Position numbers and translations under genes: made by a program
Notes under the pieces: model-generated
The model's input: only the letters and a program-made list of their open reading frames with translations
What the model was told of the DNA's origin: nothing
Database searches by the model: none
NCBI RefSeq assembly: GCF_002979865.1
Contig: NZ_PCPZ01000002.1
Coordinates: forward strand, 62,001 to 126,000
DNA from: Arthrobacter sp. MYb214
GTDB taxonomy: Bacteria > Actinomycetota > Actinomycetes > Actinomycetales > Micrococcaceae
DNA: 64,000 bases
Reading direction: 5' to 3'
Shown: positions 1 through 64,000 of the stretch, piece after piece
Layout: each line of letters opens with the position of its first letter
How positions within the stretch are numbered: position 1 is the first letter of the stretch

Positions 1-4
1 GCAA

Positions 5-1462
5 ATGAACCTTTCCACAACACTTGCCACCCTGGAGCACTGCATCAATGGCGCATGGGTGCCTGGCGAAGGCCGCCGCATCGATTCGAAGGCGGCCGCC
101 GACGAATCCATCGTGCTCGCGGAGGGCACCGCGGCCAGCGTGGATCAGGTGGACGCCGCTTTCGGCGCCGCCCACCGGGCCAAGAAATCCTGGGCGTCCA
201 CTCCGATGGCCGCCCGCGGGGCGATTCTGGCCAAGGCCGCCGGATACCTGAAGGAGCATGCGGAGGACTTCGGAGCGGAACTGGCCGCCGAAGAGGGCAA
301 GACCAGAGCCGAGGGAATCGGCGAGGTGCTGCGGGCCGCACAGATCCTGGTCTACTATTCCGGCGAAGCGGAGCGCGCTGCCGGCACCGTCTTCCAATCC
401 CCGCGCGCCGGGGAACAGATTCTGGTTACCCACAAGCCGCTGGGGGTGATCGGGGTGATCACCCCGTTCAACTTCCCGATCGGGATTCCGGCTTGGAAGA
501 TCGCCCCGGCGCTGGTTTTCGGCAATACCGTGGTGTTCAAGCCGGCCAGCCTGGTGCCGTTGCTGGCCATGCGCTTTGTGCAGGCCCTGGAGCACGCAGG
601 GCTGCCCGCTGGCGTACTGAACCTGGTCATCGGCCCGGGCGCGCTGGGTGATGCCTTCATCGCCAATGAGCATTTGGACGGGCTGACCTTTACCGGTTCC
701 ACCGGCGTCGGGCGCAAACTCTGCGCGGCAGGTGCGGCCCGGGGGATTCCGGTGCAGGCGGAAATGGGCGGCAAGAATGCTTCGGTAGTGCTGGCCGACG
801 CAAACCTGGACCTGGCCAGCGAGCAGGTGCTTTTCGGGGCCTTCCGCTCCACCGGCCAGAAGTGCACGGCCACCAGCCGGCTGATCCTCGACGAGTCCAT
901 CGCCGACGCATTCTTGGCCAAGCTCACCGAAAGGCTGGAGCAGTGGGTGACCGGGGACCCGCTGGACCCGTCAGTGCATATGGGCCCGCTGGTGGATGCC
1001 AAAGCGGCGAACTCGGCGGCACAGGGGATCGACCGGTCGCTGGCACAGGGCGCAACACTGCGCTATCGCGGGCTGGCCCCGGAAACCGGCAGCTTCCTGG
1101 CACCAACCATTCTGGAACTTCCGGAGGGGGAAGCCGGGCGAGCCAACTGCGCCTGGCAGGAAGAATTCTTCGCGCCCATCGTGTCCGTCCGCCGAGTCAA
1201 CGGGTGGAAGGAAGCTTTCGAGGCTGCAGAAGACTCGGAATACGGTTTGAGCCTGGCATTGTTCACCTCGAATCTTGCGCTGGCCCTGGAGGCGCAACAA
1301 ACTCTCGACGTGGGTATTCTGCATGTAAATTCGGAGTCAGCCGGAGCTGACCCGCACGTGCCTTTCGGCGGTGCGAAAGCTTCGGGCTACGGACCGAAGG
1401 AACAGGGAGCAGCAGCTCGCGAGTTCTACACGCACACCACGACGACCTACCTGCGCGGCTAA
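5..1462 (+). CDS. Aldehyde dehydrogenase family protein, NAD(P)-dependent
   Basis: 485 aa, the full length of the ALDH superfamily. It oxidises an aldehyde to the acid in the cytoplasm. Visible motifs: FTGSTGVGR nucleotide-binding loop (about residues 228-236), general-base Glu in QAEMGGKNAS (about 252), catalytic Cys in GQKCTATSR (about 286) and a C-terminal PFGGAKASGYG. The overall look (salicylaldehyde/benzaldehyde/vanillin or succinate-semialdehyde DH branch) does not fix the substrate. It is followed after 36 nt by a 3-hydroxyacyl-CoA dehydrogenase on the same strand, so it probably belongs to a catabolic operon that begins left of the window; the upstream region and ribosome site are not visible, so the start is only the first in-frame ATG. 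Confidence 0.9.
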   Translation: MNLSTTLATLEHCINGAWVPGEGRRIDSKAAADESIVLAEGTAASVDQVDAAFGAAHRAKKSWASTPMAARGAILAKAAGYLKEHAEDFGAELAAEEGKTRAEGIGEVLRAAQILVYYSGEAERAAGTVFQSPRAGEQILVTHKPLGVIGVITPFNFPIGIPAWKIAPALVFGNTVVFKPASLVPLLAMRFVQALEHAGLPAGVLNLVIGPGALGDAFIANEHLDGLTFTGSTGVGRKLCAAGAARGIPVQAEMGGKNASVVLADANLDLASEQVLFGAFRSTGQKCTATSRLILDESIADAFLAKLTERLEQWVTGDPLDPSVHMGPLVDAKAANSAAQGIDRSLAQGATLRYRGLAPETGSFLAPTILELPEGEAGRANCAWQEEFFAPIVSVRRVNGWKEAFEAAEDSEYGLSLALFTSNLALALEAQQTLDVGILHVNSESAGADPHVPFGGAKASGYGPKEQGAAAREFYTHTTTTYLRG

Positions 1463-1498
1463 AAGGCGCAGGCCAGGACTCCAGAGAAAGAATGGTCA

Positions 1499-2368
1499 AT
1501 GAAGATTGAACGTATTTTGGTGATCGGTGCCGGCACCATGGGCCGCCAGATCGCGATGAGCTGCGCGCTGGGCGGTTACGCCACCGTGCTGCAGGATATC
1601 TCTGCCGACGCGTTGGGCGCAGCACGCACCGAGCTGGAGTCCTGGGCTGCCGGCCGCGTGGCCAAAGGCAAACTCGACCAGCCCACGGCAGCTGCGGCGC
1701 TGGGGCGCTTGAGCCAGAACACCGACTTGAACCAGGCTGCTTCCGCAGCCGACTTGGTGATCGAGGCTGCTGTGGAGCGCCTGGACATCAAGGAGCAGAT
1801 CTTCGCCCAACTGGGCGAGCATGCACCGGCCCACGCCATCCTGGCGACGAACTCCTCGACGCTGCTCTCCTCGAAGCTGGCCCAGGCCAGCGGCCGTCCA
1901 GCGCAGGTGTGCAATATGCACTTCTTCAACCCTGCATTGGTCATGAAGTGCGTTGAAATAGTCCGCCATGGGCAGACCAGCGATGCCACGATTCAGGCTG
2001 TTACCGAGGTAGCCAACCAGCTGGGGAAGAACCCGGTGCTGGTGAACAAGGAGATTCCGGGTTTCATTGCCAACCGCATGATGGGTGCGATCAACGCCGA
2101 GGCGCTGAACCTGGCTCACCTGGGAATCGCCAGCATCGAGGATATCGATACCACCGCGAAGACCGCTTTGGGCCACCCCATGGGTCCGTTCGAGCTGATG
2201 GACATGGTGGGCCTTGATGTTATCGATTTCATCGCCCAGGCGACCTACGCCGAGACCGGTGACGAGGCCGACCAGCCGCACCCGATGATCACCGAAAAGG
2301 TGGCTGCGGGCAAGCTCGGACGCAAGAGCGGAGAAGGGTTCTACCCTTATTCCCAGGCATCGGCTTAA
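1499..2368 (+). CDS. 3-hydroxyacyl-CoA dehydrogenase
   Basis: 289 aa, typical of the short HBD/PaaH form rather than the FadB multienzyme. Catalyses NAD-dependent oxidation of (S)-3-hydroxyacyl-CoA (or reduction of acetoacetyl-CoA). N-terminal Rossmann fold begins VIGAGTMGRQIA; the HFFNPA signature with the catalytic His lies near residue 140, and the C-terminal domain carries NRMMGAINAEALNL and GHPMGPFELMD. It follows the aldehyde dehydrogenase by 36 nt and is closed by a strong hairpin 7 nt after the stop. The two genes together suggest aromatic or fatty acid side-chain breakdown; the pathway is inferred, the family assignment is firm. Confidence 0.93.
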   Translation: MKIERILVIGAGTMGRQIAMSCALGGYATVLQDISADALGAARTELESWAAGRVAKGKLDQPTAAAALGRLSQNTDLNQAASAADLVIEAAVERLDIKEQIFAQLGEHAPAHAILATNSSTLLSSKLAQASGRPAQVCNMHFFNPALVMKCVEIVRHGQTSDATIQAVTEVANQLGKNPVLVNKEIPGFIANRMMGAINAEALNLAHLGIASIEDIDTTAKTALGHPMGPFELMDMVGLDVIDFIAQATYAETGDEADQPHPMITEKVAAGKLGRKSGEGFYPYSQASA

Positions 2369-2374
2369 AGCTGG

Positions 2375-2420
2375 AAACGCCGCTGCCAGCCCGATGGCCA
2401 TTGGGCTGGCGGCGGCGTTT
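2375..2420. terminator. Intrinsic terminator between convergent genes
   Basis: 18-bp stem (2375-2392 with 2403-2420, one G-T wobble, 10-nt loop). It begins with AAA and ends with TTT, so it can serve the hydroxyacyl-CoA dehydrogenase on the plus strand and the PPOX gene on the minus strand. Confidence 0.8.
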
Positions 2421-2440
2421 GCCGTGCAGATCGGAGAGAA

Positions 2441-2875
2441 CTATTCAGCGACCTCTGGTTGCTCGCCGAGCTCGAAGTGGCGCCCGGAGACCGAATCAAT
2501 GTTGACCCGAATCCAGAAATCCTTCTGGGTGGGGATCCAGGGAGTGACGCCGCTTTCGCGGGCCTCCTTGATATCGGCCTCATGCTCCAATACTTCGGCG
2601 CTGCCGTGCACGACAACGGACCAAGCTTCATCGGAAAGGATGCCGTCGACCTCGAAAGCGATCTTTTCATTGATCGCCATGGCCGCAAGCTTATTACCGG
2701 GCGAGGTGCGCAAGAACAGCTTCCCGTTGTGCACCGCGTAGTTCACCGGAACAATATCGATCAACCCTGCAACCGAAGTTGCTACGCGTCCGTGGGAGCT
2801 GTGCGAGAGCAGCTGCCACGATTGGTCCTCATCCAATACCAGGACCGGGCTATTGAGCTCGTGTTCGAATTTCAT
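2441..2875 (-). CDS. Pyridoxamine 5'-phosphate oxidase-like flavin-binding protein
   Basis: 144 aa, a single split-barrel domain of the PPOX/FMN-binding family. Sequence features: GRVATSVAGLIDIVPVNYAV near residues 29-48, LFLRTSPGNKLAAM and IAFEVDGI, which form the flavin/F420 pocket in this family, and WSVVVHGSAEVL. Such small actinobacterial members bind FMN, F420 or haem and are mostly of unknown substrate; they are not PdxH. The gene is monocistronic, convergent with the upstream dehydrogenase, and shares the hairpin at 2375-2420. The ribosome site before the ATG at 2875 is weak. Confidence 0.85.
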   Translation of the reverse strand: MKFEHELNSPVLVLDEDQSWQLLSHSSHGRVATSVAGLIDIVPVNYAVHNGKLFLRTSPGNKLAAMAINEKIAFEVDGILSDEAWSVVVHGSAEVLEHEADIKEARESGVTPWIPTQKDFWIRVNIDSVSGRHFELGEQPEVAE

Positions 2876-2971
2876 AGCACCAGCTTTCTACTCTTTGTAG
2901 AAAAAGGCAAGGGCTCGAGACACAAGTTGTCGTTTTCCCGTGCTTGGCGGTCGACATGAAAGACTGGGGCT

Positions 2972-4057
2972 ATGAGTCATATTTCGGCTGATGGCGATGC
3001 CCGGCATGTAGCTTCGCGAATGGAAGACGGAGTGCATCGTTGGCGTGCACGGCGCGCCCTGGCCAACGGCCACCAAGCGGTAATCCTTCCCTATGTGGGA
3101 TATGGCTCTACCGGACCGAGCGGCGGCTGGATTCGCGTCTTCGCCCGCGTTGTGCTGGCCAAGCCCGGCGCCTTTGAAGACGGGCAGCACCAAGCCCAGG
3201 TCATTGCCGATGGCATTCGCGGTTTCCGCAATTTCATTTCCCCGATCCTTCCCGGCGGCAAGGTCAGCATTGACGTTGGCGACCAGCGCTTCGAGGTCCA
3301 GGCTGACCGTGGCGGCGTCATTGATGTGAAGCTGGTAGTCGACCTGCCCGCGGGCTGGAATGAGATCCGGCTTCATGCCCACAACGGCGATGCCGCGCAG
3401 GCGAAGATTCTCGTTATCGACCAGGCGCAGAAGTTCGGGGTGATCAGCGACGTGGATGACACCGTCGTGGTCACCGCGCTGCCGCGCCCCATGCTGGCGG
3501 CGTGGAACTCCTTTGTGCTCTCCGAGCATGCCCGCGTGGCGACCCCCGGGATGGCAGTGATGCTCCAGAAGGTGCTGCTCGAGCATCCAGGAGCTCCGAC
3601 CATCTACCTTTCCACCGGCGCATGGAATGTCGCGCAGACCCTGCAGCGCTTCATCTCGCGCAACCTGTACCCGAAGGGGCCGTTGCTGCTCACCGACTGG
3701 GGGCCAACAGACCGTTCCTGGTTCCGCAGCGGAATGCAGCACAAGGTTGACCAGCTGCGCCGCCTGGCCGAAGAATTCCCGCACATTTCGTGGGTGCTCA
3801 TCGGCGATGACGGCCAGCATGATCCGGCCATTTATGCCGAGTTCGCGCGCCGCTATCCCGAATTGGTCCGGGCTATTGTGATCCGCCAGCTGACCCCTTC
3901 GGAAGCGGTGCTAGCCGGCGGACGTTCGCATGAGCTGCGCCGAACCACCCCCGGGGTGCGTTGGGTCTACGAGCCGGACGGAGCCCGGATCCTTCGGGAG
4001 CTGGCCAAGTTGGGGATCGTGGGCAATGACGGCGCAAACCTGCTGAAGGAAGATTAG
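2972..4057 (+). CDS. App1 family (DUF2183) phosphatase-like protein
   Basis: 361 aa. The N-terminal third is a beta-rich domain; the core is the App1 domain with the HAD-like motif GVISDVDDTVVVT (DxDxT, about residues 153-165) followed by YLSTGAWNVA (motif II Ser/Thr) and LIGDDGQHD (acidic motif), matching phosphatidate phosphatase App1 of yeast and its bacterial relatives. Substrate in bacteria is not established. It is followed after 2 nt by a thioesterase gene, so the two are co-transcribed. No signal peptide is seen, so the protein should be cytoplasmic. Confidence 0.88.
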   Translation: MSHISADGDARHVASRMEDGVHRWRARRALANGHQAVILPYVGYGSTGPSGGWIRVFARVVLAKPGAFEDGQHQAQVIADGIRGFRNFISPILPGGKVSIDVGDQRFEVQADRGGVIDVKLVVDLPAGWNEIRLHAHNGDAAQAKILVIDQAQKFGVISDVDDTVVVTALPRPMLAAWNSFVLSEHARVATPGMAVMLQKVLLEHPGAPTIYLSTGAWNVAQTLQRFISRNLYPKGPLLLTDWGPTDRSWFRSGMQHKVDQLRRLAEEFPHISWVLIGDDGQHDPAIYAEFARRYPELVRAIVIRQLTPSEAVLAGGRSHELRRTTPGVRWVYEPDGARILRELAKLGIVGNDGANLLKED

Positions 4058-4059
4058 CC

Positions 4060-4527
4060 ATGGAAGAAAGCATCCTGCGGGTGCAGGTCCCTATGCGCTG
4101 GGGCGACATGGATGCTTACGGCCATGTCAATAATGTCAATCTGATCCGGTTAATGGAGGAAGCGCGAATCGCCGGCTTTGGCGTGCCCGGTGGCACCGGC
4201 GCGCCAGGCTCGCAGCCGCAGGCCGATATCTTCTCTGCAGTGCCTGCCGGAACCCAGATCCTCGTTGTCGAGCATCGGGTGCGGTATTCCCGCCCGTTGG
4301 AATACCGCAACGTGCCGGTCAATGTCGATCTCTGGGTTGCCAATGTCAAGCCTGCCAGCTTTGATATCTGCTACGAGTTCCGTGACCCGGTGGAGGACTA
4401 TTTGTGCGTCAAGGCCTCCACTACGTTGGCTTATTTCGACCCGGTGTCCTCGCGGGTGCAGCGTTTGAGCCCCGGAGAACGCGCGGCGCTCAGTGCATAT
4501 GAAGGTCCTCCGACCTTCCCGAAGTAA
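4060..4527 (+). CDS. Acyl-CoA thioesterase, 4HBT hot-dog family
   Basis: 155 aa, one hot-dog fold. The active-site signature WGDMDAYGHVNN lies at residues 14-25, with the catalytic Asp of the 4-hydroxybenzoyl-CoA thioesterase type, followed by HRVRYSRPLEYR. Cleaves an acyl-CoA to acid and CoA; the acyl group cannot be read from sequence. Start follows the App1 stop by 2 nt and the pair probably forms one transcript, with the siderophore-interacting gene 63 nt downstream possibly having its own promoter. Confidence 0.88.
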   Translation: MEESILRVQVPMRWGDMDAYGHVNNVNLIRLMEEARIAGFGVPGGTGAPGSQPQADIFSAVPAGTQILVVEHRVRYSRPLEYRNVPVNVDLWVANVKPASFDICYEFRDPVEDYLCVKASTTLAYFDPVSSRVQRLSPGERAALSAYEGPPTFPK

Positions 4528-4546
4528 CCACTTGCGCTCCCGTCAA

Positions 4547-4565
4547 TTAGGATTGATCTATCTAC
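4547..4565 (+). promoter_or_regulatory. Weak IdeR/DtxR-like iron box before the SIP gene
   Basis: The 19-mer TTAGGATTGATCTATCTAC agrees with the IdeR/DtxR consensus TTAGGTTAGGCTAACCTAA at 11 of 19 positions, with an intact left end. It lies 26-44 nt before the GTG start of the siderophore-interacting protein. The match is poor; the gene's function is the main reason to mention it. Confidence 0.3.
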
Positions 4566-4590
4566 CCTTATTAAGACAGGAAGTGATTTT

Positions 4591-5445
4591 GTGTCCCAGC
4601 CGGCTGGTGATCGCCCGCAAACTGGAGGCCGACCTGCGCGCCCCCAGGTCCTCCTGCAGGTCCTCAAGCGCGAGAATATCGCACCTCATCTGGTGCGGCT
4701 CACCCTTGGCGGTCCAGGCATCTGCGATTTCGCAGACAAGCCGGTGACCGACCGCTACGTGAAATTCCTGTTCGCGAAGCCGGAACTGGGCCTTGAATTG
4801 CCTTATGACATGGAAGCGCTGCGTGAGCGGCTGGCTCCCGAGGATCTGCCGGTTCGCCGTACCTATACCGTGCGCCGCAGCGATATGCAGGCGGGAACCA
4901 TCGAGGTCGATTTCGTGGTCCATGGCGATGAGGGCCTAGCAGGTCCTTGGGCGCGTGACGCGCAGATCGGCTCATCGATCTGCTTCTCGGGCCCGGGCGG
5001 AATGTTTGTCCCCAAGGATGAATTCGATTTCCACTTCTTCGCCGGAGATGAAACTGCCATTCCCGCCATTGCGGCCTCCTTGGAGTCCATGGCCCCGCAG
5101 ATGAGGGGCCTGGTGGTCATCGAGGTTGCCGACGAGGCTGACGAAATGCAATTGCAGGCGCCGGCCGGCGTGGAAATTCGCTGGATTCACCGCGGTGCCG
5201 AATTCTCCCCTGAAACCACGATCCTGGAGTCCGTGGTCCGGGGGATTCCATGGCCCGAGGGCCGGGTGCAGGTCTTTGCCCACGGTGAGCGCGAAGTCAT
5301 GAAGAAGCTGCGCGCATACTTCTATGACGAGCATGGCGTGGACCGCCGCGACATGTCGCTCTCTGCCTACTGGGCCTTTGGCCGTGCAGAAGATGCATTC
5401 CAGGCCGAGAAGCGTACGGAAGTTGGCAAGATCTTCGCCGACTAG
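4591..5445 (+). CDS. Siderophore-interacting protein (FAD ferric-siderophore reductase)
   Basis: 284 aa, ViuB/SIP family. It reduces ferric siderophore complexes in the cytoplasm with NAD(P)H, releasing Fe(II). The FAD-binding domain carries RRTYTVRR (about residues 89-96) and GPGG, and the C-terminal SIP domain has FAGDETAIPAIAASLE followed by the terminal YWAFGRAEDAFQAEKR typical of the family. Start is GTG at 4591, preceded by AGGAAG with 9 nt spacing. Expected to be iron-repressed; candidate iron boxes lie before and after the gene. No siderophore synthesis or import genes lie in the window. Confidence 0.93.
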   Translation: MSQPAGDRPQTGGRPARPQVLLQVLKRENIAPHLVRLTLGGPGICDFADKPVTDRYVKFLFAKPELGLELPYDMEALRERLAPEDLPVRRTYTVRRSDMQAGTIEVDFVVHGDEGLAGPWARDAQIGSSICFSGPGGMFVPKDEFDFHFFAGDETAIPAIAASLESMAPQMRGLVVIEVADEADEMQLQAPAGVEIRWIHRGAEFSPETTILESVVRGIPWPEGRVQVFAHGEREVMKKLRAYFYDEHGVDRRDMSLSAYWAFGRAEDAFQAEKRTEVGKIFAD

Positions 5446-5518
5446 TCTTTTGGCGCGGACAAAATCGAGCAAGTTAGAGCGACCTAAGAAATAAATCGAA
5501 AAATTACGCAAACAGGGC

Positions 5519-5549
5519 TTGACGTTATTACTGGTTCTTAGGATATGCT
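5519..5549 (+). promoter_or_regulatory. Sigma70-type promoter for the candidate ncRNA
   Basis: TTGACG (5519-5524) and TATGCT (5544-5549) with a 19-nt spacer lie in the non-coding gap after the SIP gene, pointing into a hairpin-rich segment without a credible ORF. Spacing is 1-2 nt longer than ideal. Confidence 0.55.
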
Positions 5550-5556
5550 TATTCCA
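5538..5556 (+). promoter_or_regulatory. Possible iron box over the ncRNA -10 element
   Basis: A 19-mer beginning TTAGGATATGC matches the IdeR/DtxR consensus at 12 of 19 positions and overlaps the -10 box at 5544-5549. A second 12/19 match sits upstream at 5469-5487. Both are below the level at which I would call a site alone. Confidence 0.25.
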
Positions 5557-5765
5557 GAGCTTCTCCCGTGTGTGGTCGGGAGAAGCGTCAAGCTTGACCG
5601 ATATTTATCGGCTAGTTCGCTGCTTGCCGGGGCTGCTCACCTCGAAGCAGCGAGCGGCGTAGCCGGCTTGAATAAGGGGAATGGAGAATCGGCTGACTTG
5701 CTCAGTCGGCCGATTCGTCGAAAAGGGAGCTTATCAGGATTGCACACCTTGATAAGCTCCCTTTC
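5556..5765 (+). ncRNA. Candidate structured small RNA, about 210 nt
   Basis: Non-coding segment between convergent genes. It holds successive perfect or near-perfect stems: 5559-5567/5578-5586 (9 bp), 5618-5625/5645-5652 (8 bp, 19-nt loop), 5686-5697/5705-5716 (12 bp with one U-G pair) and the closing 15-bp stem 5722-5736/5750-5764. A promoter-like TTGACG/TATGCT precedes it. I do not recognise tmRNA, RNase P, SRP, 6C or a riboswitch core. It could be a regulatory RNA, possibly linked to the adjacent iron gene, or only a string of terminator-like repeats. The plus-strand end lacks a long U tract (CTTTCTCG). Confidence 0.45.
5722..5764. terminator. Bidirectional terminator hairpin
   Basis: Perfect 15-bp stem (5722-5736 with 5750-5764, 13-nt loop). 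On the minus strand it ends in a T run (AAAA at 5721-5724 on plus) and follows the alkA-type gene, which stops at 5772; on the plus strand it closes the ncRNA candidate. Confidence 0.8.
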
Positions 5766-5771
5766 TCGTTG

Positions 5772-6617
5772 CTACAGCTTGGCGGCGTCGAAGGACCAGA
5801 GCAGCAACGTAGCCAGGTAGCCCGCACCCTTCGGTGGAGGCGCCACAGTGACACCGCGATCATGAAGCTTCCTCATGGCTCGGCGAACTACTAGATCCGA
5901 CTCCAGGAAGATCTCCGGATCCCGCAAACCCCGCAGGGCCATGTAATTGCGCGTCCATGGACCCACCCCGCGCAGCCCTTGGAGCTGCTCCAGGAATGCC
6001 GGCACGTCTCCGAGCAGGAACTTTCCACTGTGCTCGAACCATTCGGCTACCGCGTGCAGCGCCGTTGCCCGCGGCAACGGGCAGCGAATGATTGCACGCA
6101 ATTCCCCAGGCGTGCAGGCGGCCGTTGAGGCCGCTGTGGGGAAAGCCCGAAGGCCCGAGCCATGCTGCTGGCCCAATGCGCCGACGTAGCGCCCGCCGAG
6201 GGTCCGTGCCGCCGCCAAGGACACCTGCTGTCCAATGATCGTGGTGGCCAGGGCCTCGAAAATATCCGGGTAGCTGATCAGCCGCAAGGAGGGGTAAGCC
6301 ATCGCGAGCGGCTGGTAGCAAGGAAGGGCCTGGAGCGCTTCATAAGCAGCTGTGGTGTCTTGCTGCAGTCCAAGCCAATGGTTGATGATCTCCGTGAGGC
6401 GCGCAATGGATTCAGCCGGGGCGTCGTGGGTGAGCGATACGCCTGCAGGATCCAGGCTCAATGAAACTTCAACCAGGTTCCCGTCCAGCTGCAGGACGCG
6501 GTGCAGCTGGGCCGCAGCGGCATCCAGCCGCTCCTGGGCAGGCAGCGAATGCAATTCCAGGACTGCCAGTGCGTGGCCGACGTCCAGAATTCCCGTTGCC
6601 GGTAGGCGCAGTGCCAT
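5772..6617 (-). CDS. DNA-3-methyladenine glycosylase II (AlkA type)
   Basis: 281 aa. Base-excision repair enzyme that removes alkylated purines. The helix-hairpin-helix segment LRGVGPWTRNYMALRGL (about residues 211-227) is followed by FLESDLVVRRAM, whose Asp corresponds to the catalytic Asp of AlkA (D238 in E. coli). TIIGQQVSLAAAR is the conserved HhH-GPD helix. No AdaA or AraC domain is fused. It starts 5 nt downstream of the Tag stop on the same strand, so the two alkyl-purine glycosylases form an operon that covers both 3-methyladenine and wider substrates. Confidence 0.9.
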   Translation of the reverse strand: MALRLPATGILDVGHALAVLELHSLPAQERLDAAAAQLHRVLQLDGNLVEVSLSLDPAGVSLTHDAPAESIARLTEIINHWLGLQQDTTAAYEALQALPCYQPLAMAYPSLRLISYPDIFEALATTIIGQQVSLAAARTLGGRYVGALGQQHGSGLRAFPTAASTAACTPGELRAIIRCPLPRATALHAVAEWFEHSGKFLLGDVPAFLEQLQGLRGVGPWTRNYMALRGLRDPEIFLESDLVVRRAMRKLHDRGVTVAPPPKGAGYLATLLLWSFDAAKL

Positions 6618-6621
6618 GACC

Positions 6622-7215
6622 TCAGGCCCAGATGCCGGAAGTGCCGCGGCGGTGCGATCCGACCAGGTGGGTATCGACCATGCCGATGGCTTCCATCAAC
6701 GCGTACATGGTGGTCGGGCCCACGAACTTGAAACCCCGCTTCTTCAGCGCCTTGGCCAGTTCCTTGGACTCGGGGCTTTGCGTGGGTACTTCAGTGAAAT
6801 TACGCGGAGCCGGGGTCTGTTCCGGCTTGAAGGACCACACGAAATCCGAGAGGCCGCCCTCTTCGCGCAGCATCAGGGTCGCTTCTGCGTTGGCGATCGT
6901 TGCGCGGATCTTGAGCCTATTGCGCACGATCCCGGCGTCTTCCATCAGGCGATTGAAATCGTCCTCGGTAAACAACGCGACCTTCTCGGGATTGAAGTGC
7001 TCGAAAGCGCGGCGGAACGACTCGCGCTTGGAAAGGATGATGGCCCAGGACAGGCCTGACTGGAAGCACTCAAGGCTCAGCCGCTCGAAAAGTCCCTCTT
7101 CGGAGGTGATCGGCATGCCCCATTCGGCGTCGTAGTACGTGCGGAGCATGTCATTCGAGGCGGCCCAGCGAGGGCGCGCCAATCCGTCTTCGCCAACGAT
7201 GAGATCTTCAGTCAT
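6622..7215 (-). CDS. tag: DNA-3-methyladenine glycosylase I (Tag)
   Basis: 197 aa from ATG at 7215; a longer frame to 7290 would run through the arsR promoter and is not conserved-looking. Removes 3-methyladenine from DNA. Clear Tag features: YYDAEWGMP, QSGLSWAIILSKRESFRRAF, DAGIVRNRLKI, ALKKRGFKFVGPTTMYALMEAIGMV. Compared with E. coli Tag as I recall it, three of four zinc-snap ligands are gone: no Cys near residue 4, His17 is Tyr in YYDAEWG, and Cys179 is Ser in HLVGSH; only His175 remains. Some Tag proteins lack the zinc site, so activity is still likely. First gene of the tag-alkA operon. Confidence 0.93.
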   Translation of the reverse strand: MTEDLIVGEDGLARPRWAASNDMLRTYYDAEWGMPITSEEGLFERLSLECFQSGLSWAIILSKRESFRRAFEHFNPEKVALFTEDDFNRLMEDAGIVRNRLKIRATIANAEATLMLREEGGLSDFVWSFKPEQTPAPRNFTEVPTQSPESKELAKALKKRGFKFVGPTTMYALMEAIGMVDTHLVGSHRRGTSGIWA

Positions 7216-7283
7216 ATTTTCATCTTGCCATCCATCGCGATGCGCAGTTGGCCATGCAACGTTCCGTTTCGCGGCAAAGTCAC

Positions 7284-7309
7284 CTATCATCGTTATATGG
7301 CGATAATAG
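7284..7309 (+). promoter_or_regulatory. arsR operator and leaderless promoter
   Basis: A 26-nt imperfect palindrome (20 of 26 positions symmetric, ends CTAT and ATAG) spans the ATG at 7297. A -10 box TATCAT at 7285-7290 sits 6 nt before the ATG and there is no ribosome site, so the transcript probably begins at the start codon. Binding of the encoded sensor here would block its own promoter. Confidence 0.6.
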
Positions 7310-7668
7310 AGTCAGATATCGATGCATCGGAAATCCGCAGCGGCAAGCTCCAGTTCGCTGCGCTCTTCCACGCGCTCGCTGACCCGGCACGGCTGCTGAT
7401 CCTGGACCATCTGCGCACCGGGGAGCATAAGGTCAGGGAACTGACCGAGCATTTGGGGCTTGCCCAAAGCACGGTCAGCGCGCATCTGTCCTGCCTGAAG
7501 GACACCGGCCTGGTGCACGTCCGAAGCCAGGGCCGGGCCAGCATCTACTCGCTGGGCCAGGGTGAAGCACTTGACGCATTGACCGCTGCCGCCTCGGCGC
7601 TTCTGCCGCAAGAGGCATCCCATCACCATTGGGAAGAAGCGCACAGCATGGATCCGAAGAAAGGCTGA
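7297..7668 (+). CDS. ArsR/SmtB family metal-sensing repressor
   Basis: 123 aa from the ATG at 7297, chosen because a -10 box lies exactly one leaderless spacing upstream and the 24 extra residues of the longer frame are unlike the family. Winged helix: ALFHALADPARLLILDHL, then recognition helix LTEHLGLAQSTVSAHLSCLKDTGLV, then the wing SQGRASIYSL. The C-terminal tail has HHHWEEAH, which may bind metal. The next gene, 2 nt downstream, is a cation diffusion facilitator, so this is most likely a zinc/cobalt/nickel-type de-repressor of the exporter; which metal cannot be told. Confidence 0.9.
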   Translation: MAIIESDIDASEIRSGKLQFAALFHALADPARLLILDHLRTGEHKVRELTEHLGLAQSTVSAHLSCLKDTGLVHVRSQGRASIYSLGQGEALDALTAAASALLPQEASHHHWEEAHSMDPKKG

Positions 7669-7670
7669 AC

Positions 7671-8597
7671 TTGGGACACGATCACTCTCACGGGCACTCC
7701 CATGATCATTCCGGAGCAAACCGAACCCGCCTGGCCTGGGCCTTCGCCATCACCGCTACAATCCTCGTCGCCGAGGTTGTTGGCGCTATCGTCACCAACT
7801 CGCTGGCCTTGCTGGTCGACGCAGCGCATATGCTGACCGATACCCTGGGGCTATTGCTGGCTCTGACCGCTGCCAACCTGATCATGCGCAAGCCAACGAC
7901 CAAGCGCACCTGGGGATTCCGCCGCGCAGAAGTCCTCTCCGCCACCTTCCAATCGGCATTGCTGCTGGCTGTGGGCATCTATGCGGCCATCGACGCCGTG
8001 CGGCGGCTCTTCACCCCTGCAGAGGTCCAACCGGAGGGACTGCTGGCCTTCGGCATCATCGGCCTATTGGGCAACGTCATCTCCATGTGGATCATTTCCG
8101 CGGGACGCAATAGCAACCTGAATATGCGTGCGGCTTTCCTGGAAGTAGTCAACGACGCGTTGGGCTCGGTTGCCGTTATCATCGCCGCGCTGGTTATCAC
8201 CTACACCGGATGGATGCGCGCCGACTCCGTGGCAGCCCTGGTGATCAGCGCCCTGATCGTTCCCCGGGCCATGAAATTGCTGGGGGAAACCACCCACATC
8301 CTTCTCGAATCCACGCCTAGGGGCCTGGATCTGCTCGGGGTCAAAGCGCATTTGGAGGCATTGCCCGGGGTGATCGCGGTGCACGATCTGCACGCCAGCC
8401 AGATTGCCTCCAACCTTCCGGTGCTCACCGCCCATGTGGTGGTCGAGGACTCGATGTTCTCCGCTGGGGTAGCCGGTGGGCTGCTGCGGGATTTGCAGCA
8501 GTGCGTGGCAGATCATTTCACCGTGAGCGTTGAGCACTCGACCTTCCAGATTGAGCCGGCATCGCACCAGGAAACCGAACGCGAACATGGCTGCTAA
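7671..8597 (+). CDS. CDF family divalent metal efflux transporter
   Basis: 308 aa from TTG at 7671, 2 nt after the arsR stop and preceded by AAAGG at 6-nt spacing; this start gives the natural N-terminus GHDHSHGHSHDH, a His-rich metal-binding stretch. Six membrane segments follow; the paired sites appear as LLVDAAHMLTDT (HxxxD, TM2) and EVVNDALGS in TM5 (here N-D replaces the usual H-D pair), as in CzcD/ZitB-type proteins. The C-terminal domain contains GVIAVHDLHASQI. Exports Zn(II) or similar ions against protons. Forms a two-gene operon with its sensor. Confidence 0.92.
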   Translation: MGHDHSHGHSHDHSGANRTRLAWAFAITATILVAEVVGAIVTNSLALLVDAAHMLTDTLGLLLALTAANLIMRKPTTKRTWGFRRAEVLSATFQSALLLAVGIYAAIDAVRRLFTPAEVQPEGLLAFGIIGLLGNVISMWIISAGRNSNLNMRAAFLEVVNDALGSVAVIIAALVITYTGWMRADSVAALVISALIVPRAMKLLGETTHILLESTPRGLDLLGVKAHLEALPGVIAVHDLHASQIASNLPVLTAHVVVEDSMFSAGVAGGLLRDLQQCVADHFTVSVEHSTFQIEPASHQETEREHGC

Positions 8598-8634
8598 TCG
8601 GTAACCTGCGGGGGCAGAGCGTCCACGAATTTGC

Positions 8635-8650
8635 TCATACCTTGGTATGA
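8635..8650. promoter_or_regulatory. Perfect inverted repeat before the ABC operon
   Basis: TCATACC-TT-GGTATGA, 7-bp perfect arms, about 70 nt before the ABC ATPase start. Could be a repressor or MerR-type operator for the ABC operon. Confidence 0.4.
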
Positions 8651-8706
8651 CGCACCCCCGGGAAACTAGGTCCTGATGGTGGATGCGGGTTTGGCTAGGC
8701 GCTTTG

Positions 8707-8722
8707 TAGTATTTCTAATATG
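8707..8722 (+). promoter_or_regulatory. Leaderless -10 element of the ABC operon
   Basis: TAGTAT (8707-8712) lies 7 nt before the ATG at 8720, and there is no purine-rich ribosome site in between (TTCTAAT). The mRNA probably starts at or next to the A of the ATG. I see no good -35. Confidence 0.45.
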
Positions 8723-9469
8723 ACTTCTGAGACTCTGCCAAAAACCGAAGATGCGGTCGCTGCCCGCGGCTTGACCAAGACCTACGGGCATGACAGCACC
8801 CGTGTTGAGGCCCTTCGCGACGTAAACGTTTCCTTCGAACGATCCCGCTTCACCGCCATCATGGGCCCATCGGGCTCCGGAAAATCCACGCTGATGCACT
8901 GCCTGGCTGGACTTGATACCGCCGACTCCGGTGAAATCATCATCGGCGGCAAGAACCTGCTGGAGCTGAGCGATGACCAGCTGACCGAGATGCGCCGCGA
9001 GCAGATCGGCTTTGTCTTCCAGTCTTTCAACCTCGTGCCAACCATCACCGCCAAGGACAACATCCTGCTGCCATTGTCGCTGGCCGGCAAGAAGCACGAT
9101 CGCGACTGGTTCAACACCGTCATCCAGGCGCTCGGCCTGGGCGACCGCCTGAACCACAAGCCGCATGAACTTTCCGGCGGCCAGCAGCAACGTGTCGCGG
9201 TAGCCCGAGCACTGCTCACCCGGCCGGAAGTGGTCTTCGGCGATGAGCCAACCGGCAACCTCGATTCGCGTACCGGCGCCGAAGTGCTGTCCTTGATGCG
9301 CACTTCCACCCGTGAAATGGGCCAGACCATCATCATGGTCACCCACGACCCTGTGGCCGCGTCCTATGCAGACAATGTCTTGCTGATGAAGGACGGCACG
9401 ATTGTCGGATCCATCCAGGAGCCAACCGTGGCTACCGTAACCGAGGCCCTGGCCTCCTTGGCGGAGTAA
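8720..9469 (+). CDS. ABC transporter ATP-binding protein, MacB/LolD type
   Basis: 249 aa. Walker A GPSGSGKST (about residues 50-58), Q-loop FVFQSFNLVPTIT, signature LSGGQQQRVAVARALL, Walker B VVFGDEPTGNLDS and H-loop VTHDP are all present. The LDS after Walker B and the ETLPKTEDAVAARGLTKTYG lead are typical of the MacB-LolCDE-FtsE group that powers mechanotransmission or peptide/lipid extrusion rather than classic import. It lies 3 nt upstream of its FtsX-like permease. Confidence 0.95.
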   Translation: MTSETLPKTEDAVAARGLTKTYGHDSTRVEALRDVNVSFERSRFTAIMGPSGSGKSTLMHCLAGLDTADSGEIIIGGKNLLELSDDQLTEMRREQIGFVFQSFNLVPTITAKDNILLPLSLAGKKHDRDWFNTVIQALGLGDRLNHKPHELSGGQQQRVAVARALLTRPEVVFGDEPTGNLDSRTGAEVLSLMRTSTREMGQTIIMVTHDPVAASYADNVLLMKDGTIVGSIQEPTVATVTEALASLAE

Positions 9470-9472
9470 GCA

Positions 9473-11968
9473 ATGCTGCACGTAGCACTTTCGAATATCA
9501 AGACCTATGCACGGCGATATATCGCCGTCATCCTGGCTGTGGCCATCGGCACCGCCTTTCTTGCCGCAACGCTTTCGGTGAACTCATCCACCCAGGCGAC
9601 ACTGAAGAATTCGCTCGGAGACGCCTACAAGAACGCCGATCTGGTGGCCTACCCCGATTGGGACCTGGTTCCCGGCGCCGAGGAGTTGACCGAGCTGGGC
9701 CTCAAGGACATCGCAGATGTCCGGAACCTGCCTGAAGTTTCCACCGCCTATGGCCTGGCCTACGCCGATGGCCTGCTGCGCACGGCGGACAACAGCTACG
9801 GCGTGTCCGCACAGCCAGTAGATCCCGACCAGGGGCTGGGCGGCATGGAATTGATTGAGGGCCGGGCGCCCCAAGGTTCCAACGAAATCATCATCGATGC
9901 TTCCCACGCCGAGGAAATGGGCGTGTCCATCGGGGACGTCGTGGCTCTGGAAAATGGTGCGATTTCGCCGGCGAACTACAACATCGTGGGCATCCAGCGC
10001 TCGACCACCAACCCTCGGACCTCGGCCTACGCCTTGGCCGGCATGAGCGAGAAAGCGTGGCAGCACTTTTCCGGCGGCCAAGCGCTGATCACCGAAATCG
10101 TGGTCAATGGCGACGGCTCCGACGAGTCATTGAAGGCAGAGCTGGAGAAGCTGTTTGCCGGCAAGAAGATGGCTGACATGGCGGTGGTGACCGCCGATGA
10201 GAAGGTCTTGAACGAAGTCGCCCAGTTCACCGGCGGCACCGACCAGCTCAGCGTGATCCTGCTGGTCTTCGCACTGATTGCGCTGGTGGTCACCGGGCTG
10301 GTTGTGGTCAATACCTTTGCCGTAGTCATTGCCCAGCGCACCCGCGAACTGGCACTGCTGCGCATCCTGGGCGCCAAGCGCAAGCAGATTCGTAGCTCGG
10401 TGCTCATCGAAGCACTGCTCATCGGCATTCTTGCCTCGATTCTCGGTGTCTTGCTCGCCGTCGCACTGATGGCGGGCCTGATCCAGCTGCTGCACGTGAT
10501 GGTGCCGGAGATGTCCTATGCGGCGTTGGCCCTGACCCCGCAGGGATTGGCCATCCCAATTCTCGTCGGCGTGCTGATGACTGTGGTCGCAGCGAGCCTG
10601 CCGGCTCGACGGGCGATGAAACTCGCACCGCTGGCGGCCTTGCGCCCCTTCGACGCTGCCAGCGTGAAGAACCGTGCCGGCAAAGCCCGGATCATCTTCG
10701 GATCGCTGTTCGTGGTGGCCGGCGCCAGCTTGCTGGCCTACGGCGCGATCCAGGGGGATCTGGTAGTCGCCTTCCTGGGCGGCCTGGTTTCCTTCCCGGG
10801 GATCCTGATGCTGGCTTCGCTGTTCGTGCCGAGCAGCGTTTCCGGGATCGGCAAGGCCGTGGCTGGCAAATCGACGGCGGGAAAGCTCGCGGCCCTGAAC
10901 GCCGTGCGCAACCCGGGCCGAACCACCGCGACGGCAACGGCACTGCTGATCGGGGTGACCTTGGTGTCCATGATCATGGTCGGCGGCCAGACCGCCAAGG
11001 CCAGCTTGAACAACGCTGTGGCCGCAGAATTCCCGGTCGACATGATGGTCTCCTTCTATGACCGCCAAGTTTCAGGCGCCGAGACCAAGAGCATGCTTGA
11101 GCAAATCAATGGCGTGGACGGGATTACCGCCAGCTCCAGCTTCAACTCCGGATATGCGGATGTGGACATGGGAACCGATGAAATGTTCAACGCCGAGGTC
11201 ATGTCCGTTGATCCCACGAGCTTCGCTGACGTTGCACTGGATCCGAATATCGTGCCGGCAGATGGCGAAATCGTCTATGTGCTGGGTAGTCCCGAAAACC
11301 CGACGGTGGAAGTTGGCGGGCAAACGCTGGCAGTGAAGAATTCCGAGGCCATGCTCTCAGGAAATATCGTCACCGAGCAGACTTTCAGCAAGCTGGAAAT
11401 CGATGAAGCCAATCAGTACTCGGGGATCCTGATCAAGGTGGATTCCGACGTCAATGCAGCGGGCGTCAACGAACTGGTCACCAAGGTTTCTGCCATCACC
11501 GGCGTTGAATCATCAATGATCAATGGCGGTGTGGTGATGAAGTCGATGTTCTCCCAGATCATTGACGTGCTGCTGATGATTGTCTCTGCGTTGCTGGCAG
11601 TGGCGGTGCTGATCGCCCTGATCGGCGTAGCCAACACGCTCAGCCTCTCGATCCTGGAACGCACCCGGGAGAATTCCCTGCTTCGTGCCCTGGGCCTGAA
11701 GAAGAAGCAGCTGCGCGGCATGCTGGCGACCGAAGCGGTACTGATTGGCGGCGTCGCAGCCCTGCTCGGCTTGGTGCTGGGTGTGGCCTACGGCCTGCTT
11801 GGAGCCCGCTCGGCACTCGCGTCCATGGGAACGATGACCTACGAGATCCCATGGTGGCAGCTCGCACTGGTCCTGCTGATCAGCATCGTGGCAGCGCTCT
11901 TGGCATCGGTGACTCCGGGCCGCCGCGCCGCAAAGTTGTCGCCGGTTGAAGGATTGGCCGTCGAATAG
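9473..11968 (+). CDS. FtsX-like ABC transporter permease
   Basis: 831 aa with ten predicted membrane segments arranged as two FtsX/MacB halves: an N-terminal helix (VILAVAIGTAFLAATLSV), a roughly 220-aa extracytoplasmic domain, three helices (about 260-370), a fourth near 410-450, then a repeat of the same plan ending in three helices (about 695-815). Each half ends with a rich ARRAMKLAPLAALRP or GRRAAKLSPVEGLAVE motif. Works with the ATPase immediately upstream. In Gram-positive bacteria such pairs often confer resistance to peptide antibiotics or move lipoproteins; no two-component system is adjacent, so the substrate is open. Confidence 0.93.
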   Translation: MLHVALSNIKTYARRYIAVILAVAIGTAFLAATLSVNSSTQATLKNSLGDAYKNADLVAYPDWDLVPGAEELTELGLKDIADVRNLPEVSTAYGLAYADGLLRTADNSYGVSAQPVDPDQGLGGMELIEGRAPQGSNEIIIDASHAEEMGVSIGDVVALENGAISPANYNIVGIQRSTTNPRTSAYALAGMSEKAWQHFSGGQALITEIVVNGDGSDESLKAELEKLFAGKKMADMAVVTADEKVLNEVAQFTGGTDQLSVILLVFALIALVVTGLVVVNTFAVVIAQRTRELALLRILGAKRKQIRSSVLIEALLIGILASILGVLLAVALMAGLIQLLHVMVPEMSYAALALTPQGLAIPILVGVLMTVVAASLPARRAMKLAPLAALRPFDAASVKNRAGKARIIFGSLFVVAGASLLAYGAIQGDLVVAFLGGLVSFPGILMLASLFVPSSVSGIGKAVAGKSTAGKLAALNAVRNPGRTTATATALLIGVTLVSMIMVGGQTAKASLNNAVAAEFPVDMMVSFYDRQVSGAETKSMLEQINGVDGITASSSFNSGYADVDMGTDEMFNAEVMSVDPTSFADVALDPNIVPADGEIVYVLGSPENPTVEVGGQTLAVKNSEAMLSGNIVTEQTFSKLEIDEANQYSGILIKVDSDVNAAGVNELVTKVSAITGVESSMINGGVVMKSMFSQIIDVLLMIVSALLAVAVLIALIGVANTLSLSILERTRENSLLRALGLKKKQLRGMLATEAVLIGGVAALLGLVLGVAYGLLGARSALASMGTMTYEIPWWQLALVLLISIVAALLASVTPGRRAAKLSPVEGLAVE

Positions 11969-11981
11969 CCGGTAGCCAGCC

Positions 11982-12027
11982 AAAGACAGTGGTCCTGAAA
12001 GCCAAGGCTTTCAGGACCACTGTCTTT
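11982..12027 (+). terminator. Intrinsic terminator of the ABC operon
   Basis: Perfect 21-bp stem (11982-12002 with 12007-12027), 4-nt loop CAAG, flanked by AAA and TTTT. Strong in both directions. Confidence 0.9.
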
Positions 12028-12062
12028 TCCGCAGGTGCGGCTCAAGCCCATAGGCTGTAGAC

Positions 12063-12407
12063 ATGAAAATTGAACTCACTCGATTCCGAGTTCTGCTAGG
12101 CAAATCAGCGCTAGCTAATGAATGGCTGGAATTCCTGAACAGCAATATGCCCGCGGTGCTTGAAACCCTGGAAGGCGAAAAGATGTACGTGGAGACGATC
12201 TTCAGCGAAACCCTGGATGGTGTCGACTACCTCTACTGGTACAGCATCCAAGGCGAGGGCGGTGCCGCGGTGCAGGACTCTGCACATGAAATCGACAAGG
12301 TGCACCTCAGGTATTGGAAGCAGTGCATCGATCCAGGCTTCGCACCCCAAGAGCTGTCCCCGCGGGTGGTCATGATCCCTGAACGCGTGCAGCGCAGCAT
12401 GGTCTAG
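12063..12407 (+). CDS. DUF6176-like hypothetical protein
   Basis: 114 aa, soluble, no signal peptide. It reads MKIELTRFRVLLGKSALANEW at the N-terminus and holds YVETIFSETLDGVDYLYWYSIQG, the pattern of a small dimeric alpha-beta barrel fold resembling DUF6176 proteins; the function is not known. It stands alone between two strong terminators and is convergent with jetC. The position right where a jetD gene would be expected for the neighbouring operon is coincidental as far as I can tell: the gene is on the opposite strand and too short. Confidence 0.75.
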   Translation: MKIELTRFRVLLGKSALANEWLEFLNSNMPAVLETLEGEKMYVETIFSETLDGVDYLYWYSIQGEGGAAVQDSAHEIDKVHLRYWKQCIDPGFAPQELSPRVVMIPERVQRSMV

Positions 12408-12418
12408 AGGCGAAGCAC

Positions 12419-12470
12419 CAAGGCACGAGGTCCAGAACTCGCTATGGCGAATTCTGGACCTCGTGCCTTG
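12419..12470. terminator. Terminator closing the jet operon
   Basis: 19-bp perfect stem (12419-12437 with 12452-12470); the 14-nt middle contains a further TCGC/GCGA pairing. It lies 11 nt after the jetC stop on the minus strand and 12 nt after the DUF6176 stop on the plus strand, so both transcripts end here. Confidence 0.85.
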
Positions 12471-12480
12471 TTCTGGATGT

Positions 12481-15400
12481 TCAGCTGCGCAGGGTAATCG
12501 TCGTGGCCATGGCCGGGGAACGGCCGGTGGTCACGAAGCCTGAGATATTGGAGCCAGGGTGCTTGATGATATCCGTGATGGATCCCAGATGGCGGCTCAA
12601 ATCGATCTTGTCCTCGGGGGCCGCGAGCACCAGATGGAAACCGAACTCCTGCAACGCGCGTATGCCTGCCGCTGCATATTCGGAGTTGGCTTGAATGAAC
12701 GCCTCGTCGATCATCACCGTGCCGTAGGAAGTGAACCCGGCTGAAGCGAAGCCCAGCTGGTAGGCCAGGGCAGCACCCATGATGAAGGATGTGAAGCGCT
12801 GGCCTTCGCCGCCGGAGAGCGTCCCGGGTTCCAAGCCGGTCTCAATCTCCCCATTGGGCTTGTGCTCATTGCAGCTGATCATCACATGCTGGCGGACATC
12901 GAGCACGGTCGAACGCCATGAAGCCATCGCCGGGTCGCTGAGTGCGGTAACCAGTGCCTCCAGCGCTTGGTAGGAGCTGGCCAAGGTGGATTCGTCCTTG
13001 GTGGTGTAAGCCTCCTGCAATGCGTCCTTCAGGTCCTTGCGGAAGGTACCGGCCTCAACTGGAATCGCATTTACTGCTTCCAGGCGAAGGACCGACCCAT
13101 GCTCGAAAGTCACCTCTGCCAGAATCTGGTTCAGCGGCTTGATGCGTTCGGAGATCATCCGGCGCTCTTCATCCAGCAACTGCAAGAGGTCGCTGAAGCG
13201 TTCATAGGAACGGTTCGCGAAGTATTCGCGGAACTGCGCCTCATGGTGCGGCAGGCCGTCGGCCACGATCTGGTCGTGCAGCTGCGCGTAGTGCTCAGCT
13301 GCTTCAGCGGTGGTGCCATGGGTTTGCGCGTGCGAGGTGCCGAATTCACGGGCAAAACGACGGAAGGTTTCGCTCAGCGCGCCACCGATTTCCTGGCGCT
13401 GCGACTGCAAGGAGTTGACCTGGCTGCCCAACTGGAGCTTGACCTCGGCAAAGGCTTCGCTGATTTGTTCACTGGCAGGGCAGTTCCCTGCAACCACTTG
13501 CTGGAGAACCGGGCCAAGCAGCTGATGCTGGCGCAGCGCGGACGGGATGCTCTGCTCCCATCCGGTCCCCAAGTCATCGCTGGTGGACAGGATCTGCTGC
13601 GCACGCTGCACCTGCAAGCCAAGATCTGCAATGCGTGAACGAACCAGTGCGAGGTCCCCGACCAGGGTTTCTGCCTCGGCCTTCGCCGTTTCGATTTGCT
13701 GGCGAACCCGGGAGGAATCCCCGGACAATGCCAAGGCATCGCCGAGCTTCTGCTCGCTGCGGCGCAACGCTTCCAGTGCCTCGGACGCGTCGAACTGGCC
13801 AAAAGTCCGCTCATCGGCAATGAGGGCCTGCAAGAGCTGGGTTTTGGCCACGATCTTGTTCTTCGCCGCACTGCGTTCATCGGCAGCCTGGTGGGCCTGG
13901 ACGATTTTCTCATCCAACCGTGCCGCCTTGGACTGCAACTCGGCAATCTTCGACTCGTTGGTGAAGCCCAGCAGATACTCGGAAGCAGGCAACGTGCGGG
14001 TATCGCGCTCGAAGCTTCCGGTTCCTGACTTGATGGTGCCGGCCGGGGTTATCGCCTTGGGGTGCACATGCATGGCTGCATCGTTCTCAACACAGGCCAA
14101 TGGGTAGTCGGCGGTGATCTTCGCCTTCAGCCAGGCCCCGGCTTCGCCGGGCGCGAAGTCCAGCTTGGCCACCAGGTCTGCCGGGCCGGCTTCAGCGGTG
14201 CGCGGCGGCTGGGAAATGTCGCTCCACCGCACGCGGCCCAAGCCGTCGAGTTGATCAATGGCGTGGGTGACTTGGGTGAGCAGCTCCCCGGGAACCAGCA
14301 GCGTGCGGGCCAAGGAGTGCAAGGCCTTTTCAGCGGCCAAACGCCAGGTACCGGCATCGGCCGAAACATCCATGAGCTCGCCAGCGAAGGGAAGCTGTTC
14401 TTCCTTGAGCGAGCAGGCCGAAGCGATGGCTCGGCGGGCGGCTATCGAACGGTCATCGATATTGCTGGCCCGGCGCTGGTAGGAGCGGATCTGGTCAGCC
14501 AACGTTTCTGCGCGCTTGCGCAGGTTGACCAAGGTGGCCATGGCCTCGTACTCAACGGTCTGGGCATCATGCGTAATCGAGCTGAGCTGCTGCAAGGTAC
14601 GTGCCGCGTTGGCCCGCAGCTCATCCAGGCCGGTGGCTGAGAATTCGAAGGCCAAGCCAGCATCCGAGGCCTGCTGCTGCAGGGTCCGGATGATGTTCTC
14701 CTTCTCGCTCAATGCCTTGCGAGCCACATCGGCCTCGCGCTCCAGCAGCATCAGGGAAGCAGAGCCCGCAGAGTCGTGGGCAGCCTCCAGCGACGCCAGC
14801 TGGTCATCGAGCTTTTCCTTGCGCTGCCGCAGCTCGGCCTTTTCGGTCTTGAGCTTGGCTAGCTCCGATTCGTGGGAGTTCAGGTCATTGCGCAGCACCA
14901 GCTGGCGGACCTGGGTTTCCAGGGTGTGCACGTCGCTTTCCAGCAATTGCCGGGCGGTGGCGATCTGTCCAGCCAAGGAACGGTAGGCCTGATCCTGCTC
15001 CGGCACCTGCGCGAGCACGTCACGCTGGGCGCGGGCGGTATCCAGCTGGCGGTAGATGCCACGCAAATGGGCAAAGTCTTCCACTGCTGCGGACGCGGCC
15101 TTCAACGTGGCTGGTTCTTCCAGCACTTCGTGGCGGAAGAACTGGTTGACGCCCTTGGCCAGGCCCTTGCCATTTTGCAAGGTGCGCAACAGGGCAAAGG
15201 CCTTATCGCTTTCGACGCCTAAACGGCGGCGCAATCGCTCAATGAACGCCTTGTGGGTATCGAATGCCTCGCTCGGTGCCAGGGCCTTGGATAGCGAGGA
15301 CACGGTAAAGCGGCGCGGGCCGTGGTTTTCCAGCTCCGCAATATTGACCTTGCCTTCGCACAAAAGATAGTGCTTGGAGACTTGTCCTTCCAGGCCGGCA

Positions 15401-15807
15401 TCGGGCAGATCGAAGACCGCGCCGGCTGTAACGGTGTTGCCCATGCCATCGTCGTAGCTGAGCACGATGGCGCTCCACGTCGCGCCGGGGCGCTGGTAGA
15501 CAGTGCCGGCGCTGGTTTTGAACTTGCGCCCGCGCATGTAGGAGAACGTGGTGCGGCGGTCCTCGCGGGTGGCCGCGTCATTGGCCGATTCGTTCAGGCG
15601 GGGCGTTGCAAAGAAGACGTGGCCCATCGCATCGAACAAGGTGGATTTGCCCACGCCCGGATGGCCGGTGACCAAGGTGCCGGCGCGGTCCACGGCCAGA
15701 TCATGCAAGCCGTGGAAGGTTCCCCAGTTAACTATTTGTACCCGGCTCAGACGATGCTGGCCTGGGTTGAGTGCCCCGCCCAGCGGGAGAGTCATTTCAA
15801 TGCTCAT
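12481..15807 (-). CDS. jetC: SMC-like ATPase JetC (MksB/MukB type) of a Wadjet-like system
   Basis: 1108 aa. N-terminal head: VQIVNWGTFHGLHDL then Walker A GHPGVGKST (about residues 48-56). Two long coiled coils (about 270-460 and 640-850) flank a hinge-like region. C-terminal head: signature LSGGEGQRF and Walker B VMIDEAF, as in MukB/JetC rather than canonical Smc. Such ATPases extrude DNA loops; with JetA (kleisin) and JetB (KITE) they form the condensin part of Wadjet or MksBEF. The start ATG at 15807 has GGAG at 6-nt spacing and lies 3 nt after jetB. The operon stops here: no JetD nuclease gene follows. Confidence 0.9.
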   Translation of the reverse strand: MSIEMTLPLGGALNPGQHRLSRVQIVNWGTFHGLHDLAVDRAGTLVTGHPGVGKSTLFDAMGHVFFATPRLNESANDAATREDRRTTFSYMRGRKFKTSAGTVYQRPGATWSAIVLSYDDGMGNTVTAGAVFDLPDAGLEGQVSKHYLLCEGKVNIAELENHGPRRFTVSSLSKALAPSEAFDTHKAFIERLRRRLGVESDKAFALLRTLQNGKGLAKGVNQFFRHEVLEEPATLKAASAAVEDFAHLRGIYRQLDTARAQRDVLAQVPEQDQAYRSLAGQIATARQLLESDVHTLETQVRQLVLRNDLNSHESELAKLKTEKAELRQRKEKLDDQLASLEAAHDSAGSASLMLLEREADVARKALSEKENIIRTLQQQASDAGLAFEFSATGLDELRANAARTLQQLSSITHDAQTVEYEAMATLVNLRKRAETLADQIRSYQRRASNIDDRSIAARRAIASACSLKEEQLPFAGELMDVSADAGTWRLAAEKALHSLARTLLVPGELLTQVTHAIDQLDGLGRVRWSDISQPPRTAEAGPADLVAKLDFAPGEAGAWLKAKITADYPLACVENDAAMHVHPKAITPAGTIKSGTGSFERDTRTLPASEYLLGFTNESKIAELQSKAARLDEKIVQAHQAADERSAAKNKIVAKTQLLQALIADERTFGQFDASEALEALRRSEQKLGDALALSGDSSRVRQQIETAKAEAETLVGDLALVRSRIADLGLQVQRAQQILSTSDDLGTGWEQSIPSALRQHQLLGPVLQQVVAGNCPASEQISEAFAEVKLQLGSQVNSLQSQRQEIGGALSETFRRFAREFGTSHAQTHGTTAEAAEHYAQLHDQIVADGLPHHEAQFREYFANRSYERFSDLLQLLDEERRMISERIKPLNQILAEVTFEHGSVLRLEAVNAIPVEAGTFRKDLKDALQEAYTTKDESTLASSYQALEALVTALSDPAMASWRSTVLDVRQHVMISCNEHKPNGEIETGLEPGTLSGGEGQRFTSFIMGAALAYQLGFASAGFTSYGTVMIDEAFIQANSEYAAAGIRALQEFGFHLVLAAPEDKIDLSRHLGSITDIIKHPGSNISGFVTTGRSPAMATTITLRS

Positions 15808-15810
15808 CGG

Positions 15811-16497
15811 TTACTCCTGCACCAACTCGGGGGTCTGCTCTGCGAGGTCATCAGCTTCTTCGGCTCCCAGGCTGAAAGCTGGATCATTAGCGTCGATTGC
15901 CGCGATGTAGCGTGGTATGTCCTGGATATTGGTGATCGGCAGCGCCATCGCCAGGGCCGGGGAAATGCGGAACTCGTTCTCCAGCTCGGTGCCGGTGAGC
16001 AAGCGCAAAGCCTGCAGGCGGGTGACCGCAGCATCGCAGGATTCGGCAAAGCGCTTGTCATCGCGGTCTGAGGTCTGGCGGTGCTCGGCCAGGATCTCGT
16101 GCATGCCCGCACGCGAAATCACGGCATCGCTGCCGCTGCCTGAATGCTGTTCGAGCAACAGCCGCAGCCGCAGGGCGAGCAGGGTTTCATCACGCTTCAG
16201 CGGACGGCGCGGAGCGATAGGAGAGGTGTGGACCTGTTCAATCTGGACGGGGGCAAGCATGGCGATCTTGCGGTCCATGTCCAGCTGCAGTGCCAAGAAG
16301 ATCTCGGAGAAGTAATCGCTGATGCTCTGCTGCTGGTCCAGCAGCAGCTGCCAAGCCGAGGCATCGATGGACCCATCAAGGTACGGGCCGCGCAACAACC
16401 GGACCAGCAGCTGGCGCAGCGGCAGCGGGAACTTCCCGGTATCGCCCTCGAACAAGGGTTCGGTGATCGGTGCGGCGTATGAATCGCTCTTGGTCAT
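15811..16497 (-). CDS. jetB: DUF4194 protein JetB (MksE-like KITE subunit)
   Basis: 228 aa. DUF4194 pattern: an N-terminal PLPLRQLLVRLLRGPYLDG, winged-helix segments around LALRLRLLLEQHSG and AVTRLQALRLLTGTELENEFRISPAL. In Wadjet and MksBEF complexes this subunit binds the kleisin next to the ATPase head. Its ATG overlaps the jetA stop by 4 nt and its stop precedes jetC by 3 nt, so translation of the three genes is coupled. The acidic C-terminal tail (EEADDLAEQTPELVQE) is not essential to the assignment. Confidence 0.88.
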   Translation of the reverse strand: MTKSDSYAAPITEPLFEGDTGKFPLPLRQLLVRLLRGPYLDGSIDASAWQLLLDQQQSISDYFSEIFLALQLDMDRKIAMLAPVQIEQVHTSPIAPRRPLKRDETLLALRLRLLLEQHSGSGSDAVISRAGMHEILAEHRQTSDRDDKRFAESCDAAVTRLQALRLLTGTELENEFRISPALAMALPITNIQDIPRYIAAIDANDPAFSLGAEEADDLAEQTPELVQE

Positions 16498-17954
16498 AGC
16501 GGCTCCTTCGTAAAGCTTAACGCGGGCAGGATTGCGGTTCGCATCGAACCATCGAGTTGCTGGAAATGGATGCTGAGCAGATCGCTCTCGTTCAGCGATT
16601 CGCCATTGGTGCGCCCGATTTCCACGAGGGCACGAATGGAATTCAAGTGCCGCTGCTCGGCATCCAAGGATTCGAAGACTTCATCCAACCGGATCGAGCC
16701 GGAACTGGACTGGCCCAGATGCCGGGTGATCGATGCACGCAGCAATGGCATGTCCGCCTGGGGCGTCGAGGGATTACGCACAATGTCGGCTTCGCTGAAT
16801 TCTGGCGCTTGAGCCAGCGGAGGCGGAGCCACATGCTCGGATGGGTCGTAGATTCCAAGACCGGAAAGGGTGACGAACTGCGGAGCGAAGAGCTCCATCG
16901 GGGCCAAGCCGCTGCGGGGTTTCAGGCTCGTGGATTTGCTGATCGCTAGTTCAGCTTCGCGGACCGCTTGGCGCAATAGCTCGGCCTGCTTGTAGTCCTC
17001 GGACTGCACGAATGCGTGCAGGGATTCAGAGAGCTTGCCATAGGAGGCATGGACTTCAGCTGCCTGGCGGCGCAATTCACGCAACAGGTTAGTGAGGATC
17101 TGGCGTTCGGGCGTTTCCAGGTCATCTACGAAGTCGCGGTCCAGGACTTCGGCCAATGCGGCGCGGAAACGCTGCTGCGCTTCCGGGGAGTTCAGGAATT
17201 CAGTGAATCCGCTGAAGGTTTCGCCTTCGGCAGTGGAACGCAACTGACGGTCAGCTTCAAGAACCTGGCCCACAGCTACGCCCTTGGCTGTGGAGGCATC
17301 CAGAATGCCTTCACGCAATGAATGGAGCATATCCTGGACGCCGTCGCGCATGCGTCGGAAATCTGCTGGCAAACTCGATGCCAGATCGAGTACGGAACGT
17401 GTTGCCGACAAGGCGGTCGTGCGAGAAAGCACCGCCGGGTCATCCCCGCTGCGCAGCTGGTCGATTTGGGCTTGGCGCAGCGCGATCTGGGATTCGAGGG
17501 CACGGATACGTGCTTCGGGATCCGGATCGGTTTCGTGGGCCAGCGATTCCAGGGAAGAAAGCAACGTGTTCAGGCGAGACGAGTTCAAATGCGAATCGTC
17601 GGTGGAAAAATCCGCCAGGTAGCGCAGGGTGCGCAGGGTCTGCGCACTGGGTTCATACACGAAGCGCCCATCAATCAGCGGACGAGCCAGAATTCCCTGT
17701 TTGACCCATGTTTCGGCGAAATCCTGGGCCGAATACGAGGCGGGAATCTGGTCATCGCTTTTGCGCGCTTGCTTCAGGAAGGAATCCAAGGAGGCATGGA
17801 AAAGTTCCAATGCGATCCGTGAACGGTCTGCGGTGAACTCTGCGCGGATGAAGGCCACAGCCCACGGCTGGGCGGTCAGAAGCCGATACGCTGCCGAGCT
17901 TTTGAACTGCTGGGACTGAAGCCACAAACTATTCGCGCGGTGCGAGGGCTGCAT
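16494..17954 (-). CDS. jetA: DUF3375 protein JetA (MksF-like kleisin)
   Basis: 486 aa, all-helical DUF3375 protein. The N-terminal LLTAQPWAVAFIRAEF with a following helix-turn-helix-like segment (SYSAQDFAETWVKQGIL) and FVYEPSAQTLRTLRYL are typical. Heptad-rich stretch near 150-175. Acts as the kleisin that links the two SMC heads and the KITE subunit. First gene of the operon: AAGGAAG lies 4 nt before its ATG, and TAGAAT at 17990-17995 (minus strand) is a plausible -10. Divergent from a lipoprotein gene. Confidence 0.88.
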   Translation of the reverse strand: MQPSHRANSLWLQSQQFKSSAAYRLLTAQPWAVAFIRAEFTADRSRIALELFHASLDSFLKQARKSDDQIPASYSAQDFAETWVKQGILARPLIDGRFVYEPSAQTLRTLRYLADFSTDDSHLNSSRLNTLLSSLESLAHETDPDPEARIRALESQIALRQAQIDQLRSGDDPAVLSRTTALSATRSVLDLASSLPADFRRMRDGVQDMLHSLREGILDASTAKGVAVGQVLEADRQLRSTAEGETFSGFTEFLNSPEAQQRFRAALAEVLDRDFVDDLETPERQILTNLLRELRRQAAEVHASYGKLSESLHAFVQSEDYKQAELLRQAVREAELAISKSTSLKPRSGLAPMELFAPQFVTLSGLGIYDPSEHVAPPPLAQAPEFSEADIVRNPSTPQADMPLLRASITRHLGQSSSGSIRLDEVFESLDAEQRHLNSIRALVEIGRTNGESLNESDLLSIHFQQLDGSMRTAILPALSFTKEPL

Positions 17955-18181
17955 GTACTTCCTTGATCTTTGGGACGCCTAACCAATCAATTCTAAATCA
18001 TTGGACTCCTTCCAAAATGTGAGCTCCCTAAAAGCTGAATGTTAGACATCGCTCAAGTTCGGTAATTCATCCTGAAAGGGTGTTGCCTCCAGCGCTACCT
18101 GTGTAGGGTCGAAATAACCAGATGACAACTCGTTTTCTTCCGGCCTGGCGGGCACGGTGGAGGTCACGGAGGTCGAAGCCA
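17955..18181. promoter_or_regulatory. Divergent promoter region jetA / deacetylase
   Basis: Non-coding gap between divergent genes. On the minus strand TAGAAT (17990-17995) is a likely -10 for jetA. On the plus strand TAGGGT (18104-18109) may be the -10 for the deacetylase. No long palindrome is seen. Confidence 0.5.
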
Positions 18182-19438
18182 TTGAAGAATCCACGATTGG
18201 TGATTTCGCTCGGGTTGGCGCTGGGACTTGCCGGGTGCAGTGCTTCACAGGAGCCGCCAACGCCGGCCCCGGATCCCGCTGCCGTTGAAAAGGCTGAGCA
18301 GGAAGAAGAACGAGTGGACGGCGTGAGAGCCGAGATCAACCGGCTAGCTGACGGATACGACTATGACGCGGCGATTAAACTCGCCAAGAAAGACAGCGCC
18401 GAACAGCTGAACCAGATGGCCAGCGGCCTAGAGGAAGAGAAAGGGCAGGTTTCAGCTTGGGAAGAGCCGAACAACATACCTCACCTGTTCTTCCACTCGC
18501 TGATTGTCGATCCCGGCAGGGCCTTTGACGAAGGCAGCAGTTCGCAGGGGTACGCCGACTACATGGTGACCCAGAAGGAATTTGCAGCCATCCTCGACGA
18601 GCTGTATGCGCGTGATTATGTCCTGGTCAACCCGGAAGATTTCGCCTCGCTCGACGGCCAGGGGCAGATGGAGTATCGGGATATCATGCTGCCCCAGGGC
18701 AAGAAGCCAGTGGTGCTGTCCATCGATGACCTGAGCTATTACGAATACATGGAAGGTGATGGCTTCGCCAGCAAGCTGGTGCTGGATAAGGACGGCAAGG
18801 TCCGCAACGAATACGTCGATGCGGAGGGAAAAACGCAGGTTGGCGCTTTTGACGTGACCACGATGGTCGATGACTTCGTAGCGGAACATCCCGATTTCAC
18901 GTATCGGGACGCTCGCGGCCTGATCGCAATGACCGGATACAACGGGGCATTCGGCTACCGCACCTCTGCCAGCCAGTATCCCCAGAGCAAGACTCTGGAA
19001 GCTGACCAGAAGAAGGCTGCGGAGATCGCAGAAGCGATGAAGAACAGCGGTTGGGTTTTCGCGTCCCATTCGTGGGGGCACATTGCCACTGGGACGGTCA
19101 GCATGGATCGGCTCAAGCGGGACACCAAACTGTGGAAAGCCGAAGTGGAACCGATCGTGGGAAAAACCGGGCACTACATCTATCCTTTTGGATCGGATAT
19201 TGCCCGGACCCAGCGTTACGCGGGGGACCGGTACCAGTTCTTCAAGGACCAGGGGTTCGGTTACTTCTACGGCGTTGACGGTACGACTCGCACATGGATG
19301 CAGCAGGGTGATGAGTACCAGCGGCAGATGCGCATCAATGTGGATGGGTTGCAGTTCGCCAAGGAACTGCGCGGTGACCGGCCAGTCCTGGGAAGTTTCT
19401 TCAAAGTCGAGGATGTGATTGACCCGGCGCGCGAATGA
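18182..19438 (+). CDS. Lipoprotein, divergent polysaccharide deacetylase (NodB-like)
   Basis: 418 aa from TTG at 18182, preceded by GGAGG at 9-nt spacing; this gives a compact signal KNPRLVISLGLALGLAGC with a lipobox. An ATG at 18122 would add 20 Arg-rich residues but has no ribosome site. The mature part has an acidic helical linker and then a NodB-like domain: VLSIDDLSYYEY in place of TFDD, SHSWGH (metal HxxxH) and YPFGSD. It should be anchored outside the membrane and act on cell-wall or exopolysaccharide N-acetyl groups, but motif 1 is atypical, so substrate and activity are uncertain. Convergent with the helicase gene. Confidence 0.82.
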   Translation: MKNPRLVISLGLALGLAGCSASQEPPTPAPDPAAVEKAEQEEERVDGVRAEINRLADGYDYDAAIKLAKKDSAEQLNQMASGLEEEKGQVSAWEEPNNIPHLFFHSLIVDPGRAFDEGSSSQGYADYMVTQKEFAAILDELYARDYVLVNPEDFASLDGQGQMEYRDIMLPQGKKPVVLSIDDLSYYEYMEGDGFASKLVLDKDGKVRNEYVDAEGKTQVGAFDVTTMVDDFVAEHPDFTYRDARGLIAMTGYNGAFGYRTSASQYPQSKTLEADQKKAAEIAEAMKNSGWVFASHSWGHIATGTVSMDRLKRDTKLWKAEVEPIVGKTGHYIYPFGSDIARTQRYAGDRYQFFKDQGFGYFYGVDGTTRTWMQQGDEYQRQMRINVDGLQFAKELRGDRPVLGSFFKVEDVIDPARE

Positions 19439-19459
19439 CCGGGCCAATCGATCATCAAG

Positions 19460-22400
19460 CTACAAAGCCATGAAGGCACCGAGCTGCGCGAGCGCCGATG
19501 GGTTGGAAGGCAGATAATCGGTGAGCCTTTCGCTGCGCACGATGATGGCCTTCCATTGGCCGCGGGAAATCGCAACGTTGATGCGATTGCGGTTAAGCAG
19601 GAATTCGATGCCACGCGATGCATCGGTGGCGCTGGAACATGCCATGGTCATCAGCACAACTGGTGCTTCCTGTCCCTGGAACTTGTCAACCGTTCCCACC
19701 TTGACCGCCGATAGGCCTTCAGCTTCGAGGACATCGCGCACCAGATTTACCTGGGCATTGTAGGCAGCAACTACCAGGATGTCAGCGGCGCCCAATGGAC
19801 GGGCAGGCATGCCTGCCCCCGGACTCCACATCATCCCCAGATGCTCGCGGACCAATCGGACAATAGCCCCGGCTTCTTCGGCGCTGCTGACCGCGTTGCC
19901 TCGATGTTCAACGAACACCGTCTCGACCCCGGCCGGTGTGCCTTCGAGCTGCCGCAACCCGGCGGCGTCTGCCGAGAATAGCTGGTGGTCATAGCTCAAT
20001 GCCGAAACCTTGGCGCAAAGCGCTGGATGCATTCGCCATGAAGCTGCCAGGAAGTACCCTAATGCGGCTGGCAGCACTGGTTCGCCGCCGGAAAGCCAGC
20101 CGAGCGCCGATTCGTCCACCGGCTGAGGATGAGTGCCCTGGGTGACCTGGGGCAACTGCTGGGGATCACCGAGCAGCAGCAAATTGCGGGCTGCTCGTGA
20201 AACCGCCAAGGTATTGGCCAGTGAGAACTGCCCGGCCTCATCGATCACCAGCAAATCCAGGCTATCCGCGGGGACTTTCGAACCGGTCAGCGTCCAGGCA
20301 GTACCTCCAATGAGCCCGCCGCCCGATGCGTGGAGAACTTCAGCCAAGGAATCCTTGGACGTGCCGGCCCAGGGGACCGGATCATCGTGCTTGACTTCCT
20401 TGGCTACTGCCTCGGGATCGACCCCGGCCTGCACCGCTTTCCGCAGGACGTTTTCAACTACTGCATGGGACTGGGCAACCACGCCAATCTTCCATCCGTA
20501 ATCAACGAGTTCACGGATCACATGCGAAGCGACGAAGGTCTTGCCGGTCCCCGGAGGGCCTTGTACCGCAAGATAGGAATTATCAAGATCCTTCAACGTC
20601 TCGACCACGGCAGGATAGATCTGCGCCTGGCCATCAACCAGGGCTGGATCCACCGGTGCCGCAAGGGTTTTCAGGCGTGGCGGAATCCGCCGCAGGATGT
20701 CGATGCCAGGCCGTTCCGGAAGCACCGGTACGGTGGAGCCCACCCGCTGGGCGATCTCCTTGAGCGCTGCATCGATGCTCATCGTCGCCAACGGCTTATC
20801 CGGAGCCAATGCGCATGGATGGGCACCGTAGGCAGGGATCTTGCCGCTGGTTTTCTCCGCAATGGTAATCCAGCCCGGGCCGAGCTCGACTACGGTGGCG
20901 TTGAATGCGCCGCCGCGCACGGAGTCGTCAACGGCCATGCCTTCAGGCAACGGAGCATCAAACATGGCGAACACTGATGAGCCGGGGGAGAGCAGAGATC
21001 CTTCCGCCAAGGTTCCCTGCAATCTCGTCACGCGCGTAGAGGTGCGCGCCCGAGGGGTGGCCTTATGCCAATCCTCGAGTACTTCCGCAGTGTCCACAAT
21101 GAACACTCCCCGGGCGTCGCTCCAATCATCCATTGGCGCGGACAAGCGGTCGAAGTGTTCCCACCAGAACTGCTTCTTTTCACGCCGGTTGTAACCGGTC
21201 GCAGCGGCGACCATCGCGATCGCGCGGTCATCGTTGCTCAGCGCGTGGGCGTGGGGAAGCTGCGCAAGGTAGTTTTGCAGCCGAAGCTCTTCGGCGGTGG
21301 GCTCGTATTCGTCTGCGGCCGGGCCTGGCTCAGGCATATCCGGCAGGGTGCCAGGCGCCTCATCGCTGAGCGAAAGCAGCCAATCCCGCAAGCGCAAAGT
21401 GGAAAGGCAGTCGTACTCGTTGTAATCGGCAATCGACTCGAGGATCGCTTCAGCGGCCCCGTCGTTCTTCGAATCCCGCGCCAGCATGTACTGGGCATAG
21501 GCGACCACCGATGCTCCGGCATCGGTGACATCCCCGGAGCGAAGGTGCTCTCCCATGTACAACGGTTCAAGCTTCTTGATGGAGTATGAGCGGGTGGAAA
21601 CCACCAGGGCGTTACGCACGGTCTCGTAGAGATCGATAAGCAGGTTCTCACGCAGCCACTGGTCGACTTCGTCCTCACCGGCAATATGCACCTGCGAGAG
21701 CTTGCGCAGGGCAGTTTTCTCATAGGGCGCATAGTGGTAGACCTTCATGCGCGGGAACCGCTGGCGGCGTTCTTCGACATAGGCAATGAAGTCCAGGAAG
21801 GCTTGGCGTTCTTCGGCGCGGCTATGCGCCCAGAAGGGTTTGAACACCGGCACCCCGGTGTCATATTCGATGACGCCGAAGAGGTATTCCAGGCCCCAGG
21901 AGCCGTCGGAAGGTTCCTGGTAGAGCGGGTCGCCCTCGAAATCGAAGAAGATGTCGCCTTGATCAGGCCGCGGCAGCGAAGAGATCGGGCCTTCGTTCTT
22001 CACCCGGTAGGAGACGCCGTGGACCATGCCATCGCTCTGGGCCAGCCCCAGCTGCATTCTGGCCTGCTCCGCGGCACGGTGCAGCGAGGTGCCTGGTTCA
22101 GCCTCTAGCCCGGCGAGCTGGTCAATGGTGGAAATGCCGCGGGCGCGAAGTTTTTCTCGCTGCACCATGGACATGCCAGCGACCAGTAGAAGGTCGCGGG
22201 TTTCCTGGGCCTGCACTTCGCAATAATCGCAACGGCCGCATAAGCGCAGTTCATCGGAGTTCCACCGAACTGGCTGGTTGGCCGCACGGTGTTCCTGCAC
22301 CATCTTCACGAATCGTTCACGCTGGGCCCGGAAGACTGGCAGCACTTCGTCAACCCGATGCACCGAATGCGTCCCGTCGCCGAGGACCAGGGTTGCCGAG

Positions 22401-22915
22401 GTGGACACGGGGAGCCCTTCTGCCAGCATCTGATCCGCGTAGGCTGCGATCTGGAGCAGGGCGCTGACCCTTGCATGGCGGGCGAGCTTGGTATCCCATA
22501 CGGCCCAGGTGCCGTCCTCCTGGCGGACCAGGAAGTCGGCAAAGCCGATGAAAGCCCCATCGAAGAAGGTGGCCTGGAAAATGACATCGGCGCCGTTGCG
22601 AAGCACGTGCATGGTCGCTTCGTGGGCTGCCCGAAGACCGGCCGCAGACATCTGCGGGCGATCAGTGAATTGTTTGACGCCGGTTCCCGTCGCCGGGTCG
22701 TATTCGCCATAGGCAGCTATCAGGTCTTTGAGGACGTTCTGCTCATGGGTGTCGCCGAGCACCGCTGTTCGTTCCAGCATTTCGTCTCGTGCCTTGTCAG
22801 GCTTGGGACGCAGGCCGAGTTTCACATCCAGCAGGTACAGGGACTGGTAATTGCAGTCAACGGAGACTGACAGGTCACTCGCTGAGAAGATGAACTGATC
22901 ATCTAGAAAGAACAC
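19460..22915 (-). CDS. TM0106-type RecB-like nuclease fused to SF1 helicase
   Basis: 1151 aa. Order of domains: RecB-like nuclease (about 1-290) with AVWDTKLARHA and LLQIAAYAD as active-site motifs, then LCGRCDYCEV, a Cys cluster as in iron-sulphur nucleases; an RNase H-like exonuclease (about 320-500) with FFDFEGDP and YNEYDCLST; and a superfamily 1 helicase with Walker A GPPGTGKTF, Walker B VIDEAGQFS, LLLGDPQQLPQV and NRINVAISRGQW. A DNA repair or defence role is likely but not established. Start is GTG at 22915. It lies 77 nt downstream of a small membrane protein gene on the same strand. Confidence 0.88.
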   Translation of the reverse strand: MFFLDDQFIFSASDLSVSVDCNYQSLYLLDVKLGLRPKPDKARDEMLERTAVLGDTHEQNVLKDLIAAYGEYDPATGTGVKQFTDRPQMSAAGLRAAHEATMHVLRNGADVIFQATFFDGAFIGFADFLVRQEDGTWAVWDTKLARHARVSALLQIAAYADQMLAEGLPVSTSATLVLGDGTHSVHRVDEVLPVFRAQRERFVKMVQEHRAANQPVRWNSDELRLCGRCDYCEVQAQETRDLLLVAGMSMVQREKLRARGISTIDQLAGLEAEPGTSLHRAAEQARMQLGLAQSDGMVHGVSYRVKNEGPISSLPRPDQGDIFFDFEGDPLYQEPSDGSWGLEYLFGVIEYDTGVPVFKPFWAHSRAEERQAFLDFIAYVEERRQRFPRMKVYHYAPYEKTALRKLSQVHIAGEDEVDQWLRENLLIDLYETVRNALVVSTRSYSIKKLEPLYMGEHLRSGDVTDAGASVVAYAQYMLARDSKNDGAAEAILESIADYNEYDCLSTLRLRDWLLSLSDEAPGTLPDMPEPGPAADEYEPTAEELRLQNYLAQLPHAHALSNDDRAIAMVAAATGYNRREKKQFWWEHFDRLSAPMDDWSDARGVFIVDTAEVLEDWHKATPRARTSTRVTRLQGTLAEGSLLSPGSSVFAMFDAPLPEGMAVDDSVRGGAFNATVVELGPGWITIAEKTSGKIPAYGAHPCALAPDKPLATMSIDAALKEIAQRVGSTVPVLPERPGIDILRRIPPRLKTLAAPVDPALVDGQAQIYPAVVETLKDLDNSYLAVQGPPGTGKTFVASHVIRELVDYGWKIGVVAQSHAVVENVLRKAVQAGVDPEAVAKEVKHDDPVPWAGTSKDSLAEVLHASGGGLIGGTAWTLTGSKVPADSLDLLVIDEAGQFSLANTLAVSRAARNLLLLGDPQQLPQVTQGTHPQPVDESALGWLSGGEPVLPAALGYFLAASWRMHPALCAKVSALSYDHQLFSADAAGLRQLEGTPAGVETVFVEHRGNAVSSAEEAGAIVRLVREHLGMMWSPGAGMPARPLGAADILVVAAYNAQVNLVRDVLEAEGLSAVKVGTVDKFQGQEAPVVLMTMACSSATDASRGIEFLLNRNRINVAISRGQWKAIIVRSERLTDYLPSNPSALAQLGAFMAL

Positions 22916-22930
22916 GGGGCCTGGGCCTTT

Positions 22931-22958
22931 CGTTGACTTGTTTCCTACCTAGTCAACG
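22931..22958. promoter_or_regulatory. Inverted repeat upstream of the nuclease-helicase gene
   Basis: CGTTGACT and AGTCAACG form perfect 8-bp arms 12 nt apart, 16-43 nt before the GTG start on the minus strand. On that strand the outer arm contains TTGACT, a fair -35. It may be an operator or an attenuating hairpin. Confidence 0.4.
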
Positions 22959-22992
22959 TAGCACCAGACCCCGACAGATTCGCTGATGCCGC

Positions 22993-23313
22993 TTAGGACA
23001 GCTCGTCTTTGTTCTTCTTGGGGCCGCCAAGAACGAGCGAGAGAATGGCAACGCCGGCAGTCACCGAGTTCACCGCTGGCCACGCACCGATTTTCTTGGC
23101 CAGCGGATGCGAAGCGCCGAAGCCTCCGAGATAGGCGCTGATCAAGGCAATGGCTTTAGCGGTTCCAGCATCTTTCTTCCAAAGCAGGAAGGCGCCGGCA
23201 CCTGCAGCACCGAGCACAACGGCAGCCAGCGGGCGCTTCTTGGTGGCACGACCGGTAGCGTAACCGCCCACTAAACCGGTGGTGGCCAAGGCGGTTGAAA
23301 CGATGCGAGACAT
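22993..23313 (-). CDS. Small hypothetical membrane protein
   Basis: 106 aa from ATG at 23313, with GGAG 6 nt upstream; the longer frame to 23337 has no ribosome site. Three hydrophobic helices with Gly/Ala-rich faces: TALATTGLVGGYATG, PLAAVVLGAAGAGAFLLW and AVNSVTAGVAILSLVLGG, then a lysine-rich tail. I do not recognise a family. It may be a short holin-like or envelope protein, but there is no phage context. It shares strand with the nuclease-helicase 77 nt downstream and could be co-transcribed, although the inverted repeat in the gap suggests separate control. Confidence 0.7.
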   Translation of the reverse strand: MSRIVSTALATTGLVGGYATGRATKKRPLAAVVLGAAGAGAFLLWKKDAGTAKAIALISAYLGGFGASHPLAKKIGAWPAVNSVTAGVAILSLVLGGPKKNKDELS

Positions 23314-23470
23314 GAGACTCCTCCAGATATACGGCACAGTGTTCCGCTTTGCAGACTATGCCCGTCACCTGTGATGTTTCCCAGAAAGTCGGGAAATGCA
23401 CTCGCCGGTCACTATGTGGCCGGTGGGGCTTGCAAGAATGAGTAATACCGAACGCCGATGAGGAGCAGGA

Positions 23471-24190
23471 ATGAATCTAGATATTGCCCAGGCCTGGGAG
23501 CGGCTCTCGCAGCCGGTGAACGTGGCCCTGAACCAGTGGCAGTGGCTGATCGTTGCGTTCTTGATCCTGCTATTGGTGGTCCCTCGTCCGGTCTGGCGGA
23601 TCACCGGCTTGTACTCCACGCTGATTCATGAGCTCGGCCATATCATCGCGGCCTTATTCACGGGCAGATACGTGGCTGGCTTGCGGCTGGGCTGGGACCA
23701 TTCCGGAGAAGTGCGGAGCATTGGACGGGGCAAGATTTCTGTCATCATCTCCGGGATTTTCGGGTACCCCGCACCGATATGGGTTTCAGCTTTGATGCTG
23801 TGGGGCATATCCACGGGCTATTCCGGGCGGGCGCTCGGCATCTACGCGTTGCTGTTCCTGCTGGCGCTGATCTTTGTCCGAAATTGGCCGGCCTTTATTG
23901 TGTGCACTATTAGTGCACTCGTGGCATTGGCAGTGGTCTTCTTTGCGCCGGTCGAAGCGTACCTGTACCTGGCTTTGCTTATCGCCGGGTTCTTGCTGCT
24001 GGCTGGCCTAAAAGACTTCGTCAAGCTTCTTTCGGTACATGTTTGGAGACGCCACGATATCGCCCAGTCCGATGCGTACCTGATCGCCGAGGCTACCCGG
24101 ACCTTCGCCTCATTGTGGGTGGTGGTGATTCTTGTTCTGGGTTCCGGCGGCCTGTGGTGGGCACTGCAGAGCTTGTCGGGACTATTCTGA
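23471..24190 (+). CDS. M50 family membrane metallopeptidase
   Basis: 239 aa polytopic membrane protein. The zinc motif HELGH sits in the second hydrophobic segment (TLIHELGHIIAALFTG, about residues 51-66), as in M50B-type proteins; the usual PDZ domain and the C-terminal NPDG-like motif of site-2 proteases are absent. Members of this short actinobacterial group are of unknown substrate, and may clip membrane anchors of regulators. ATG at 23471 follows AGGAGCAGGA. Its last 9 nt overlap the convergent YihY gene. Confidence 0.85.
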   Translation: MNLDIAQAWERLSQPVNVALNQWQWLIVAFLILLLVVPRPVWRITGLYSTLIHELGHIIAALFTGRYVAGLRLGWDHSGEVRSIGRGKISVIISGIFGYPAPIWVSALMLWGISTGYSGRALGIYALLFLLALIFVRNWPAFIVCTISALVALAVVFFAPVEAYLYLALLIAGFLLLAGLKDFVKLLSVHVWRRHDIAQSDAYLIAEATRTFASLWVVVILVLGSGGLWWALQSLSGLF

Positions 24191-25351
24191 GCCCCTGCGC
24201 AGATCGCGTTTGGTTTTCATGCGGCTAGCGGTCCAGGCCGCCACGGCAACCAGCCCCATGGGGAGCAGCTTCGTCTTGCGCTTAGGCTTCGTGGATGGAT
24301 CCCTCTCCATATCTTGCAGCGGGTCGCCACCGTGCTTGATACGGATTTCCTGGGCCTGGACGAGATCCTTGTATGTTGCCAATTCCTGCTTGGCTACCAA
24401 AGTGTCATCACGCAGTGGAAGAAGTACGTCATCTATGGCAGGCATGCCCGTGCGAAGCTGGCGGAGGCGGATGAATTCGATATCCACCAAGGCTCCGAGG
24501 AGCAAAGCGATGTTGCTGATCCAGCAAGCAAGAATCAAGATGATCACCCCGCCAATGGTTCCGTAGGTGGCGGAGTAGCTGGCGAACTGCGAAACATAAA
24601 TACTGAAACCGAATACCGACAGTCCCAGGATCACCAGAGCTGTCAGTGTGCCGGGCGAGAACCAGCGGAATTTCGTTGGCTTGACGTTGGGGGTGAAGTA
24701 GTAAAGCAAGGCTAGAACCAGGAGCAGCATAATGAGCATCAATGGCGGCTTGGCGATATTCAGCACGAGCACAAAGCTGTCGCCCATGCCAATAATATTG
24801 CCGATTCCGCGGGCGACGGAGCCAGAAGCGAGCAGCAGCACCAGGGTCACGACGGCAACCAGCATGATCAGCACGGTAATCAGGAACATCTGAGGACGCC
24901 GTTTCCACTGGGGGCGGCCTTCCGGTGCCCCATACAGCCGGTTCAACGCGCGGCTGAATGCCGTGACATATCCAGATGTACTCCACAGCGCGCCGAGTGA
25001 ACCGGCCAGGATTGCCCAGAACGTTCCGCTAGCTTGGGATGCCAAGCCAGCGAGCAGCTGTTCGGCCGTGTCGAGCAATTGCTGGGAGTCGCTACTTGCA
25101 GATTGTCCGTTCGGGGCGAGGCTCTGCTCTAGCAGCTCCATGATCCATTTGGTGCCGCTTTCGCTGGCACCGGCCAAAGACAGGAGCGAGATCAATGCCA
25201 GTAATCCGGGGAACATGGCAAGAACCATGAAATAGGACAGGGAAGCGGCAACGTCTAGTCCATCGTTGCGAAAGAATTCCCGCAGGGCCCGGGGGTAGCA
25301 GGTCAAGGATTCCATGAATCGGTCTTTGCTTGTGCTGCCTTGTACTGGCAT
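24182..25351 (-). CDS. YihY/BrkB family inner membrane protein
   Basis: 389 aa from ATG at 25351 (AGGGGA at 6-nt spacing). Six transmembrane helices in the usual YihY pattern; the family motif is visible as FFRNDGLDVAASLSYFMVLAMFPGLLAL near the start, GSLGALWSTSGYVTAFSRALNRLYG in the middle and a segment NIALLLGALVDIEFIRLRQL. Formerly called RNase BN by mistake; now considered a membrane protein of unknown transport role. A charged cytoplasmic C-tail of about 90 aa is present. Overlaps the M50 gene tail-to-tail. Confidence 0.9.
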   Translation of the reverse strand: MPVQGSTSKDRFMESLTCYPRALREFFRNDGLDVAASLSYFMVLAMFPGLLALISLLSLAGASESGTKWIMELLEQSLAPNGQSASSDSQQLLDTAEQLLAGLASQASGTFWAILAGSLGALWSTSGYVTAFSRALNRLYGAPEGRPQWKRRPQMFLITVLIMLVAVVTLVLLLASGSVARGIGNIIGMGDSFVLVLNIAKPPLMLIMLLLVLALLYYFTPNVKPTKFRWFSPGTLTALVILGLSVFGFSIYVSQFASYSATYGTIGGVIILILACWISNIALLLGALVDIEFIRLRQLRTGMPAIDDVLLPLRDDTLVAKQELATYKDLVQAQEIRIKHGGDPLQDMERDPSTKPKRKTKLLPMGLVAVAAWTASRMKTKRDLRRGSE

Positions 25352-25800
25352 TGAGTTCCCCTGTCTGACTGATGAAATCAAACCTACAGCGCTGGCTTCT
25401 TGAAACAAATTACCTCAGGGCAATTCAGCTGTCCTGTTGCTTGAACGCCGCGGTGTGTCCATCGCCCGGGAGGCCTTGCAGGTGGCAGCGAGGAAAAGGC
25501 CGTCTGCCGGGGAAAAATTGCCCCTTCGGATTGCCTGACGCCTTGGGTTTCGGACGCCGCTATTCCAGCTTTGGCGAAGGCGGAATGCAACCTTGAAGGG
25601 AGCTGGGCACGGCCCAGAAATGAATTGCAAGCTATATCACAGCGAGCTGGATAATCTCCACTTTTGGAAAGTAACATTTTCGTTGCTTGATATGGGGATC
25701 ATGGTGATTTTCGGACCCGATTCAAAATTTTTTTCTGGCCAATTGACCTGTATTTACGGGGTTTCTGACCGTTTCCTGAGTTGCGAGGGTGGTGGGTTGG
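25352..25800. other. Long intergenic stretch without a supported gene
   Basis: About 450 nt of non-coding DNA between yihY (leftward) and the rpf upstream region. The first 250 nt are GC-rich with small hairpins; open frames exist in all frames but lack ribosome sites and family resemblance. After 25620 the base composition turns AT-rich (AAAATTTTTTT near 25725), which fits a promoter zone. I see no known riboswitch. Confidence 0.5.
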
Positions 25801-25802
25801 TG

Positions 25803-25846
25803 CGTTATGGTCATTCATAACGTTTCGATAACACTCGCAGTGTTAT
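25803..25846. promoter_or_regulatory. Cluster of four GTTAT/ATAAC half-sites before rpf
   Basis: CGTTATG (25803-25809) and CATAACG (25816-25822) form a perfect inverted repeat; ATAAC at 25817 and ATAAC at 25828 form a direct repeat with 6 nt between; ATAACACT and AGTGTTAT (25828-25846) form a perfect 8-bp hairpin. The 11-nt period of the direct repeat resembles tandem sites of OmpR-type regulators such as MtrA, which controls rpf genes in related actinobacteria. Binding protein is inferred. Confidence 0.5.
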
Positions 25847-25979
25847 GGGGAAACAGGTACTGCCGGGACTTCCAAACCGCTCACCAGGGCAGTATTTAAT
25901 CAAAGTCGAAATGCGACGCTGAGTGGTGCACGAGGATGGTCTAGGAAGACCTGAGCGCGGGAAGAGCAACTGGAGAATC

Positions 25980-26723
25980 ATGATCCAGCAGAAGACCAAG
26001 AACTTGATCCGCCGCGGTGGAGCCTCGCTGGCCGCCGTTGCAGTTGCCGGCACCGCAATCGTTGCAGCTTCCGCACCAGCTAATGCCGCAGGCACCTGGG
26101 ACAAGCTGGCTCAGTGCGAGTCCGGTGGCAACTGGTCCATCAACACCGGCAACGGCTACTACGGTGGCCTGCAGTTCTCGCTGTCCACTTGGAAGGCGTT
26201 TGGCGGTTCGGGCATGCCTCACCAGGCTTCGAAGGCCGAGCAGATTCGCGTTGCAACCAAGGTCCAGGCATCCCAGGGTTGGGGCGCATGGCCAGCATGT
26301 ACCGCAAAGCTGGGCATTAGCGGTTCCCCTTCGGGTTCCGCGACTCCTCAGAAGCAGGCTCCTCAGCAGCAGGCAGCACCAAAGCAGCAGGCAGCACCAA
26401 AGCAGCAGGCCGCTCCTAAGCAGCAGGCGGCCCCAAAGCAGCAGGCAGCACCTAAGCAGCAGGCCGCTCCGGTCCAGAAGCAGGCTCCCAAGCAGCAGGC
26501 AGCTCCAAAGCACGCTGCTCCAGCTCCAAAGGCACCAGTGTTCAACATTGACGTGACCGATTCGGGCAAGGACTACACCGTCAAGTCCGGCGATACCTTG
26601 GCTAAGGTTGCCGACCAGCTTGGCGTCAAGGACTGGCGTGGCCTGTTCGTCTTGAATGACGATCAGCTGAGCAACCCAGACCTGATCATGGTCGGGCAGA
26701 CCCTGAACGTTCCAGCGAACTAA
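25980..26723 (+). CDS. Resuscitation-promoting factor-like transglycosylase with LysM
   Basis: 247 aa from ATG at 25980 (GGAG just upstream; an upstream GTG at 25923 is less likely). Secreted muralytic enzyme that cleaves peptidoglycan and promotes regrowth. Signal peptide cleaved near ANA-AGTW (residue 36/37). Rpf domain: CESGGNWSINTGNGYYGGLQF with the catalytic Glu at about residue 47. Then a Gln/Ala/Pro/Lys linker with five tandem QQAAPK units, encoded by an 18-nt repeat (about 26365-26515). C-terminal LysM: YTVKSGDTLAKVADQLGV to VGQTLNVP, which binds the cell wall. Monocistronic, with an untranslated leader of over 100 nt likely. Confidence 0.95.
   Translation: MIQQKTKNLIRRGGASLAAVAVAGTAIVAASAPANAAGTWDKLAQCESGGNWSINTGNGYYGGLQFSLSTWKAFGGSGMPHQASKAEQIRVATKVQASQGWGAWPACTAKLGISGSPSGSATPQKQAPQQQAAPKQQAAPKQQAAPKQQAAPKQQAAPKQQAAPVQKQAPKQQAAPKHAAPAPKAPVFNIDVTDSGKDYTVKSGDTLAKVADQLGVKDWRGLFVLNDDQLSNPDLIMVGQTLNVPAN
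26365..26515 (+). repeat. Imperfect 18-nt tandem repeat in rpf linker
   Basis: About seven copies of an 18-nt unit of the type CAGCAGGCAGCACCAAAG, coding for QQAAPK. Third positions vary between copies, so the repeat is kept at the protein level; unit number may vary between strains. Confidence 0.85.
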
Positions 26724-26741
26724 TTCCGCAGAGCTTCAGAT

Positions 26742-26778
26742 AACCCGCGTCGCGTATTTTTTACACGACGCGGGTTTT
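26742..26778 (+). terminator. Intrinsic terminator after rpf
   Basis: 11-bp perfect stem AACCCGCGTCG with CGACGCGGGTT (26742-26752 and 26766-26776), 13-nt AT-rich loop, followed by TTTT. Confidence 0.85.
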
Positions 26779-26834
26779 CCGTTTTCCAACTGCCTGCATC
26801 GAAGTGGTGATTTTCCGGGTATAGGCTGAGGTTC

Positions 26835-28205
26835 ATGCTGCATTCCGAAGATGAGCGCGTGGCCGAAGGCCATATCCTGGGTTCGGGGTTCACCGCGCAC
26901 CGATTGCTCGAGACGGCAGGTGATTGCCGTGTTACGGGGCCCGCGGTTTGGTGGGCTGGTCCTTTGAACGCGGAGAAGCTCGCAGCTCGATCCGTTGGCT
27001 TGGTATGTTCCGCCCTTAATGATCTTGCCGCTGCCTCACCATGGCTCGCCACAGCGACGCCGGATATCGCAGCGGCCTTCGCGTCCTCTGCCCACTTGCG
27101 CATCGCGGGGCAGAAACCACAAGGTTTTGCTCGATATTCGGGATTCTACCGAACGGCCGACGGCTGGATCAGAACCCACGCGAATTACCCTCACCATGAA
27201 CGCTCGCTCCACTCTGCATTGGGAACATCTTCGGGGATTGACATCGCCGACGCAGTGGCAAGCCTTTGTGCCCACGATGCCCAAGAACGCATTATTGCCG
27301 CTGGTGGAATAGCCGCGCAGGTGCGATCCCGTCAACAGTGGCTCAGCTCGGCAGAGGGCCAAGCGGCCGGCAGCGGGCACTGGGCTCAATTCCGCATGCG
27401 CCCAACAGGTTCGGCTCCGGTCTGGAAATTTGACCCGCGTGCAGCAATGCCCCTTCGAGGGTTGAAGGTTCTGGACCTCACACGGGTCATCGCTGGCCCC
27501 ACCGCAACCAGGACGTTGGCAGCACTTGGCGCCCAGGTCTTGCGCGTGGACGGACCGCTGCTCCCCGAATTGCCTTGGCAATATGTTGATACCGGATTCG
27601 GCAAGCGCAGCACGCTGCTGGATTTGAAAAACGCAGCAGGGCAGGCGCGGATCCACGAACTGCTGCAGGATGCTGATGCCGTCCTCTTGGGCTATCGCCC
27701 CGAGGCTTTGGCCAAGGCAGGGCTTGGCGGGGATGAATTAGCCCAGCGGTACCCGCAGCTCGTTGTTGCTGAATTAGGTGCGTGGGGCTTCGAAGGACCC
27801 TGGGCCCAACGGCACGGGTTCGACAGTATCGTGCAAGCTGCCACCGGCATCTCGGAGGCTTACCGTGGTAACGGGCAATCACCGGGCGCATTGCCGGTGC
27901 AGGCTTTGGACCACGCCACTGGCTACGGGCTCGCTGCTGCCGTCATCGCTTTGGTTCGGGCGCGCAGTGTCCAAGGGCGTACCGGGTCGGTGCGATTCTC
28001 CTTGGCTCGGACCGCTCATGCGCTGTTCGCCTTCGACGCCCCGCAACAACCCGTTCAATTCGACGGTGGCGTGCGGCTGAAGCGGGTGGATAGTACTTTC
28101 GGCACCCTTGACTATGTCCCGCCGCCCTTCAGTATGGCAGGCCAGGCGCTGGACTACCCTGGTCCGCCTGCTCCGTATGGAGAAGATGAACCAGTCTGGA
28201 ACTAG
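26835..28205 (+). CDS. CaiB/BaiF (family III) CoA-transferase
   Basis: 456 aa. The conserved core reads PLRGLKVLDLTRVIAGPTATRTLAALGAQVLRVD (about residues 194-227), LDLKNAAGQ, and VVAELGAWGFEGPWAQRHGFDSIVQAATGI, all typical of class III CoA-transferases, which exchange CoA between acids. The N-terminal 190 residues are a second, partly degenerate copy, as in two-domain members of the group; the usual catalytic Asp of the family is not clear here, so activity should be checked. The gene overlaps the convergent PaaX-like regulator by 4 nt. Confidence 0.85.
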   Translation: MLHSEDERVAEGHILGSGFTAHRLLETAGDCRVTGPAVWWAGPLNAEKLAARSVGLVCSALNDLAAASPWLATATPDIAAAFASSAHLRIAGQKPQGFARYSGFYRTADGWIRTHANYPHHERSLHSALGTSSGIDIADAVASLCAHDAQERIIAAGGIAAQVRSRQQWLSSAEGQAAGSGHWAQFRMRPTGSAPVWKFDPRAAMPLRGLKVLDLTRVIAGPTATRTLAALGAQVLRVDGPLLPELPWQYVDTGFGKRSTLLDLKNAAGQARIHELLQDADAVLLGYRPEALAKAGLGGDELAQRYPQLVVAELGAWGFEGPWAQRHGFDSIVQAATGISEAYRGNGQSPGALPVQALDHATGYGLAAAVIALVRARSVQGRTGSVRFSLARTAHALFAFDAPQQPVQFDGGVRLKRVDSTFGTLDYVPPPFSMAGQALDYPGPPAPYGEDEPVWN

Positions 28206-29041
28206 GAAGCCAGAAGCGAGCGTGCGAAGAGCGAGGCTGGTTCCTGGAATGCGCTGGACAGTGCCAAGAAGCGTTCCCTGCTTTCATCGCCAGGCCAGTG
28301 GGCGGGCAGCATGAACTCCGGCAAGCCGGGGTCAAGGTAGGGAAGAGCACGCCATGAATCGACCATCGTGACATACCCCCGATAAGCGCTGGACGGAGCA
28401 ATGTCGCTGGAATCCAGGGAAGCGGTGCTCTCCAGGAACGCTCGATGCAACGTGCCCAGGCGCTCAAGATCCCACCACTGCCCGGCAGCCTGCTGCGGTG
28501 GTCCGGGGAAGTATGGTTTCTGGGCGGTAAAAAGCGTCGCGTGTTCCCTGGCTCCCAGGGCACTGAGCACCGCCGAGACTTCCTCTCGCAGGTACTCGGG
28601 GAAAATCCATAATCCGGAGCCGAGCATGCCGCCGCCAAGCTGCAAGAAATGCTTGCGTACCTGGTGGCGCAAGGAGCGCAAGGTCTCTGGCAGGGAGTAG
28701 GCCACCAGGCACCAGGGGTCACTGCCTGACATTTGGCGCGGGGTGAATATTCTTCTGGTGCCACGCTCGAACATCTGTTGCGCCGCGCTCGGAACGCGCA
28801 AGGTGGAAGATTGCGCTGCTTCCAGCACTTCCCGGTCAATCAGTCGGGAGATGGCGGTTTGCGCCGCAGGGACCGAAACTCCGGCAGCATGTGCCAGTTC
28901 CACTATTCGGGTGCGCGCCACCGGAGTTTTCTCATGCCGTATATAAAGGCCGGTAATCGTGCGGATAATCGATGTGGCGCTTCCGCATCTCGCCTCGAAG
29001 TCATCGAGGCTCAGAGCCGTGAGGGAGGTGCTACTTGCCAA
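28202..29041 (-). CDS. PaaX family transcriptional regulator
   Basis: 279 aa. PaaX-type N-terminal winged helix (SIIRTITGLYIRHEKTPVARTRIVELAHAAGVSVPAAQTAISRLIDREVL, not quoted in full) followed by the PaaX central and C-terminal domains with SDPWCLVAYSLPE, RHQVRKHFLQLGGGMLGSGLWIFP and YVTMVDSWRALPYLDPGLP. PaaX itself responds to phenylacetyl-CoA. Here the gene overlaps the 3' end of kynA by 11 nt, so it is translated from the same message, and it probably controls kynA or the nearby CoA-transferase in response to an aromatic CoA ester or tryptophan metabolite; this is inference. Confidence 0.85.
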   Translation of the reverse strand: MASSTSLTALSLDDFEARCGSATSIIRTITGLYIRHEKTPVARTRIVELAHAAGVSVPAAQTAISRLIDREVLEAAQSSTLRVPSAAQQMFERGTRRIFTPRQMSGSDPWCLVAYSLPETLRSLRHQVRKHFLQLGGGMLGSGLWIFPEYLREEVSAVLSALGAREHATLFTAQKPYFPGPPQQAAGQWWDLERLGTLHRAFLESTASLDSSDIAPSSAYRGYVTMVDSWRALPYLDPGLPEFMLPAHWPGDESRERFLALSSAFQEPASLFARSLLAS

Positions 29042-29897
29042 TTTCGGTACGCACCGCGAACAGCTCTGGGAAAAAGGTCAGGTCCAGGGCGCGCTTGAGG
29101 AAGTCAACGCCCGAGGAGCCACCGGTGCCGCGCTTGAATCCGATGGTGCGCTGGACAACGCGCATGTGGCGGAAGCGCCATGCCTGGAAGTTGTCCTCGA
29201 CGTCTACCAGGTCCTCGCAGGCTTGGTAGAAGCCCCAGCGGGTGTCCTCGGACTCGTAGATATCCTTGAATATTGGCACCAGTGCCTCCTGGAATGCCCA
29301 AGGCTTGGTGAAGTCCCGTGAAAGCACGTCTTCGGGAATGTCGTAACCGTGGCGGGACAGGGCGGCCAGGAACACATCGTAGAGACCTGGCTCGTGAAGC
29401 AGTTTGGACAGTAGCTCGTGGGCCTTTGGATCTGCCTCGTGGACCTTGAGCATGCCTTCATGCTTGTTGCCCAGAATGAACTCCACGGCGCGGTACTGGA
29501 AGGACTGGAAACCGGAGGAGGAGCCGAGGAAGTCGCGGAACTGTGCATATTCGCGCGGCGTCAAGGTCGCCAGGACCGACCACTGCTCGGTCAGGGTCTT
29601 CTGGATGTGCTTTACACGGGCAAGGCATTTCAGGGCCTTGCCGAAGTCATCGAGGCCCAGCAGGCGGCGTGCTTCGAGGAGTTCATGGAGCATGAGCTTG
29701 AGCCACAGTTCGCTGGTCTGGTGCTGGATGATGAAGAGCATTTCATCGTGGTGCTCGGGAACGCTGACCGGATGCTGCGCTGACAGGATGCGTTCCAGAT
29801 CAAGGTAGCCGCCGTAGGACATCGTGTTTTTGAAGTCAGTGCGGACGCCATCTTCAATCGCGCGCTGATTCTCGGTCTGTGGCTTCGGAGTGCTCAT
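29031..29897 (-). CDS. kynA: Tryptophan 2,3-dioxygenase
   Basis: 288 aa, normal length. Haem enzyme that opens the indole ring of L-tryptophan to N-formylkynurenine. Motifs: MSYGGYLDLERILSAQ, HHDEMLFIIQHQTSELWLKLMLHEL (with the conserved distal His and substrate residues), FRDFLGSSSGFQSFQYR, WRFRHMRVVQRTIG with the proximal haem His, and the GTGGSSGVDFLK loop. The ATG at 29897 is 6 nt downstream of a -10 box, so the mRNA is probably leaderless. No formamidase or kynureninase is nearby. Confidence 0.96.
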   Translation of the reverse strand: MSTPKPQTENQRAIEDGVRTDFKNTMSYGGYLDLERILSAQHPVSVPEHHDEMLFIIQHQTSELWLKLMLHELLEARRLLGLDDFGKALKCLARVKHIQKTLTEQWSVLATLTPREYAQFRDFLGSSSGFQSFQYRAVEFILGNKHEGMLKVHEADPKAHELLSKLLHEPGLYDVFLAALSRHGYDIPEDVLSRDFTKPWAFQEALVPIFKDIYESEDTRWGFYQACEDLVDVEDNFQAWRFRHMRVVQRTIGFKRGTGGSSGVDFLKRALDLTFFPELFAVRTEIGK

Positions 29898-29903
29898 ATG
29901 CAG

Positions 29904-29933
29904 ATATTATCAATAAGATTGCGACCGTCACAA
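29904..29933 (-). promoter_or_regulatory. kynA leaderless promoter
   Basis: On the minus strand TTGTGA (29933-29928), 18-nt spacer, TAATAT (29909-29904), then 6 nt to the ATG. The spacing places +1 at the start codon. The AT-rich spacer (ATTGATAATAT) could hold a regulator site. Confidence 0.6.
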
Positions 29934-30049
29934 TAGTGAAAAACCGAATTGAGCCGACGAGGCGAAAAGATCTGCCGATGCCGGGAATACGTCCGGCGCC
30001 CCCGCTGTTGATACATGCATACGCATATAAATAGTGAAAGGCAAGAACA

Positions 30050-30733
30050 GTGAGCAAGTCAGTAGTCGTCATCAGCGGTGGGCTGGGAACCCCATCGAGC
30101 TCCTCGCTGCTGGGCCAGCAAATCGGAGAGAATATTGCCGCGCAGCTAGCTGCCGCCGGCGTGCAAGCCGACGTGAGCAATATCGAACTGCGTGAGCATG
30201 CTGGTGAAATCACTAATAATATGCTGACCGGTTTCGCCGCCCCGGGCCTGCAAAAAGTTATCGACGCAGTGGTGAATGCCGACGTGCTCGTTGCCGTCAC
30301 CCCGGTCTTCACGGCCTCGGTCTCAGGCCTCTTCAAGTCCTTCCTCGATATCCTGGACCCTAAATCGCTCAACGGCAAACCGGTCGTGCTCGCTGCCACC
30401 GCGGGAACCCAGCGGCACCAGCTCGCGGTTGACTACGCCATGCGTCCGATCTTCTCCTACCTCAGGGCGCACATCATGCCGACAACGGTTTTCGCGGCTT
30501 CGGAAGACTTCGGGGGACAGGGGTTGACCGGCACGCTGGCAGATCGCGCTCGCCGGGTTGCGCGAGAAGTCGTCCTGGCGCTGTCCCTGAACGAAGGGGA
30601 ATTCTCCGCTGATGCGGATTTGGGGGATACCCGTTCCATCGCTCCCTCGGTCAGCGAATTCGCCGACCCCGATGATGAACTCTCCTCACTGCCCTTCGAA
30701 GCGTTGCTGGCAAACCTCAAATCCGGATCCTGA
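30050..30733 (+). CDS. CE1759-type FMN reductase (NADPH-dependent)
   Basis: 227 aa flavodoxin-like fold. N-terminal VVISGGLGTPSSSSLLGQQIG binds the FMN phosphate; VAVTPVFTASVSGLFKSFLDILDP (about residues 82-105) is the family core. Members resemble the actinobacterial FMN reductases that supply reduced flavin to monooxygenases; no monooxygenase is adjacent. Start is GTG at 30050, preceded by AAAGG at 8-nt spacing. Monocistronic; divergent from kynA. Confidence 0.88.
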   Translation: MSKSVVVISGGLGTPSSSSLLGQQIGENIAAQLAAAGVQADVSNIELREHAGEITNNMLTGFAAPGLQKVIDAVVNADVLVAVTPVFTASVSGLFKSFLDILDPKSLNGKPVVLAATAGTQRHQLAVDYAMRPIFSYLRAHIMPTTVFAASEDFGGQGLTGTLADRARRVAREVVLALSLNEGEFSADADLGDTRSIAPSVSEFADPDDELSSLPFEALLANLKSGS

Positions 30734-30969
30734 GTCGGCCGTTCCGCCAGGTTGCGCCCACGGCCATGCACCCGCACCGGGGCTCATGGCGGTGGGCCAA
30801 ATCTTTTGCGAAAAGGAGCCCGAAGGACCACGAAAAGTCGAGCAGAATGTTAGTACGATGTGCCTTCAATCTCGAACCTCGGTACGATCAAGAACCGTGA
30901 GCTAAGTCATCTCTTCGAGATGGCGGCAGCCCCAAGAGGTTTGAACAGTAGTGAAAGGTGTAGCCGTCG
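30734..30969 (+). promoter_or_regulatory. Upstream region of hpaHI
   Basis: 236 nt without a credible gene. It contains TACGAT direct repeats at 30854 and 30883 and a small perfect hairpin CATCTC-TTC-GAGATG at 30908-30922, 48 nt before hpaH. Either could be a regulator site for the catabolic genes; no regulator gene is next to them. Confidence 0.35.
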
Positions 30970-31755
30970 ATGCTATCCGAGGAAACAATCACGGCCATTG
31001 CCGATGAGCTGGTCCAGGCCGGCGAGACACGGACTCCCGTGCCGCGTCTGACCGCACGCTATCCAGAAATGACGGTAGAAGATTCCTACCGGGTCCAGAA
31101 CCTGTGGCGCCAGCGCTCCGAAGCCGCTGGCCGCGTGCTGGTCGGCCGCAAGATCGGGCTGACCTCCCGCGCCATGCAGATGGCTACCGGAATCACCGAG
31201 CCTGACTACGGAATCATCTTCGATGACATGGTCTACGACTCCGGCGCGAAGCTGAAGTGGGAAGACTTCACCGGTGCCCGCGTAGAGATGGAGCTGGCCT
31301 TCAAGCTCAAGAAGGACATCGAAGGCCCGAGGGCGAACATTTTCGATGTGCTCGAAGCTACCGAATACGTCATCCCCGCTTTGGAAATCCTCGATGCCCG
31401 CGTGGAGATGGAAGGCCGCACCATTGTGGATACCATCAGCGACAACGCCGCCATGGGTGCCATGGTGATCGGCGGCAACCCGGTCAAGCCGGAGAACATC
31501 GATTTGCGTTGGGTCTCCGGGATCTTGTTCAAGAACCAGACCGTCGAAGAAACCGGTGTCGCAGCCGGTGTGCTGAACCACCCTGCCGCTGGCGTGTACT
31601 GGCTCGCCAACAAGATTGCCCCGCACGGCGACAAGCTCAAGGCCGGGGAAATCATCCTGGCCGGATCCTTCACCCGCCCGATGTGGGTCAATGCAGGGGA
31701 TACCGTCTTTGCCGATTACGGACCGCTAGGAACTGTGACATGTCATTTCGAGTAG
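30970..31755 (+). CDS. hpaH: 2-oxo-hept-4-ene-1,7-dioate hydratase
   Basis: 261 aa, FAH-fold hydratase of the MhpD/HpaH group. Adds water to 2-oxohept-4-enedioate in the homoprotocatechuate meta-cleavage pathway. Features: VGRKIGLTSRAMQM, PDYGIIFDDM, ARVEMELAF with metal-binding Glu residues, EILDARVEM and ILAGSFTRPMWV. ATG at 30970 has AAAGGTG upstream. Its last 16 nt overlap hpaI, so the two are coupled. The other hpa genes (ring monooxygenase, dioxygenase, isomerase, dehydrogenase) are not in the window. Confidence 0.92.
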   Translation: MLSEETITAIADELVQAGETRTPVPRLTARYPEMTVEDSYRVQNLWRQRSEAAGRVLVGRKIGLTSRAMQMATGITEPDYGIIFDDMVYDSGAKLKWEDFTGARVEMELAFKLKKDIEGPRANIFDVLEATEYVIPALEILDARVEMEGRTIVDTISDNAAMGAMVIGGNPVKPENIDLRWVSGILFKNQTVEETGVAAGVLNHPAAGVYWLANKIAPHGDKLKAGEIILAGSFTRPMWVNAGDTVFADYGPLGTVTCHFE

Positions 31756-32549
31756 AAGCGGATCCGTCGCTGAAGGATGCGCTCAAGGACGCCGACCACT
31801 CGTTGGCAGGCATCTGGGTCTGTTCAGCTTCCCCGCTGATCGCTGAAATCTGCGCAGGTGCAGGGTTCGATTGGTTGTTCATCGATGGCGAGCATTCGCC
31901 CAACGACCTGCAGAACATTTTGGCCCAGCTGCAGGCCGTGCGCAGCTACCCGGTCGTTCCAGTGGTCCGCCCTGCGGTCAACGATCCGGTGGTGATCAAG
32001 CAGTTCCTGGACCTGGGCGTGCAGTCGCTGATCATCCCGATGGTCAATGATGCCCAGCAAGCCGCCGCTGCCGTCGCCTCCTGCCAGTACCCGCCCAAGG
32101 GCGTACGCGGTGTCGGTTCCGCCCTGGCCCGCTCGGCTCGCTGGAACCGCATCCCCGAGTACCTGACCCGCGCTGATGAGACCATCACCATCATGGTTCA
32201 AATCGAAGCGGATGAAGCGGTGCGGAACGTCGAGGAAATCGTTGCCACCGAAGGTGTTGACGGGATTTTCATCGGTCCATCGGACCTGGCCGCCTCCATG
32301 GGCGTCATCGGACAGCAGAGCCACCCGGACGTGGTCGCTGCGGTGATCAAGTCCATCAATGCCGCCAAGGCCGCAGGCAAGTATGCCGGGGTCAACGCCT
32401 TCGACCAGAAGAGCGCCCGCGAATACATGGCCGCCGGCGCGGATTACGTCGGCGTGGGTGCCGACGTGGCACTGCTGGCGCGTGCCACCGAAGCACTGGC
32501 TGCAAGCTTCAATTCCGAGGCCCAAAGCGCTGCTCCGGACAGCTATTAG
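31740..32549 (+). CDS. hpaI: 4-hydroxy-2-oxoheptanedioate aldolase
   Basis: 269 aa, class II HpcH/HpaI aldolase. Splits 4-hydroxy-2-oxoheptanedioate into pyruvate and succinate semialdehyde. Motifs: GIWVCSASPLIAEICAGAGFDWLFIDGEHSP (metal and His base region), PVVRPAVND, QIEADEAV with a metal-binding Glu, and FIGPSDLAASMG with a metal-binding Asp. Start ATG at 31740 lies inside the hpaH 3' end; the much longer open frame upstream is a shadow of hpaH. The release of succinate semialdehyde links to the aldehyde dehydrogenase type seen at the start of the window only loosely. Confidence 0.94.
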   Translation: MSFRVEADPSLKDALKDADHSLAGIWVCSASPLIAEICAGAGFDWLFIDGEHSPNDLQNILAQLQAVRSYPVVPVVRPAVNDPVVIKQFLDLGVQSLIIPMVNDAQQAAAAVASCQYPPKGVRGVGSALARSARWNRIPEYLTRADETITIMVQIEADEAVRNVEEIVATEGVDGIFIGPSDLAASMGVIGQQSHPDVVAAVIKSINAAKAAGKYAGVNAFDQKSAREYMAAGADYVGVGADVALLARATEALAASFNSEAQSAAPDSY

Positions 32550-32611
32550 CCCAGTGTTCTAGGCAACCCTTCAGGTCATCATTGCGCGTCGATCGAGGCC
32601 GGTCGGCGCCA

Positions 32612-33943
32612 ATGATGGCAACATTGAAGATGATGAGCCGCGAAAAGAAACCCATGAAGGCAGTGATGTTGCGCCTGCGCAACGGCTGGCCAATGCCCCT
32701 GGCGTTGCAGGGGGTCTTCGAGATACTGCAATCCGTGGTCTTTTGCCTTGCCCTGATCACCCTGCCGCTGGTCGCCGTCTATTTCAGCGGAGGCTTCCTC
32801 GAAGACTCGTTTGAGGCCATCTTGCAGTTCGGCGGCCTCATTTGGCTGCTTATCCACGGCGTGCCGGTGGAGATCCTGAATCTCGGCCCCGAAGCTGACC
32901 CCAGTTCAGTGACCGGATGGGTCACGCTGATCCCGTTGGGACTATCGCTGTTGCCGTTCTTGTTCTGCTTGCGTGCAGGACGGCGCATCGCTCGCGCTTC
33001 CTACACCGACCAGCTCTGGCAAGGGCTGCTCGGCGCCTTCGTGGCCTACGGGGCCATCGGTACCGGTATCGGGTTCCTCTCCAATAACGCGCATGCGCGG
33101 GTCAATATCATCGCGGCGACCTTCATTCCGCTGATCATCGCGCTCGTGGGCCTGATCATTGGCGCGCGGCGCGAAGCAGGCTCCTGGGCTCGCCTTTTCG
33201 GTGTCGATACGGCCGCCTATATCCAGCGGATCTCACCGCATCGCCGCTGGGCCGGATCCTACGTATGGCATGTGATCGTGGCCGGGTTCCTCGGCTATGT
33301 CGCTGCCGTGGGAATCTCCGGATTGCTGCTGGCCATCAACCTGGGCGTGCACTGGACCGACGTCGCCAACGTGTCGCAGGAGCTGCGCCCCGGCCCGATC
33401 GGCTCGGCCGCGCTGACCACGGTGCAGTTGTCCTTCATCCCGAACGCAGTGTTCTGGGTCTTGTCCTGGATCAGCGGTGGCGGTTTCAGCATCGGTACCG
33501 GCAGCACCCTGTCCACCTTGGAAACCACGGTGGGTCCGCTGCCGTCGATTCCGATGCTGGCTTCCCTTCCTTCAGGAGAGATGGCCCATCAATGGCTGTT
33601 CCTGCTGATTCCCGTGGCCGCGGGCATCGTGGCCGGCTGGTACTTCTTGCGTGTGGGCGAGAACCACCTCGAAGACTGGTTTGCCCGTCGCATTCCGTTC
33701 AATGCCCTGTCGCTGGCGGCATCGACCGCGTCCTTGGCGGTCTTCACCGGCGTTGTCTGCGGGCTGCTGAGCCTGATCGGTTCCTGGCTGTCATCCGGCT
33801 CCCTGGCCATTGGGCGACTGGTAGAGATCGGCCCGAACATGTGGGCGACCGCAGGTGCCCTGGCACTGCAAATCGGTGTGGGCACCGCGATCGGCTACCT
33901 GATTGCCCCGCTGTTCGAGACCGACCCGGTACTCGAAGGCTAG
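32612..33943 (+). CDS. DUF6350/PerM-like multipass membrane protein
   Basis: 443 aa from ATG at 32612 (TTG 32582 and ATG 32654 are alternatives; no ribosome site is decisive). About ten membrane helices. The family is the one to which mycobacterial PerM (Rv0955) belongs; there it helps cell division under stress. Diagnostic parts: VHWTDVANVSQELRPGPIGS, LSWISGGGFSIGTGSTLSTLE and GPLPSIPMLASLPSG. In actinobacteria this gene stands just before purN-purH, and here purN follows after two leftward genes. Confidence 0.88.
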   Translation: MMATLKMMSREKKPMKAVMLRLRNGWPMPLALQGVFEILQSVVFCLALITLPLVAVYFSGGFLEDSFEAILQFGGLIWLLIHGVPVEILNLGPEADPSSVTGWVTLIPLGLSLLPFLFCLRAGRRIARASYTDQLWQGLLGAFVAYGAIGTGIGFLSNNAHARVNIIAATFIPLIIALVGLIIGARREAGSWARLFGVDTAAYIQRISPHRRWAGSYVWHVIVAGFLGYVAAVGISGLLLAINLGVHWTDVANVSQELRPGPIGSAALTTVQLSFIPNAVFWVLSWISGGGFSIGTGSTLSTLETTVGPLPSIPMLASLPSGEMAHQWLFLLIPVAAGIVAGWYFLRVGENHLEDWFARRIPFNALSLAASTASLAVFTGVVCGLLSLIGSWLSSGSLAIGRLVEIGPNMWATAGALALQIGVGTAIGYLIAPLFETDPVLEG

Positions 33944-33961
33944 AGGCTTGCCGCTGTTGGC

Positions 33962-34600
33962 CTAGGTCAGGCTGGCCAGGACCAGCGGATCGCCATCGGG
34001 GCGGTTGATGGTGATCGTCCCCAGCACACTGGCAGTCGACTCCTCCATCACCAGCAGCACCGAATCATTCTCGGCAACTACCTGGATATCCTCGGCTTCA
34101 AGTTCGGGATGCTTGGCGCGAAGCTCGGAGATGGAGTTCTCCACCGTCACGTCGCTGATGCCAGCCGGCATCAGGTAGGTGACGGTCTTGAAGCTGTTTT
34201 CACCGCCATCGACCTTGAGCGGAATACCGTTCTGGGCCACATAATCCATCGTCGGGCAGGTGGTCCCGGCGATCTCGTAATCGCCATCTTCTTCCACAGG
34301 CTTGGGAACGGCGATCATGCACAGCTGGCCTTCGCTGCCTACGGCAACGTAGTGCCTGCCGAAGTCCGAGGTGGCCAGCAGGTGGCGGGTTTCCGCGTCG
34401 TAGGACTCGGTATCCTCAAAGCCTTCGGGAAGCTTGTCATCATCATCCTGCGTTTGCACCAGAAGCGGCATGTATTCTTCAGCCGATGGGACTGGAGCAG
34501 CGGATTCACCGGTCTCCGGAATCCCGGCAGAACACGCGGTCAAGGACAGCAGCCCGGTGAAAGCCAGTGCAGAAATTTTCCCGAAATATGCCTTGGGCAT
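33962..34600 (-). CDS. Hypothetical lipoprotein
   Basis: 212 aa from ATG at 34600, with AAGGAG 10 nt upstream; a TTG at 34645 is less likely. Signal peptide KISALAFTGLLSLTAC gives a lipobox (LTAC, Cys near 23). The mature part starts with an acidic low-complexity linker and has two internal Cys (LCMIAV, TTCPTMDY) that could pair outside the cell. I do not recognise the domain. The C-terminal half (VVAENDSVLLVMEESTASVLGTITI) suggests a beta-rich fold. Convergent with perM; downstream of a DinB-type gene on the same strand. Confidence 0.75.
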   Translation of the reverse strand: MPKAYFGKISALAFTGLLSLTACSAGIPETGESAAPVPSAEEYMPLLVQTQDDDDKLPEGFEDTESYDAETRHLLATSDFGRHYVAVGSEGQLCMIAVPKPVEEDGDYEIAGTTCPTMDYVAQNGIPLKVDGGENSFKTVTYLMPAGISDVTVENSISELRAKHPELEAEDIQVVAENDSVLLVMEESTASVLGTITINRPDGDPLVLASLT

Positions 34601-34705
34601 GACTGCCTGGCTCCTTATGTAGAACTGTTTTCGCGCGTACGCCAAGAAGTCTAGCCAAAGGGCAGTGCACCTGCCATTTGGCCCCTTCGTTTGTGTCGGG
34701 CGCGC

Positions 34706-35236
34706 CTAGCTGGTCTGCGGAGCCAGATCCCACAGATGATGCATGACGTCATGCCAGGCATACTGATTCAGCGTTTCAATGGTAAACGCGGCACCGTTCG
34801 AGCGCAGGCCGCGGCGGGAATACTGCGCCGGGTCGATGCTCGACAGCTTCGCGGCGTAGCGGGCGGCGCTTTCGCGCAACAGCTCGGCGACCTGCCCTGC
34901 AGGCAGCGAATTGTAGTTTCCCTCATCGGCGGCCCGGTCCTGGTCCCAGTTGGGGAACGTCGGGTCATCGTGCTCAAGCATCAGGTCCAGGCGCCCGGTC
35001 ATCACCTGCAGCATTTCGGCGACGTGGGCCACGTACTCCTGGTCGCTCCAGCGGGCAGGGTTCGTGCGGGTCTGCGCATCGGGGCGCGCGAGCACCTCGA
35101 TGTAGCGGTCCACGCACACCGGAAGCTGGGTCATGGCATCGCCGGGCGAGATGCCGCGCACATCGACGGCGCACTGCGCGCATACCGTCTCCAGGACAAC
35201 GGTCCAGTCCTTGCCGTCGGGAACTATCTGGCTCAT
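34706..35236 (-). CDS. DinB/mycothiol-dependent maleylpyruvate isomerase-like protein
   Basis: 176 aa from the ATG at 35236, which has GGAG at 6-nt spacing; the longer frames upstream are shadows. Four-helix bundle with the metal-binding His pattern of the DinB/MDMPI superfamily: QEYVAHVAEMLQVM and YAWHDVMHHLWDL. In actinobacteria such proteins often use mycothiol; some are S-transferases of unknown substrate. CXXC in VCAQCAVD near the N-terminus may matter for metal or thiol binding. Divergent from purN. Confidence 0.8.
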   Translation of the reverse strand: MSQIVPDGKDWTVVLETVCAQCAVDVRGISPGDAMTQLPVCVDRYIEVLARPDAQTRTNPARWSDQEYVAHVAEMLQVMTGRLDLMLEHDDPTFPNWDQDRAADEGNYNSLPAGQVAELLRESAARYAAKLSSIDPAQYSRRGLRSNGAAFTIETLNQYAWHDVMHHLWDLAPQTS

Positions 35237-35371
35237 CAGCATCTCCACTTCGAATGGAACTCTCAAGGCCAGTTTAGGGCCGGCGCGCGACAACGGTGCC
35301 GGGAAAAGGCTTGCGGATCGAAACGCCATGCAACATTGCGTCCGGGATGAAGCGCCGGCCCCGGCGAACCG

Positions 35372-35387
35372 TAGAATTGAATTCATG
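35372..35387 (+). promoter_or_regulatory. Leaderless -10 of purN
   Basis: TAGAAT (35372-35377) lies 7 nt before the ATG at 35385 and there is no ribosome site between (TGAATTC). This supports both the start codon and a leaderless transcript. No clear -35. Confidence 0.45.
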
Positions 35388-35954
35388 CGCATTGTGGTTT
35401 TGGTTTCAGGTACCGGTTCTAATCTCCAGGCAGTCATCGATGCAGTGGCCGACGGCCAGCTGGACAATGTCGAGATTGCGGCCGTGGGAGCGGATAAGCA
35501 CGGCACCTACGGCGTGCAGCGTTCGGATGAAGCCGGAATCGAAACGTTCGTCGTGAACTTCAAGGACTACGCGGATCGCGGCGAATGGAACCATGCGCTC
35601 ACCGGAAAGTGCTTGTCCTACGCCCCGGACTATGTTGTCTCCTCCGGTTTCATGCGCATCGTCGGCGAGGAATTCATCAATGCCTTCGACGGCACCTACA
35701 TCAACACCCACCCTGCGCTGTTGCCGTCCTTCCCGGGCGCCCACGGCGTGCGCGATGCGCTGGCCTACGGCGTGAAGGTCACCGGCTGCACCGTGCACAT
35801 TGCCGATGCCGGTGTTGATACCGGTCCGATCCTGCGCCAGGAAGCCGTGCCGATTGAAGAGCACGACACCGAGGAATCGCTGCATGAGCGCATCAAGCTC
35901 GTCGAGCGCCGCCTGCTCATTGCCACGCTCGCCGATCTCGCCAAGGGAAAATAG
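35385..35954 (+). CDS. purN: Phosphoribosylglycinamide formyltransferase
   Basis: 189 aa. Transfers formyl from 10-formyl-THF to GAR in step 3 of purine synthesis. Starts MRIVVLVSGTGSNLQAVIDA; active-site segments are SSGFMRIVGEEF, YINTHPALLPSFPGAHGVRDAL (Asn/His catalytic pair) and VTGCTVHIADAGVDTGPIL (catalytic Asp). The open frame extends upstream to 35133, but only the part from 35385 belongs to the enzyme. purH, its usual neighbour, is 8.7 kb away. Formyl donor could come from formate-THF ligase at the right of the window. Confidence 0.97.
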   Translation: MRIVVLVSGTGSNLQAVIDAVADGQLDNVEIAAVGADKHGTYGVQRSDEAGIETFVVNFKDYADRGEWNHALTGKCLSYAPDYVVSSGFMRIVGEEFINAFDGTYINTHPALLPSFPGAHGVRDALAYGVKVTGCTVHIADAGVDTGPILRQEAVPIEEHDTEESLHERIKLVERRLLIATLADLAKGK

Positions 35955-35986
35955 GGCGCTGCCCACCGCGTAAAATTGGTGGGGAG

Positions 35987-37501
35987 ATGACTGAACCTAC
36001 GCCGCTGCCTTTGCAGGCACCAGAAACCGAACTGTTTACCGAAGCAGAACTATCCGCCGCTTTGAAGGTCCTGTCGGTGGTGCACCAGCTGGATCCCGAG
36101 GATGAACGGCACATTGCCGTGCGCAGGGCCACCAGCAATATGTTCAAGGCGGCCAAGCGCTACCGCAAGTCCCAAAAGCGTGCCGAGATCAGTGCCGCGG
36201 ACAGGGCAGTGATCGAGCGCACCGCCACCGGCTCGCCGCAACGGCTGGATGACGAAACCCTCGGCCTGGACCTGAGCAGTTCAACCGGAAGCGCAAGCGC
36301 CGGGGAATTCCGCAAGCCGCGTGGCTGCTACATCTGCAAGCAGCGCTACACCACCGTGGATGCCTTCCACCATTATCTTTGCCCTGACTGCGCCGCACAG
36401 GGACGCGAACGCAGAGACGCGCGCGCGGACCTGAGCGGCAAGCGCGCCTTGCTGACCGGCGGGCGAGCCAAAATCGGCATGCACATCGCGCTGCGGCTGC
36501 TGCGCGATGGAGCCCACACCACCATCACCACGCGTTTTCCCAAGGACGCCGCACGGCGCTTCGCGGCACTGGAGGACAGTGCCGAATGGATGCACCGGCT
36601 GCGCATTGCCGGCATCGACTTGCGCGACCCGGCACAGGTCATCTCCCTGGCCGACCGCGTCGCTGCCGAAGGACCGCTCGATATCCTGATCAACAACGCC
36701 GCCCAGACCGTGCGGCGCACGGCCAACTCCTACCAGCATCTGGTCGAATCCGAGCAGCAGCCCCTGGCCGCGCAGTTGCTGCCTGGCAACGGGGGACCGG
36801 AGCTGTGGGGCGAAGCGAACCCGCCCTCCGAGCATCCCAAGGCCCTGGCCAGTGCCTTCCGCCTGGAAGAATCAGCCCTGCTGGCCCCGGCGGCATCGGA
36901 AAGCTACGATGCGCAGCAGCTGGCCGATCTGGCCATGAGGGCCGGCTCCGCATCGCTGGAACGAATCGCAGCGGGAACCGCAATCGATGCCGGGGGCTTG
37001 ATCCCGGACGTGGTGACGGATAATTCCTGGACGCAGATCCTGGGTGATGTTGATGCCCTGGAAATGCTCGAAGTGCAGTTGTGCAATGTCACCGCCCCGT
37101 TCCTGCTCGCTTCGCGGCTGCGCCCGGCCTTGGCCGCCAGCGGGGCCCGGCGCAAGTACATCGTGAACGTCTCGGCGATGGAAGGCCAGTTCTCCCGCCG
37201 CTACAAGGGGGCCGGGCACCCGCACACCAATATGGCCAAGGCCTCGCTGAACATGCTCACCCGCACCAGCGCGGAAGAGATGCTGAAGACCGATCGGATC
37301 CTCATGAGCGCGGTGGACACCGGGTGGATCACCGATGAGCGCCCGCATGATGCGAAGGTCCGGAAAGTTGCCGACGGATGGCACGCCCCCTTGGACCTGA
37401 TTGATGGCGCGGCCCGGGTGTACCAGCCGATCGTTGACGGGGAACGCGGCATTGACCTGTATGGCTGCTTCCTCAAGGACTATGAGCCATCGCCCTGGTA
37501 G
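35987..37501 (+). CDS. Atypical SDR oxidoreductase with N-terminal zinc-ribbon-like domain
   Basis: 504 aa, twice the length of a normal short-chain dehydrogenase. Residues 1-100 are helical and charged; CYICKQRYTTVDAFHHYLCPDC (in two parts: CYIC and CPDC) near 111-132 looks like a zinc ribbon. The SDR part starts about 145: TGGRAKIGMHIALRLL (cofactor loop), LINNAAQTVRR and VNVSAMEGQF (catalytic Ser). The YxxxK motif is TNMAK, so the catalytic Tyr is Thr. A roughly 100-aa insertion follows the NNAAQ motif. Probably binds NAD(P) or nucleic acid; enzymatic role uncertain. Confidence 0.82.
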   Translation: MTEPTPLPLQAPETELFTEAELSAALKVLSVVHQLDPEDERHIAVRRATSNMFKAAKRYRKSQKRAEISAADRAVIERTATGSPQRLDDETLGLDLSSSTGSASAGEFRKPRGCYICKQRYTTVDAFHHYLCPDCAAQGRERRDARADLSGKRALLTGGRAKIGMHIALRLLRDGAHTTITTRFPKDAARRFAALEDSAEWMHRLRIAGIDLRDPAQVISLADRVAAEGPLDILINNAAQTVRRTANSYQHLVESEQQPLAAQLLPGNGGPELWGEANPPSEHPKALASAFRLEESALLAPAASESYDAQQLADLAMRAGSASLERIAAGTAIDAGGLIPDVVTDNSWTQILGDVDALEMLEVQLCNVTAPFLLASRLRPALAASGARRKYIVNVSAMEGQFSRRYKGAGHPHTNMAKASLNMLTRTSAEEMLKTDRILMSAVDTGWITDERPHDAKVRKVADGWHAPLDLIDGAARVYQPIVDGERGIDLYGCFLKDYEPSPW

Positions 37502-37640
37502 GGGTCGGCGGAATCCTCCCCGGCTAGGACGCCAAGCCCGGTGATACCAACGGCCAGGGCGTAGGCGGGGTCTGGTATGCGGTTGCTCCGGACGGGAGAC
37601 TGATCCAGTGATTCCAGCAAGCCAGGACCGTGGATTGCAG
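37502..37640. other. Short intergenic region, no gene
   Basis: About 140 nt between the convergent SDR and mannosidase genes before the palindrome at 37641. I see no promoter, ORF or repeat in it beyond weak GC-rich pairings. Confidence 0.5.
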
Positions 37641-37686
37641 CGGGGCTGGACCTTCGCACGCCATGGCGTGCGAAGGTCCAGCCCCG
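37641..37686. terminator. 46-nt perfect palindrome, terminator
   Basis: The whole segment from CGGGGCTGGACC to its complement is a perfect palindrome around CCATGG, so RNA from either strand folds into a stem of about 21 bp with a 4-nt loop. It lies 10 nt after the mannosidase stop on the minus strand. No U tract follows. Confidence 0.75.
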
Positions 37687-37696
37687 GAACCCGCGG

Positions 37697-40600
37697 TTAC
37701 CTGGCCAGGGCGAAGCGCAGGGTGCGCACTTCGAAAGCGCCCAGCTTCAGCGGCACAGCACCATCGGAAAGCTCGATGGCCTGCCCCGCCAGCTCATCTT
37801 CCAGCAGGCTCGCGGTGGCTGCAGACAAGGCCTGCGCGTTGACCAACAGGCTGCCGCTGGCACGGCGCCCCAGGGATTCATAGACCCGCACCACCAAATC
37901 GCCGGAGTGGTCCGCAGCCAGCTTCACGCTGGAAATCACCAGGCCTTCACCGGTGACCGATACCAGCGGGTCCACGCCGTGGGCGCCATGGACGACTCGC
38001 TCTGCGCTGTTGAGCAAGGCGCCGGCTTCTGTTGCCATGGCCACGTCCGCGCCGATGACCAAACCGTAGCGGTGGGCCTGCAGGCCTTGGTCGGTTTCAG
38101 GATCCGGGAAGCGCGGGGCTCGCAGCAATGACAGGCGCATGGTTGTCGTGACGGCCGCGTCCTTGGCATCGCGGGTGACATCGAATCCGTAGATGGAATC
38201 ATTGACCAGTGCCGCGCCGAAGCCGGGTTCCTCGGCCAGCACGAAGCGGTGCATGGAAGTTTCGAACTTCGCCGCTTCCCAGCTGGTATTCACGTGGGTA
38301 GCGCGCTTGTGGTAGCCGAACTGGGTTTCGGCAATTGCATGCTCGGCACGGATATCCAGCGGGAAGGCGACCTTGAGGAATTTCTCTGCCTCATGCCAAT
38401 CGGTACTCTGCGAGATCTGCACGGTCCGCGAGCCTGGCGCCAGCGATAGTTCCTGGACCAGCGTGGATTTGGAGAAGCTGCGGGCAATCGTGATGACCTG
38501 GCTGCCGTCCTCGCGCGATGACAGCTCCAGGCTATCGAGCTCGCGCAGATCGGTGACCTGGTTGCGGTAGTACTTGTCCACGTCCCAGGCGTCCCACATG
38601 TTCGGGAAGTCCTGGTGCAATTGCAGCAGGTTCGCTTCCTGGCCCTCGGCGATAGTTTCACGGCCGGTAGCCAGATCCACCGCGGAGGCAATCAGGCCCT
38701 GGGCATTGACCGCCACCCGGATGACCGAGTTATCCAGGATGTAGCCGCCATCGGCTGCGGTTGCCCTGACCGCGGAAACAGGAACGGCTTCCACTTCCCT
38801 GGCCTGGCCGAAGGCCAGGTTATTGCGCGTGAACGCCGCACCGTTGAATGCAATAGGGGTGGACCCTTCGCCAGCCAGCTGCTGCTGGGCGGCGCGGATC
38901 AGCGCTTCGGCCTGCTCGATGACCTGGGCGTAGCGTGCCACCACTTCGCGGTGCACCCAGGCGATGGAGGTGCCGGGCAGGATGTCATGGAACTGGTGGA
39001 GCAGCACGGTTTCCCACAGTTCGTCGAGCTGCTCGTACGGGTACTCGGCCCCGGTGCGGATGGCTGCGGTAGCCGCCCACAGTTCGGCCTCGACCAGCAG
39101 CTGCTCGGTGCGGCGGTTGCCCGACTTGGTCTGGTGCTGGCTGGTCAGCGTGGCGCGGTGCAGCTCCAGGTAGAGCTCTCCCACCCATACCGGAGGGTTG
39201 GGCAGCTCGGCCTTGGCCCGGTCGAAGAAGTCGTTCGGGTGTTCCCACCGGACTTTCGCACTGCCTTCCAGATTGGCCAGGCGCTTGGCTTTGCCGGTCA
39301 TTTCCCGGGTGGTGCCGCCGCCGCCATCGCCCCAGCCGACCGGTGCGATGGAGTTGTTGGCAAGCCGGGCTTCGCGGAACTGGCGCGAGGCCTTGGCGAC
39401 TTCCTCCCCGGAGAGCTGCGAGTTGTAGGTGTCCATCGACGGGAAGTGGCTGAACACGCGCGAGCCGTCGATGCCTTCCCAATCGAAGGTGTGGTGCGGG
39501 AATTTGTTCTGCTGGTTCCAGGAGATCTTCTGGGTGAAGAACCATTCGAAGCCGGCACGGCGCATCAGCTGGGGCAGGGCAGGGGAGTACCCGAAGGAAT
39601 CGGGCAGCCAGACGCCCTTTGAAGCGATGCCGAATTCGTCGCGGAAGAATTTCTGGCCGTAGAGGAACTGGCGGACCAGCGATTCACCCGAGGGCATCAC
39701 GGTATCGGACTCGACCCACATGCCACCCAGCGGCAGGAAGCGCCCGTCGGCAATGGCCTTCTTCACCCGATCCCAGACCTCGGGGCGATGGGTCTTGAGC
39801 CACTTGTACTGCTGGGCGCTGGACATGCCGTAGAGGAATTCTTCCTCGTCGCCCAGCAGCTCCACCATCGAGGAGCAGGTGCGGGAGACCTTGCGGATGG
39901 TTTCGCGCAGCGGCCACAGCCAGGCCGAGTCGATATGCGAGTGGCCAATCGCGGAAATCTGGTGCGCACTGTGCTCGGCTGGGGCGGCCAGGACCGCTGC
40001 CAGCTCCTTGCGGGCGGCCTGCGCGGTCTCGGTAATCCGCTGCAGGTCGAGCACGTCCAACGCGTTGTCCATGGCCTGCAGGATCTGCATCTTGCGCGGG
40101 CCGGCCGGCAGCTGCTCTTGCAGATCCAGCAGCACTTCCAGATCCAGCGACAACTCGTGTACTACGGATTCAAAGACCGCCAGGTCCATGCGGCGGGTGG
40201 TGTACAGCCGGCGCGAAGACGAGGTAAGGATATCGCCCTGCTCGGTGGGGAGGAACGGGTGGTAGTCCAGCAGCACCGGGTTGGATGCCGCTTCCAGGTA
40301 CAAGTCGATGACCTCATCGCCTTCGGCCTGACCGGCAATGGGCACCCACTGGTTGCGCGGGTTGATCGCCTTGATGGTGATGCCATCGGGCCGGTAAACC
40401 AGGCCCTCGCACTGGAAGCCGGTCATGTTGATGTCAAATCCCAGATCAATCACGGCTTCCACCCGGCGTCCGGCCCAATGCGCCGGAACCTGGCCCTGCA
40501 AATGGAACCATGTGGTGCCCCAGGCCGCGCCCCACGGGGTACCAACCTCTGTGGGCTGGTAGTCCAGTGCAAGACCCTGCGCAGGAGCTACCGGCTCTCC

Positions 40601-40717
40601 TGGCAATTCGTGCCAGGAGAGGGCCAATGGCATGGTTTCCGAATATATCGCTGGAAGGATACGTTCGGTCAGAACGCGGCGGACGCGTCCGGTGGTCAGG
40701 GAAATGTCGTCGTGCAT
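37697..40717 (-). CDS. Alpha-mannosidase, glycoside hydrolase family 38
   Basis: 1006 aa, no signal peptide, so cytoplasmic. N-terminal beta domain (1-250), then the catalytic domain: AIGHSHIDSAWLWPL (zinc His and Asp, about residues 257-271), GGMWVESDTVMPSGESLVRQFLYG with the nucleophile Asp, PDSFGYSPALPQLMRRAG, and the mid and C-terminal GH38 beta domains. Hydrolyses alpha-mannosides taken up from outside (glycans or mannooligosaccharides). ATG at 40717 has GGAAGG at 6-nt spacing. Same strand as the phosphatase 108 nt upstream, with a small palindrome in between. Confidence 0.95.
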   Translation of the reverse strand: MHDDISLTTGRVRRVLTERILPAIYSETMPLALSWHELPGEPVAPAQGLALDYQPTEVGTPWGAAWGTTWFHLQGQVPAHWAGRRVEAVIDLGFDINMTGFQCEGLVYRPDGITIKAINPRNQWVPIAGQAEGDEVIDLYLEAASNPVLLDYHPFLPTEQGDILTSSSRRLYTTRRMDLAVFESVVHELSLDLEVLLDLQEQLPAGPRKMQILQAMDNALDVLDLQRITETAQAARKELAAVLAAPAEHSAHQISAIGHSHIDSAWLWPLRETIRKVSRTCSSMVELLGDEEEFLYGMSSAQQYKWLKTHRPEVWDRVKKAIADGRFLPLGGMWVESDTVMPSGESLVRQFLYGQKFFRDEFGIASKGVWLPDSFGYSPALPQLMRRAGFEWFFTQKISWNQQNKFPHHTFDWEGIDGSRVFSHFPSMDTYNSQLSGEEVAKASRQFREARLANNSIAPVGWGDGGGGTTREMTGKAKRLANLEGSAKVRWEHPNDFFDRAKAELPNPPVWVGELYLELHRATLTSQHQTKSGNRRTEQLLVEAELWAATAAIRTGAEYPYEQLDELWETVLLHQFHDILPGTSIAWVHREVVARYAQVIEQAEALIRAAQQQLAGEGSTPIAFNGAAFTRNNLAFGQAREVEAVPVSAVRATAADGGYILDNSVIRVAVNAQGLIASAVDLATGRETIAEGQEANLLQLHQDFPNMWDAWDVDKYYRNQVTDLRELDSLELSSREDGSQVITIARSFSKSTLVQELSLAPGSRTVQISQSTDWHEAEKFLKVAFPLDIRAEHAIAETQFGYHKRATHVNTSWEAAKFETSMHRFVLAEEPGFGAALVNDSIYGFDVTRDAKDAAVTTTMRLSLLRAPRFPDPETDQGLQAHRYGLVIGADVAMATEAGALLNSAERVVHGAHGVDPLVSVTGEGLVISSVKLAADHSGDLVVRVYESLGRRASGSLLVNAQALSAATASLLEDELAGQAIELSDGAVPLKLGAFEVRTLRFALAR

Positions 40718-40786
40718 GAGGGCCTTCCGTTTGTGCGCTCAGCGGAAAATGAGCTCCCCTGCCAGACTACCGAAAAAATAGATGCT

Positions 40787-40801
40787 GAGTTGGTGCAACT
40801 C
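40787..40801. promoter_or_regulatory. Palindrome upstream of the mannosidase gene
   Basis: GAGTTG-GTG-CAACTC, perfect 6-bp arms, 70 nt before the mannosidase ATG and just after the stop of the phosphatase gene. A candidate repressor site for a sugar-responsive regulator; no such regulator gene is adjacent. Confidence 0.35.
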
Positions 40802-40825
40802 GCAATCCCCGGTGGAGCGGGGTGC

Positions 40826-41494
40826 TCAGGGGATGCCGTCCTCGCCGCCCGTTACGTCCTCGGTGAGAACATCGCGAACGAAGTCGCCACCGAGCGGTTC
40901 TGGATTCCACCATTCCAAGGCCCACGTTCCGCCGATGCCCAATTCCAGCAAGGAGCCACCGGTATTCTCGATATGCAGCTCTGCGGCATCGGCAGGCGCC
41001 ATCTTCGTAGCCCATGCGCTGAAGACGCGAATGGCGGCACCATGGCTGAATACCGCGACCGTGCCGGAGTAGTCCTGTGCCCGGGCGATGGTTTCCAGGG
41101 CCTTGGAATATCTTTCAATGAAGTCGTAGCCGTTCGGCCCGCCGGGCATCTTCTGCTCCCAGTCGCCATGCATCCACGAATGCAGGCACATGCCGTAGGC
41201 ATAGCGTGAGGCCTCGTCGGCCTGCATCTCCAAGGTCCCGGCTGAAATCTCCTCGAGGCCGTCAATGACCTGCAGCTTCTGTCCGGTGGATTCGCTCAAT
41301 GGCTGGGCCGTCAGCTGCGTGCGGTTCAGCGTCGAGGCATAGATGGACTGCAGCTGCCCGCCACTGAATGCCTGCGGCAGGGCACGAGCCTGGCGATGCC
41401 CCAGCGGAGTGAGGCTGGCACCCGGGTAAGCGGTATCAAGCTGCCCGGCAACATTCGATGGGGTTTGTCCGTGCCTGATGAGCTGAAAACGCAT
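40826..41494 (-). CDS. Histidine phosphatase family protein
   Basis: 222 aa. Catalytic motif LIRHGQTPSN (residues 5-14, phospho-His), second His in VFSHGAAIRVFSAWA (about 149), and the acidic EEISAGTLE segment mark a phosphoglycerate-mutase-like phosphatase. Substrate cannot be read. In actinobacteria similar genes act on small phosphorylated metabolites. Divergent from the TetR gene and upstream of the mannosidase. Confidence 0.9.
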   Translation of the reverse strand: MRFQLIRHGQTPSNVAGQLDTAYPGASLTPLGHRQARALPQAFSGGQLQSIYASTLNRTQLTAQPLSESTGQKLQVIDGLEEISAGTLEMQADEASRYAYGMCLHSWMHGDWEQKMPGGPNGYDFIERYSKALETIARAQDYSGTVAVFSHGAAIRVFSAWATKMAPADAAELHIENTGGSLLELGIGGTWALEWWNPEPLGGDFVRDVLTEDVTGGEDGIP

Positions 41495-41701
41495 ATCCGA
41501 GGATTCCTTGGCCTTGAGGTTCTAGATCCTAGGGATAGCACGGTTTCTGGAAATGCGGAATGGCTGGGCGAGGGCGCGGGGAGCAAACTTTTCGTTCTGG
41601 AAAGTTGATTTCCGCTTCGTCAGAGCACTGCCTGTCCGCTATCGTGAAATCGTCAGGTGGCAAGTCGTGCGCCAGAATTTCCTTCAGATCGGATTCCACT
41701 C

Positions 41702-42271
41702 ATGCGTTCAGATGCTCTTCGGCGACGTGAGAACATCCTTCGAGCAGCTCGTGAATTATTTGCAGAACACGGCGCCCAGATTGCGATGGAAACTATTGCA
41801 GAGGCCAGCGGAGTGGGCATCGGCACACTGTATCGAAACTTTGCTGACCGGAATGCGCTGGTTGAAGAAGTCACCCTCGGCACGCTTGGGGATATCCGAA
41901 TCGCTTCCCAATCAGCGGTTCAGCGGCTTGAAGACGGTGACACGGACGCTTGGGAAGTTCTGCTTGGCACGCTGGTCCAGCAGAATCTCGGGGCACTGAG
42001 CGAAGCGCTCGGGCTGCAACTGCCACGGAAGATCAGCCCCCGCATTCTGGAGGTCCAGGCAGAGGCCGGCCAGTCCCTGAACTCCGCCTTGGGCTTGGCC
42101 AAGAACGCGAATTTGGTCCGCAAAGACGTAACGGAGATAGAACTGATTGCCACCATCGGGGCCATGACCCGTCCACTGCCGCGGGCCTTCAGCAAGAGCC
42201 AGCCTGGTTTGGAGAACCGCATCGTGCAGATCATGCGCGATGGCTTGCGCCCGCAAACTACGCAGGACTAG
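41702..42271 (+). CDS. TetR/AcrR family transcriptional regulator
   Basis: 189 aa from ATG at 41702; GTG at 41657 is a longer alternative. Helix-turn-helix: RRRENILRAARELFAEHGAQIAMETIAEASGVGIGTLYRNFADRNALVEEV (residues about 6-56; TLYRNF is the hallmark). The ligand domain is Leu/Ala-rich and does not identify the effector. Convergent with the MFS transporter through the hairpin at 42271; control of the MFS gene is possible but the promoter of that gene is at its far end. Confidence 0.9.
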   Translation: MRSDALRRRENILRAARELFAEHGAQIAMETIAEASGVGIGTLYRNFADRNALVEEVTLGTLGDIRIASQSAVQRLEDGDTDAWEVLLGTLVQQNLGALSEALGLQLPRKISPRILEVQAEAGQSLNSALGLAKNANLVRKDVTEIELIATIGAMTRPLPRAFSKSQPGLENRIVQIMRDGLRPQTTQD

Positions 42272-42304
42272 CGAATGCCAGCACCAGAAGGTGCTGGCAT
42301 TCGC
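42271..42304. terminator. Terminator between TetR and MFS genes
   Basis: Perfect 15-bp stem (42271-42285 with 42290-42304), AGAA loop. Shared by the convergent genes. Confidence 0.85.
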
Positions 42305-42320
42305 CGCTGGCAGATGATCC

Positions 42321-43658
42321 TTAATCCAAACTCATGCCGCGCGTTTCTGGAGCGAATCGCGACATGAAGACGACGGCTACCAGCACCAGCGCAGTCGCGC
42401 CGGCAAAGAGCCAGCCCAGCCCGACCACTGGCCACAGGGCCGCGAAGAGCAGGGGACCGAAGCCGGCGGCAAAGCGGGACATGGTCGAGGCCCAGCCGAA
42501 ACCGCTGGCGCGCAATTCGGTAGGGTACAGCTCGGAAACGTAGGCATACAGCACGGGAATAGCGACCTGGACCACCACGCCGAAGACCAGCACCCAGGCA
42601 ATCGCGGTCGCTGGGATATGCAGGTTCTGGGCTACGATCACAAGCACGATGCCTGAGATTGGCGCGGAGATCGCCAGCAGCCATTTACGGCCAACCCGCT
42701 CCACCAGCAATGCTGCCAGAACAACGCCCACCAGCCCCATCAGGGCCATCACCGCGGTAGCGAAGAACGAGGCTGACTGGGCCATTCCGGCCTCGGTCAG
42801 AATCGATGGCAACCAGGTCAAGGCCAGGTAGTAGACCAGCAAAATGGTCATGAACAGCAGCCAGCTGGTGGCGGTGATCTTCCAGGAGTACCGCCACAGC
42901 GAGGCGACCTGCTCCCACCAGCGCGGAGCCTTTTCCAATTCCACAGGTGCAATTACGTACTCGCGCTCAGCGGCCCCGGTGCGTTCCACGAGCTGGTCGA
43001 TGACCGCACGGGCCTCGGCGTCGCGGCCCTTGGCTGCCAAGAACAGCGGGGATTCGGGCATGGAGCGTCGTACCAGGTACACCATGAACGCGGGCAGGAT
43101 CATGACCGCCAGGATCAGCCGCCAATTATCGGCGGTGGCCATCACCCACCCCGAAACGAAGAAGGACAGTGCCGCGCCCACCGGCCACCAGCCATCCATG
43201 GCGGTGAGCACGCGTCCGCGCAGCTTGGCAGGGGTGAACTCTCCAACGAGCGCATAGTCCACCGGGATGCAGCCTCCCAGGCCGACGCCGGCCAGGAAGC
43301 GGAAGGCGACGAAGAAGCCGAAATTCGGGGACAGCGCGCCGAGGATGGTGAATAGCGAGAACATCAGAAGCGTCAGGCTGAAGGCGTTCTTGCGTCCATA
43401 GCGGTCGGCGATCCCGCCCCAGAGGAAGGCGCCCACGGCCATGCCCACCAGATTGGAAGTGCCCAGCAAGGCCGCGGTGGGACGGTCAAGCCCCCACTCT
43501 TCGGCGACCAATGGAATCAACGCGCCGTTGAGGGTCACGTCCCAGGCATCGAACATGAAGCCGAGTCCGCCGATAATGAAAATGGTGCCCTGCACCTTCC
43601 ATTTGAACGGCAGCTCTTGCACGATCGATGTGCCAGAAGGCAGGGGTGCGGAAGACAC
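42321..43658 (-). CDS. MFS transporter, sugar/aromatic acid porter type
   Basis: 445 aa, twelve membrane helices. Signatures: FMFDAWDVTLNGALIPLV in TM1, LWGGIADRYGRKNAF between TM2 and TM3, GVGLGGCIPVDYALVGEF in TM4 and a charged central loop of about 60 aa, then SELYPTELRASGFGW before TM11. This fits the AAHS/SV2-like branch that imports small organic acids or sugars with protons. The Asp in TM1 typical for aromatic acid transporters is present. No catabolic gene is next to it, so the substrate is unknown. Confidence 0.88.
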   Translation of the reverse strand: MSSAPLPSGTSIVQELPFKWKVQGTIFIIGGLGFMFDAWDVTLNGALIPLVAEEWGLDRPTAALLGTSNLVGMAVGAFLWGGIADRYGRKNAFSLTLLMFSLFTILGALSPNFGFFVAFRFLAGVGLGGCIPVDYALVGEFTPAKLRGRVLTAMDGWWPVGAALSFFVSGWVMATADNWRLILAVMILPAFMVYLVRRSMPESPLFLAAKGRDAEARAVIDQLVERTGAAEREYVIAPVELEKAPRWWEQVASLWRYSWKITATSWLLFMTILLVYYLALTWLPSILTEAGMAQSASFFATAVMALMGLVGVVLAALLVERVGRKWLLAISAPISGIVLVIVAQNLHIPATAIAWVLVFGVVVQVAIPVLYAYVSELYPTELRASGFGWASTMSRFAAGFGPLLFAALWPVVGLGWLFAGATALVLVAVVFMSRFAPETRGMSLD

Positions 43659-43806
43659 AGTGGTGCACCTTTCGGTGTGCGAGCAGAAATGGTTTGTACC
43701 GCGTGAAGCATAGCCGAAAACCAGGTTCCAGGTGTAGCTCTCTACGCTTCTTCTCCCGCCACGTCAAGGCCTGTTGTCTGCGCCGGCAAGGGGGTAATCT
43801 CTGGAC

Positions 43807-44583
43807 ATGGGAGTAGATTGGACCGCTCTCGAAGAGGCTATACGGGTGACTGCCCTTCGACACGCAGCGGAAGTGATAGCTGGACACCCCGACCAGGACT
43901 TCTATGCCATTGCCTTGCATGGAGTCAGCACCGAGGAAAGCGAAAGCATCGCCATGCCGTTGCTGGCCTTGAACTCGGTGCAGGCCCTGGAACGAGATCG
44001 CCTCACGGAGTCTCGCGAGCAATTGGTGGAACGCGGTGAAGACGCCGATGAGCCTGCCGATTACGAGGACCGTCCCGATGCCGAAGGCGATGGAAGCCTT
44101 GAACCTGAAACCGTCACATTGGAAGACGATTCGCTGCTGATCACGGATTCCGATGATGAAGACGAAGACCAGCCGGATGACGAGGATTCCGACGGGGAAG
44201 ATCTCGACGACGTCTTGGCCTCCTTGGAAGCGGATCTGGAAGACAGCGACGAGGAGAGCTTCTACTCGGATAAGTGGGAACCCAGCGATTGGCACTGGTC
44301 ATCCATTGATTTATGCGAAGATCCCGCGGCCACGCTATGGTCCGAGGCGATGACCGGACTGGCAGCGCGTGATGGCTGGGAACCTACTATCAAGCGCTAC
44401 TATCACACGCTGGTTGCGGTAGCCCGGTCGTTGCGCGAAGAGTTGGGCGAACGGACCAAGGCGGATCTCGTGGCCTATGTCGCAGATGAAGAACATGCAG
44501 AGAAACTTCTGCAGCTTTGCCTGACTGACAAGCAGCTTTCTTCATATTTCCCGCACCTTTCCTCATTGCCGGAAGGGGCTTGA
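43807..44583 (+). CDS. DUF4303-like protein with acidic insert
   Basis: 258 aa. N-terminal part VDWTALEEAIRVTALRHAAEVIAGHPDQDFYAIALHG and the later KWEPSDWHWSSIDLCEDPAATLW resemble DUF4303 proteins of unknown function, often found in immunity-like sets. Between them lies an acidic region (about residues 75-150) with runs such as DSDDEDEDQPDDEDSDGED, which is unlike the family and may be a flexible linker. No toxin gene is adjacent. Divergent from the MFS gene and only 97 nt before purH. Confidence 0.7.
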   Translation: MGVDWTALEEAIRVTALRHAAEVIAGHPDQDFYAIALHGVSTEESESIAMPLLALNSVQALERDRLTESREQLVERGEDADEPADYEDRPDAEGDGSLEPETVTLEDDSLLITDSDDEDEDQPDDEDSDGEDLDDVLASLEADLEDSDEESFYSDKWEPSDWHWSSIDLCEDPAATLWSEAMTGLAARDGWEPTIKRYYHTLVAVARSLREELGERTKADLVAYVADEEHAEKLLQLCLTDKQLSSYFPHLSSLPEGA

Positions 44584-44614
44584 CACGAACTGAAATTCCG
44601 GTGCCTTCCTTGGT

Positions 44615-44620
44615 TAGAAT
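44615..44620 (+). promoter_or_regulatory. Probable -10 box of purH
   Basis: TAGAAT at 44615-44620, 60 nt before the GTG start; TTGACA at 44580-44585 is too far (29 nt) to pair with it. No PurR-type or purine riboswitch structure is apparent in the leader. Confidence 0.35.
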
Positions 44621-44680
44621 GAAGGCGGTGGCCTCTGCGCTGCCCGCCCCATTCATTCTCACCGCCGGGAGAAAAATTTC

Positions 44681-46351
44681 GTGAGTAAGACCGTGCTGGA
44701 CAAAGTCGCTATCCGTCGCGCACTGATTTCCGTCTATGACAAGACCGGCTTGGAGGAGCTGGCCGCTGGATTGCACGCCGCAGGCGTGCAGCTGGTATCC
44801 ACCGGCTCCACGGCCAAGAAGATCGCTGCCGCTGGAATTCCCGTGACCGAGGTCGAGCAGGTGACCGGTTCCCCTGAAATGCTCGATGGCCGCGTCAAGA
44901 CCCTGCACCCGCGCATCCACGGCGGCATCCTTGCGGACCGCCGCGTCACCGAGCACATGGACACCCTCTCCTCGATGGATATCGAGCAGATCGACCTGGT
45001 AGTGGTGAACTTGTACCCCTTCGTGCAGACCGTCGCCTCGGGTGCCTCGCAGGATGAAGTTGTCGAGCAGATCGATATCGGGGGCCCAGCCATGGTCCGC
45101 TCGGCAGCGAAGAACCACGCCGCCGTTTCCATCGTGGTTGATCCAGTTTTCTACCCGCAGGTCATCTCAGCAGCAGCCGAGGGCGGCTTCGATCTGAAGA
45201 CCCGCCAGCGCCTGGCCGCCAAGGCCTACGCTCACACCGCAGCCTACGACACCGCGGTAGCTTCGTGGACCGCAAGCCAGTTCCTGGATGAGGACGGCGA
45301 CGGCGTCATCGACTGGCCAGCCTACGCAGGCGTGGCCCTGCAGCGTGCCGATGTGCTGCGCTACGGCGAAAACCCGCACCAGCAGGCAGCGCTCTACGTT
45401 GACGAAGCCGCTCCAGCCGGCATCGCCCAGGCTGATCAGCTGCACGGCAAGCCAATGAGCTACAACAACTACGTGGATGCAGATGCTGCACTGCGTGCCG
45501 CATACGACTTCGAGAAGCCGGCTGTGGCTGTGGTCAAGCACGCCAACCCTTGCGGTGTGGCCGTCGCTTCGGATGACGCGGCAGATCCAATCGCTGATGC
45601 GCACCGCAAGGCCCACGCTACCGACCCGGTGTCCGCATTCGGCGGCGTCATCGCCGCGAACCGCACGGTCACCAAGGAAATGGCAGAAACCGTCAAGGGC
45701 ATCTTCACCGAGGTAGTTATTGCCCCGGACTTCGAGGCCGAAGCGGTGCAGATCCTCTCCGCCAAGAAGAACATCCGCCTGCTGGCCCTGCCAGAAGGCT
45801 ATGGCCGCAACAAGAACGAGTTCCGCCAGGTAAGCGGTGGCATGCTGGTCCAGGCCGGCGACAAGATCGACGCCGAGGGCGACAACCCGGGGAACTGGAC
45901 CCTTGCTGCCGGCGAAGCTGCTGACGCTGCTACCTTGGCAGATCTGGAATTCGCTTGGAGCGCCGTGCGCGCTGCCAAGTCCAACGCGATTCTGCTGGCC
46001 AAGGACGGCGCTGCAGTGGGCATTGGCATGGGCCAGGTCAACCGCATCGATTCCTGCAAGCTGGCCGTGGAGCGCGCCAACACCCTGGGCGTGAAGGTCG
46101 AGTCCGGCGCGGATGCCGCCGGTGGTGCAGAGAACGCTGACGCGGCTGCTTCCGAGCAGCGCGCGCAGGGCGCGGTTGCTGCCTCGGATGCGTTCTTCCC
46201 GTTCGCCGATGGCCTGCAGATCCTGATCGATGCCGGCGTCAAGGCTGTTGTGCAGCCGGGCGGCTCGGTACGCGATGAGGAAGTCATCGCGGCAGCGAAT
46301 GAAGCAGGCATCACGATGTACTTCACCGGTGCACGCCACTTCTTCCACTAG
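44681..46351 (+). CDS. purH: Bifunctional AICAR formyltransferase / IMP cyclohydrolase
   Basis: 556 aa. Last two steps of IMP synthesis. The IMP cyclohydrolase domain (1-150) starts [18 protein letters not shown] and has GGILADRR; the AICAR transformylase domain (200-556) has [38 protein letters not shown] with the catalytic Lys and His, and [15 protein letters not shown]. Ala-rich insert [19 protein letters not shown] near 475-495 is an actinobacterial-type extension. Start GTG at 44681, GGGAG upstream. Confidence 0.97.
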
Positions 46352-46368
46352 TCGAGCCGCGTCGTGAG

Positions 46369-46412
46369 GAAGGCTGCTGCCAAGACATCCAAATGTCTTA
46401 GCAGCAGCCTTC
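46369..46412 (+). terminator. Terminator after purH
   Basis: Two-part hairpin: 12-bp outer stem GAAGGCTGCTGC with its complement (46369-46380 and 46401-46412) and an inner AAGACAT/ATGTCTT stem, followed by TTC. Confidence 0.85.
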
Positions 46413-46636
46413 TTCGCTTGCTGGCAAGCTGCCAGCAGATAGGCACCAAGCTTACTATGACGGCCGCCGTATGCGGGCTCTGCTCCCGTCCTCGGTACAA
46501 ACCGGCAAATCGACTAATCCATCTGATTGCCTAGGGAGAATGCCAGTTTCTGAACAGCCTAATGGGTAGGGTTCTCTTCGGGGGTCGAGCAGGTGGAATG
46601 GAATTAATCGGGTCCGACGCAATATTATGTGAAGTT

Positions 46637-48604
46637 ATGGATACTGATAAGTCACGTCCAAGAAGTTCAGCAGACAGGTCTGGAGAAGTTTCTTCGGCTT
46701 CTCCAGATATGCAAGAAAGTTCGGGGAAGAAGGCCAACAAGGTTAAGAACGCATTGCGCGGTGTCGCGAAGGAACCAGCATTTGGGATCCACCCAGGTTT
46801 GATTCCGGGGATCAGCGTTGAGGACACCGGAATCAAGTTTTCGACGCGCCGCAGCGTCTTCGTTGTGGCGTTGCTGGTTTCAACCGCGGTCTTGGTCTGG
46901 GCCATTTTCGCGCCGAGCAATCTGAACCTGGTGGGAACGACCATGCAGAGCTGGGTCGTGGAAAACTTCGGCTGGCTCTTCAATCTCACCGTGGTTGGAA
47001 TCGTCATTTTCATGCTGGTGGTCGGCTATGGTCCGACGGGGAAGATCCGCCTCGGCGCCGATGACAGCGTTCCCGAGTTCTCGACAATTTCCTGGATTTC
47101 GATGCTCTTCGCTGCGGGGTTGGGCATTGGCTTGATCTTCTACGGCCCGCTTGAGCCGTTGAGCCACTTCATCACGCCGCCGCCTTCGACAACTGCCGAA
47201 GCGGAATCCGCGGCAGCGGTGCTTCCAGCCATGACCGACTCGATTTTGCATCAAGCCAGCTTCGCATGGTGCATCTATGCGTTGGTGGGCGGAGCCTTGG
47301 CGTATGCGTCCTACCGTCGCGGTCGCCTGCCTCTGATCTCCTCGCTCTTCGAACCGGTATTCCCCGGAGGAAATAACAAGGTCCTGGGCAAGATCATCGA
47401 CATCTTCGCGGTGCTGGTGACCCTGTTCGGCACTGCAACCTCGCTGGGCATCGGCGCGCTGCAGATTCGTACCGGAACGAACATCATTACCGGGCTGGAG
47501 CTGGGCAACGGATATGTTGTCGTCGTGATCAGCATTCTGACCGCGGTCTTCACGCTGTCGGCCGTAGCCGGGATCAAGAAGGGCATTCGCCTGCTTTCTA
47601 ATGCGAATATGACCCTCGTCGTAGCCATGGCCTTGTTCGTGCTGGTCACCGGACCCACGGTCTTCATCCTGGACTTGGTTCCTACCTCACTGATTGCCCT
47701 GATCGGCAACTTGCCTGAGATGCTTACCGTTGCCGCGAGTCAGGGCGAGGTGCAGAAGGAATACTTGACCGCCTACACGACTCTGTATTGGGCATGGTGG
47801 ATCTCGTGGTCGCCATTCGTGGGCATGTTCATTGCAAAGATTTCCAAGGGCCGCTCCCTGCGCCAATTCGTGACCGTGGTGGTCTTTGTACCGGCCGCGA
47901 TTTCCATCATCTGGTTCGTCGTTTTCGGTGGCAGTGCCATCTGGATGCGGATGACCGGGCAAGACATGGAGGTGAAGAACTCAGGTGAGAATGTCATGTT
48001 CGATCTGCTCTCGAATCTTCCCTTCAGCCCGGTGATGTGGGTGGTCTGTTTGGTGGCAATTCTGGTGTTCTTCGTGACGGCAGCGGATTCCGCAGCCAAT
48101 GTCATGGGCTCGATGTCCCAGTCCGGTCGACCCGAGCCCTCCAAGCCCGTGACCATTGTGTGGGCTGTCGCCCTCGGCCTGATTGCCATGTTCCTGCTGC
48201 TGGCCGGCGGACGCAACGCGCTGTCTGGCTTGCAGTCGATCATGGTAACCTGCGCCTTGCCGTTCACCGTGATCCTGATCGGCGTGATGATCTCCTGGGC
48301 CATGGACCTGAGCAATGATCCGCTGATGATCCGCCACCGCTATGCGGTCGAGGCGATCCGCGGCGGTGTCCGCCGGGGCATCGACGAGCATGGCGATGAC
48401 TTCGTCTTCGGCGTGGCCGCAGTGCCCGAGGAGGAAGGTGCGGGCGCGGACTTCGAAAGCGATGACCCGGCGCTAACCGAGTGGTACACGGATACCGGAG
48501 TGCTGGATATCGTGGAAGTGAAAAAGGAACTGACCGATGAGTCCACGACGCCTAAGGGAATCGAGGCCAAGCACGAGGAGCTTGGCGATTCGAAGCAGTC
48601 CTGA
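46637..48604 (+). CDS. BCCT family transporter (glycine betaine/choline type)
   Basis: 655 aa from ATG at 46637; ATG 46598 and 46562 are alternatives without better ribosome sites. Twelve helices; hallmark segment YWAWWISWSPFVGMFIAKISKGR (in two parts WAWWISWSP and FVGMFIAKISKGR) with the Trp box that binds trimethylammonium groups. The N-terminal 60 aa are charged and the C-terminal 100 aa acidic, as in osmotically regulated BetP-like carriers. Imports a compatible solute with sodium or protons. No solute synthesis genes are adjacent. Confidence 0.92.
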   Translation: MDTDKSRPRSSADRSGEVSSASPDMQESSGKKANKVKNALRGVAKEPAFGIHPGLIPGISVEDTGIKFSTRRSVFVVALLVSTAVLVWAIFAPSNLNLVGTTMQSWVVENFGWLFNLTVVGIVIFMLVVGYGPTGKIRLGADDSVPEFSTISWISMLFAAGLGIGLIFYGPLEPLSHFITPPPSTTAEAESAAAVLPAMTDSILHQASFAWCIYALVGGALAYASYRRGRLPLISSLFEPVFPGGNNKVLGKIIDIFAVLVTLFGTATSLGIGALQIRTGTNIITGLELGNGYVVVVISILTAVFTLSAVAGIKKGIRLLSNANMTLVVAMALFVLVTGPTVFILDLVPTSLIALIGNLPEMLTVAASQGEVQKEYLTAYTTLYWAWWISWSPFVGMFIAKISKGRSLRQFVTVVVFVPAAISIIWFVVFGGSAIWMRMTGQDMEVKNSGENVMFDLLSNLPFSPVMWVVCLVAILVFFVTAADSAANVMGSMSQSGRPEPSKPVTIVWAVALGLIAMFLLLAGGRNALSGLQSIMVTCALPFTVILIGVMISWAMDLSNDPLMIRHRYAVEAIRGGVRRGIDEHGDDFVFGVAAVPEEEGAGADFESDDPALTEWYTDTGVLDIVEVKKELTDESTTPKGIEAKHEELGDSKQS

Positions 48605-48642
48605 ACGCTGCGCTTCCTGGGATGCAGCGGCAAGAAACCTTT

Positions 48643-48686
48643 GGGGCCGGGCAGGGCACCGAGTAATCGAAGGCCCGCGCGGCCCC
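48643..48686 (+). terminator. GC-rich terminator after the BCCT gene
   Basis: GGGGCC (48643-48648) pairs with GGCCCC (48681-48686) and GGGC with GCCC inside; AAACC before and ATTT after. A weaker hairpin CGCTGC/GCAGCG lies just upstream, starting 2 nt after the stop. Confidence 0.6.
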
Positions 48687-48796
48687 ATTTGCCTGATCGC
48701 CGCACGGAGCCCTGATCACCTTCATATTGGCGTTTTCAGCTGAACCGGCATGCGGGTGAGCTGCCACAGTAATTTAAAAGCGCAAAAATTCGAAAA

Positions 48797-48807
48797 TTGT
48801 TGAACAA
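48797..48807. promoter_or_regulatory. GntR operator copy 1 (TTGTTGAACAA)
   Basis: 11-bp palindrome with a single odd central base, 93 nt before the Nramp-like gene. The same 11-mer (reverse orientation) recurs at 48821-48831 and at 57339-57349 before pxpA. Confidence 0.65.
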
Positions 48808-48820
48808 CCCGTTGCAATAG

Positions 48821-48831
48821 TTGTTCAACAA
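48821..48831. promoter_or_regulatory. GntR operator copy 2 (TTGTTCAACAA)
   Basis: Second copy, 24 nt centre to centre from copy 1 and in reverse orientation, so two FadR-like dimers could sit about two helical turns apart. Confidence 0.65.
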
Positions 48832-48862
48832 CCTGTATTGTCTTGTGCGTTACATTGATTCT

Positions 48863-48876
48863 GTGACAGCTGTCAC
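48863..48876. promoter_or_regulatory. Perfect 14-bp palindrome GTGACAGCTGTCAC
   Basis: Lies 24 nt before the ATG of the Nramp-like gene, near where transcription should start. Different sequence from the 11-bp repeats, so it may bind another regulator. Confidence 0.4.
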
Positions 48877-48899
48877 CACTATCGCATTGGAACGTCATC

Positions 48900-50117
48900 A
48901 TGGCACTTCCTGAGTCAACATCCCAAAGCAGCAAGGCGCGGCGCACGGCGCTCCTAGGCGCCATGTTCCTGATGGCCACCAGCGCCATCGGACCGGGCTT
49001 CATCACCCAAACCACAGAATTCACGGTCCAAATTGGCGCGGCCTTCGCCTTCGCCATTGTCGTCTCCATCCTTGTGGACATCGCGGTCCAGCTGAACGTC
49101 TGGCGCGTGATCGGGGTATCCGGAATGCGTGCCCAGGAACTGGGCAACAAAGTCGTCCCTGGCATCGGTTGGGTACTGGCCGCACTGGTATTCATCGGCG
49201 GCATGGTCTTCAATATCGGCAATATCGCCGGCACTGGCCTGGGCCTGAACGCCATGCTGGGTGTTGATGCCAAAATTGGCGGCGCCATCTCCGCGGCCAT
49301 CGCCATTCTGGTCTTCCTGTCAAAGAAAGCCGGCATGGCATTGGACCGCATTGTGGTGATGCTGGGAGCCGTCATGATCCTGCTGATGCTGTACGTGGCA
49401 ATTGTCGCCGCCCCACCGGTGGGCGATGCGATCCGCAACGTGGTGCTCCCCGAGAAGATCGATTTCTTGATCATCACCACCCTGATCGGCGGCACCGTTG
49501 GCGGCTACATCACCTACGCCGGCGCCCACCGCATGATCGATTCGGGCACATCGGGCGTGGAGCATGTCAAGTCGATCTCCAACATCTCGACCCTGGCAAT
49601 CATCGTCACCGGTGTCATGCGCGTGCTGCTCTTCCTGGCGATCCTCGGCGTTGTGGCTGGCGGCGTAGCGCTGACCAGCGACAACAAGGCTGCCGAAGCT
49701 TTCGGCCACGCCGCCGGCCCCATCGGCATCCGTGCTTTCGGCATCATCCTCTGGGCTGCCGCGCTGACCAGTGTGATCGGTGCCGCCTACACTTCGGTTT
49801 CCTTCATCACCAAGCGCACCACACCGGAGCGCACCCGCAACCTGATCACCGTGGCTTTCATCGTGGTCTGCGGGATCATCTACCTGTTCCTGGGCAAGGC
49901 GCCGGCAACCCTGCTGATCTTCGCCGGAGCCTTCAACGGTCTGATCCTTCCTGTGGGCTTCGCAGTACTGCTCTGGGTCGCATGGCGCCGCCGCGACCTG
50001 ATGAACGGATACAACTACCCCAAGGCCCTGCTGGTCATCGGTGCCTTGACCTGGCTGCTCAGCGTCTACCTCGGCTGGAACTCGATTTCGGGTCTGGCAG
50101 CCCTCTGGAACGGCTAG
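48900..50117 (+). CDS. Nramp-superfamily transporter lacking the metal-site motif
   Basis: 405 aa, eleven membrane helices of the LeuT-like Nramp fold. The unwound part of TM1, DPGN in metal transporters, reads AIGPGFITQTTEF here, and the TM6 A/M-P-H motif is replaced by GGYITYAGAHRM. Metal transport is therefore unlikely; the protein belongs with Nramp-related carriers seen next to DUF1445 and 5-oxoprolinase genes. 13 nt separate it from the DUF1445 gene, so the two form one operon. Substrate may be 5-oxoproline or another amino acid derivative; this is inference. Confidence 0.85.
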   Translation: MALPESTSQSSKARRTALLGAMFLMATSAIGPGFITQTTEFTVQIGAAFAFAIVVSILVDIAVQLNVWRVIGVSGMRAQELGNKVVPGIGWVLAALVFIGGMVFNIGNIAGTGLGLNAMLGVDAKIGGAISAAIAILVFLSKKAGMALDRIVVMLGAVMILLMLYVAIVAAPPVGDAIRNVVLPEKIDFLIITTLIGGTVGGYITYAGAHRMIDSGTSGVEHVKSISNISTLAIIVTGVMRVLLFLAILGVVAGGVALTSDNKAAEAFGHAAGPIGIRAFGIILWAAALTSVIGAAYTSVSFITKRTTPERTRNLITVAFIVVCGIIYLFLGKAPATLLIFAGAFNGLILPVGFAVLLWVAWRRRDLMNGYNYPKALLVIGALTWLLSVYLGWNSISGLAALWNG

Positions 50118-50130
50118 GAGCCAAGCAATC

Positions 50131-50940
50131 ATGAAGGACCTGAAGAGTCTCGGGCATTCCGAACGTGCGGCGATGGCCCCAAGCGAAGCCCGCGAATTGT
50201 TCCGTGCCGGGCAGGTGCTGCCTACCGCCGGGATCAGCGCTGGATATGCGCAGGCAAATCTGATCATCGTTCCCCAGGAGCTGGCCTTCGATGTGCTGCT
50301 CTTTGCCCAGCGCAATCCCAAGTCCTGCCCGATCCTCGGTGTCCTGGAGGCGGGGCAGACCAGCAACGAGTTGCTGGCAGGCGGGGACATCCGTACCGAC
50401 GTGCCGAAGTACATGGTTTACGAAAACGGGGTCAAGGTGGATGAGCCCACCGACCTGTCAGAGTACTGGCGGGATGATCTGGTGACCTTCATTGTCGGCT
50501 GCTCGTTCACCTTCGAGAGCGCACTGATGGAAAGCGGCATTTCCATCGCGCATATCGACCAGGGCGTGAACGTGCCAATGTACAAGACCAATATCCGCTC
50601 GCAGTCGGCCGGAGCGATGTCCGGTCCGATGGTGGTCTCCATGCGTCCGATTCCTGCCTCGCAGGTTGCCGACGCGGTACGCATTACCTCGCGCTATCCA
50701 GCTGTGCACGGGGCTCCAGTGCATATCGGGAACCCCCAAGAGCTGGGCATAGCAGATCTGGGGTCACCTGACTTCGGAGATGCAGTGCAGATCCCGGAAG
50801 GGACGATTCCGGTGTTCTGGGCCTGCGGCGTCACGCCGCAGGCAGCAGTGATGGAGTCCCGCCCGGCCTTGGCCATCGGCCACGCACCGGGGCACATGCT
50901 CATCACGGATATCAGGGATTCCCAATACCAGGTTCCCTAG
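50131..50940 (+). CDS. DUF1445 putative hydro-lyase (YcsI; D-glutamate cyclase-like)
   Basis: 269 aa. Family motifs: PTAGISAGYAQANLIIVP, FIVGCSFTFESALMESGI, VNVPMYKTN, GPMVVSMRPIP, HIGNPQELGI and PVFWACGVTPQAA. The mammalian mitochondrial relative DGLUCY interconverts D-glutamate and 5-oxo-D-proline, and bacterial copies lie beside pxp genes. AGGAG lies 10 nt before the ATG. Co-transcribed with the Nramp-like gene and probably under the same GntR regulator as pxpA. Confidence 0.88.
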   Translation: MKDLKSLGHSERAAMAPSEARELFRAGQVLPTAGISAGYAQANLIIVPQELAFDVLLFAQRNPKSCPILGVLEAGQTSNELLAGGDIRTDVPKYMVYENGVKVDEPTDLSEYWRDDLVTFIVGCSFTFESALMESGISIAHIDQGVNVPMYKTNIRSQSAGAMSGPMVVSMRPIPASQVADAVRITSRYPAVHGAPVHIGNPQELGIADLGSPDFGDAVQIPEGTIPVFWACGVTPQAAVMESRPALAIGHAPGHMLITDIRDSQYQVP

Positions 50941-50950
50941 CACATAGACC

Positions 50951-51053
50951 GAACGGGGCGGCCTCACCCCAAGGGGGCCGCCAAGTTCCCACCAGGGCCT
51001 TTGGCACTGGATCGAACGCGGTGGCCTTCCCCCAAGAGGCCGCCGCGTTCCCA
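50951..51053. terminator. Duplicated terminator hairpin, two tandem copies
   Basis: Two direct copies of about 40 nt (50951-50991 and 51014-51053) share the frame GAACG.GG.GGCC...CCCCAAG...CCGCC..GTTCCCA. Each folds into a hairpin; the second pairs GAACGCGGTGGCC with GGCCGCCGCGTTC almost perfectly. They lie between the convergent DUF1445 and adenine deaminase genes. Confidence 0.75.
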
Positions 51054-51056
51054 TGT

Positions 51057-52052
51057 CTAAAGGCTTTGCCGCTGAACCCAGGCCTGGACTTCGGCAAGCA
51101 GTACCTGCTTGGATTCTTCATTCAGGAATGCGGATTCAAAGGAATTCCTTGCCAGCGTAGCCAGCTGCCCGGTGCTGAAGTTGAAGCTTGCCATGAGCGA
51201 GGCAAAATTGGCATCCATGTATCCGCCGAAATAGGCAGGATCATCGGAATGCACCGAAACCTTCAGGCCCTTTTCGAGCATCTGCGGCAACGGATGATCG
51301 GCCATGGTGTCCACCGCACGCAAGCGGATGTTGGATAGCGGGCAGACAGTCAAAGGCATCTGCTCGTCGACCAAGCGCTGAACCAGCGTCGGGTCGTCCA
51401 GGCAACGGATGCCGTGGTCCACGCGCTCAACCTCCAGCAAGTCCAGCGCCTGCCAAATGTAGTCAGCAGGGCCTTCCTCGCCCGCATGGGCAACGACGTG
51501 CAGGCCGTGGGCGCGGGCATAGGCAAAGACTTCCTGGAACAGCTCGGGCGGGAAACCCACCTCCGAGGAATCCAGGCCGATGCCATCGATATCGTGCTTC
51601 TCGGCGACCAGCACCTTCATCAAGTCCATCGCTTCTTCCGCTGGGGCATGGCGCCAGAAGCACGCGATGAGCTTGTGGGAGATCCCCCAGCGTTCTGCGC
51701 CCTCGGCCAGACCGGAACGGATGCCGGCGATGACCTCGCCCAGGCCCAGTCCGCGCTGGATGTGAGCCTGCGGATCGAAGAACAATTCCACATGGCGCAC
51801 GCCGGAGTCATGGGCGCGCTGCAGGTAGGCCACGGTGATTTCGTGGAAGTCTCCAGCGGTGCGCAAGACCGCCATATTCGCATAGAACAGGTCGAGGAAG
51901 GACTGCAGATTGCTGAACTGGTACTTGGCACGCAGCTGGTCAACGGTGGCATAGGGCAGCTCAACACCGTTTTTTGCCGCCAGCGCCATGATCATTTCTG
52001 GCTCCAGCGTTCCCTCAAGGTGGATGTGCAATTCGGCTACAGGCAATTTCAC
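51057..52052 (-). CDS. Adenosine/adenine deaminase family, probably adenine deaminase
   Basis: 331 aa from GTG at 52052 with GGAAGG upstream (a TTG at 52118 would add 22 residues but has no ribosome site). Zinc-dependent deaminase: HIHLEGT (metal His pair), HAGEEG (His-Glu), SNIRL, and HSDDPAYFGGY. The last motif is the type found in adenine deaminases (Aah1-like) rather than adenosine deaminases, which keep T/ND at that site. It would convert adenine to hypoxanthine in purine salvage. Regulation is unrelated to the pxp genes as far as seen. Confidence 0.85.
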   Translation of the reverse strand: MKLPVAELHIHLEGTLEPEMIMALAAKNGVELPYATVDQLRAKYQFSNLQSFLDLFYANMAVLRTAGDFHEITVAYLQRAHDSGVRHVELFFDPQAHIQRGLGLGEVIAGIRSGLAEGAERWGISHKLIACFWRHAPAEEAMDLMKVLVAEKHDIDGIGLDSSEVGFPPELFQEVFAYARAHGLHVVAHAGEEGPADYIWQALDLLEVERVDHGIRCLDDPTLVQRLVDEQMPLTVCPLSNIRLRAVDTMADHPLPQMLEKGLKVSVHSDDPAYFGGYMDANFASLMASFNFSTGQLATLARNSFESAFLNEESKQVLLAEVQAWVQRQSL

Positions 52053-52117
52053 GGGTGGTGCGACCTTCCAAGCAGGGGACGAGGGCCTAGGCCGTGATGA
52101 AACGGCGGTGGCGTGCA

Positions 52118-52135
52118 ATGGTTTCGTTAAACCAT
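52118..52135. promoter_or_regulatory. Palindrome ATGGTTT-CGTT-AAACCAT
   Basis: Perfect 7-bp arms with a 4-nt gap, 66 nt upstream of the proposed adenine deaminase start on the minus strand. Likely operator or part of the promoter. Confidence 0.45.
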
Positions 52136-52447
52136 ACGTTGGCTATCTATGTGCTTGCTTGGTTTGTCCGTGCGTCGAGGAAACCCGCAGGGCGCTGGGC
52201 TTGCGGCTGTCCGCACCGGCAGGCAGGCGGCGGCGATAGCATCAAGGATCCGGAAAAACCGGTGATCGCAGTGGAAATTCCGCGGGGCAAACCCGGATTC
52301 GGCGTCTGGGGCATCCGTGGAAAACGAGGGTGCACAACCCGATGAGGCAAGCGCTGGAGGCTGGCATTTGCCGCAGAGCAGTGAGGAATGCACGGCGCGG
52401 ATGAGATGGAAATCGCAAGCGGCATGGGCCAAGGCCCTGCTCCATGC
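52136..52447. other. Intergenic region without supported genes
   Basis: About 310 nt between the gntR stop and the adenine deaminase promoter. Frames are open on several phases but have no ribosome site or recognisable motif. I see no transfer RNA or repeat. Confidence 0.45.
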
Positions 52448-53122
52448 CTACTCCGGGCGTTGGGCGATGTGGCTGAGCAATTCAGCTTCAGCGGTGTCGA
52501 GATAGCCGCGCAGGGTCTGGGCGGCTTCCAGGCGCTTTCCGGCGCGGAGCATGGCCAGCAGATTCGCATTGCGTTCTACGTAGTGCGAATGGAAATCCGG
52601 GGCGTCGCTCATGGCGTGGAAGACCAGGCGCATACGAGCCAGCACGCGGCTCATCAGCTCCTGGAGCAGTTCGCTATCGGAGGAGGCCACCAGCTGCTTG
52701 TGGAAAGCCTGATTGGCATTGGCCATCCGCGGCACGTCGCCGGCAGCCAGACCTGTGCGAGCCTCCTCGATGATTTTGCCCAACCGGTCCAGATCAATGT
52801 CTTGGCCCCATGCCAGGCATGCAGGCTCGACCGTGCGGCGCACCGCATAGATTTCCCGCACATCATCAGCATCCGGAGAAGCCACGAAAACACCCCGGTT
52901 GGGGATCCGGGTGATGATCAGCTCGCTATTGAGCAAGGTGAAGCTCTCGCGCAAGGTATTGCGCGAGAGCCCCAACGATTCAGCCAGGGTCTGTTCGGAA
53001 AGCTTGTCACCGGGCAATAGCTCGCCTTCGGCAATGCGGCGGCGCAGCTCATTGGCAGCCCAGAGCCCGCTGTGCGCGTGAGGGGCCTTGGCTGGATGCG
53101 AGGTGCTGCTGGTGGCTTTCAT
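52448..53122 (-). CDS. GntR family regulator, FadR/FCD subfamily
   Basis: 224 aa. N-terminal winged helix: AANELRRRIAEGELLPGDKLSEQTLAESLGLSRNTLRESFTLLNSELI with the recognition helix SLGLSRNTLRE; the all-helical FCD domain follows (ANQAFHKQLVASS, FHSHYVERNANLLAMLRAG), which in relatives binds small acids, often with metal. It is the last gene after accC-type (52 nt gap). The -10 box TAAATT at 53129-53134, 6 nt before the ATG, suggests an extra leaderless promoter. Best candidate to bind the TTGTTSAACAA sites before both pxpA and the Nramp-like gene. Confidence 0.9.
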   Translation of the reverse strand: MKATSSTSHPAKAPHAHSGLWAANELRRRIAEGELLPGDKLSEQTLAESLGLSRNTLRESFTLLNSELIITRIPNRGVFVASPDADDVREIYAVRRTVEPACLAWGQDIDLDRLGKIIEEARTGLAAGDVPRMANANQAFHKQLVASSDSELLQELMSRVLARMRLVFHAMSDAPDFHSHYVERNANLLAMLRAGKRLEAAQTLRGYLDTAEAELLSHIAQRPE

Positions 53123-53128
53123 GCTTCC

Positions 53129-53134
53129 AATTTA
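53129..53134 (-). promoter_or_regulatory. Leaderless -10 of gntR
   Basis: Minus-strand TAAATT, 6 nt before the ATG at 53122. A GGAAG lies inside the 6-nt gap, too close for a normal ribosome site. Confidence 0.4.
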
Positions 53135-53174
53135 TCCCAACTGGCTTGCGGGTACGGACTTCATGGCCTGGACG

Positions 53175-54914
53175 CTAGCCGATGGTGCCCAAGGTGTCGC
53201 CGCGGCGTACGGCTGACCCTGCGCTCAAGTCCGCTGCACGGAAGATGCCATCACGGTGCGCGGTGATGGTGGATTCCATCTTCATCGCCTCGACGATGGC
53301 AATGCTCTGCCCTTCGGCGACTGCACTGCCATCTTCTGCAGCGAAGCGGACGAGGTTCCCGTCCATGGTGCTGGGTACCGCGGCGGCATCGACCTCGCCG
53401 GCAGCATCATCCTGGGTGGCGGCGGCGGTGCCGGCTCCGGGGGTATTGCGCAACGCGTTGGTCAGTGCAGCGGGAAGACCCAGCTGGACGGCCTTGCCAT
53501 CGAGCTCTATGGTGATGGTTTCACGGCTGGTATCGCGCTGGTCCAGATCCATCTCGTCGCTGGCCTCCACCTCGTTGAGGAACTCGTCCTCGATCCATGT
53601 GGTGTAGACGCCCAGGGATTCGCCGTTGAACGCTTCGTGCTCGATGACGGCGCGGTGGAATGGCAGGACCGTAGGTACACCGGCAATGCTGATTTCTTCC
53701 AGCGCCAGGCGGGCACGGCGCAACGCCTGGTTCCGGTCGGCACCGCGCACAATCAGCTTGGCAATCATCGAGTCGTAGAACGGCGGAATGACCGAGCCGC
53801 TACGGACCCCTGAGTCCACGCGCACGCCGGCGCCGGTTGGCGCTTCGAACCGCTCCACGGTGCCGGGCGCAGGCAGGAAGCCGCGAGCCGGATCCTCGGC
53901 ATTGATGCGGAATTCGATGGCATGGCCGGTAGGCTGCGGGTCCTCGGTAATGGACAACGGCAGGCCATCGGCAATGCGGAACTGCTCGGCCACCAGATCG
54001 ACGCCGGAAGTCTCCTCGGTGATCGGGTGCTCCACCTGCAAACGGGTATTGACTTCCAAGAAGGAGATCAACCCGTCCTGGGCCACCAGGTATTCCACGG
54101 TGCCGGCCCCGACATATCCGGCTTCCTTGCAGATCGCCTTCGCGGACTCGTGGATCCTGGTCCGCTGCTCATCGGTCAAGAACGGGGCAGGCGCCTCTTC
54201 CACCAGCTTCTGGTGGCGGCGCTGCAAGGAGCAGTCGCGGGTGCCGACGACCACCACATTGCCGTGGGTATCGGCCAGCACCTGGGCCTCGACGTGGCGC
54301 GGCTTGGCCAGGAAACGTTCCACGAAGCACTCGCCACGGCCAAAGGCCACGGTGGCCTCGCGGGTGGCGGACTCGAAAGCATCGGAGATCTCATCGAGCG
54401 AGTAGGCGATCTTGATGCCGCGGCCACCGCCGCCGAAGGCCGCCTTGATGGCGACCGGCACGCCGTACTCTTCAGCGAAGGCCCGCACCTCGCCGGCGTC
54501 CGCTGCCGGGCCGTCGGTGCCCGGGGCCAGCGGCGCACCTGCGCGCACCGCGATCTGCCGGGCCGTGACCTTGTTGCCCAGTGCTTCGATGGCCGCGGGA
54601 GGCGGACCAATCCAGCTCATGCCGGCTTCGATGACGGCGGTGGCGAAGTTCGCGTTCTCCGAGAGGAAACCGTAGCCGGGGTGCACCGCATCGGCGCCGC
54701 AGCGCTTGGCAATCTCGATGATCTTCTCGATATCCAGGTAGGTGTCCGCACCGGTGGAACCGTGCAGCGGGTACGCTTCATCTGCGCGGCGCACGTGCAG
54801 GGCGTCGGCATCCGGGTCCGAGTAGATGGCTACCGACGAAATATTTGCGTCGGTGGCCGCCCGGGCAATGCGGACCGCGATTTCGCCTCGGTTGGCGATG
54901 AGAACTTTTTTCAT
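53175..54914 (-). CDS. Biotin carboxylase fused to biotin carboxyl carrier domain
   Basis: 579 aa. Residues 1-445 are a biotin carboxylase: [29 protein letters not shown], the Gly-rich [31 protein letters not shown] and RINAEDP. Residues 510-579 are a BCCP domain whose biotinyl Lys is in VEAMKMES. It uses ATP and bicarbonate to form carboxybiotin. No AccD/PccB-type carboxyltransferase is present; the neighbour PxpBC belongs to the fold class of biotin-dependent carboxyltransferase/allophanate hydrolase proteins, and lies 9 nt upstream. It is probably dedicated to that enzyme, not to fatty acid synthesis. Confidence 0.92.
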
Positions 54915-54923
54915 GGCAATTCC

Positions 54924-56528
54924 TTAGGCGTCTGATGCCGCGTGGCTGGCAGCGGGATGGAGTTCGAATCGAATTCTGCTTCCGGGCGGAAGCTGCGCGG
55001 CTGCGCTGAGATCTTCGGCAATGACGGTGGCGATCACCGGATAGCCGCCGGTGACCGGGTGATCTGCGAGGAACAGCACCGGCAGGCCGGAGGGCGGCAC
55101 CTGCAAGGATCCGCGGGCTACGCCTTCACTGGCCAGTTCCCCGGAGCGGACGCGCTGCAGCGGCTGCTGCCCGGTATCCAGGCGTACACCCACGCGGTTG
55201 GATTCGCTGGTGACATCCCAAATCTGGGCGGCGAGCTGGTCCAGGCCCGCCTGGCCAAACCAATCGGCACGCGGACCGGGCATGGCGCGCAGCGTGTACA
55301 CGCCGTTATCGTCTGGGACCGGCAGGGTGCTCGGTTCGCTGTTGCCAACGATGTGGCCCAGATACGGGCGGTTCACCGGCAGCAAGCCACCGGCTTGCAA
55401 AGGCTGGGGACCGACTCCGGAAAGGGTGTCGGTAGACAGCGAGCCGAGGACCGGTTCCTGCTCGATGGTGCCGCGCACCGCAAGGTAGCTGCGCAGCCCG
55501 CGGCCGGCGGGTTCAACCTCCAGGCGCTCGCCGTGCAGCAGCGCGAACGGTGCATTGGCCGCGGCCTGGCGCGGGGTGCGGACCTGGTCGTCTTCGGCCG
55601 GGGTGATCCAGAGTTCTGCTTCGGCGCCGGTGAGCGCCAGCACTTGGTCTTGCTCGGCTTCAACGGTGATGCGGCTGCCGAGGTTCTCGATCACGGCTTG
55701 GCCTGGTTGGTTGCCCACCAGGCGGTTGGCCTGGTGGAAGGCGGCCGGGTCTGCGGCTCCTGCGACGCCAACTCCGAGGTTGCCATAGCCGATGCGTCCG
55801 GCATCCTGGAGCAGGGACTGCAGGCCGGCGTCGATGATTCTCAGGCCACCGGCAAGTGCCTGCCCTGATGCTTCGTCTTGTGCGGCGGGTGCCTGGCTCA
55901 CCGATATTTTCCGGGTGGCCCGGACGAACTGCACGGTATCCTGCGGCCGGATCAATGCAGGATTTTCGCGCTGCAAATCCCACATTTGCAGATCGGTATG
56001 TCCAATCAGCTGCCAGCCTCCGGGGGATTGGCGCGGATAGACGGCCGAGTACTCACCGGCGAGCGCCACCGCTCCGGCGGGCACCTTGGTGCGCGGGGAG
56101 TCTCTGCGCGGGACATGCAAGTCCTGGTTTTCGCCGAGCAGATAGGCGAAGCCGGGAGCGAATCCGCCAAATACTGCACGCCACCTCTGGCTGGTGTGCG
56201 CATTGATCACAGCTTCGGTGCTCAGCCCGGTCAGCCCGGCCACGGCGGCGAGGTCTTCGCCATCGTAATTCACTGGTACTTCAACCAGCTTGCCCGCAGC
56301 GTGGAGTGCATAAGCTACTTCAAGTTCTGGCAGTGCTGCCATGGCCCGTTCGGCGCTCTGCGCGGAATCGAATTTCAGCAGTACCGTTTGCGCGGCGGCC
56401 AAGAGGTCGCGCTGTCCGGACAGGGGAGAGGTTTCCAAGGCGGCGTTGAGCGCCAAGACAGCATCGAGCGAGTCCAGGTCGATAAGCAGATCATGGGAAC
56501 CTGCCCGGTGAATGGCGCGGATGCTCAC
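54924..56528 (-). CDS. PxpB-PxpC fusion (KipI-KipA; 5-oxoprolinase subunits B and C)
   Basis: 534 aa, fusing two proteins that are separate in E. coli. PxpB/KipI part (about 1-210): [41 protein letters not shown] split around the conserved [10 protein letters not shown], and [10 protein letters not shown]. PxpC/KipA part (about 225-534): [42 protein letters not shown] and [11 protein letters not shown]. With PxpA they hydrolyse 5-oxoproline to glutamate using ATP. Starts 4 nt inside pxpA (translational coupling). The same domains occur in urea carboxylase, supporting a link to the biotin carboxylase gene downstream. Confidence 0.92.
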
Positions 56529-57283
56529 GCGAAGCTCCGGATCTGCACGCCGGCATGTTCCAGTCCTGCGCGCACGGCGCTGGCCATGGCCACTGCACCG
56601 GCAGTATCCCCGTGCAGGCAGATGCTCTCGGCTTCCATCTTGATGGTGCTGCCGTCCACGGCAACAATGGTGCCTTCGGTGGCCAGGCGGACCATGTTCT
56701 CGGTGACCTGCGCGGGGTCGTGCAATACGGCGTTGGATTCGCGGCGGGAGACCAGGGTGCCCTCGGGGGTGTAGTTGCGGTCGGCGAAGGCTTCTGCGAC
56801 GCCGCGCAGGCCAGCGGCTTCGGCCTTTTGCAGGGCGAGAGAACCTGGCAGCAGCAGGACCGGCAGGTCGGTGCCGAAGGCCTTGATGGCATCGATGACG
56901 GACTGGGCATGCACCTGGTGGTGCACGATGGTGTTGTACAGGGCGCCGTGCGGCTTGACGTACTTGATTTCGCTGCCTGCGGCGCGTGCCAGGGCTTGCA
57001 GGGCTCCAAGCTGGTAGAGGACGTCATCGGCCAATTCGGTGGCCGAGCAGTCCAGGAAGCGGCGGCCGAAACCGGCCAGGTCGCGGTAGCCCACATGGGC
57101 TCCGATGGTGACGTTGGCGCTGACCGCATCGCGGCAGGTCTGGGCGATGGTGCTGGGGTCTCCAGCGTGGAACCCGCAAGCTACATTGGCCGAAGACACG
57201 GAGGTGAAGATGGCGGCGTCGTCGCCCATCGTCCAGTTGCCGAACGACTCGCCTACGTCTGAATTCAGGTCTATGTATGGCAT
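56525..57283 (-). CDS. pxpA: 5-oxoprolinase subunit A (LamB/YcsF family)
   Basis: 252 aa from ATG at 57283 (GGGGA at 6-nt spacing); the frame continues to 57406 but those residues do not fit the family. PxpA opens the ring of 5-oxoproline together with PxpB/C. Motifs: [56 protein letters not shown] and [14 protein letters not shown]. First gene of the operon pxpA-pxpBC-biotin carboxylase-gntR. An operator copy lies 56 nt before the start. Confidence 0.95.
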
Positions 57284-57338
57284 TGTGATCCCCGTCTCGT
57301 GAAAACCTCTTGGTAAAAGAATGCCCCACTTTCGGTAA

Positions 57339-57349
57339 TTGTTCAACAA
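57339..57349. promoter_or_regulatory. GntR operator copy 3 (TTGTTCAACAA)
   Basis: Identical to copy 2 at 48821 and reverse complement of copy 1 at 48797. It lies 56-66 nt before pxpA on the minus strand, between the pxpA start and the terminator of the small upstream gene. Confidence 0.65.
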
Positions 57350-57445
57350 TCTTGGCAGGGTTTTTGAGCATCGCTTCCCGGAGTTCCGCTGGAGTGGTGC
57401 TCCCATCTGTCATCTGATCAGGCATTTTGCACGTGGAATAGCAAA

Positions 57446-57485
57446 GCCCGAGGCCAGGAATCCTTGCGGAATCCTGGCCTCGGGC
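57446..57485 (-). terminator. Terminator of the 49-aa gene
   Basis: 18-bp stem (57446-57463 with 57468-57485) with one A-A mismatch and a TTGC loop; on the minus strand it ends GGGCTTTGC. It isolates the pxpA promoter from upstream transcription. Confidence 0.8.
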
Positions 57486-57508
57486 AGGTCTTGTGGCTGG
57501 CGGTGCGG

Positions 57509-57658
57509 CTACTGGCCTTCTTCGCCGTCGGAATCTTCATGCCCGAACGGAATAGGCGCGTTCTGGGCCGCATCCGGATCAGGGACAGTAGTGTTCTTGC
57601 CCTCCGGGTCCGGAGTCTGAGCTGGACCTGTGGTTTCGTCGTGGTTTTCGGTTCCCAT
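57509..57658 (-). CDS. Small acidic hypothetical protein, 49 aa
   Basis: ATG at 57658 is preceded by AAGGGA at 7-nt spacing, and the stop is followed 24 nt later by a strong hairpin, so this looks like a complete small transcription unit. The peptide begins MGTENHDETTGPAQTPDPEG and ends FGHEDSDGEEGQ: rich in Asp, Glu, Pro, Gln and Thr, without hydrophobic stretch, cysteines or obvious motif, and probably disordered. I do not recognise a family. It may be a stress-related or protein-interacting peptide; expression has to be shown. Confidence 0.6.
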   Translation of the reverse strand: MGTENHDETTGPAQTPDPEGKNTTVPDPDAAQNAPIPFGHEDSDGEEGQ

Positions 57659-57823
57659 GGTTATTTCCCTTCATCCGTGCCTTGCTTGATTGCCAGCTAT
57701 CGGGTGCTGGTTCACATAGCCTAGCCGTGAATCGTGGCGAAAAGCGGTGCGATCAGGGAATTACCATGTTCGCCCGCCGTGGAATCCCGGCACGCCGGCG
57801 ATCCCCGTGGCCTTGCCCGGCCG

Positions 57824-59509
57824 CTAGGACAGTCCGATGGCGTTGCCGTGCTCGTCGACATCCATGTGCAGGGCCGCTGGCACCCTCGGAAGTCCCGGCA
57901 TCGTGGTGAGCGCCCCGGTGATGGCCACGATGAATCCGGCACCGGTCTTGGGGATCAGCTCGCGGACCTGCACAGTGAAGCCGCTGGCGGCGCCTAGCAG
58001 CTGCGGGTCATCGGAGAAGGAGTACTGGGTTTTGGCGATGCAGACCGGCAGGTGCGACCAGCCATTGTCGTGGATCTGCTGGAGCATCCTCCGGGCCTTG
58101 GGGGAGTACTCGACGCCTTCGCCCCCGTAGACGCCGCGCACCAGGGCCAGGATCTTGTCCTCGACCGGCTGCTGCAGCTCGTACAGCGGGGCAAAATTGC
58201 CCGGTTCCCCGATAGTCCGCAGCACCATGGCGGCCAGCTCGTCTGCTCCGGAGCCGCCTTGGCCCCAGACATCGGCGATGGCGCAGGCAATGCCCTGCTG
58301 TTTTGCCCAGCCGGTGACCGCTTCCAGCTCGGCGTCGGTATCCGTGGTGAAGCGGTTGATGCCGATCACTGGCTGGATGCCGAACTTCGAGACGATCGAG
58401 GCGTGGCGTTCCAGGTTCGGCAGCCCGGCCCGCACGGCCTCGACGTTTTCTTCCCCCAGCTCCTCCTTGGGCACCGAACCATGCATCTTCAGTGCGCGGA
58501 CGGTGGCGACAATGACCACCGTGTCCGGCGGGCACCCGGCGTAGCGGGCCTTGATGTCCATGAATTTCTCGGCGCCCAGATCGGTGCCGAAGCCGGCTTC
58601 GGTCACCACCACGTCGGCCAGTGCGCGGGCGGTGTTGGTGGCGATGGCCGAGTTGCAGCCATGGGCGATGTTGGCAAAAGGCCCGCCGTGGATGAGCGCG
58701 GGAGTGCCCCCGATGCTCTGCACCAGGTTGGGCTTGATGGCTTCCTTGAGCAGCAGCGCCATCGCACCCGCCGCGCCCAGGTCATCGGCGGTGACCGGGG
58801 TCTTGGCGTAGGTGTATCCGACGGTGATCCTGCCCAACCGGGCGCGCAGGTCCGCCAGCCCGGTGGCCAGGCAGAAAACAGCCATGACTTCGGAGGCGGC
58901 GGTGATTTCGAAGCCAGTTTCGCGCGGCACCCCGTTGGCGGTACCGCCCAGGCCGATCACCACGTGGCGCAATGCGCGGTCGTTCATGTCCAGCACCCGC
59001 TTGAAGGTGATGGATCGCGGGTCGATGCCCAGCTCGTTGCCCTGCTGCAGGTGGTTGTCGAGCATGGCCATGAGAAGGTTGTTCGCGCTGGTGATGGCGT
59101 GGAAATCCCCGGTGAAATGCAGATTGATCTCGTCCATGGGCAGCACCTGGGATTGGCCTCCGCCGGTGGCTCCGCCCTTCATCCCGAAGCTCGGGCCGAC
59201 TGAGGGCTCGCGCAGCGCGATGATGGTCTTGGTCCCGGTGGCAGCCAGCGCGTCGCCCAGGCCCACCACCATGGTGGATTTGCCTTCCCCTGCCGGCGTC
59301 GGGGACATGCCGCTGACCAGGACGACTTTTCCGGGCCGGCTTCCGTTGGCCGGCAGCAGGGCAGGATCAATTTTGGCCTTGTACTTGCCGTAGGGCTCCA
59401 GCGCGTCCTGCGGGATTCCGGCCGCCTCGGCAATCCGGGAGATCGGCCTGAGCACTGCCCGCGAGGCAATGGCCAGATCGCTCATATCGGTTTCCGGCAA
59501 TGCTGCCAT
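57824..59509 (-). CDS. fhs: Formate-tetrahydrofolate ligase
   Basis: 561 aa, full length. Makes 10-formyl-THF from formate, THF and ATP. Motifs: GKYKAKIDPALL, P-loop SPTPAGEGKSTMVVGLGDAL (about residues 70-89), REPSVGPSFGMKGGATGGG, FTGDFHAITSANNLL, and ALIHGGPFANIAHGCNS. ATG at 59509 has GGGGA at 6-nt spacing (ATG 59485 is an alternative). Supplies formyl groups to PurN and PurH, encoded in the same window, or uses formate from other reactions. Monocistronic. Confidence 0.97.
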   Translation of the reverse strand: MAALPETDMSDLAIASRAVLRPISRIAEAAGIPQDALEPYGKYKAKIDPALLPANGSRPGKVVLVSGMSPTPAGEGKSTMVVGLGDALAATGTKTIIALREPSVGPSFGMKGGATGGGQSQVLPMDEINLHFTGDFHAITSANNLLMAMLDNHLQQGNELGIDPRSITFKRVLDMNDRALRHVVIGLGGTANGVPRETGFEITAASEVMAVFCLATGLADLRARLGRITVGYTYAKTPVTADDLGAAGAMALLLKEAIKPNLVQSIGGTPALIHGGPFANIAHGCNSAIATNTARALADVVVTEAGFGTDLGAEKFMDIKARYAGCPPDTVVIVATVRALKMHGSVPKEELGEENVEAVRAGLPNLERHASIVSKFGIQPVIGINRFTTDTDAELEAVTGWAKQQGIACAIADVWGQGGSGADELAAMVLRTIGEPGNFAPLYELQQPVEDKILALVRGVYGGEGVEYSPKARRMLQQIHDNGWSHLPVCIAKTQYSFSDDPQLLGAASGFTVQVRELIPKTGAGFIVAITGALTTMPGLPRVPAALHMDVDEHGNAIGLS

Positions 59510-59870
59510 GTTGTGTCCCCTGTCTGGCTGCCCGGTGACCCGGGGGTGAGGAAGACCAAGGCTTCTGGTTTTCCCTGATTGGCCTTCAAGCTATCACCTT
59601 GCAGGCAAGGCGAGAAGGCCGTGATGGGCAGAACGTGGGTCGGTTCTCGGCCCGGTCCGAGGGCCGGACAAGGGGTAATGGCACCCTAAAACCAACTTCT
59701 CAAGAATTTAGTTGCGCCCAAGCCGCGGTCGCTGCTTGAAGATCGCGAACCAGGCGGTTTCGTGGCCAGCCTCGCGTTGGGGGAACTTATGAGGTCGCCG
59801 TAGCCATGCAACTGCCCAGAACCCAACGGACAAGGAAGCGGCCGACAGCCCGGGGTGCCTCCAAGGACAA
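59510..59870. other. Intergenic region, no supported gene
   Basis: About 360 nt between fhs and the terminator of the DHA2 exporter. The fhs promoter should lie in the first 100 nt. A 62-aa minus-strand frame (59708-59896) begins inside the terminator hairpin and lacks a ribosome site, so I do not call it. Confidence 0.5.
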
Positions 59871-59874
59871 ATGA

Positions 59875-59918
59875 AGCCCGAGCGGAGGAATTCCACCAGG
59901 AATTCCTCCGCTCGGGCT
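59875..59918. terminator. Strong hairpin terminator
   Basis: Perfect 20-bp stem (59875-59894 with 59899-59918), ACCA loop. It lies about 95 nt after the DHA2 transporter stop on the minus strand. Confidence 0.8.
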
Positions 59919-60011
59919 GAACACTATATTTATCCGGGACGCCTGCCGCTTTCCCGGAGGTCAGCGTCTGCGCATCCAGGCCTTGAGGGCCAGCAACGCC
60001 GAAGTGGCGCC

Positions 60012-61472
60012 TCAGTGATTCGCGTGCGGCTTCTCGCCCTTGATCATGAAGGCGAAGACGATCCCGATCGTGGCCAGCACGGCGCCGACGATGAACGAGA
60101 TATGCGCGCCAGAGAACAAGGCCTCGGCCAGCTCGGACCCGGCGTCCAGCTGGACCTTTGACAGCAGCGACATCACGGTCACGAAGACCGTGGTGCCGAT
60201 GGCACCGCCCAGCTGCTGCGCGGTGTTGAAGATCGCTGAACCATGGCCGAACAGGCGCGGATCCACCGAAGCCATCGCGGAGGACATCAGACCGGTCATC
60301 AGCAGCGCCAGTCCGATGGAGAAGACGATGTGGCAGAGCATGAACATCCACAATTCGGTCTGCGCGGTCACAGTCGCGTACATCCACTGCCCGGCGGCCA
60401 GGAACACGGCGCCGGGGATCAGGACCGGGCGCGGACCGCGCTTGTCGTAGATCCGCCCGAAAATCGGCGAGGCGATGGCCTGTGCCAGTCCGCCGGGAAG
60501 CAGCATGATGCCGATCTGCAGCGAGTCGACGCCCTGCCCGGATTCCAGCAGGATCGGCACAATCATCAGCGAACCGAGCAGGGTGCCGAAGGCAATCATG
60601 ATCATCGCGATCGCGAAGCTGAAGCTGCGCGAGGCAAACGGGGTCAGGTTCAGCAGTTCGCGGCCGCTGGCGGCCAGCTTGACCTGGCGAATGATGAACA
60701 GTGCCAGGGCCACCAGGCCGATGGCGAAGCTGGCGATGGTCATCGTGGCGTTATCCGCGGCATGCTCGATGCTGGAAATGCCGTACACCAGGAACCCGAA
60801 GGCCAAGGCGGATAGCAGGACCGAAGCGGAATCCACCTTGATCTTGCGTGCACTGGAAGGGATCTTGAAGAAGATGGCGCCCAGTACCAGGACCGCCACG
60901 GCGATTGGCAGCATCAGGATGAAGATGTAGTGCCAGCCCAAGGCGTGCACGATGGCCCCCGAGGCGGTAGGCCCGATAGCCGGGCCGACGCCGATGACGA
61001 TCGAGTTCAGGCCCATGATGGTGCCGCGCTGGTGGACGGGCACCAGCGTCAAGGTGGTGGTCATCAGCAAGGGCAGGACGATGGCCGTGCCGACGGCCTG
61101 GATAACGCGTGCCAGCAGCAAGAAGCCGAAGCTCGGCGCCAGCACCGCGATGACGGTGCCGAGGATGAAGCTGATGATGGCGAAGAAGAACAGCGACCGG
61201 TGCGCGAAGCGCTGCAGCAGGAAGCCGGTGGTGGGGATGACGACCGACAGGGTCAGCAGGAATCCGGTGGTGAGCCACTGGCCGGTGGACGCCGAAATGC
61301 CCATGTCCTGCATGATGCCGGGCAGCGCTACCGTGAGCACGGTCTCGTTCAGGATCATCATGAAAGCGGCCAGGGCCAGCGAGGCGATGATGCCTGTCAG
61401 GGTTTTGGCGGAAAGCTGCCCGGCGGGCGCCGCGCTTGGCTTGGCGCTGGTTCTAGGGGGATTTGTAGTCAC
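60012..61472 (-). CDS. DHA2 family MFS drug exporter (EmrB/QacA type)
   Basis: 486 aa, fourteen membrane helices. Family markers: ILNETVLTVALPGIMQDMGIS in TM1, QWLTTGFLLTLSVVIPTTGFLLQRFAHR between TM2 and TM3, and motif C in ARVIQAVGTAIVLPLLMTT with a following GLNSIVIGVGPAIGPTASG. Proton-driven efflux of cationic or lipophilic compounds. Divergently transcribed from a TetR gene with a palindromic sequence in the gap, a standard repressor-exporter pair. Confidence 0.92.
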   Translation of the reverse strand: MTTNPPRTSAKPSAAPAGQLSAKTLTGIIASLALAAFMMILNETVLTVALPGIMQDMGISASTGQWLTTGFLLTLSVVIPTTGFLLQRFAHRSLFFFAIISFILGTVIAVLAPSFGFLLLARVIQAVGTAIVLPLLMTTTLTLVPVHQRGTIMGLNSIVIGVGPAIGPTASGAIVHALGWHYIFILMLPIAVAVLVLGAIFFKIPSSARKIKVDSASVLLSALAFGFLVYGISSIEHAADNATMTIASFAIGLVALALFIIRQVKLAASGRELLNLTPFASRSFSFAIAMIMIAFGTLLGSLMIVPILLESGQGVDSLQIGIMLLPGGLAQAIASPIFGRIYDKRGPRPVLIPGAVFLAAGQWMYATVTAQTELWMFMLCHIVFSIGLALLMTGLMSSAMASVDPRLFGHGSAIFNTAQQLGGAIGTTVFVTVMSLLSKVQLDAGSELAEALFSGAHISFIVGAVLATIGIVFAFMIKGEKPHANH

Positions 61473-61541
61473 GAAGTCTTCTTCCTGTGGAGTGTCAACC
61501 GCTAAATACTGTCACACTCTGCCACTTTTTCGTAAGCGAAT

Positions 61542-61558
61542 CTGTCAGACTGTGACAG
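61542..61558. promoter_or_regulatory. Candidate TetR operator
   Basis: CTGTCAGACTGTGACAG, an imperfect 17-nt palindrome in the divergent gap; another CTGTCACACT half-like copy lies at 61509. The repeat sits where it could cover both promoters. Confidence 0.5.
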
Positions 61559-61619
61559 GAAACAATTTTGGTGGACGAGGCCTGCGCAGCACAGGCAGTC
61601 CGGAGCATCGGAGAGCGCC

Positions 61620-62213
61620 ATGGGGATTCGCGAGGAACGCAAAGAGGCAACGATCCAGTCCATCCGGGCAGCAACCCTGGACCTGGTGGAACTCCATGGC
61701 CTGGAATCGGTGACGGTGGGGCAGATCGCTGCCCGGGCCGGCATTTCCGAGCGGACCTTCTTCCGCTACTGCGAATCCAGGGAAGCGGCCATGGTGCCGG
61801 CGCAGCATGAATTGATCCAGGCCGTGACCGAATGCCCCATCGCTGACGGCTCCACGAGCGCGCAGATTTTCCGGCTGCTGGCCAACGAATGCCGCCGGAT
61901 CCTTGTTGCCGAGATCCGCGGCAATGAATACCGCCGCATTTCCCGGTTGATTGCCACGGAGCCGAAGCTGCTATTGGCCATCACCCGGCAAGATCAAGCC
62001 TTCTGCGCTGCCACCTCGCAGGAGCTGCGCCGCCGCGGGCTGGTGCCGGCCATGCCCGCCTTGATGATTGGCGAAGCCTTGGCCGCCCTCTGGCGCGTGG
62101 CCTGGCAGAGCTTCGGCCAGGCGGAACGCGCCGGGGAGCCTGCAGATCCAGTTGAGCTCTTCGATGAGGCCATGGCGAATCTCGAAGCGCTGGCCGGCGG
62201 AAGAGCCGAATAG
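61620..62213 (+). CDS. TetR family regulator of the DHA2 exporter
   Basis: 197 aa. Helix-turn-helix: ATIQSIRAATLDLVELHGLESVTVGQIAARAGISERTFFRYCESREAAM, where the TFFRYC part is the TetR hallmark. The C-terminal helices form the ligand pocket; ligand unknown. Divergent from the exporter at 61472, so it most likely represses the exporter and itself. ATG at 61620 has GGAGAG upstream. Confidence 0.92.
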   Translation: MGIREERKEATIQSIRAATLDLVELHGLESVTVGQIAARAGISERTFFRYCESREAAMVPAQHELIQAVTECPIADGSTSAQIFRLLANECRRILVAEIRGNEYRRISRLIATEPKLLLAITRQDQAFCAATSQELRRRGLVPAMPALMIGEALAALWRVAWQSFGQAERAGEPADPVELFDEAMANLEALAGGRAE

Positions 62214-62425
62214 CGAATAACTCTGTTGAGTTATCGCTGATTAACTTAAATGTGACGAACTGCTTGCAGGCTGTCCAGCCCGGCATTTCGGTGAATAAAC
62301 GGCGTTGCCGCGCGTATTTCCCGCTGCCGCAAAGTGTGGTGCAGAGCAAAATCAGGTAGATTTGGAACGTTGAGTTCAGGGCGGTAACACCGCTTCCGCA
62401 CGACGTTCAGGGAGACGCCACACCT
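62214..62425 (+). promoter_or_regulatory. icd upstream region
   Basis: 212 nt with the icd promoter. A TAGATT (62356-62361) is a plausible -10, which would leave a leader of about 60 nt; GGGAG at 62410-62414 is the ribosome site. No known riboswitch is seen. Confidence 0.4.

Positions 62426-64000
<1,575 letters not shown>

Follow-up and report, generated by a model that had tools for sequence, protein, structure and literature searches.

In Corynebacterium glutamicum, growth on 5-oxoproline (pyroglutamate) needs both pxpT and pxpABC, and the GntR repressor PxpR, which binds 5-oxoproline with a KD of 726 nM, acts at the operator agattgttcaacaatct before pxpTABC; mutation or deletion of this operator led to 6.5-fold higher expression (from the available part of PMC13274462). 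The pxpA-ycsG-ycsI-pxpBC-kipR operon of Bacillus subtilis resembles the locus described here in combining pxpABC with an Nramp-family gene and ycsI, and differs from it in being regulated by KipR together with AhrC, MntR, CcpA and TnrA, according to the accessible sections of PMC10448178. According to published work, PxpABC serves as 5-oxoprolinase in most prokaryote genomes analysed, and in print PxpB and PxpC are assumed to phosphorylate 5-oxoproline. KipR is a regulator of the IclR type, YcsI presumably belongs to the DUF1445 family, and we know of no biotin carboxylase (BC) in the B. subtilis pxp operon.

The locus studied here lies in a stretch of 64,000 nucleotides of Arthrobacter sp. 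MYb214 DNA (the window) and has in common with C. glutamicum pxpTABC a GntR regulator, the operator core, an Nramp-superfamily transporter and pxpABC (PMC13274462, available part). We consider it likely, with good confidence, that it is a PxpR-type 5-oxoproline regulon of two convergent units in which a fusion of biotin carboxylase and biotin carboxyl carrier (BC-BCCP) is a co-regulated member (Table 1). pxpBC starts with GTG, in a 4-base overlap with the pxpA stop. The placing of gntR at the end of the second operon in the initial annotation agrees with what lies behind it, an adenosine deaminase gene (51057-52118) that starts 329 bp further and is without operator. A longer pxpA ORF opens at 57406.

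Table 1. Genes and sequence elements of the two convergent units (window positions)
Feature	Position	Strand	Basis
Nramp-superfamily transporter, pxpT-like, 405 aa	48900..50117	+	Pfam Nramp
D-glutamate cyclase family protein	50131..50940	+	Pfam D-Glu_cyclase PF07286
pxpR-like GntR/FCD regulator, closing the pxp unit	52448..53122	-	Pfam GntR + FCD
BC-BCCP fusion (biotin carboxylase and biotinyl domains), 579 aa, biotinyl motif AMKM	53175..54914	-	Pfam
Fused PxpB-PxpC	54924..56528	-	Pfam CT_C_D + CT_A_B; GTG start
pxpA, LamB/YcsF family, ATG at 57283	56525..57283	-	Pfam LamB_YcsF
Predicted PxpR operator 1, 5' of transporter unit	48797..48807	+	exact TTGTTGAACAA copy
Predicted PxpR operator 2, 24 bp from operator 1	48821..48831	-	exact TTGTTGAACAA copy
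Predicted PxpR operator 3, 61 bp 5' of pxpA	57339..57349	-	exact TTGTTGAACAA copy
Putative promoter (TTGCAA, then TGTATT or TATTGT), operator 2 in spacer	48812..48841	+	read by eye + genus alignment

PxpA exceeds the cut-off of NF003814 (358.1 bits, cut-off 226) and stays under the cut-off of each of the three NCBIfam PxpA equivalog models shown. PxpBC reaches the Pfam cut-offs for CT_C_D and CT_A_B and falls below those of NCBIfam for PxpB and PxpC (TIGR00370, 132.3 against 145.55; NF045499, 173.2 against 500; TIGR00724, 227.4 against 230.2). The cyclase family protein scores 223.3 bits with PF07286 (cut-off 25), which we take to be the former DUF1445; its NCBIfam equivalog name is 'putative hydro-lyase'. 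The likeness of the regulator to that of C. glutamicum (cg1143) is at the level of the Pfam domains GntR + FCD.

The initial annotation had joined the two operons through an 11-bp palindrome, read in front of the transporter unit together with its reverse complement, which recurs before pxpA, and had noticed no other copy in the window. All three sites are exact copies of TTGTTGAACAA, for which a mean of 0.02 copies is expected (none of 100 shuffles reached three), and they are the only ones in the genome (3,723,429 bases in 19 contigs), so that the 11-mer is not common across it. The palindrome also holds, save for the odd centre base, which mismatches when each site is read on the opposite strand. 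It forms the core of a longer inverted repeat, about ggATTGTTCAACAATcc, derived from the flanks of 94 sites picked by their exact core, in which the two outermost letters at either end are weak. Operator 3 with its flanks (57336-57352) shares 15 of 17 bases with the operator validated in C. glutamicum. Operator 1 is invariant except for the centre base in 17/17 aligned rows (the window and 16 congeners), and a 14-bp block 5' of pxpA, GATTGTTGAACAAT, is invariant in 18/18 genus rows, most of the upstream DNA being non-aligning. The 24-bp spacing recurs in 24 of the 26 pairs of exact sites less than 60 bp apart among all annotated loci. The promoters of the two units, the putative one around operator 2 included, went unflagged in a promoter scan.

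Two further matches to a relaxed form of the operator occur in the same genome, both inside ORFs. Extra exact sites were seen in other genomes (two in G085 and one each in G426 and G432), in or near unrelated-looking ORFs. Chance as the origin of the 11-mer was ruled out by the window and genome counts together with the survey of loci.

Within the genus the site before pxpA is kept in 18/18 genomes and the upstream pair in 17/18; the exception, congener G430, has the pxpA site and lacks the pair. The survey comprised 120 pxpA loci, 40 from the order and 80 named ones, each with a different PxpA. It gave a strict operator in 50/62 loci with a PxpR-like gene versus 3/58 without one, and a relaxed pattern, drawn after inspecting the loci that failed the strict one, in 59/62 versus 3/58; two control patterns had no upstream matches. 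The pairing is present in Proteobacteria too. Twelve independent pairs on the PxpA tree differ in PxpR; on average the operator was concordant in 9.6 of them, opposite in 0.0 and unchanged in 2.4 (median p 0.002). Another regulator might be served by the palindrome, its presence at both units being due to chance or to a promoter feature. GntR/FCD operators have short TTGT..ACAA cores in common, and three of the 58 loci carry an operator with no PxpR-like gene in view, one of which (L197) is not cut off on the side examined. This is nevertheless very improbable given the three sites in the genome, the tracking of the operator with the PxpR-like gene, over independent pairs as well, and the validation of a same-core site for PxpR in C. 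glutamicum.

The union of both operons under the GntR protein, as the initial annotation had it, is therefore strongly supported at the level of sequence, by the genus-wide arrangement, the co-occurrence of operator and PxpR, the tree pairs and the validated C. glutamicum operator. By homology with C. glutamicum, the GntR protein would repress both units and be released on binding 5-oxoproline, so that, very probably, pyroglutamate turns on both gene groups at once through a single repressor. The pairing of operator and PxpR over two phyla also gives an easy means of spotting bacteria that use pyroglutamate, as well as candidate sensors of 5-oxoproline.

The path proposed initially, from the transporter through D-glutamate or 5-oxoproline to glutamate, fits for 5-oxoproline: judging from the C. 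glutamicum homologues, the Nramp-superfamily protein would import it, and PxpA and PxpBC would open it to L-glutamate. The D-glutamate branch has the family name as its basis, which makes the D-enantiomer the probable substrate of the D-glutamate cyclase family protein. DPGN and MPH are the Nramp metal motifs, and both are absent from the window protein. Among 75 sampled transporter homologues (B. subtilis YcsG outside the sample) DPGN was found in none and MPH in one, and most have GPGFITQT and GGTVGGYI in their place. That the protein is instead a manganese importer supplying metal to PxpA is unlikely. It would accord with YcsG, reported as a manganese importer whose overexpression raises cell manganese, with earlier 5-oxoproline work that had not ruled out a polar effect on pxpBC (both in the accessible sections of PMC10448178), and with PxpA being probably metal-dependent (PMC8453981, in the part available). 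Apart from the missing motifs, the window protein stays below the NCBIfam metal-transporter cut-offs (NF037982, 26.3 bits against 50; Pfam Nramp gives 81.4, cut-off 29.8), and C. glutamicum pxpT mutants did not grow on 5-oxoproline and were rescued by pxpT, although metal transport is not excluded by the authors in the available part of PMC13274462.

It is also improbable that D-glutamate or 5-oxo-D-proline serves as the real substrate, in which case the cyclase would be the central enzyme and PxpABC secondary. The cyclase family gene does occur in 24/62 loci with PxpR against 7/58 without it, and in 22/40 PxpR-like loci of the class, where it shares the pxpA strand in 20 of the 21 with a pxpA gene. 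However, it is absent in 38 of the 62 PxpR loci, 61 of which score for pxpB and pxpC, and the measured ligand of the sensor is 5-oxo-L-proline, the D form being unmentioned in the available part of PMC13274462.

As far as our literature search reached, the BC-BCCP gene is a new element of such a regulon; the accessible texts on 5-oxoprolinase, pxpA/KipI, AccA3 and the 9yx entries yielded no link of BC to PxpABC. The gene is present in 59/120 pxpA loci, from two phyla, and missing from 61. It lies on the pxpC strand in 59/59, in 56 of them starting -60 to 150 bp from the end of the pxpC ORF, and pxpB and pxpC are fused in all 58 BC loci where both scored. The BCs of all annotated loci carry the biotinyl motif (78/79), GGGGRG (79/79) and a further 14-letter protein motif (77/79). 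The 31 sampled pxp-linked BCs can be placed in one clade next to AccA3-type paralogues from Actinobacteria, with the 11 proteobacterial ones nested within; the free tree shows two label changes, and a single clade is not rejected (AU p 0.57). BC against PxpR and BC against gene fusion gave no more than four independent pairs each on supported branches, a number too small to indicate an association. BC is absent in 19/61 actinobacterial rows with fused pxpBC, all of which have more than 7 kb of DNA beyond pxpC, and presence and absence are intermixed among Actinobacteria in the PxpBC tree. Congener G430 keeps pxpA, pxpBC, pxpR and the operator, with BC paralogues elsewhere in its genome only. 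Given these rows, G430 and the named C. glutamicum operon, BC would be dispensable unless a housekeeping AccA3-type protein substitutes for it.

The initial annotation saw a biotin-dependent step added to the path. We prefer to see the BC-BCCP protein as a putative partner of PxpBC, since the two together make up the domain set of urea carboxylase. We tentatively propose that biotin is the donor of a carboxyl group with which PxpBC activates 5-oxoproline. BC-BCCP would be the dedicated partner of PxpBC and would spend ATP to carboxylate its own biotin; PxpBC, a carboxyltransferase by family, would move the carboxyl onto the 5-oxoproline lactam nitrogen, and the activated ring would then be hydrolysed by PxpA, loss of CO2 leaving glutamate. 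It is likewise possible, with the same reserve, that the PxpABC-type 5-oxoprolinase is in general a biotin enzyme, served by a dedicated BC in cassettes like this one and by the housekeeping AccA3-type protein in cassettes without BC, and that the operon captured an AccA3 copy in Actinobacteria and then passed with repressor and operator to Proteobacteria. Alternatively, PxpABC may work by ATP-dependent phosphorylation, and BC-BCCP be a co-regulated carboxylase in its own right that makes use of another carboxyltransferase, its substrate being, for example, a glutamate-derived acyl-CoA or keto acid; we give this a serious chance, somewhat short of even. Phosphorylation is the mechanism assumed in the literature, and this alternative suits the many pxpABC loci without BC, the operon of C. 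glutamicum, for which none is named in the available part of PMC13274462, the mixed PxpBC tree and the retention of pxpABC in G430. Against it, PxpBC is the sole carboxyltransferase among nine window proteins scanned and belongs to a carboxyltransferase family almost always devoid of Walker A (0/146 PxpC, 1/144 PxpB), and BC keeps its strand and its place directly behind pxpC in two phyla. Between BC loci and unfused loci without BC, no marker columns were found in PxpB and one weak one in PxpC (own thresholds), which suggests that biotin is used by both groups or by none.

One PDB entry that combines AccA3 with PxpB- and PxpC-like subunits also speaks against separate roles. The best PDB match of the window BC-BCCP is the acyl-CoA carboxylase alpha3 subunit, among whose entries is 9yx5, and 9yx5 also contains the allophanate hydrolase subunits 1 and 2, which match the window PxpB and PxpC. 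The best relative found of its PxpB-like chain (75% identity) is in a Mycobacterium deserti genome; among 250 genomes from one family and 40 from one genus, selected as presumably mycobacterial, identity reached at most 73%, on a partial stretch of the chain, other matches did not exceed 59%, and a tighter limit gave no match. The Mycobacterium relatives of the pair sit away from pxpA, so that 9yx5 does not show a 5-oxoprolinase. The way in which PxpABC spends ATP is assumed only, and a co-regulated BC beside carboxyltransferase-family subunits offers a rival mechanism. If carboxylation is true, a widespread bacterial pyroglutamate-opening enzyme would work via biotin-bound CO2, against the current assumption.

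Among known systems, urea carboxylase/urea amidolyase (PDB 3va7, 5i8i) includes relatives of both the BC and the PxpC part. It is one polypeptide acting on urea, whereas in the window its domains (BC, BCCP and both CT parts, all present by Pfam) are on two proteins and linked to PxpA; TIGR02712 matches both proteins (525 and 131.4 bits), under its cut-off of 1303.85. The 5-oxoprolinase of Pseudomonas putida is reportedly bicarbonate-dependent. Component A of this old preparation consisted of 64 and 51 kDa parts (PMC8453981, in the part available). As a lead, it could correspond to BC-BCCP plus PxpBC, whose sizes fit (about 61 and 56 kDa, estimated from length). In Pseudomonas aeruginosa we take PA0492 to be a pxpA relative and PA0495-PA0496 to be pxpBC relatives. 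The same gene group (PA0492-PA0496) contains PA0493, a probable biotin-requiring enzyme, and PA0494, a biotin carboxylase homologue, so that BC and BCCP genes are separate there and fused in the window (available parts of PMC5521831 and PMC6249292; the latter terms the function of both unknown). The regulatory core of regulator, operator and pathway is already known from C. glutamicum, where one operon is divergent from pxpR and has one operator; the window has two convergent units with three operators and, in addition, a fused pxpBC, a D-glutamate cyclase family gene and the BC-BCCP gene (compared with the available part of PMC13274462).

The 11-mer TTGTTGAACAA is found three times in the window, and an exact search of the window and of the 3.72-Mb genome returned no other copy in either. 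The three positions given in the initial annotation are therefore confirmed, and the lack of further copies, none having been noticed there on reading the window, extends to the whole genome. By eye, from the sequence and the genus alignment, site 2 lies inside the spacer of a putative promoter of the transporter unit and the pxpA site immediately upstream of a GCAT block kept across the genus, positions which would suit the action of a repressor. A promoter scan of the window did not flag these by-eye promoters.

Operator sites and other features in the window and in related loci
Feature	Location	Strand	Relation to genes
TTGTTGAACAA, site 1	window 48797	+	centre 98 bp before Nramp-like gene ATG (48900)
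TTGTTGAACAA, site 2	window 48821	-	centre 74 bp before Nramp-like gene ATG (48900)
TTGTTGAACAA, site 3	window 57339	-	centre 61 bp before pxpA ATG (57283)
Adenosine deaminase gene	window 51057-52118		between the two units, behind gntR, without operator
Fused PxpBC	window 54924-56528		
G430 locus lacking BC-BCCP, Nramp-like and cyclase genes	L262 8779-11878		
M. deserti PxpB/PxpC-like pair	L316 8836-10409		away from pxpA
Extra operator, G438	L321 1994		157 bp before presumed permease-like ORF
Extra operator, G424	L323 1999		144 bp before presumed permease-like ORF
Extra operator, G438	L322 2006		near presumed IclR-type ORF
Extra operator, G424	L324 2018		near presumed IclR-type ORF

Pfam recognizes Nramp, D-Glu_cyclase, GntR with FCD, biotin carboxylase with a biotinyl domain, CT_C_D with CT_A_B, and LamB_YcsF in the window proteins. 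In the pxp unit, pxpBC starts with a 4-base overlap of the pxpA stop, and the gaps are 9 bases from pxpBC to the biotin carboxylase-carrier fusion (BC-BCCP) and 52 from there to gntR. The fused PxpBC falls under three NCBIfam cut-offs (PxpB, PxpC and the urea-amidolyase-related domain), so that such proteins may carry loose names in public annotation. The adenosine deaminase gene occupies the same place between the units in 13 of 17 congener loci.

Among 18 genomes of the genus, own included, the site before pxpA is present in all and the pair before the transporter, with its 24-bp spacing, in 17. In the alignment of 18 rows the 14-bp block GATTGTTGAACAAT before pxpA is invariant, the DNA upstream being mostly unalignable, and both transporter sites are kept except for the centre base in the 17 aligned rows. 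The congener G430 has the pxpA site alone; its 14-kb locus has pxpA, pxpBC, pxpR and the operator and lacks the Nramp-like, cyclase and BC-BCCP genes. Two other congeners, G438 and G424, have extra exact operators before an ORF which we take to be amino-acid permease-like (its neighbour in L323 being presumably hemL-like), so that the regulon seems to have expanded in these species. Both also have extra operators near another ORF that presumably resembles an IclR-type regulator.

Beyond the genus, annotation covered 120 pxpA loci, 40 from the order and 80 named, as well as 40 PxpR-like loci from the class; PxpA is never identical between two of the 120 order and named loci. Among these 120, the strict operator was found in 50 of 62 loci with a PxpR-like gene vs 3 of 58 without. 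The relaxed form TYGTTSAACRA raises this to 59/62 vs 3/58; as it was drawn up from the failures of the strict form, only the strict counts are unbiased. Three loci with the regulator lack the relaxed operator (L044, L066 and L157; in L044 a sequence close to it lies 64 bp ahead of pxpA), and three have it with no regulator in view. In two of the latter (L183 and L200) a contig end cuts near the expected regulator position, and L197 seems to be a genuine exception. Of the class loci, 27 have pxpA, with a relaxed site in 26 and a strict one in 12; the remaining 13, in which pxpA is not in view, were excluded. Neither the reversed nor the permuted control pattern matched upstream in any locus group. 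Moreover, in 12 independent pairs of the PxpA tree (148 rows) that differ in PxpR, the operator differed in the same direction in 9.6 on average, in the opposite direction in none and not at all in 2.4 (median p 0.002). Operators between regulator and pxp operon were also found in Pseudomonas, Comamonadaceae, Rhizobium, Bartonella and Cedecea loci.

Three sampled loci (L034, L042 and L061) share the layout of the window, in which pxpA-pxpBC-BC-pxpR faces cyclase-Nramp and each unit is preceded by operators, as do named loci of Arthrobacter and Cryobacterium. An Nramp-like gene accompanies pxpA in 16 of the 27 class loci, mostly as an Nramp-pxpA-pxpB-pxpC(-cyclase) operon divergent from pxpR. 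The motifs DPGN and MPH, which we take to be the Nramp metal motifs, occur in 0 and 1 of 75 Nramp-like proteins, a near-absence that favours an organic substrate over a metal. Contrary to this, Mn import has been reported for B. subtilis YcsG (PMC10448178). A cyclase family gene is present in 24 of the 62 PxpR-bearing loci, and we infer its role from the family name.

The biotin carboxylase (BC) accompanies 51 of the 62 order and named loci with PxpR vs 8 of 58 without, and none of the 40 class loci. It shares the strand of pxpC in 59/59 cases and starts -60 to 150 bp from the end of the pxpC ORF in 56 (exceptions L145, L183 and L220). All 58 BC loci in which PxpB and PxpC each reached the score limit have the two fused; L200 also has PxpB on the ORF of PxpC, with a score under the limit. 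Fusion without BC was seen in 19/38 loci, or 19/64 with the class loci added. Nearly every one of 79 BCs retains the catalytic and biotinyl motifs.

In a quick tree that also included 22 paralogues taken from eight genomes, 31 pxp-linked BCs join actinobacterial AccA3-type paralogues (branch value 100). The pxp-linked BCs show two label changes in the free tree and fit at least equally well as one clade, the tree constrained in this way being 1.93 log units better (p-AU 0.57). Eleven proteobacterial members lie inside this group, distant from the AccC-type proteins of their own genomes, and in the PxpBC tree 18 proteobacterial rows form one clade (98), to which a Cryobacterium sequence is joined (96). 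These trees would fit an actinobacterial operon that captured a copy of AccA3 and a cassette that was passed on afterwards; the direction is one that we infer, as the roots were set by midpoint. Fused PxpBC is accompanied by BC in 18/18 proteobacterial and 42/61 actinobacterial rows, including the window; we read this, in a biased named sample with related rows, as AccA3-type proteins replacing the missing BC where they are present. In G430 the BC search found paralogues elsewhere in the genome at up to 58% identity, and its locus offers a natural test of the BC requirement.

BC, BCCP and two carboxyltransferase parts make up the domain set of urea carboxylase, whose model TIGR02712 matches the window BC-BCCP and PxpBC, both under the cut-off. 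The top PDB match of BC-BCCP is the acyl-CoA carboxylase alpha3 subunit, among whose entries is 9yx5; judged by chain names, partial sequence and matches, this entry also has allophanate hydrolase subunits 1 and 2, matching the window PxpB and PxpC. A PxpB-like protein of Mycobacterium deserti, 75% identical to the 9yx5 chain, stands beside PxpC; as this pair lies apart from pxpA, the 9yx5 complex may act on 5-oxoproline or on another compound. The PxpBC alignment columns did not distinguish proteins with BC from unfused ones without it. From these observations we propose that PxpBC would transfer the carboxyl group from carboxybiotin to the nitrogen of 5-oxoproline, and that PxpA would then open the N-carboxylated ring. 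The assumption printed in PMC13274462 is that PxpB and PxpC phosphorylate 5-oxoproline. The biotin question is testable. In a word search of PMC13274462 'DUF1445' was absent, and 'biotin' appeared solely in connection with the biotin-auxotrophic strain and in one reference title.

In Corynebacterium glutamicum PxpR represses pxpTABC at agattgttcaacaatct, a site predicted earlier in RegPrecise; mutation or deletion of this operator raised reporter expression 6.5-fold, PxpR binds 5-oxoproline with a KD of 726 nM, and growth on 5-oxoproline requires pxpT and pxpABC (PMC13274462). The window site at 57339 shares 15 of 17 bases with agattgttcaacaatct. The joining of the two operons into one GntR regulon, put forward in the initial annotation, thus holds on the sequence evidence of site conservation and PxpR pairing, and the regulon is on that evidence real and of an already known kind. 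Its variant features are the two-unit layout, the three operators and the dedicated biotin carboxylase.
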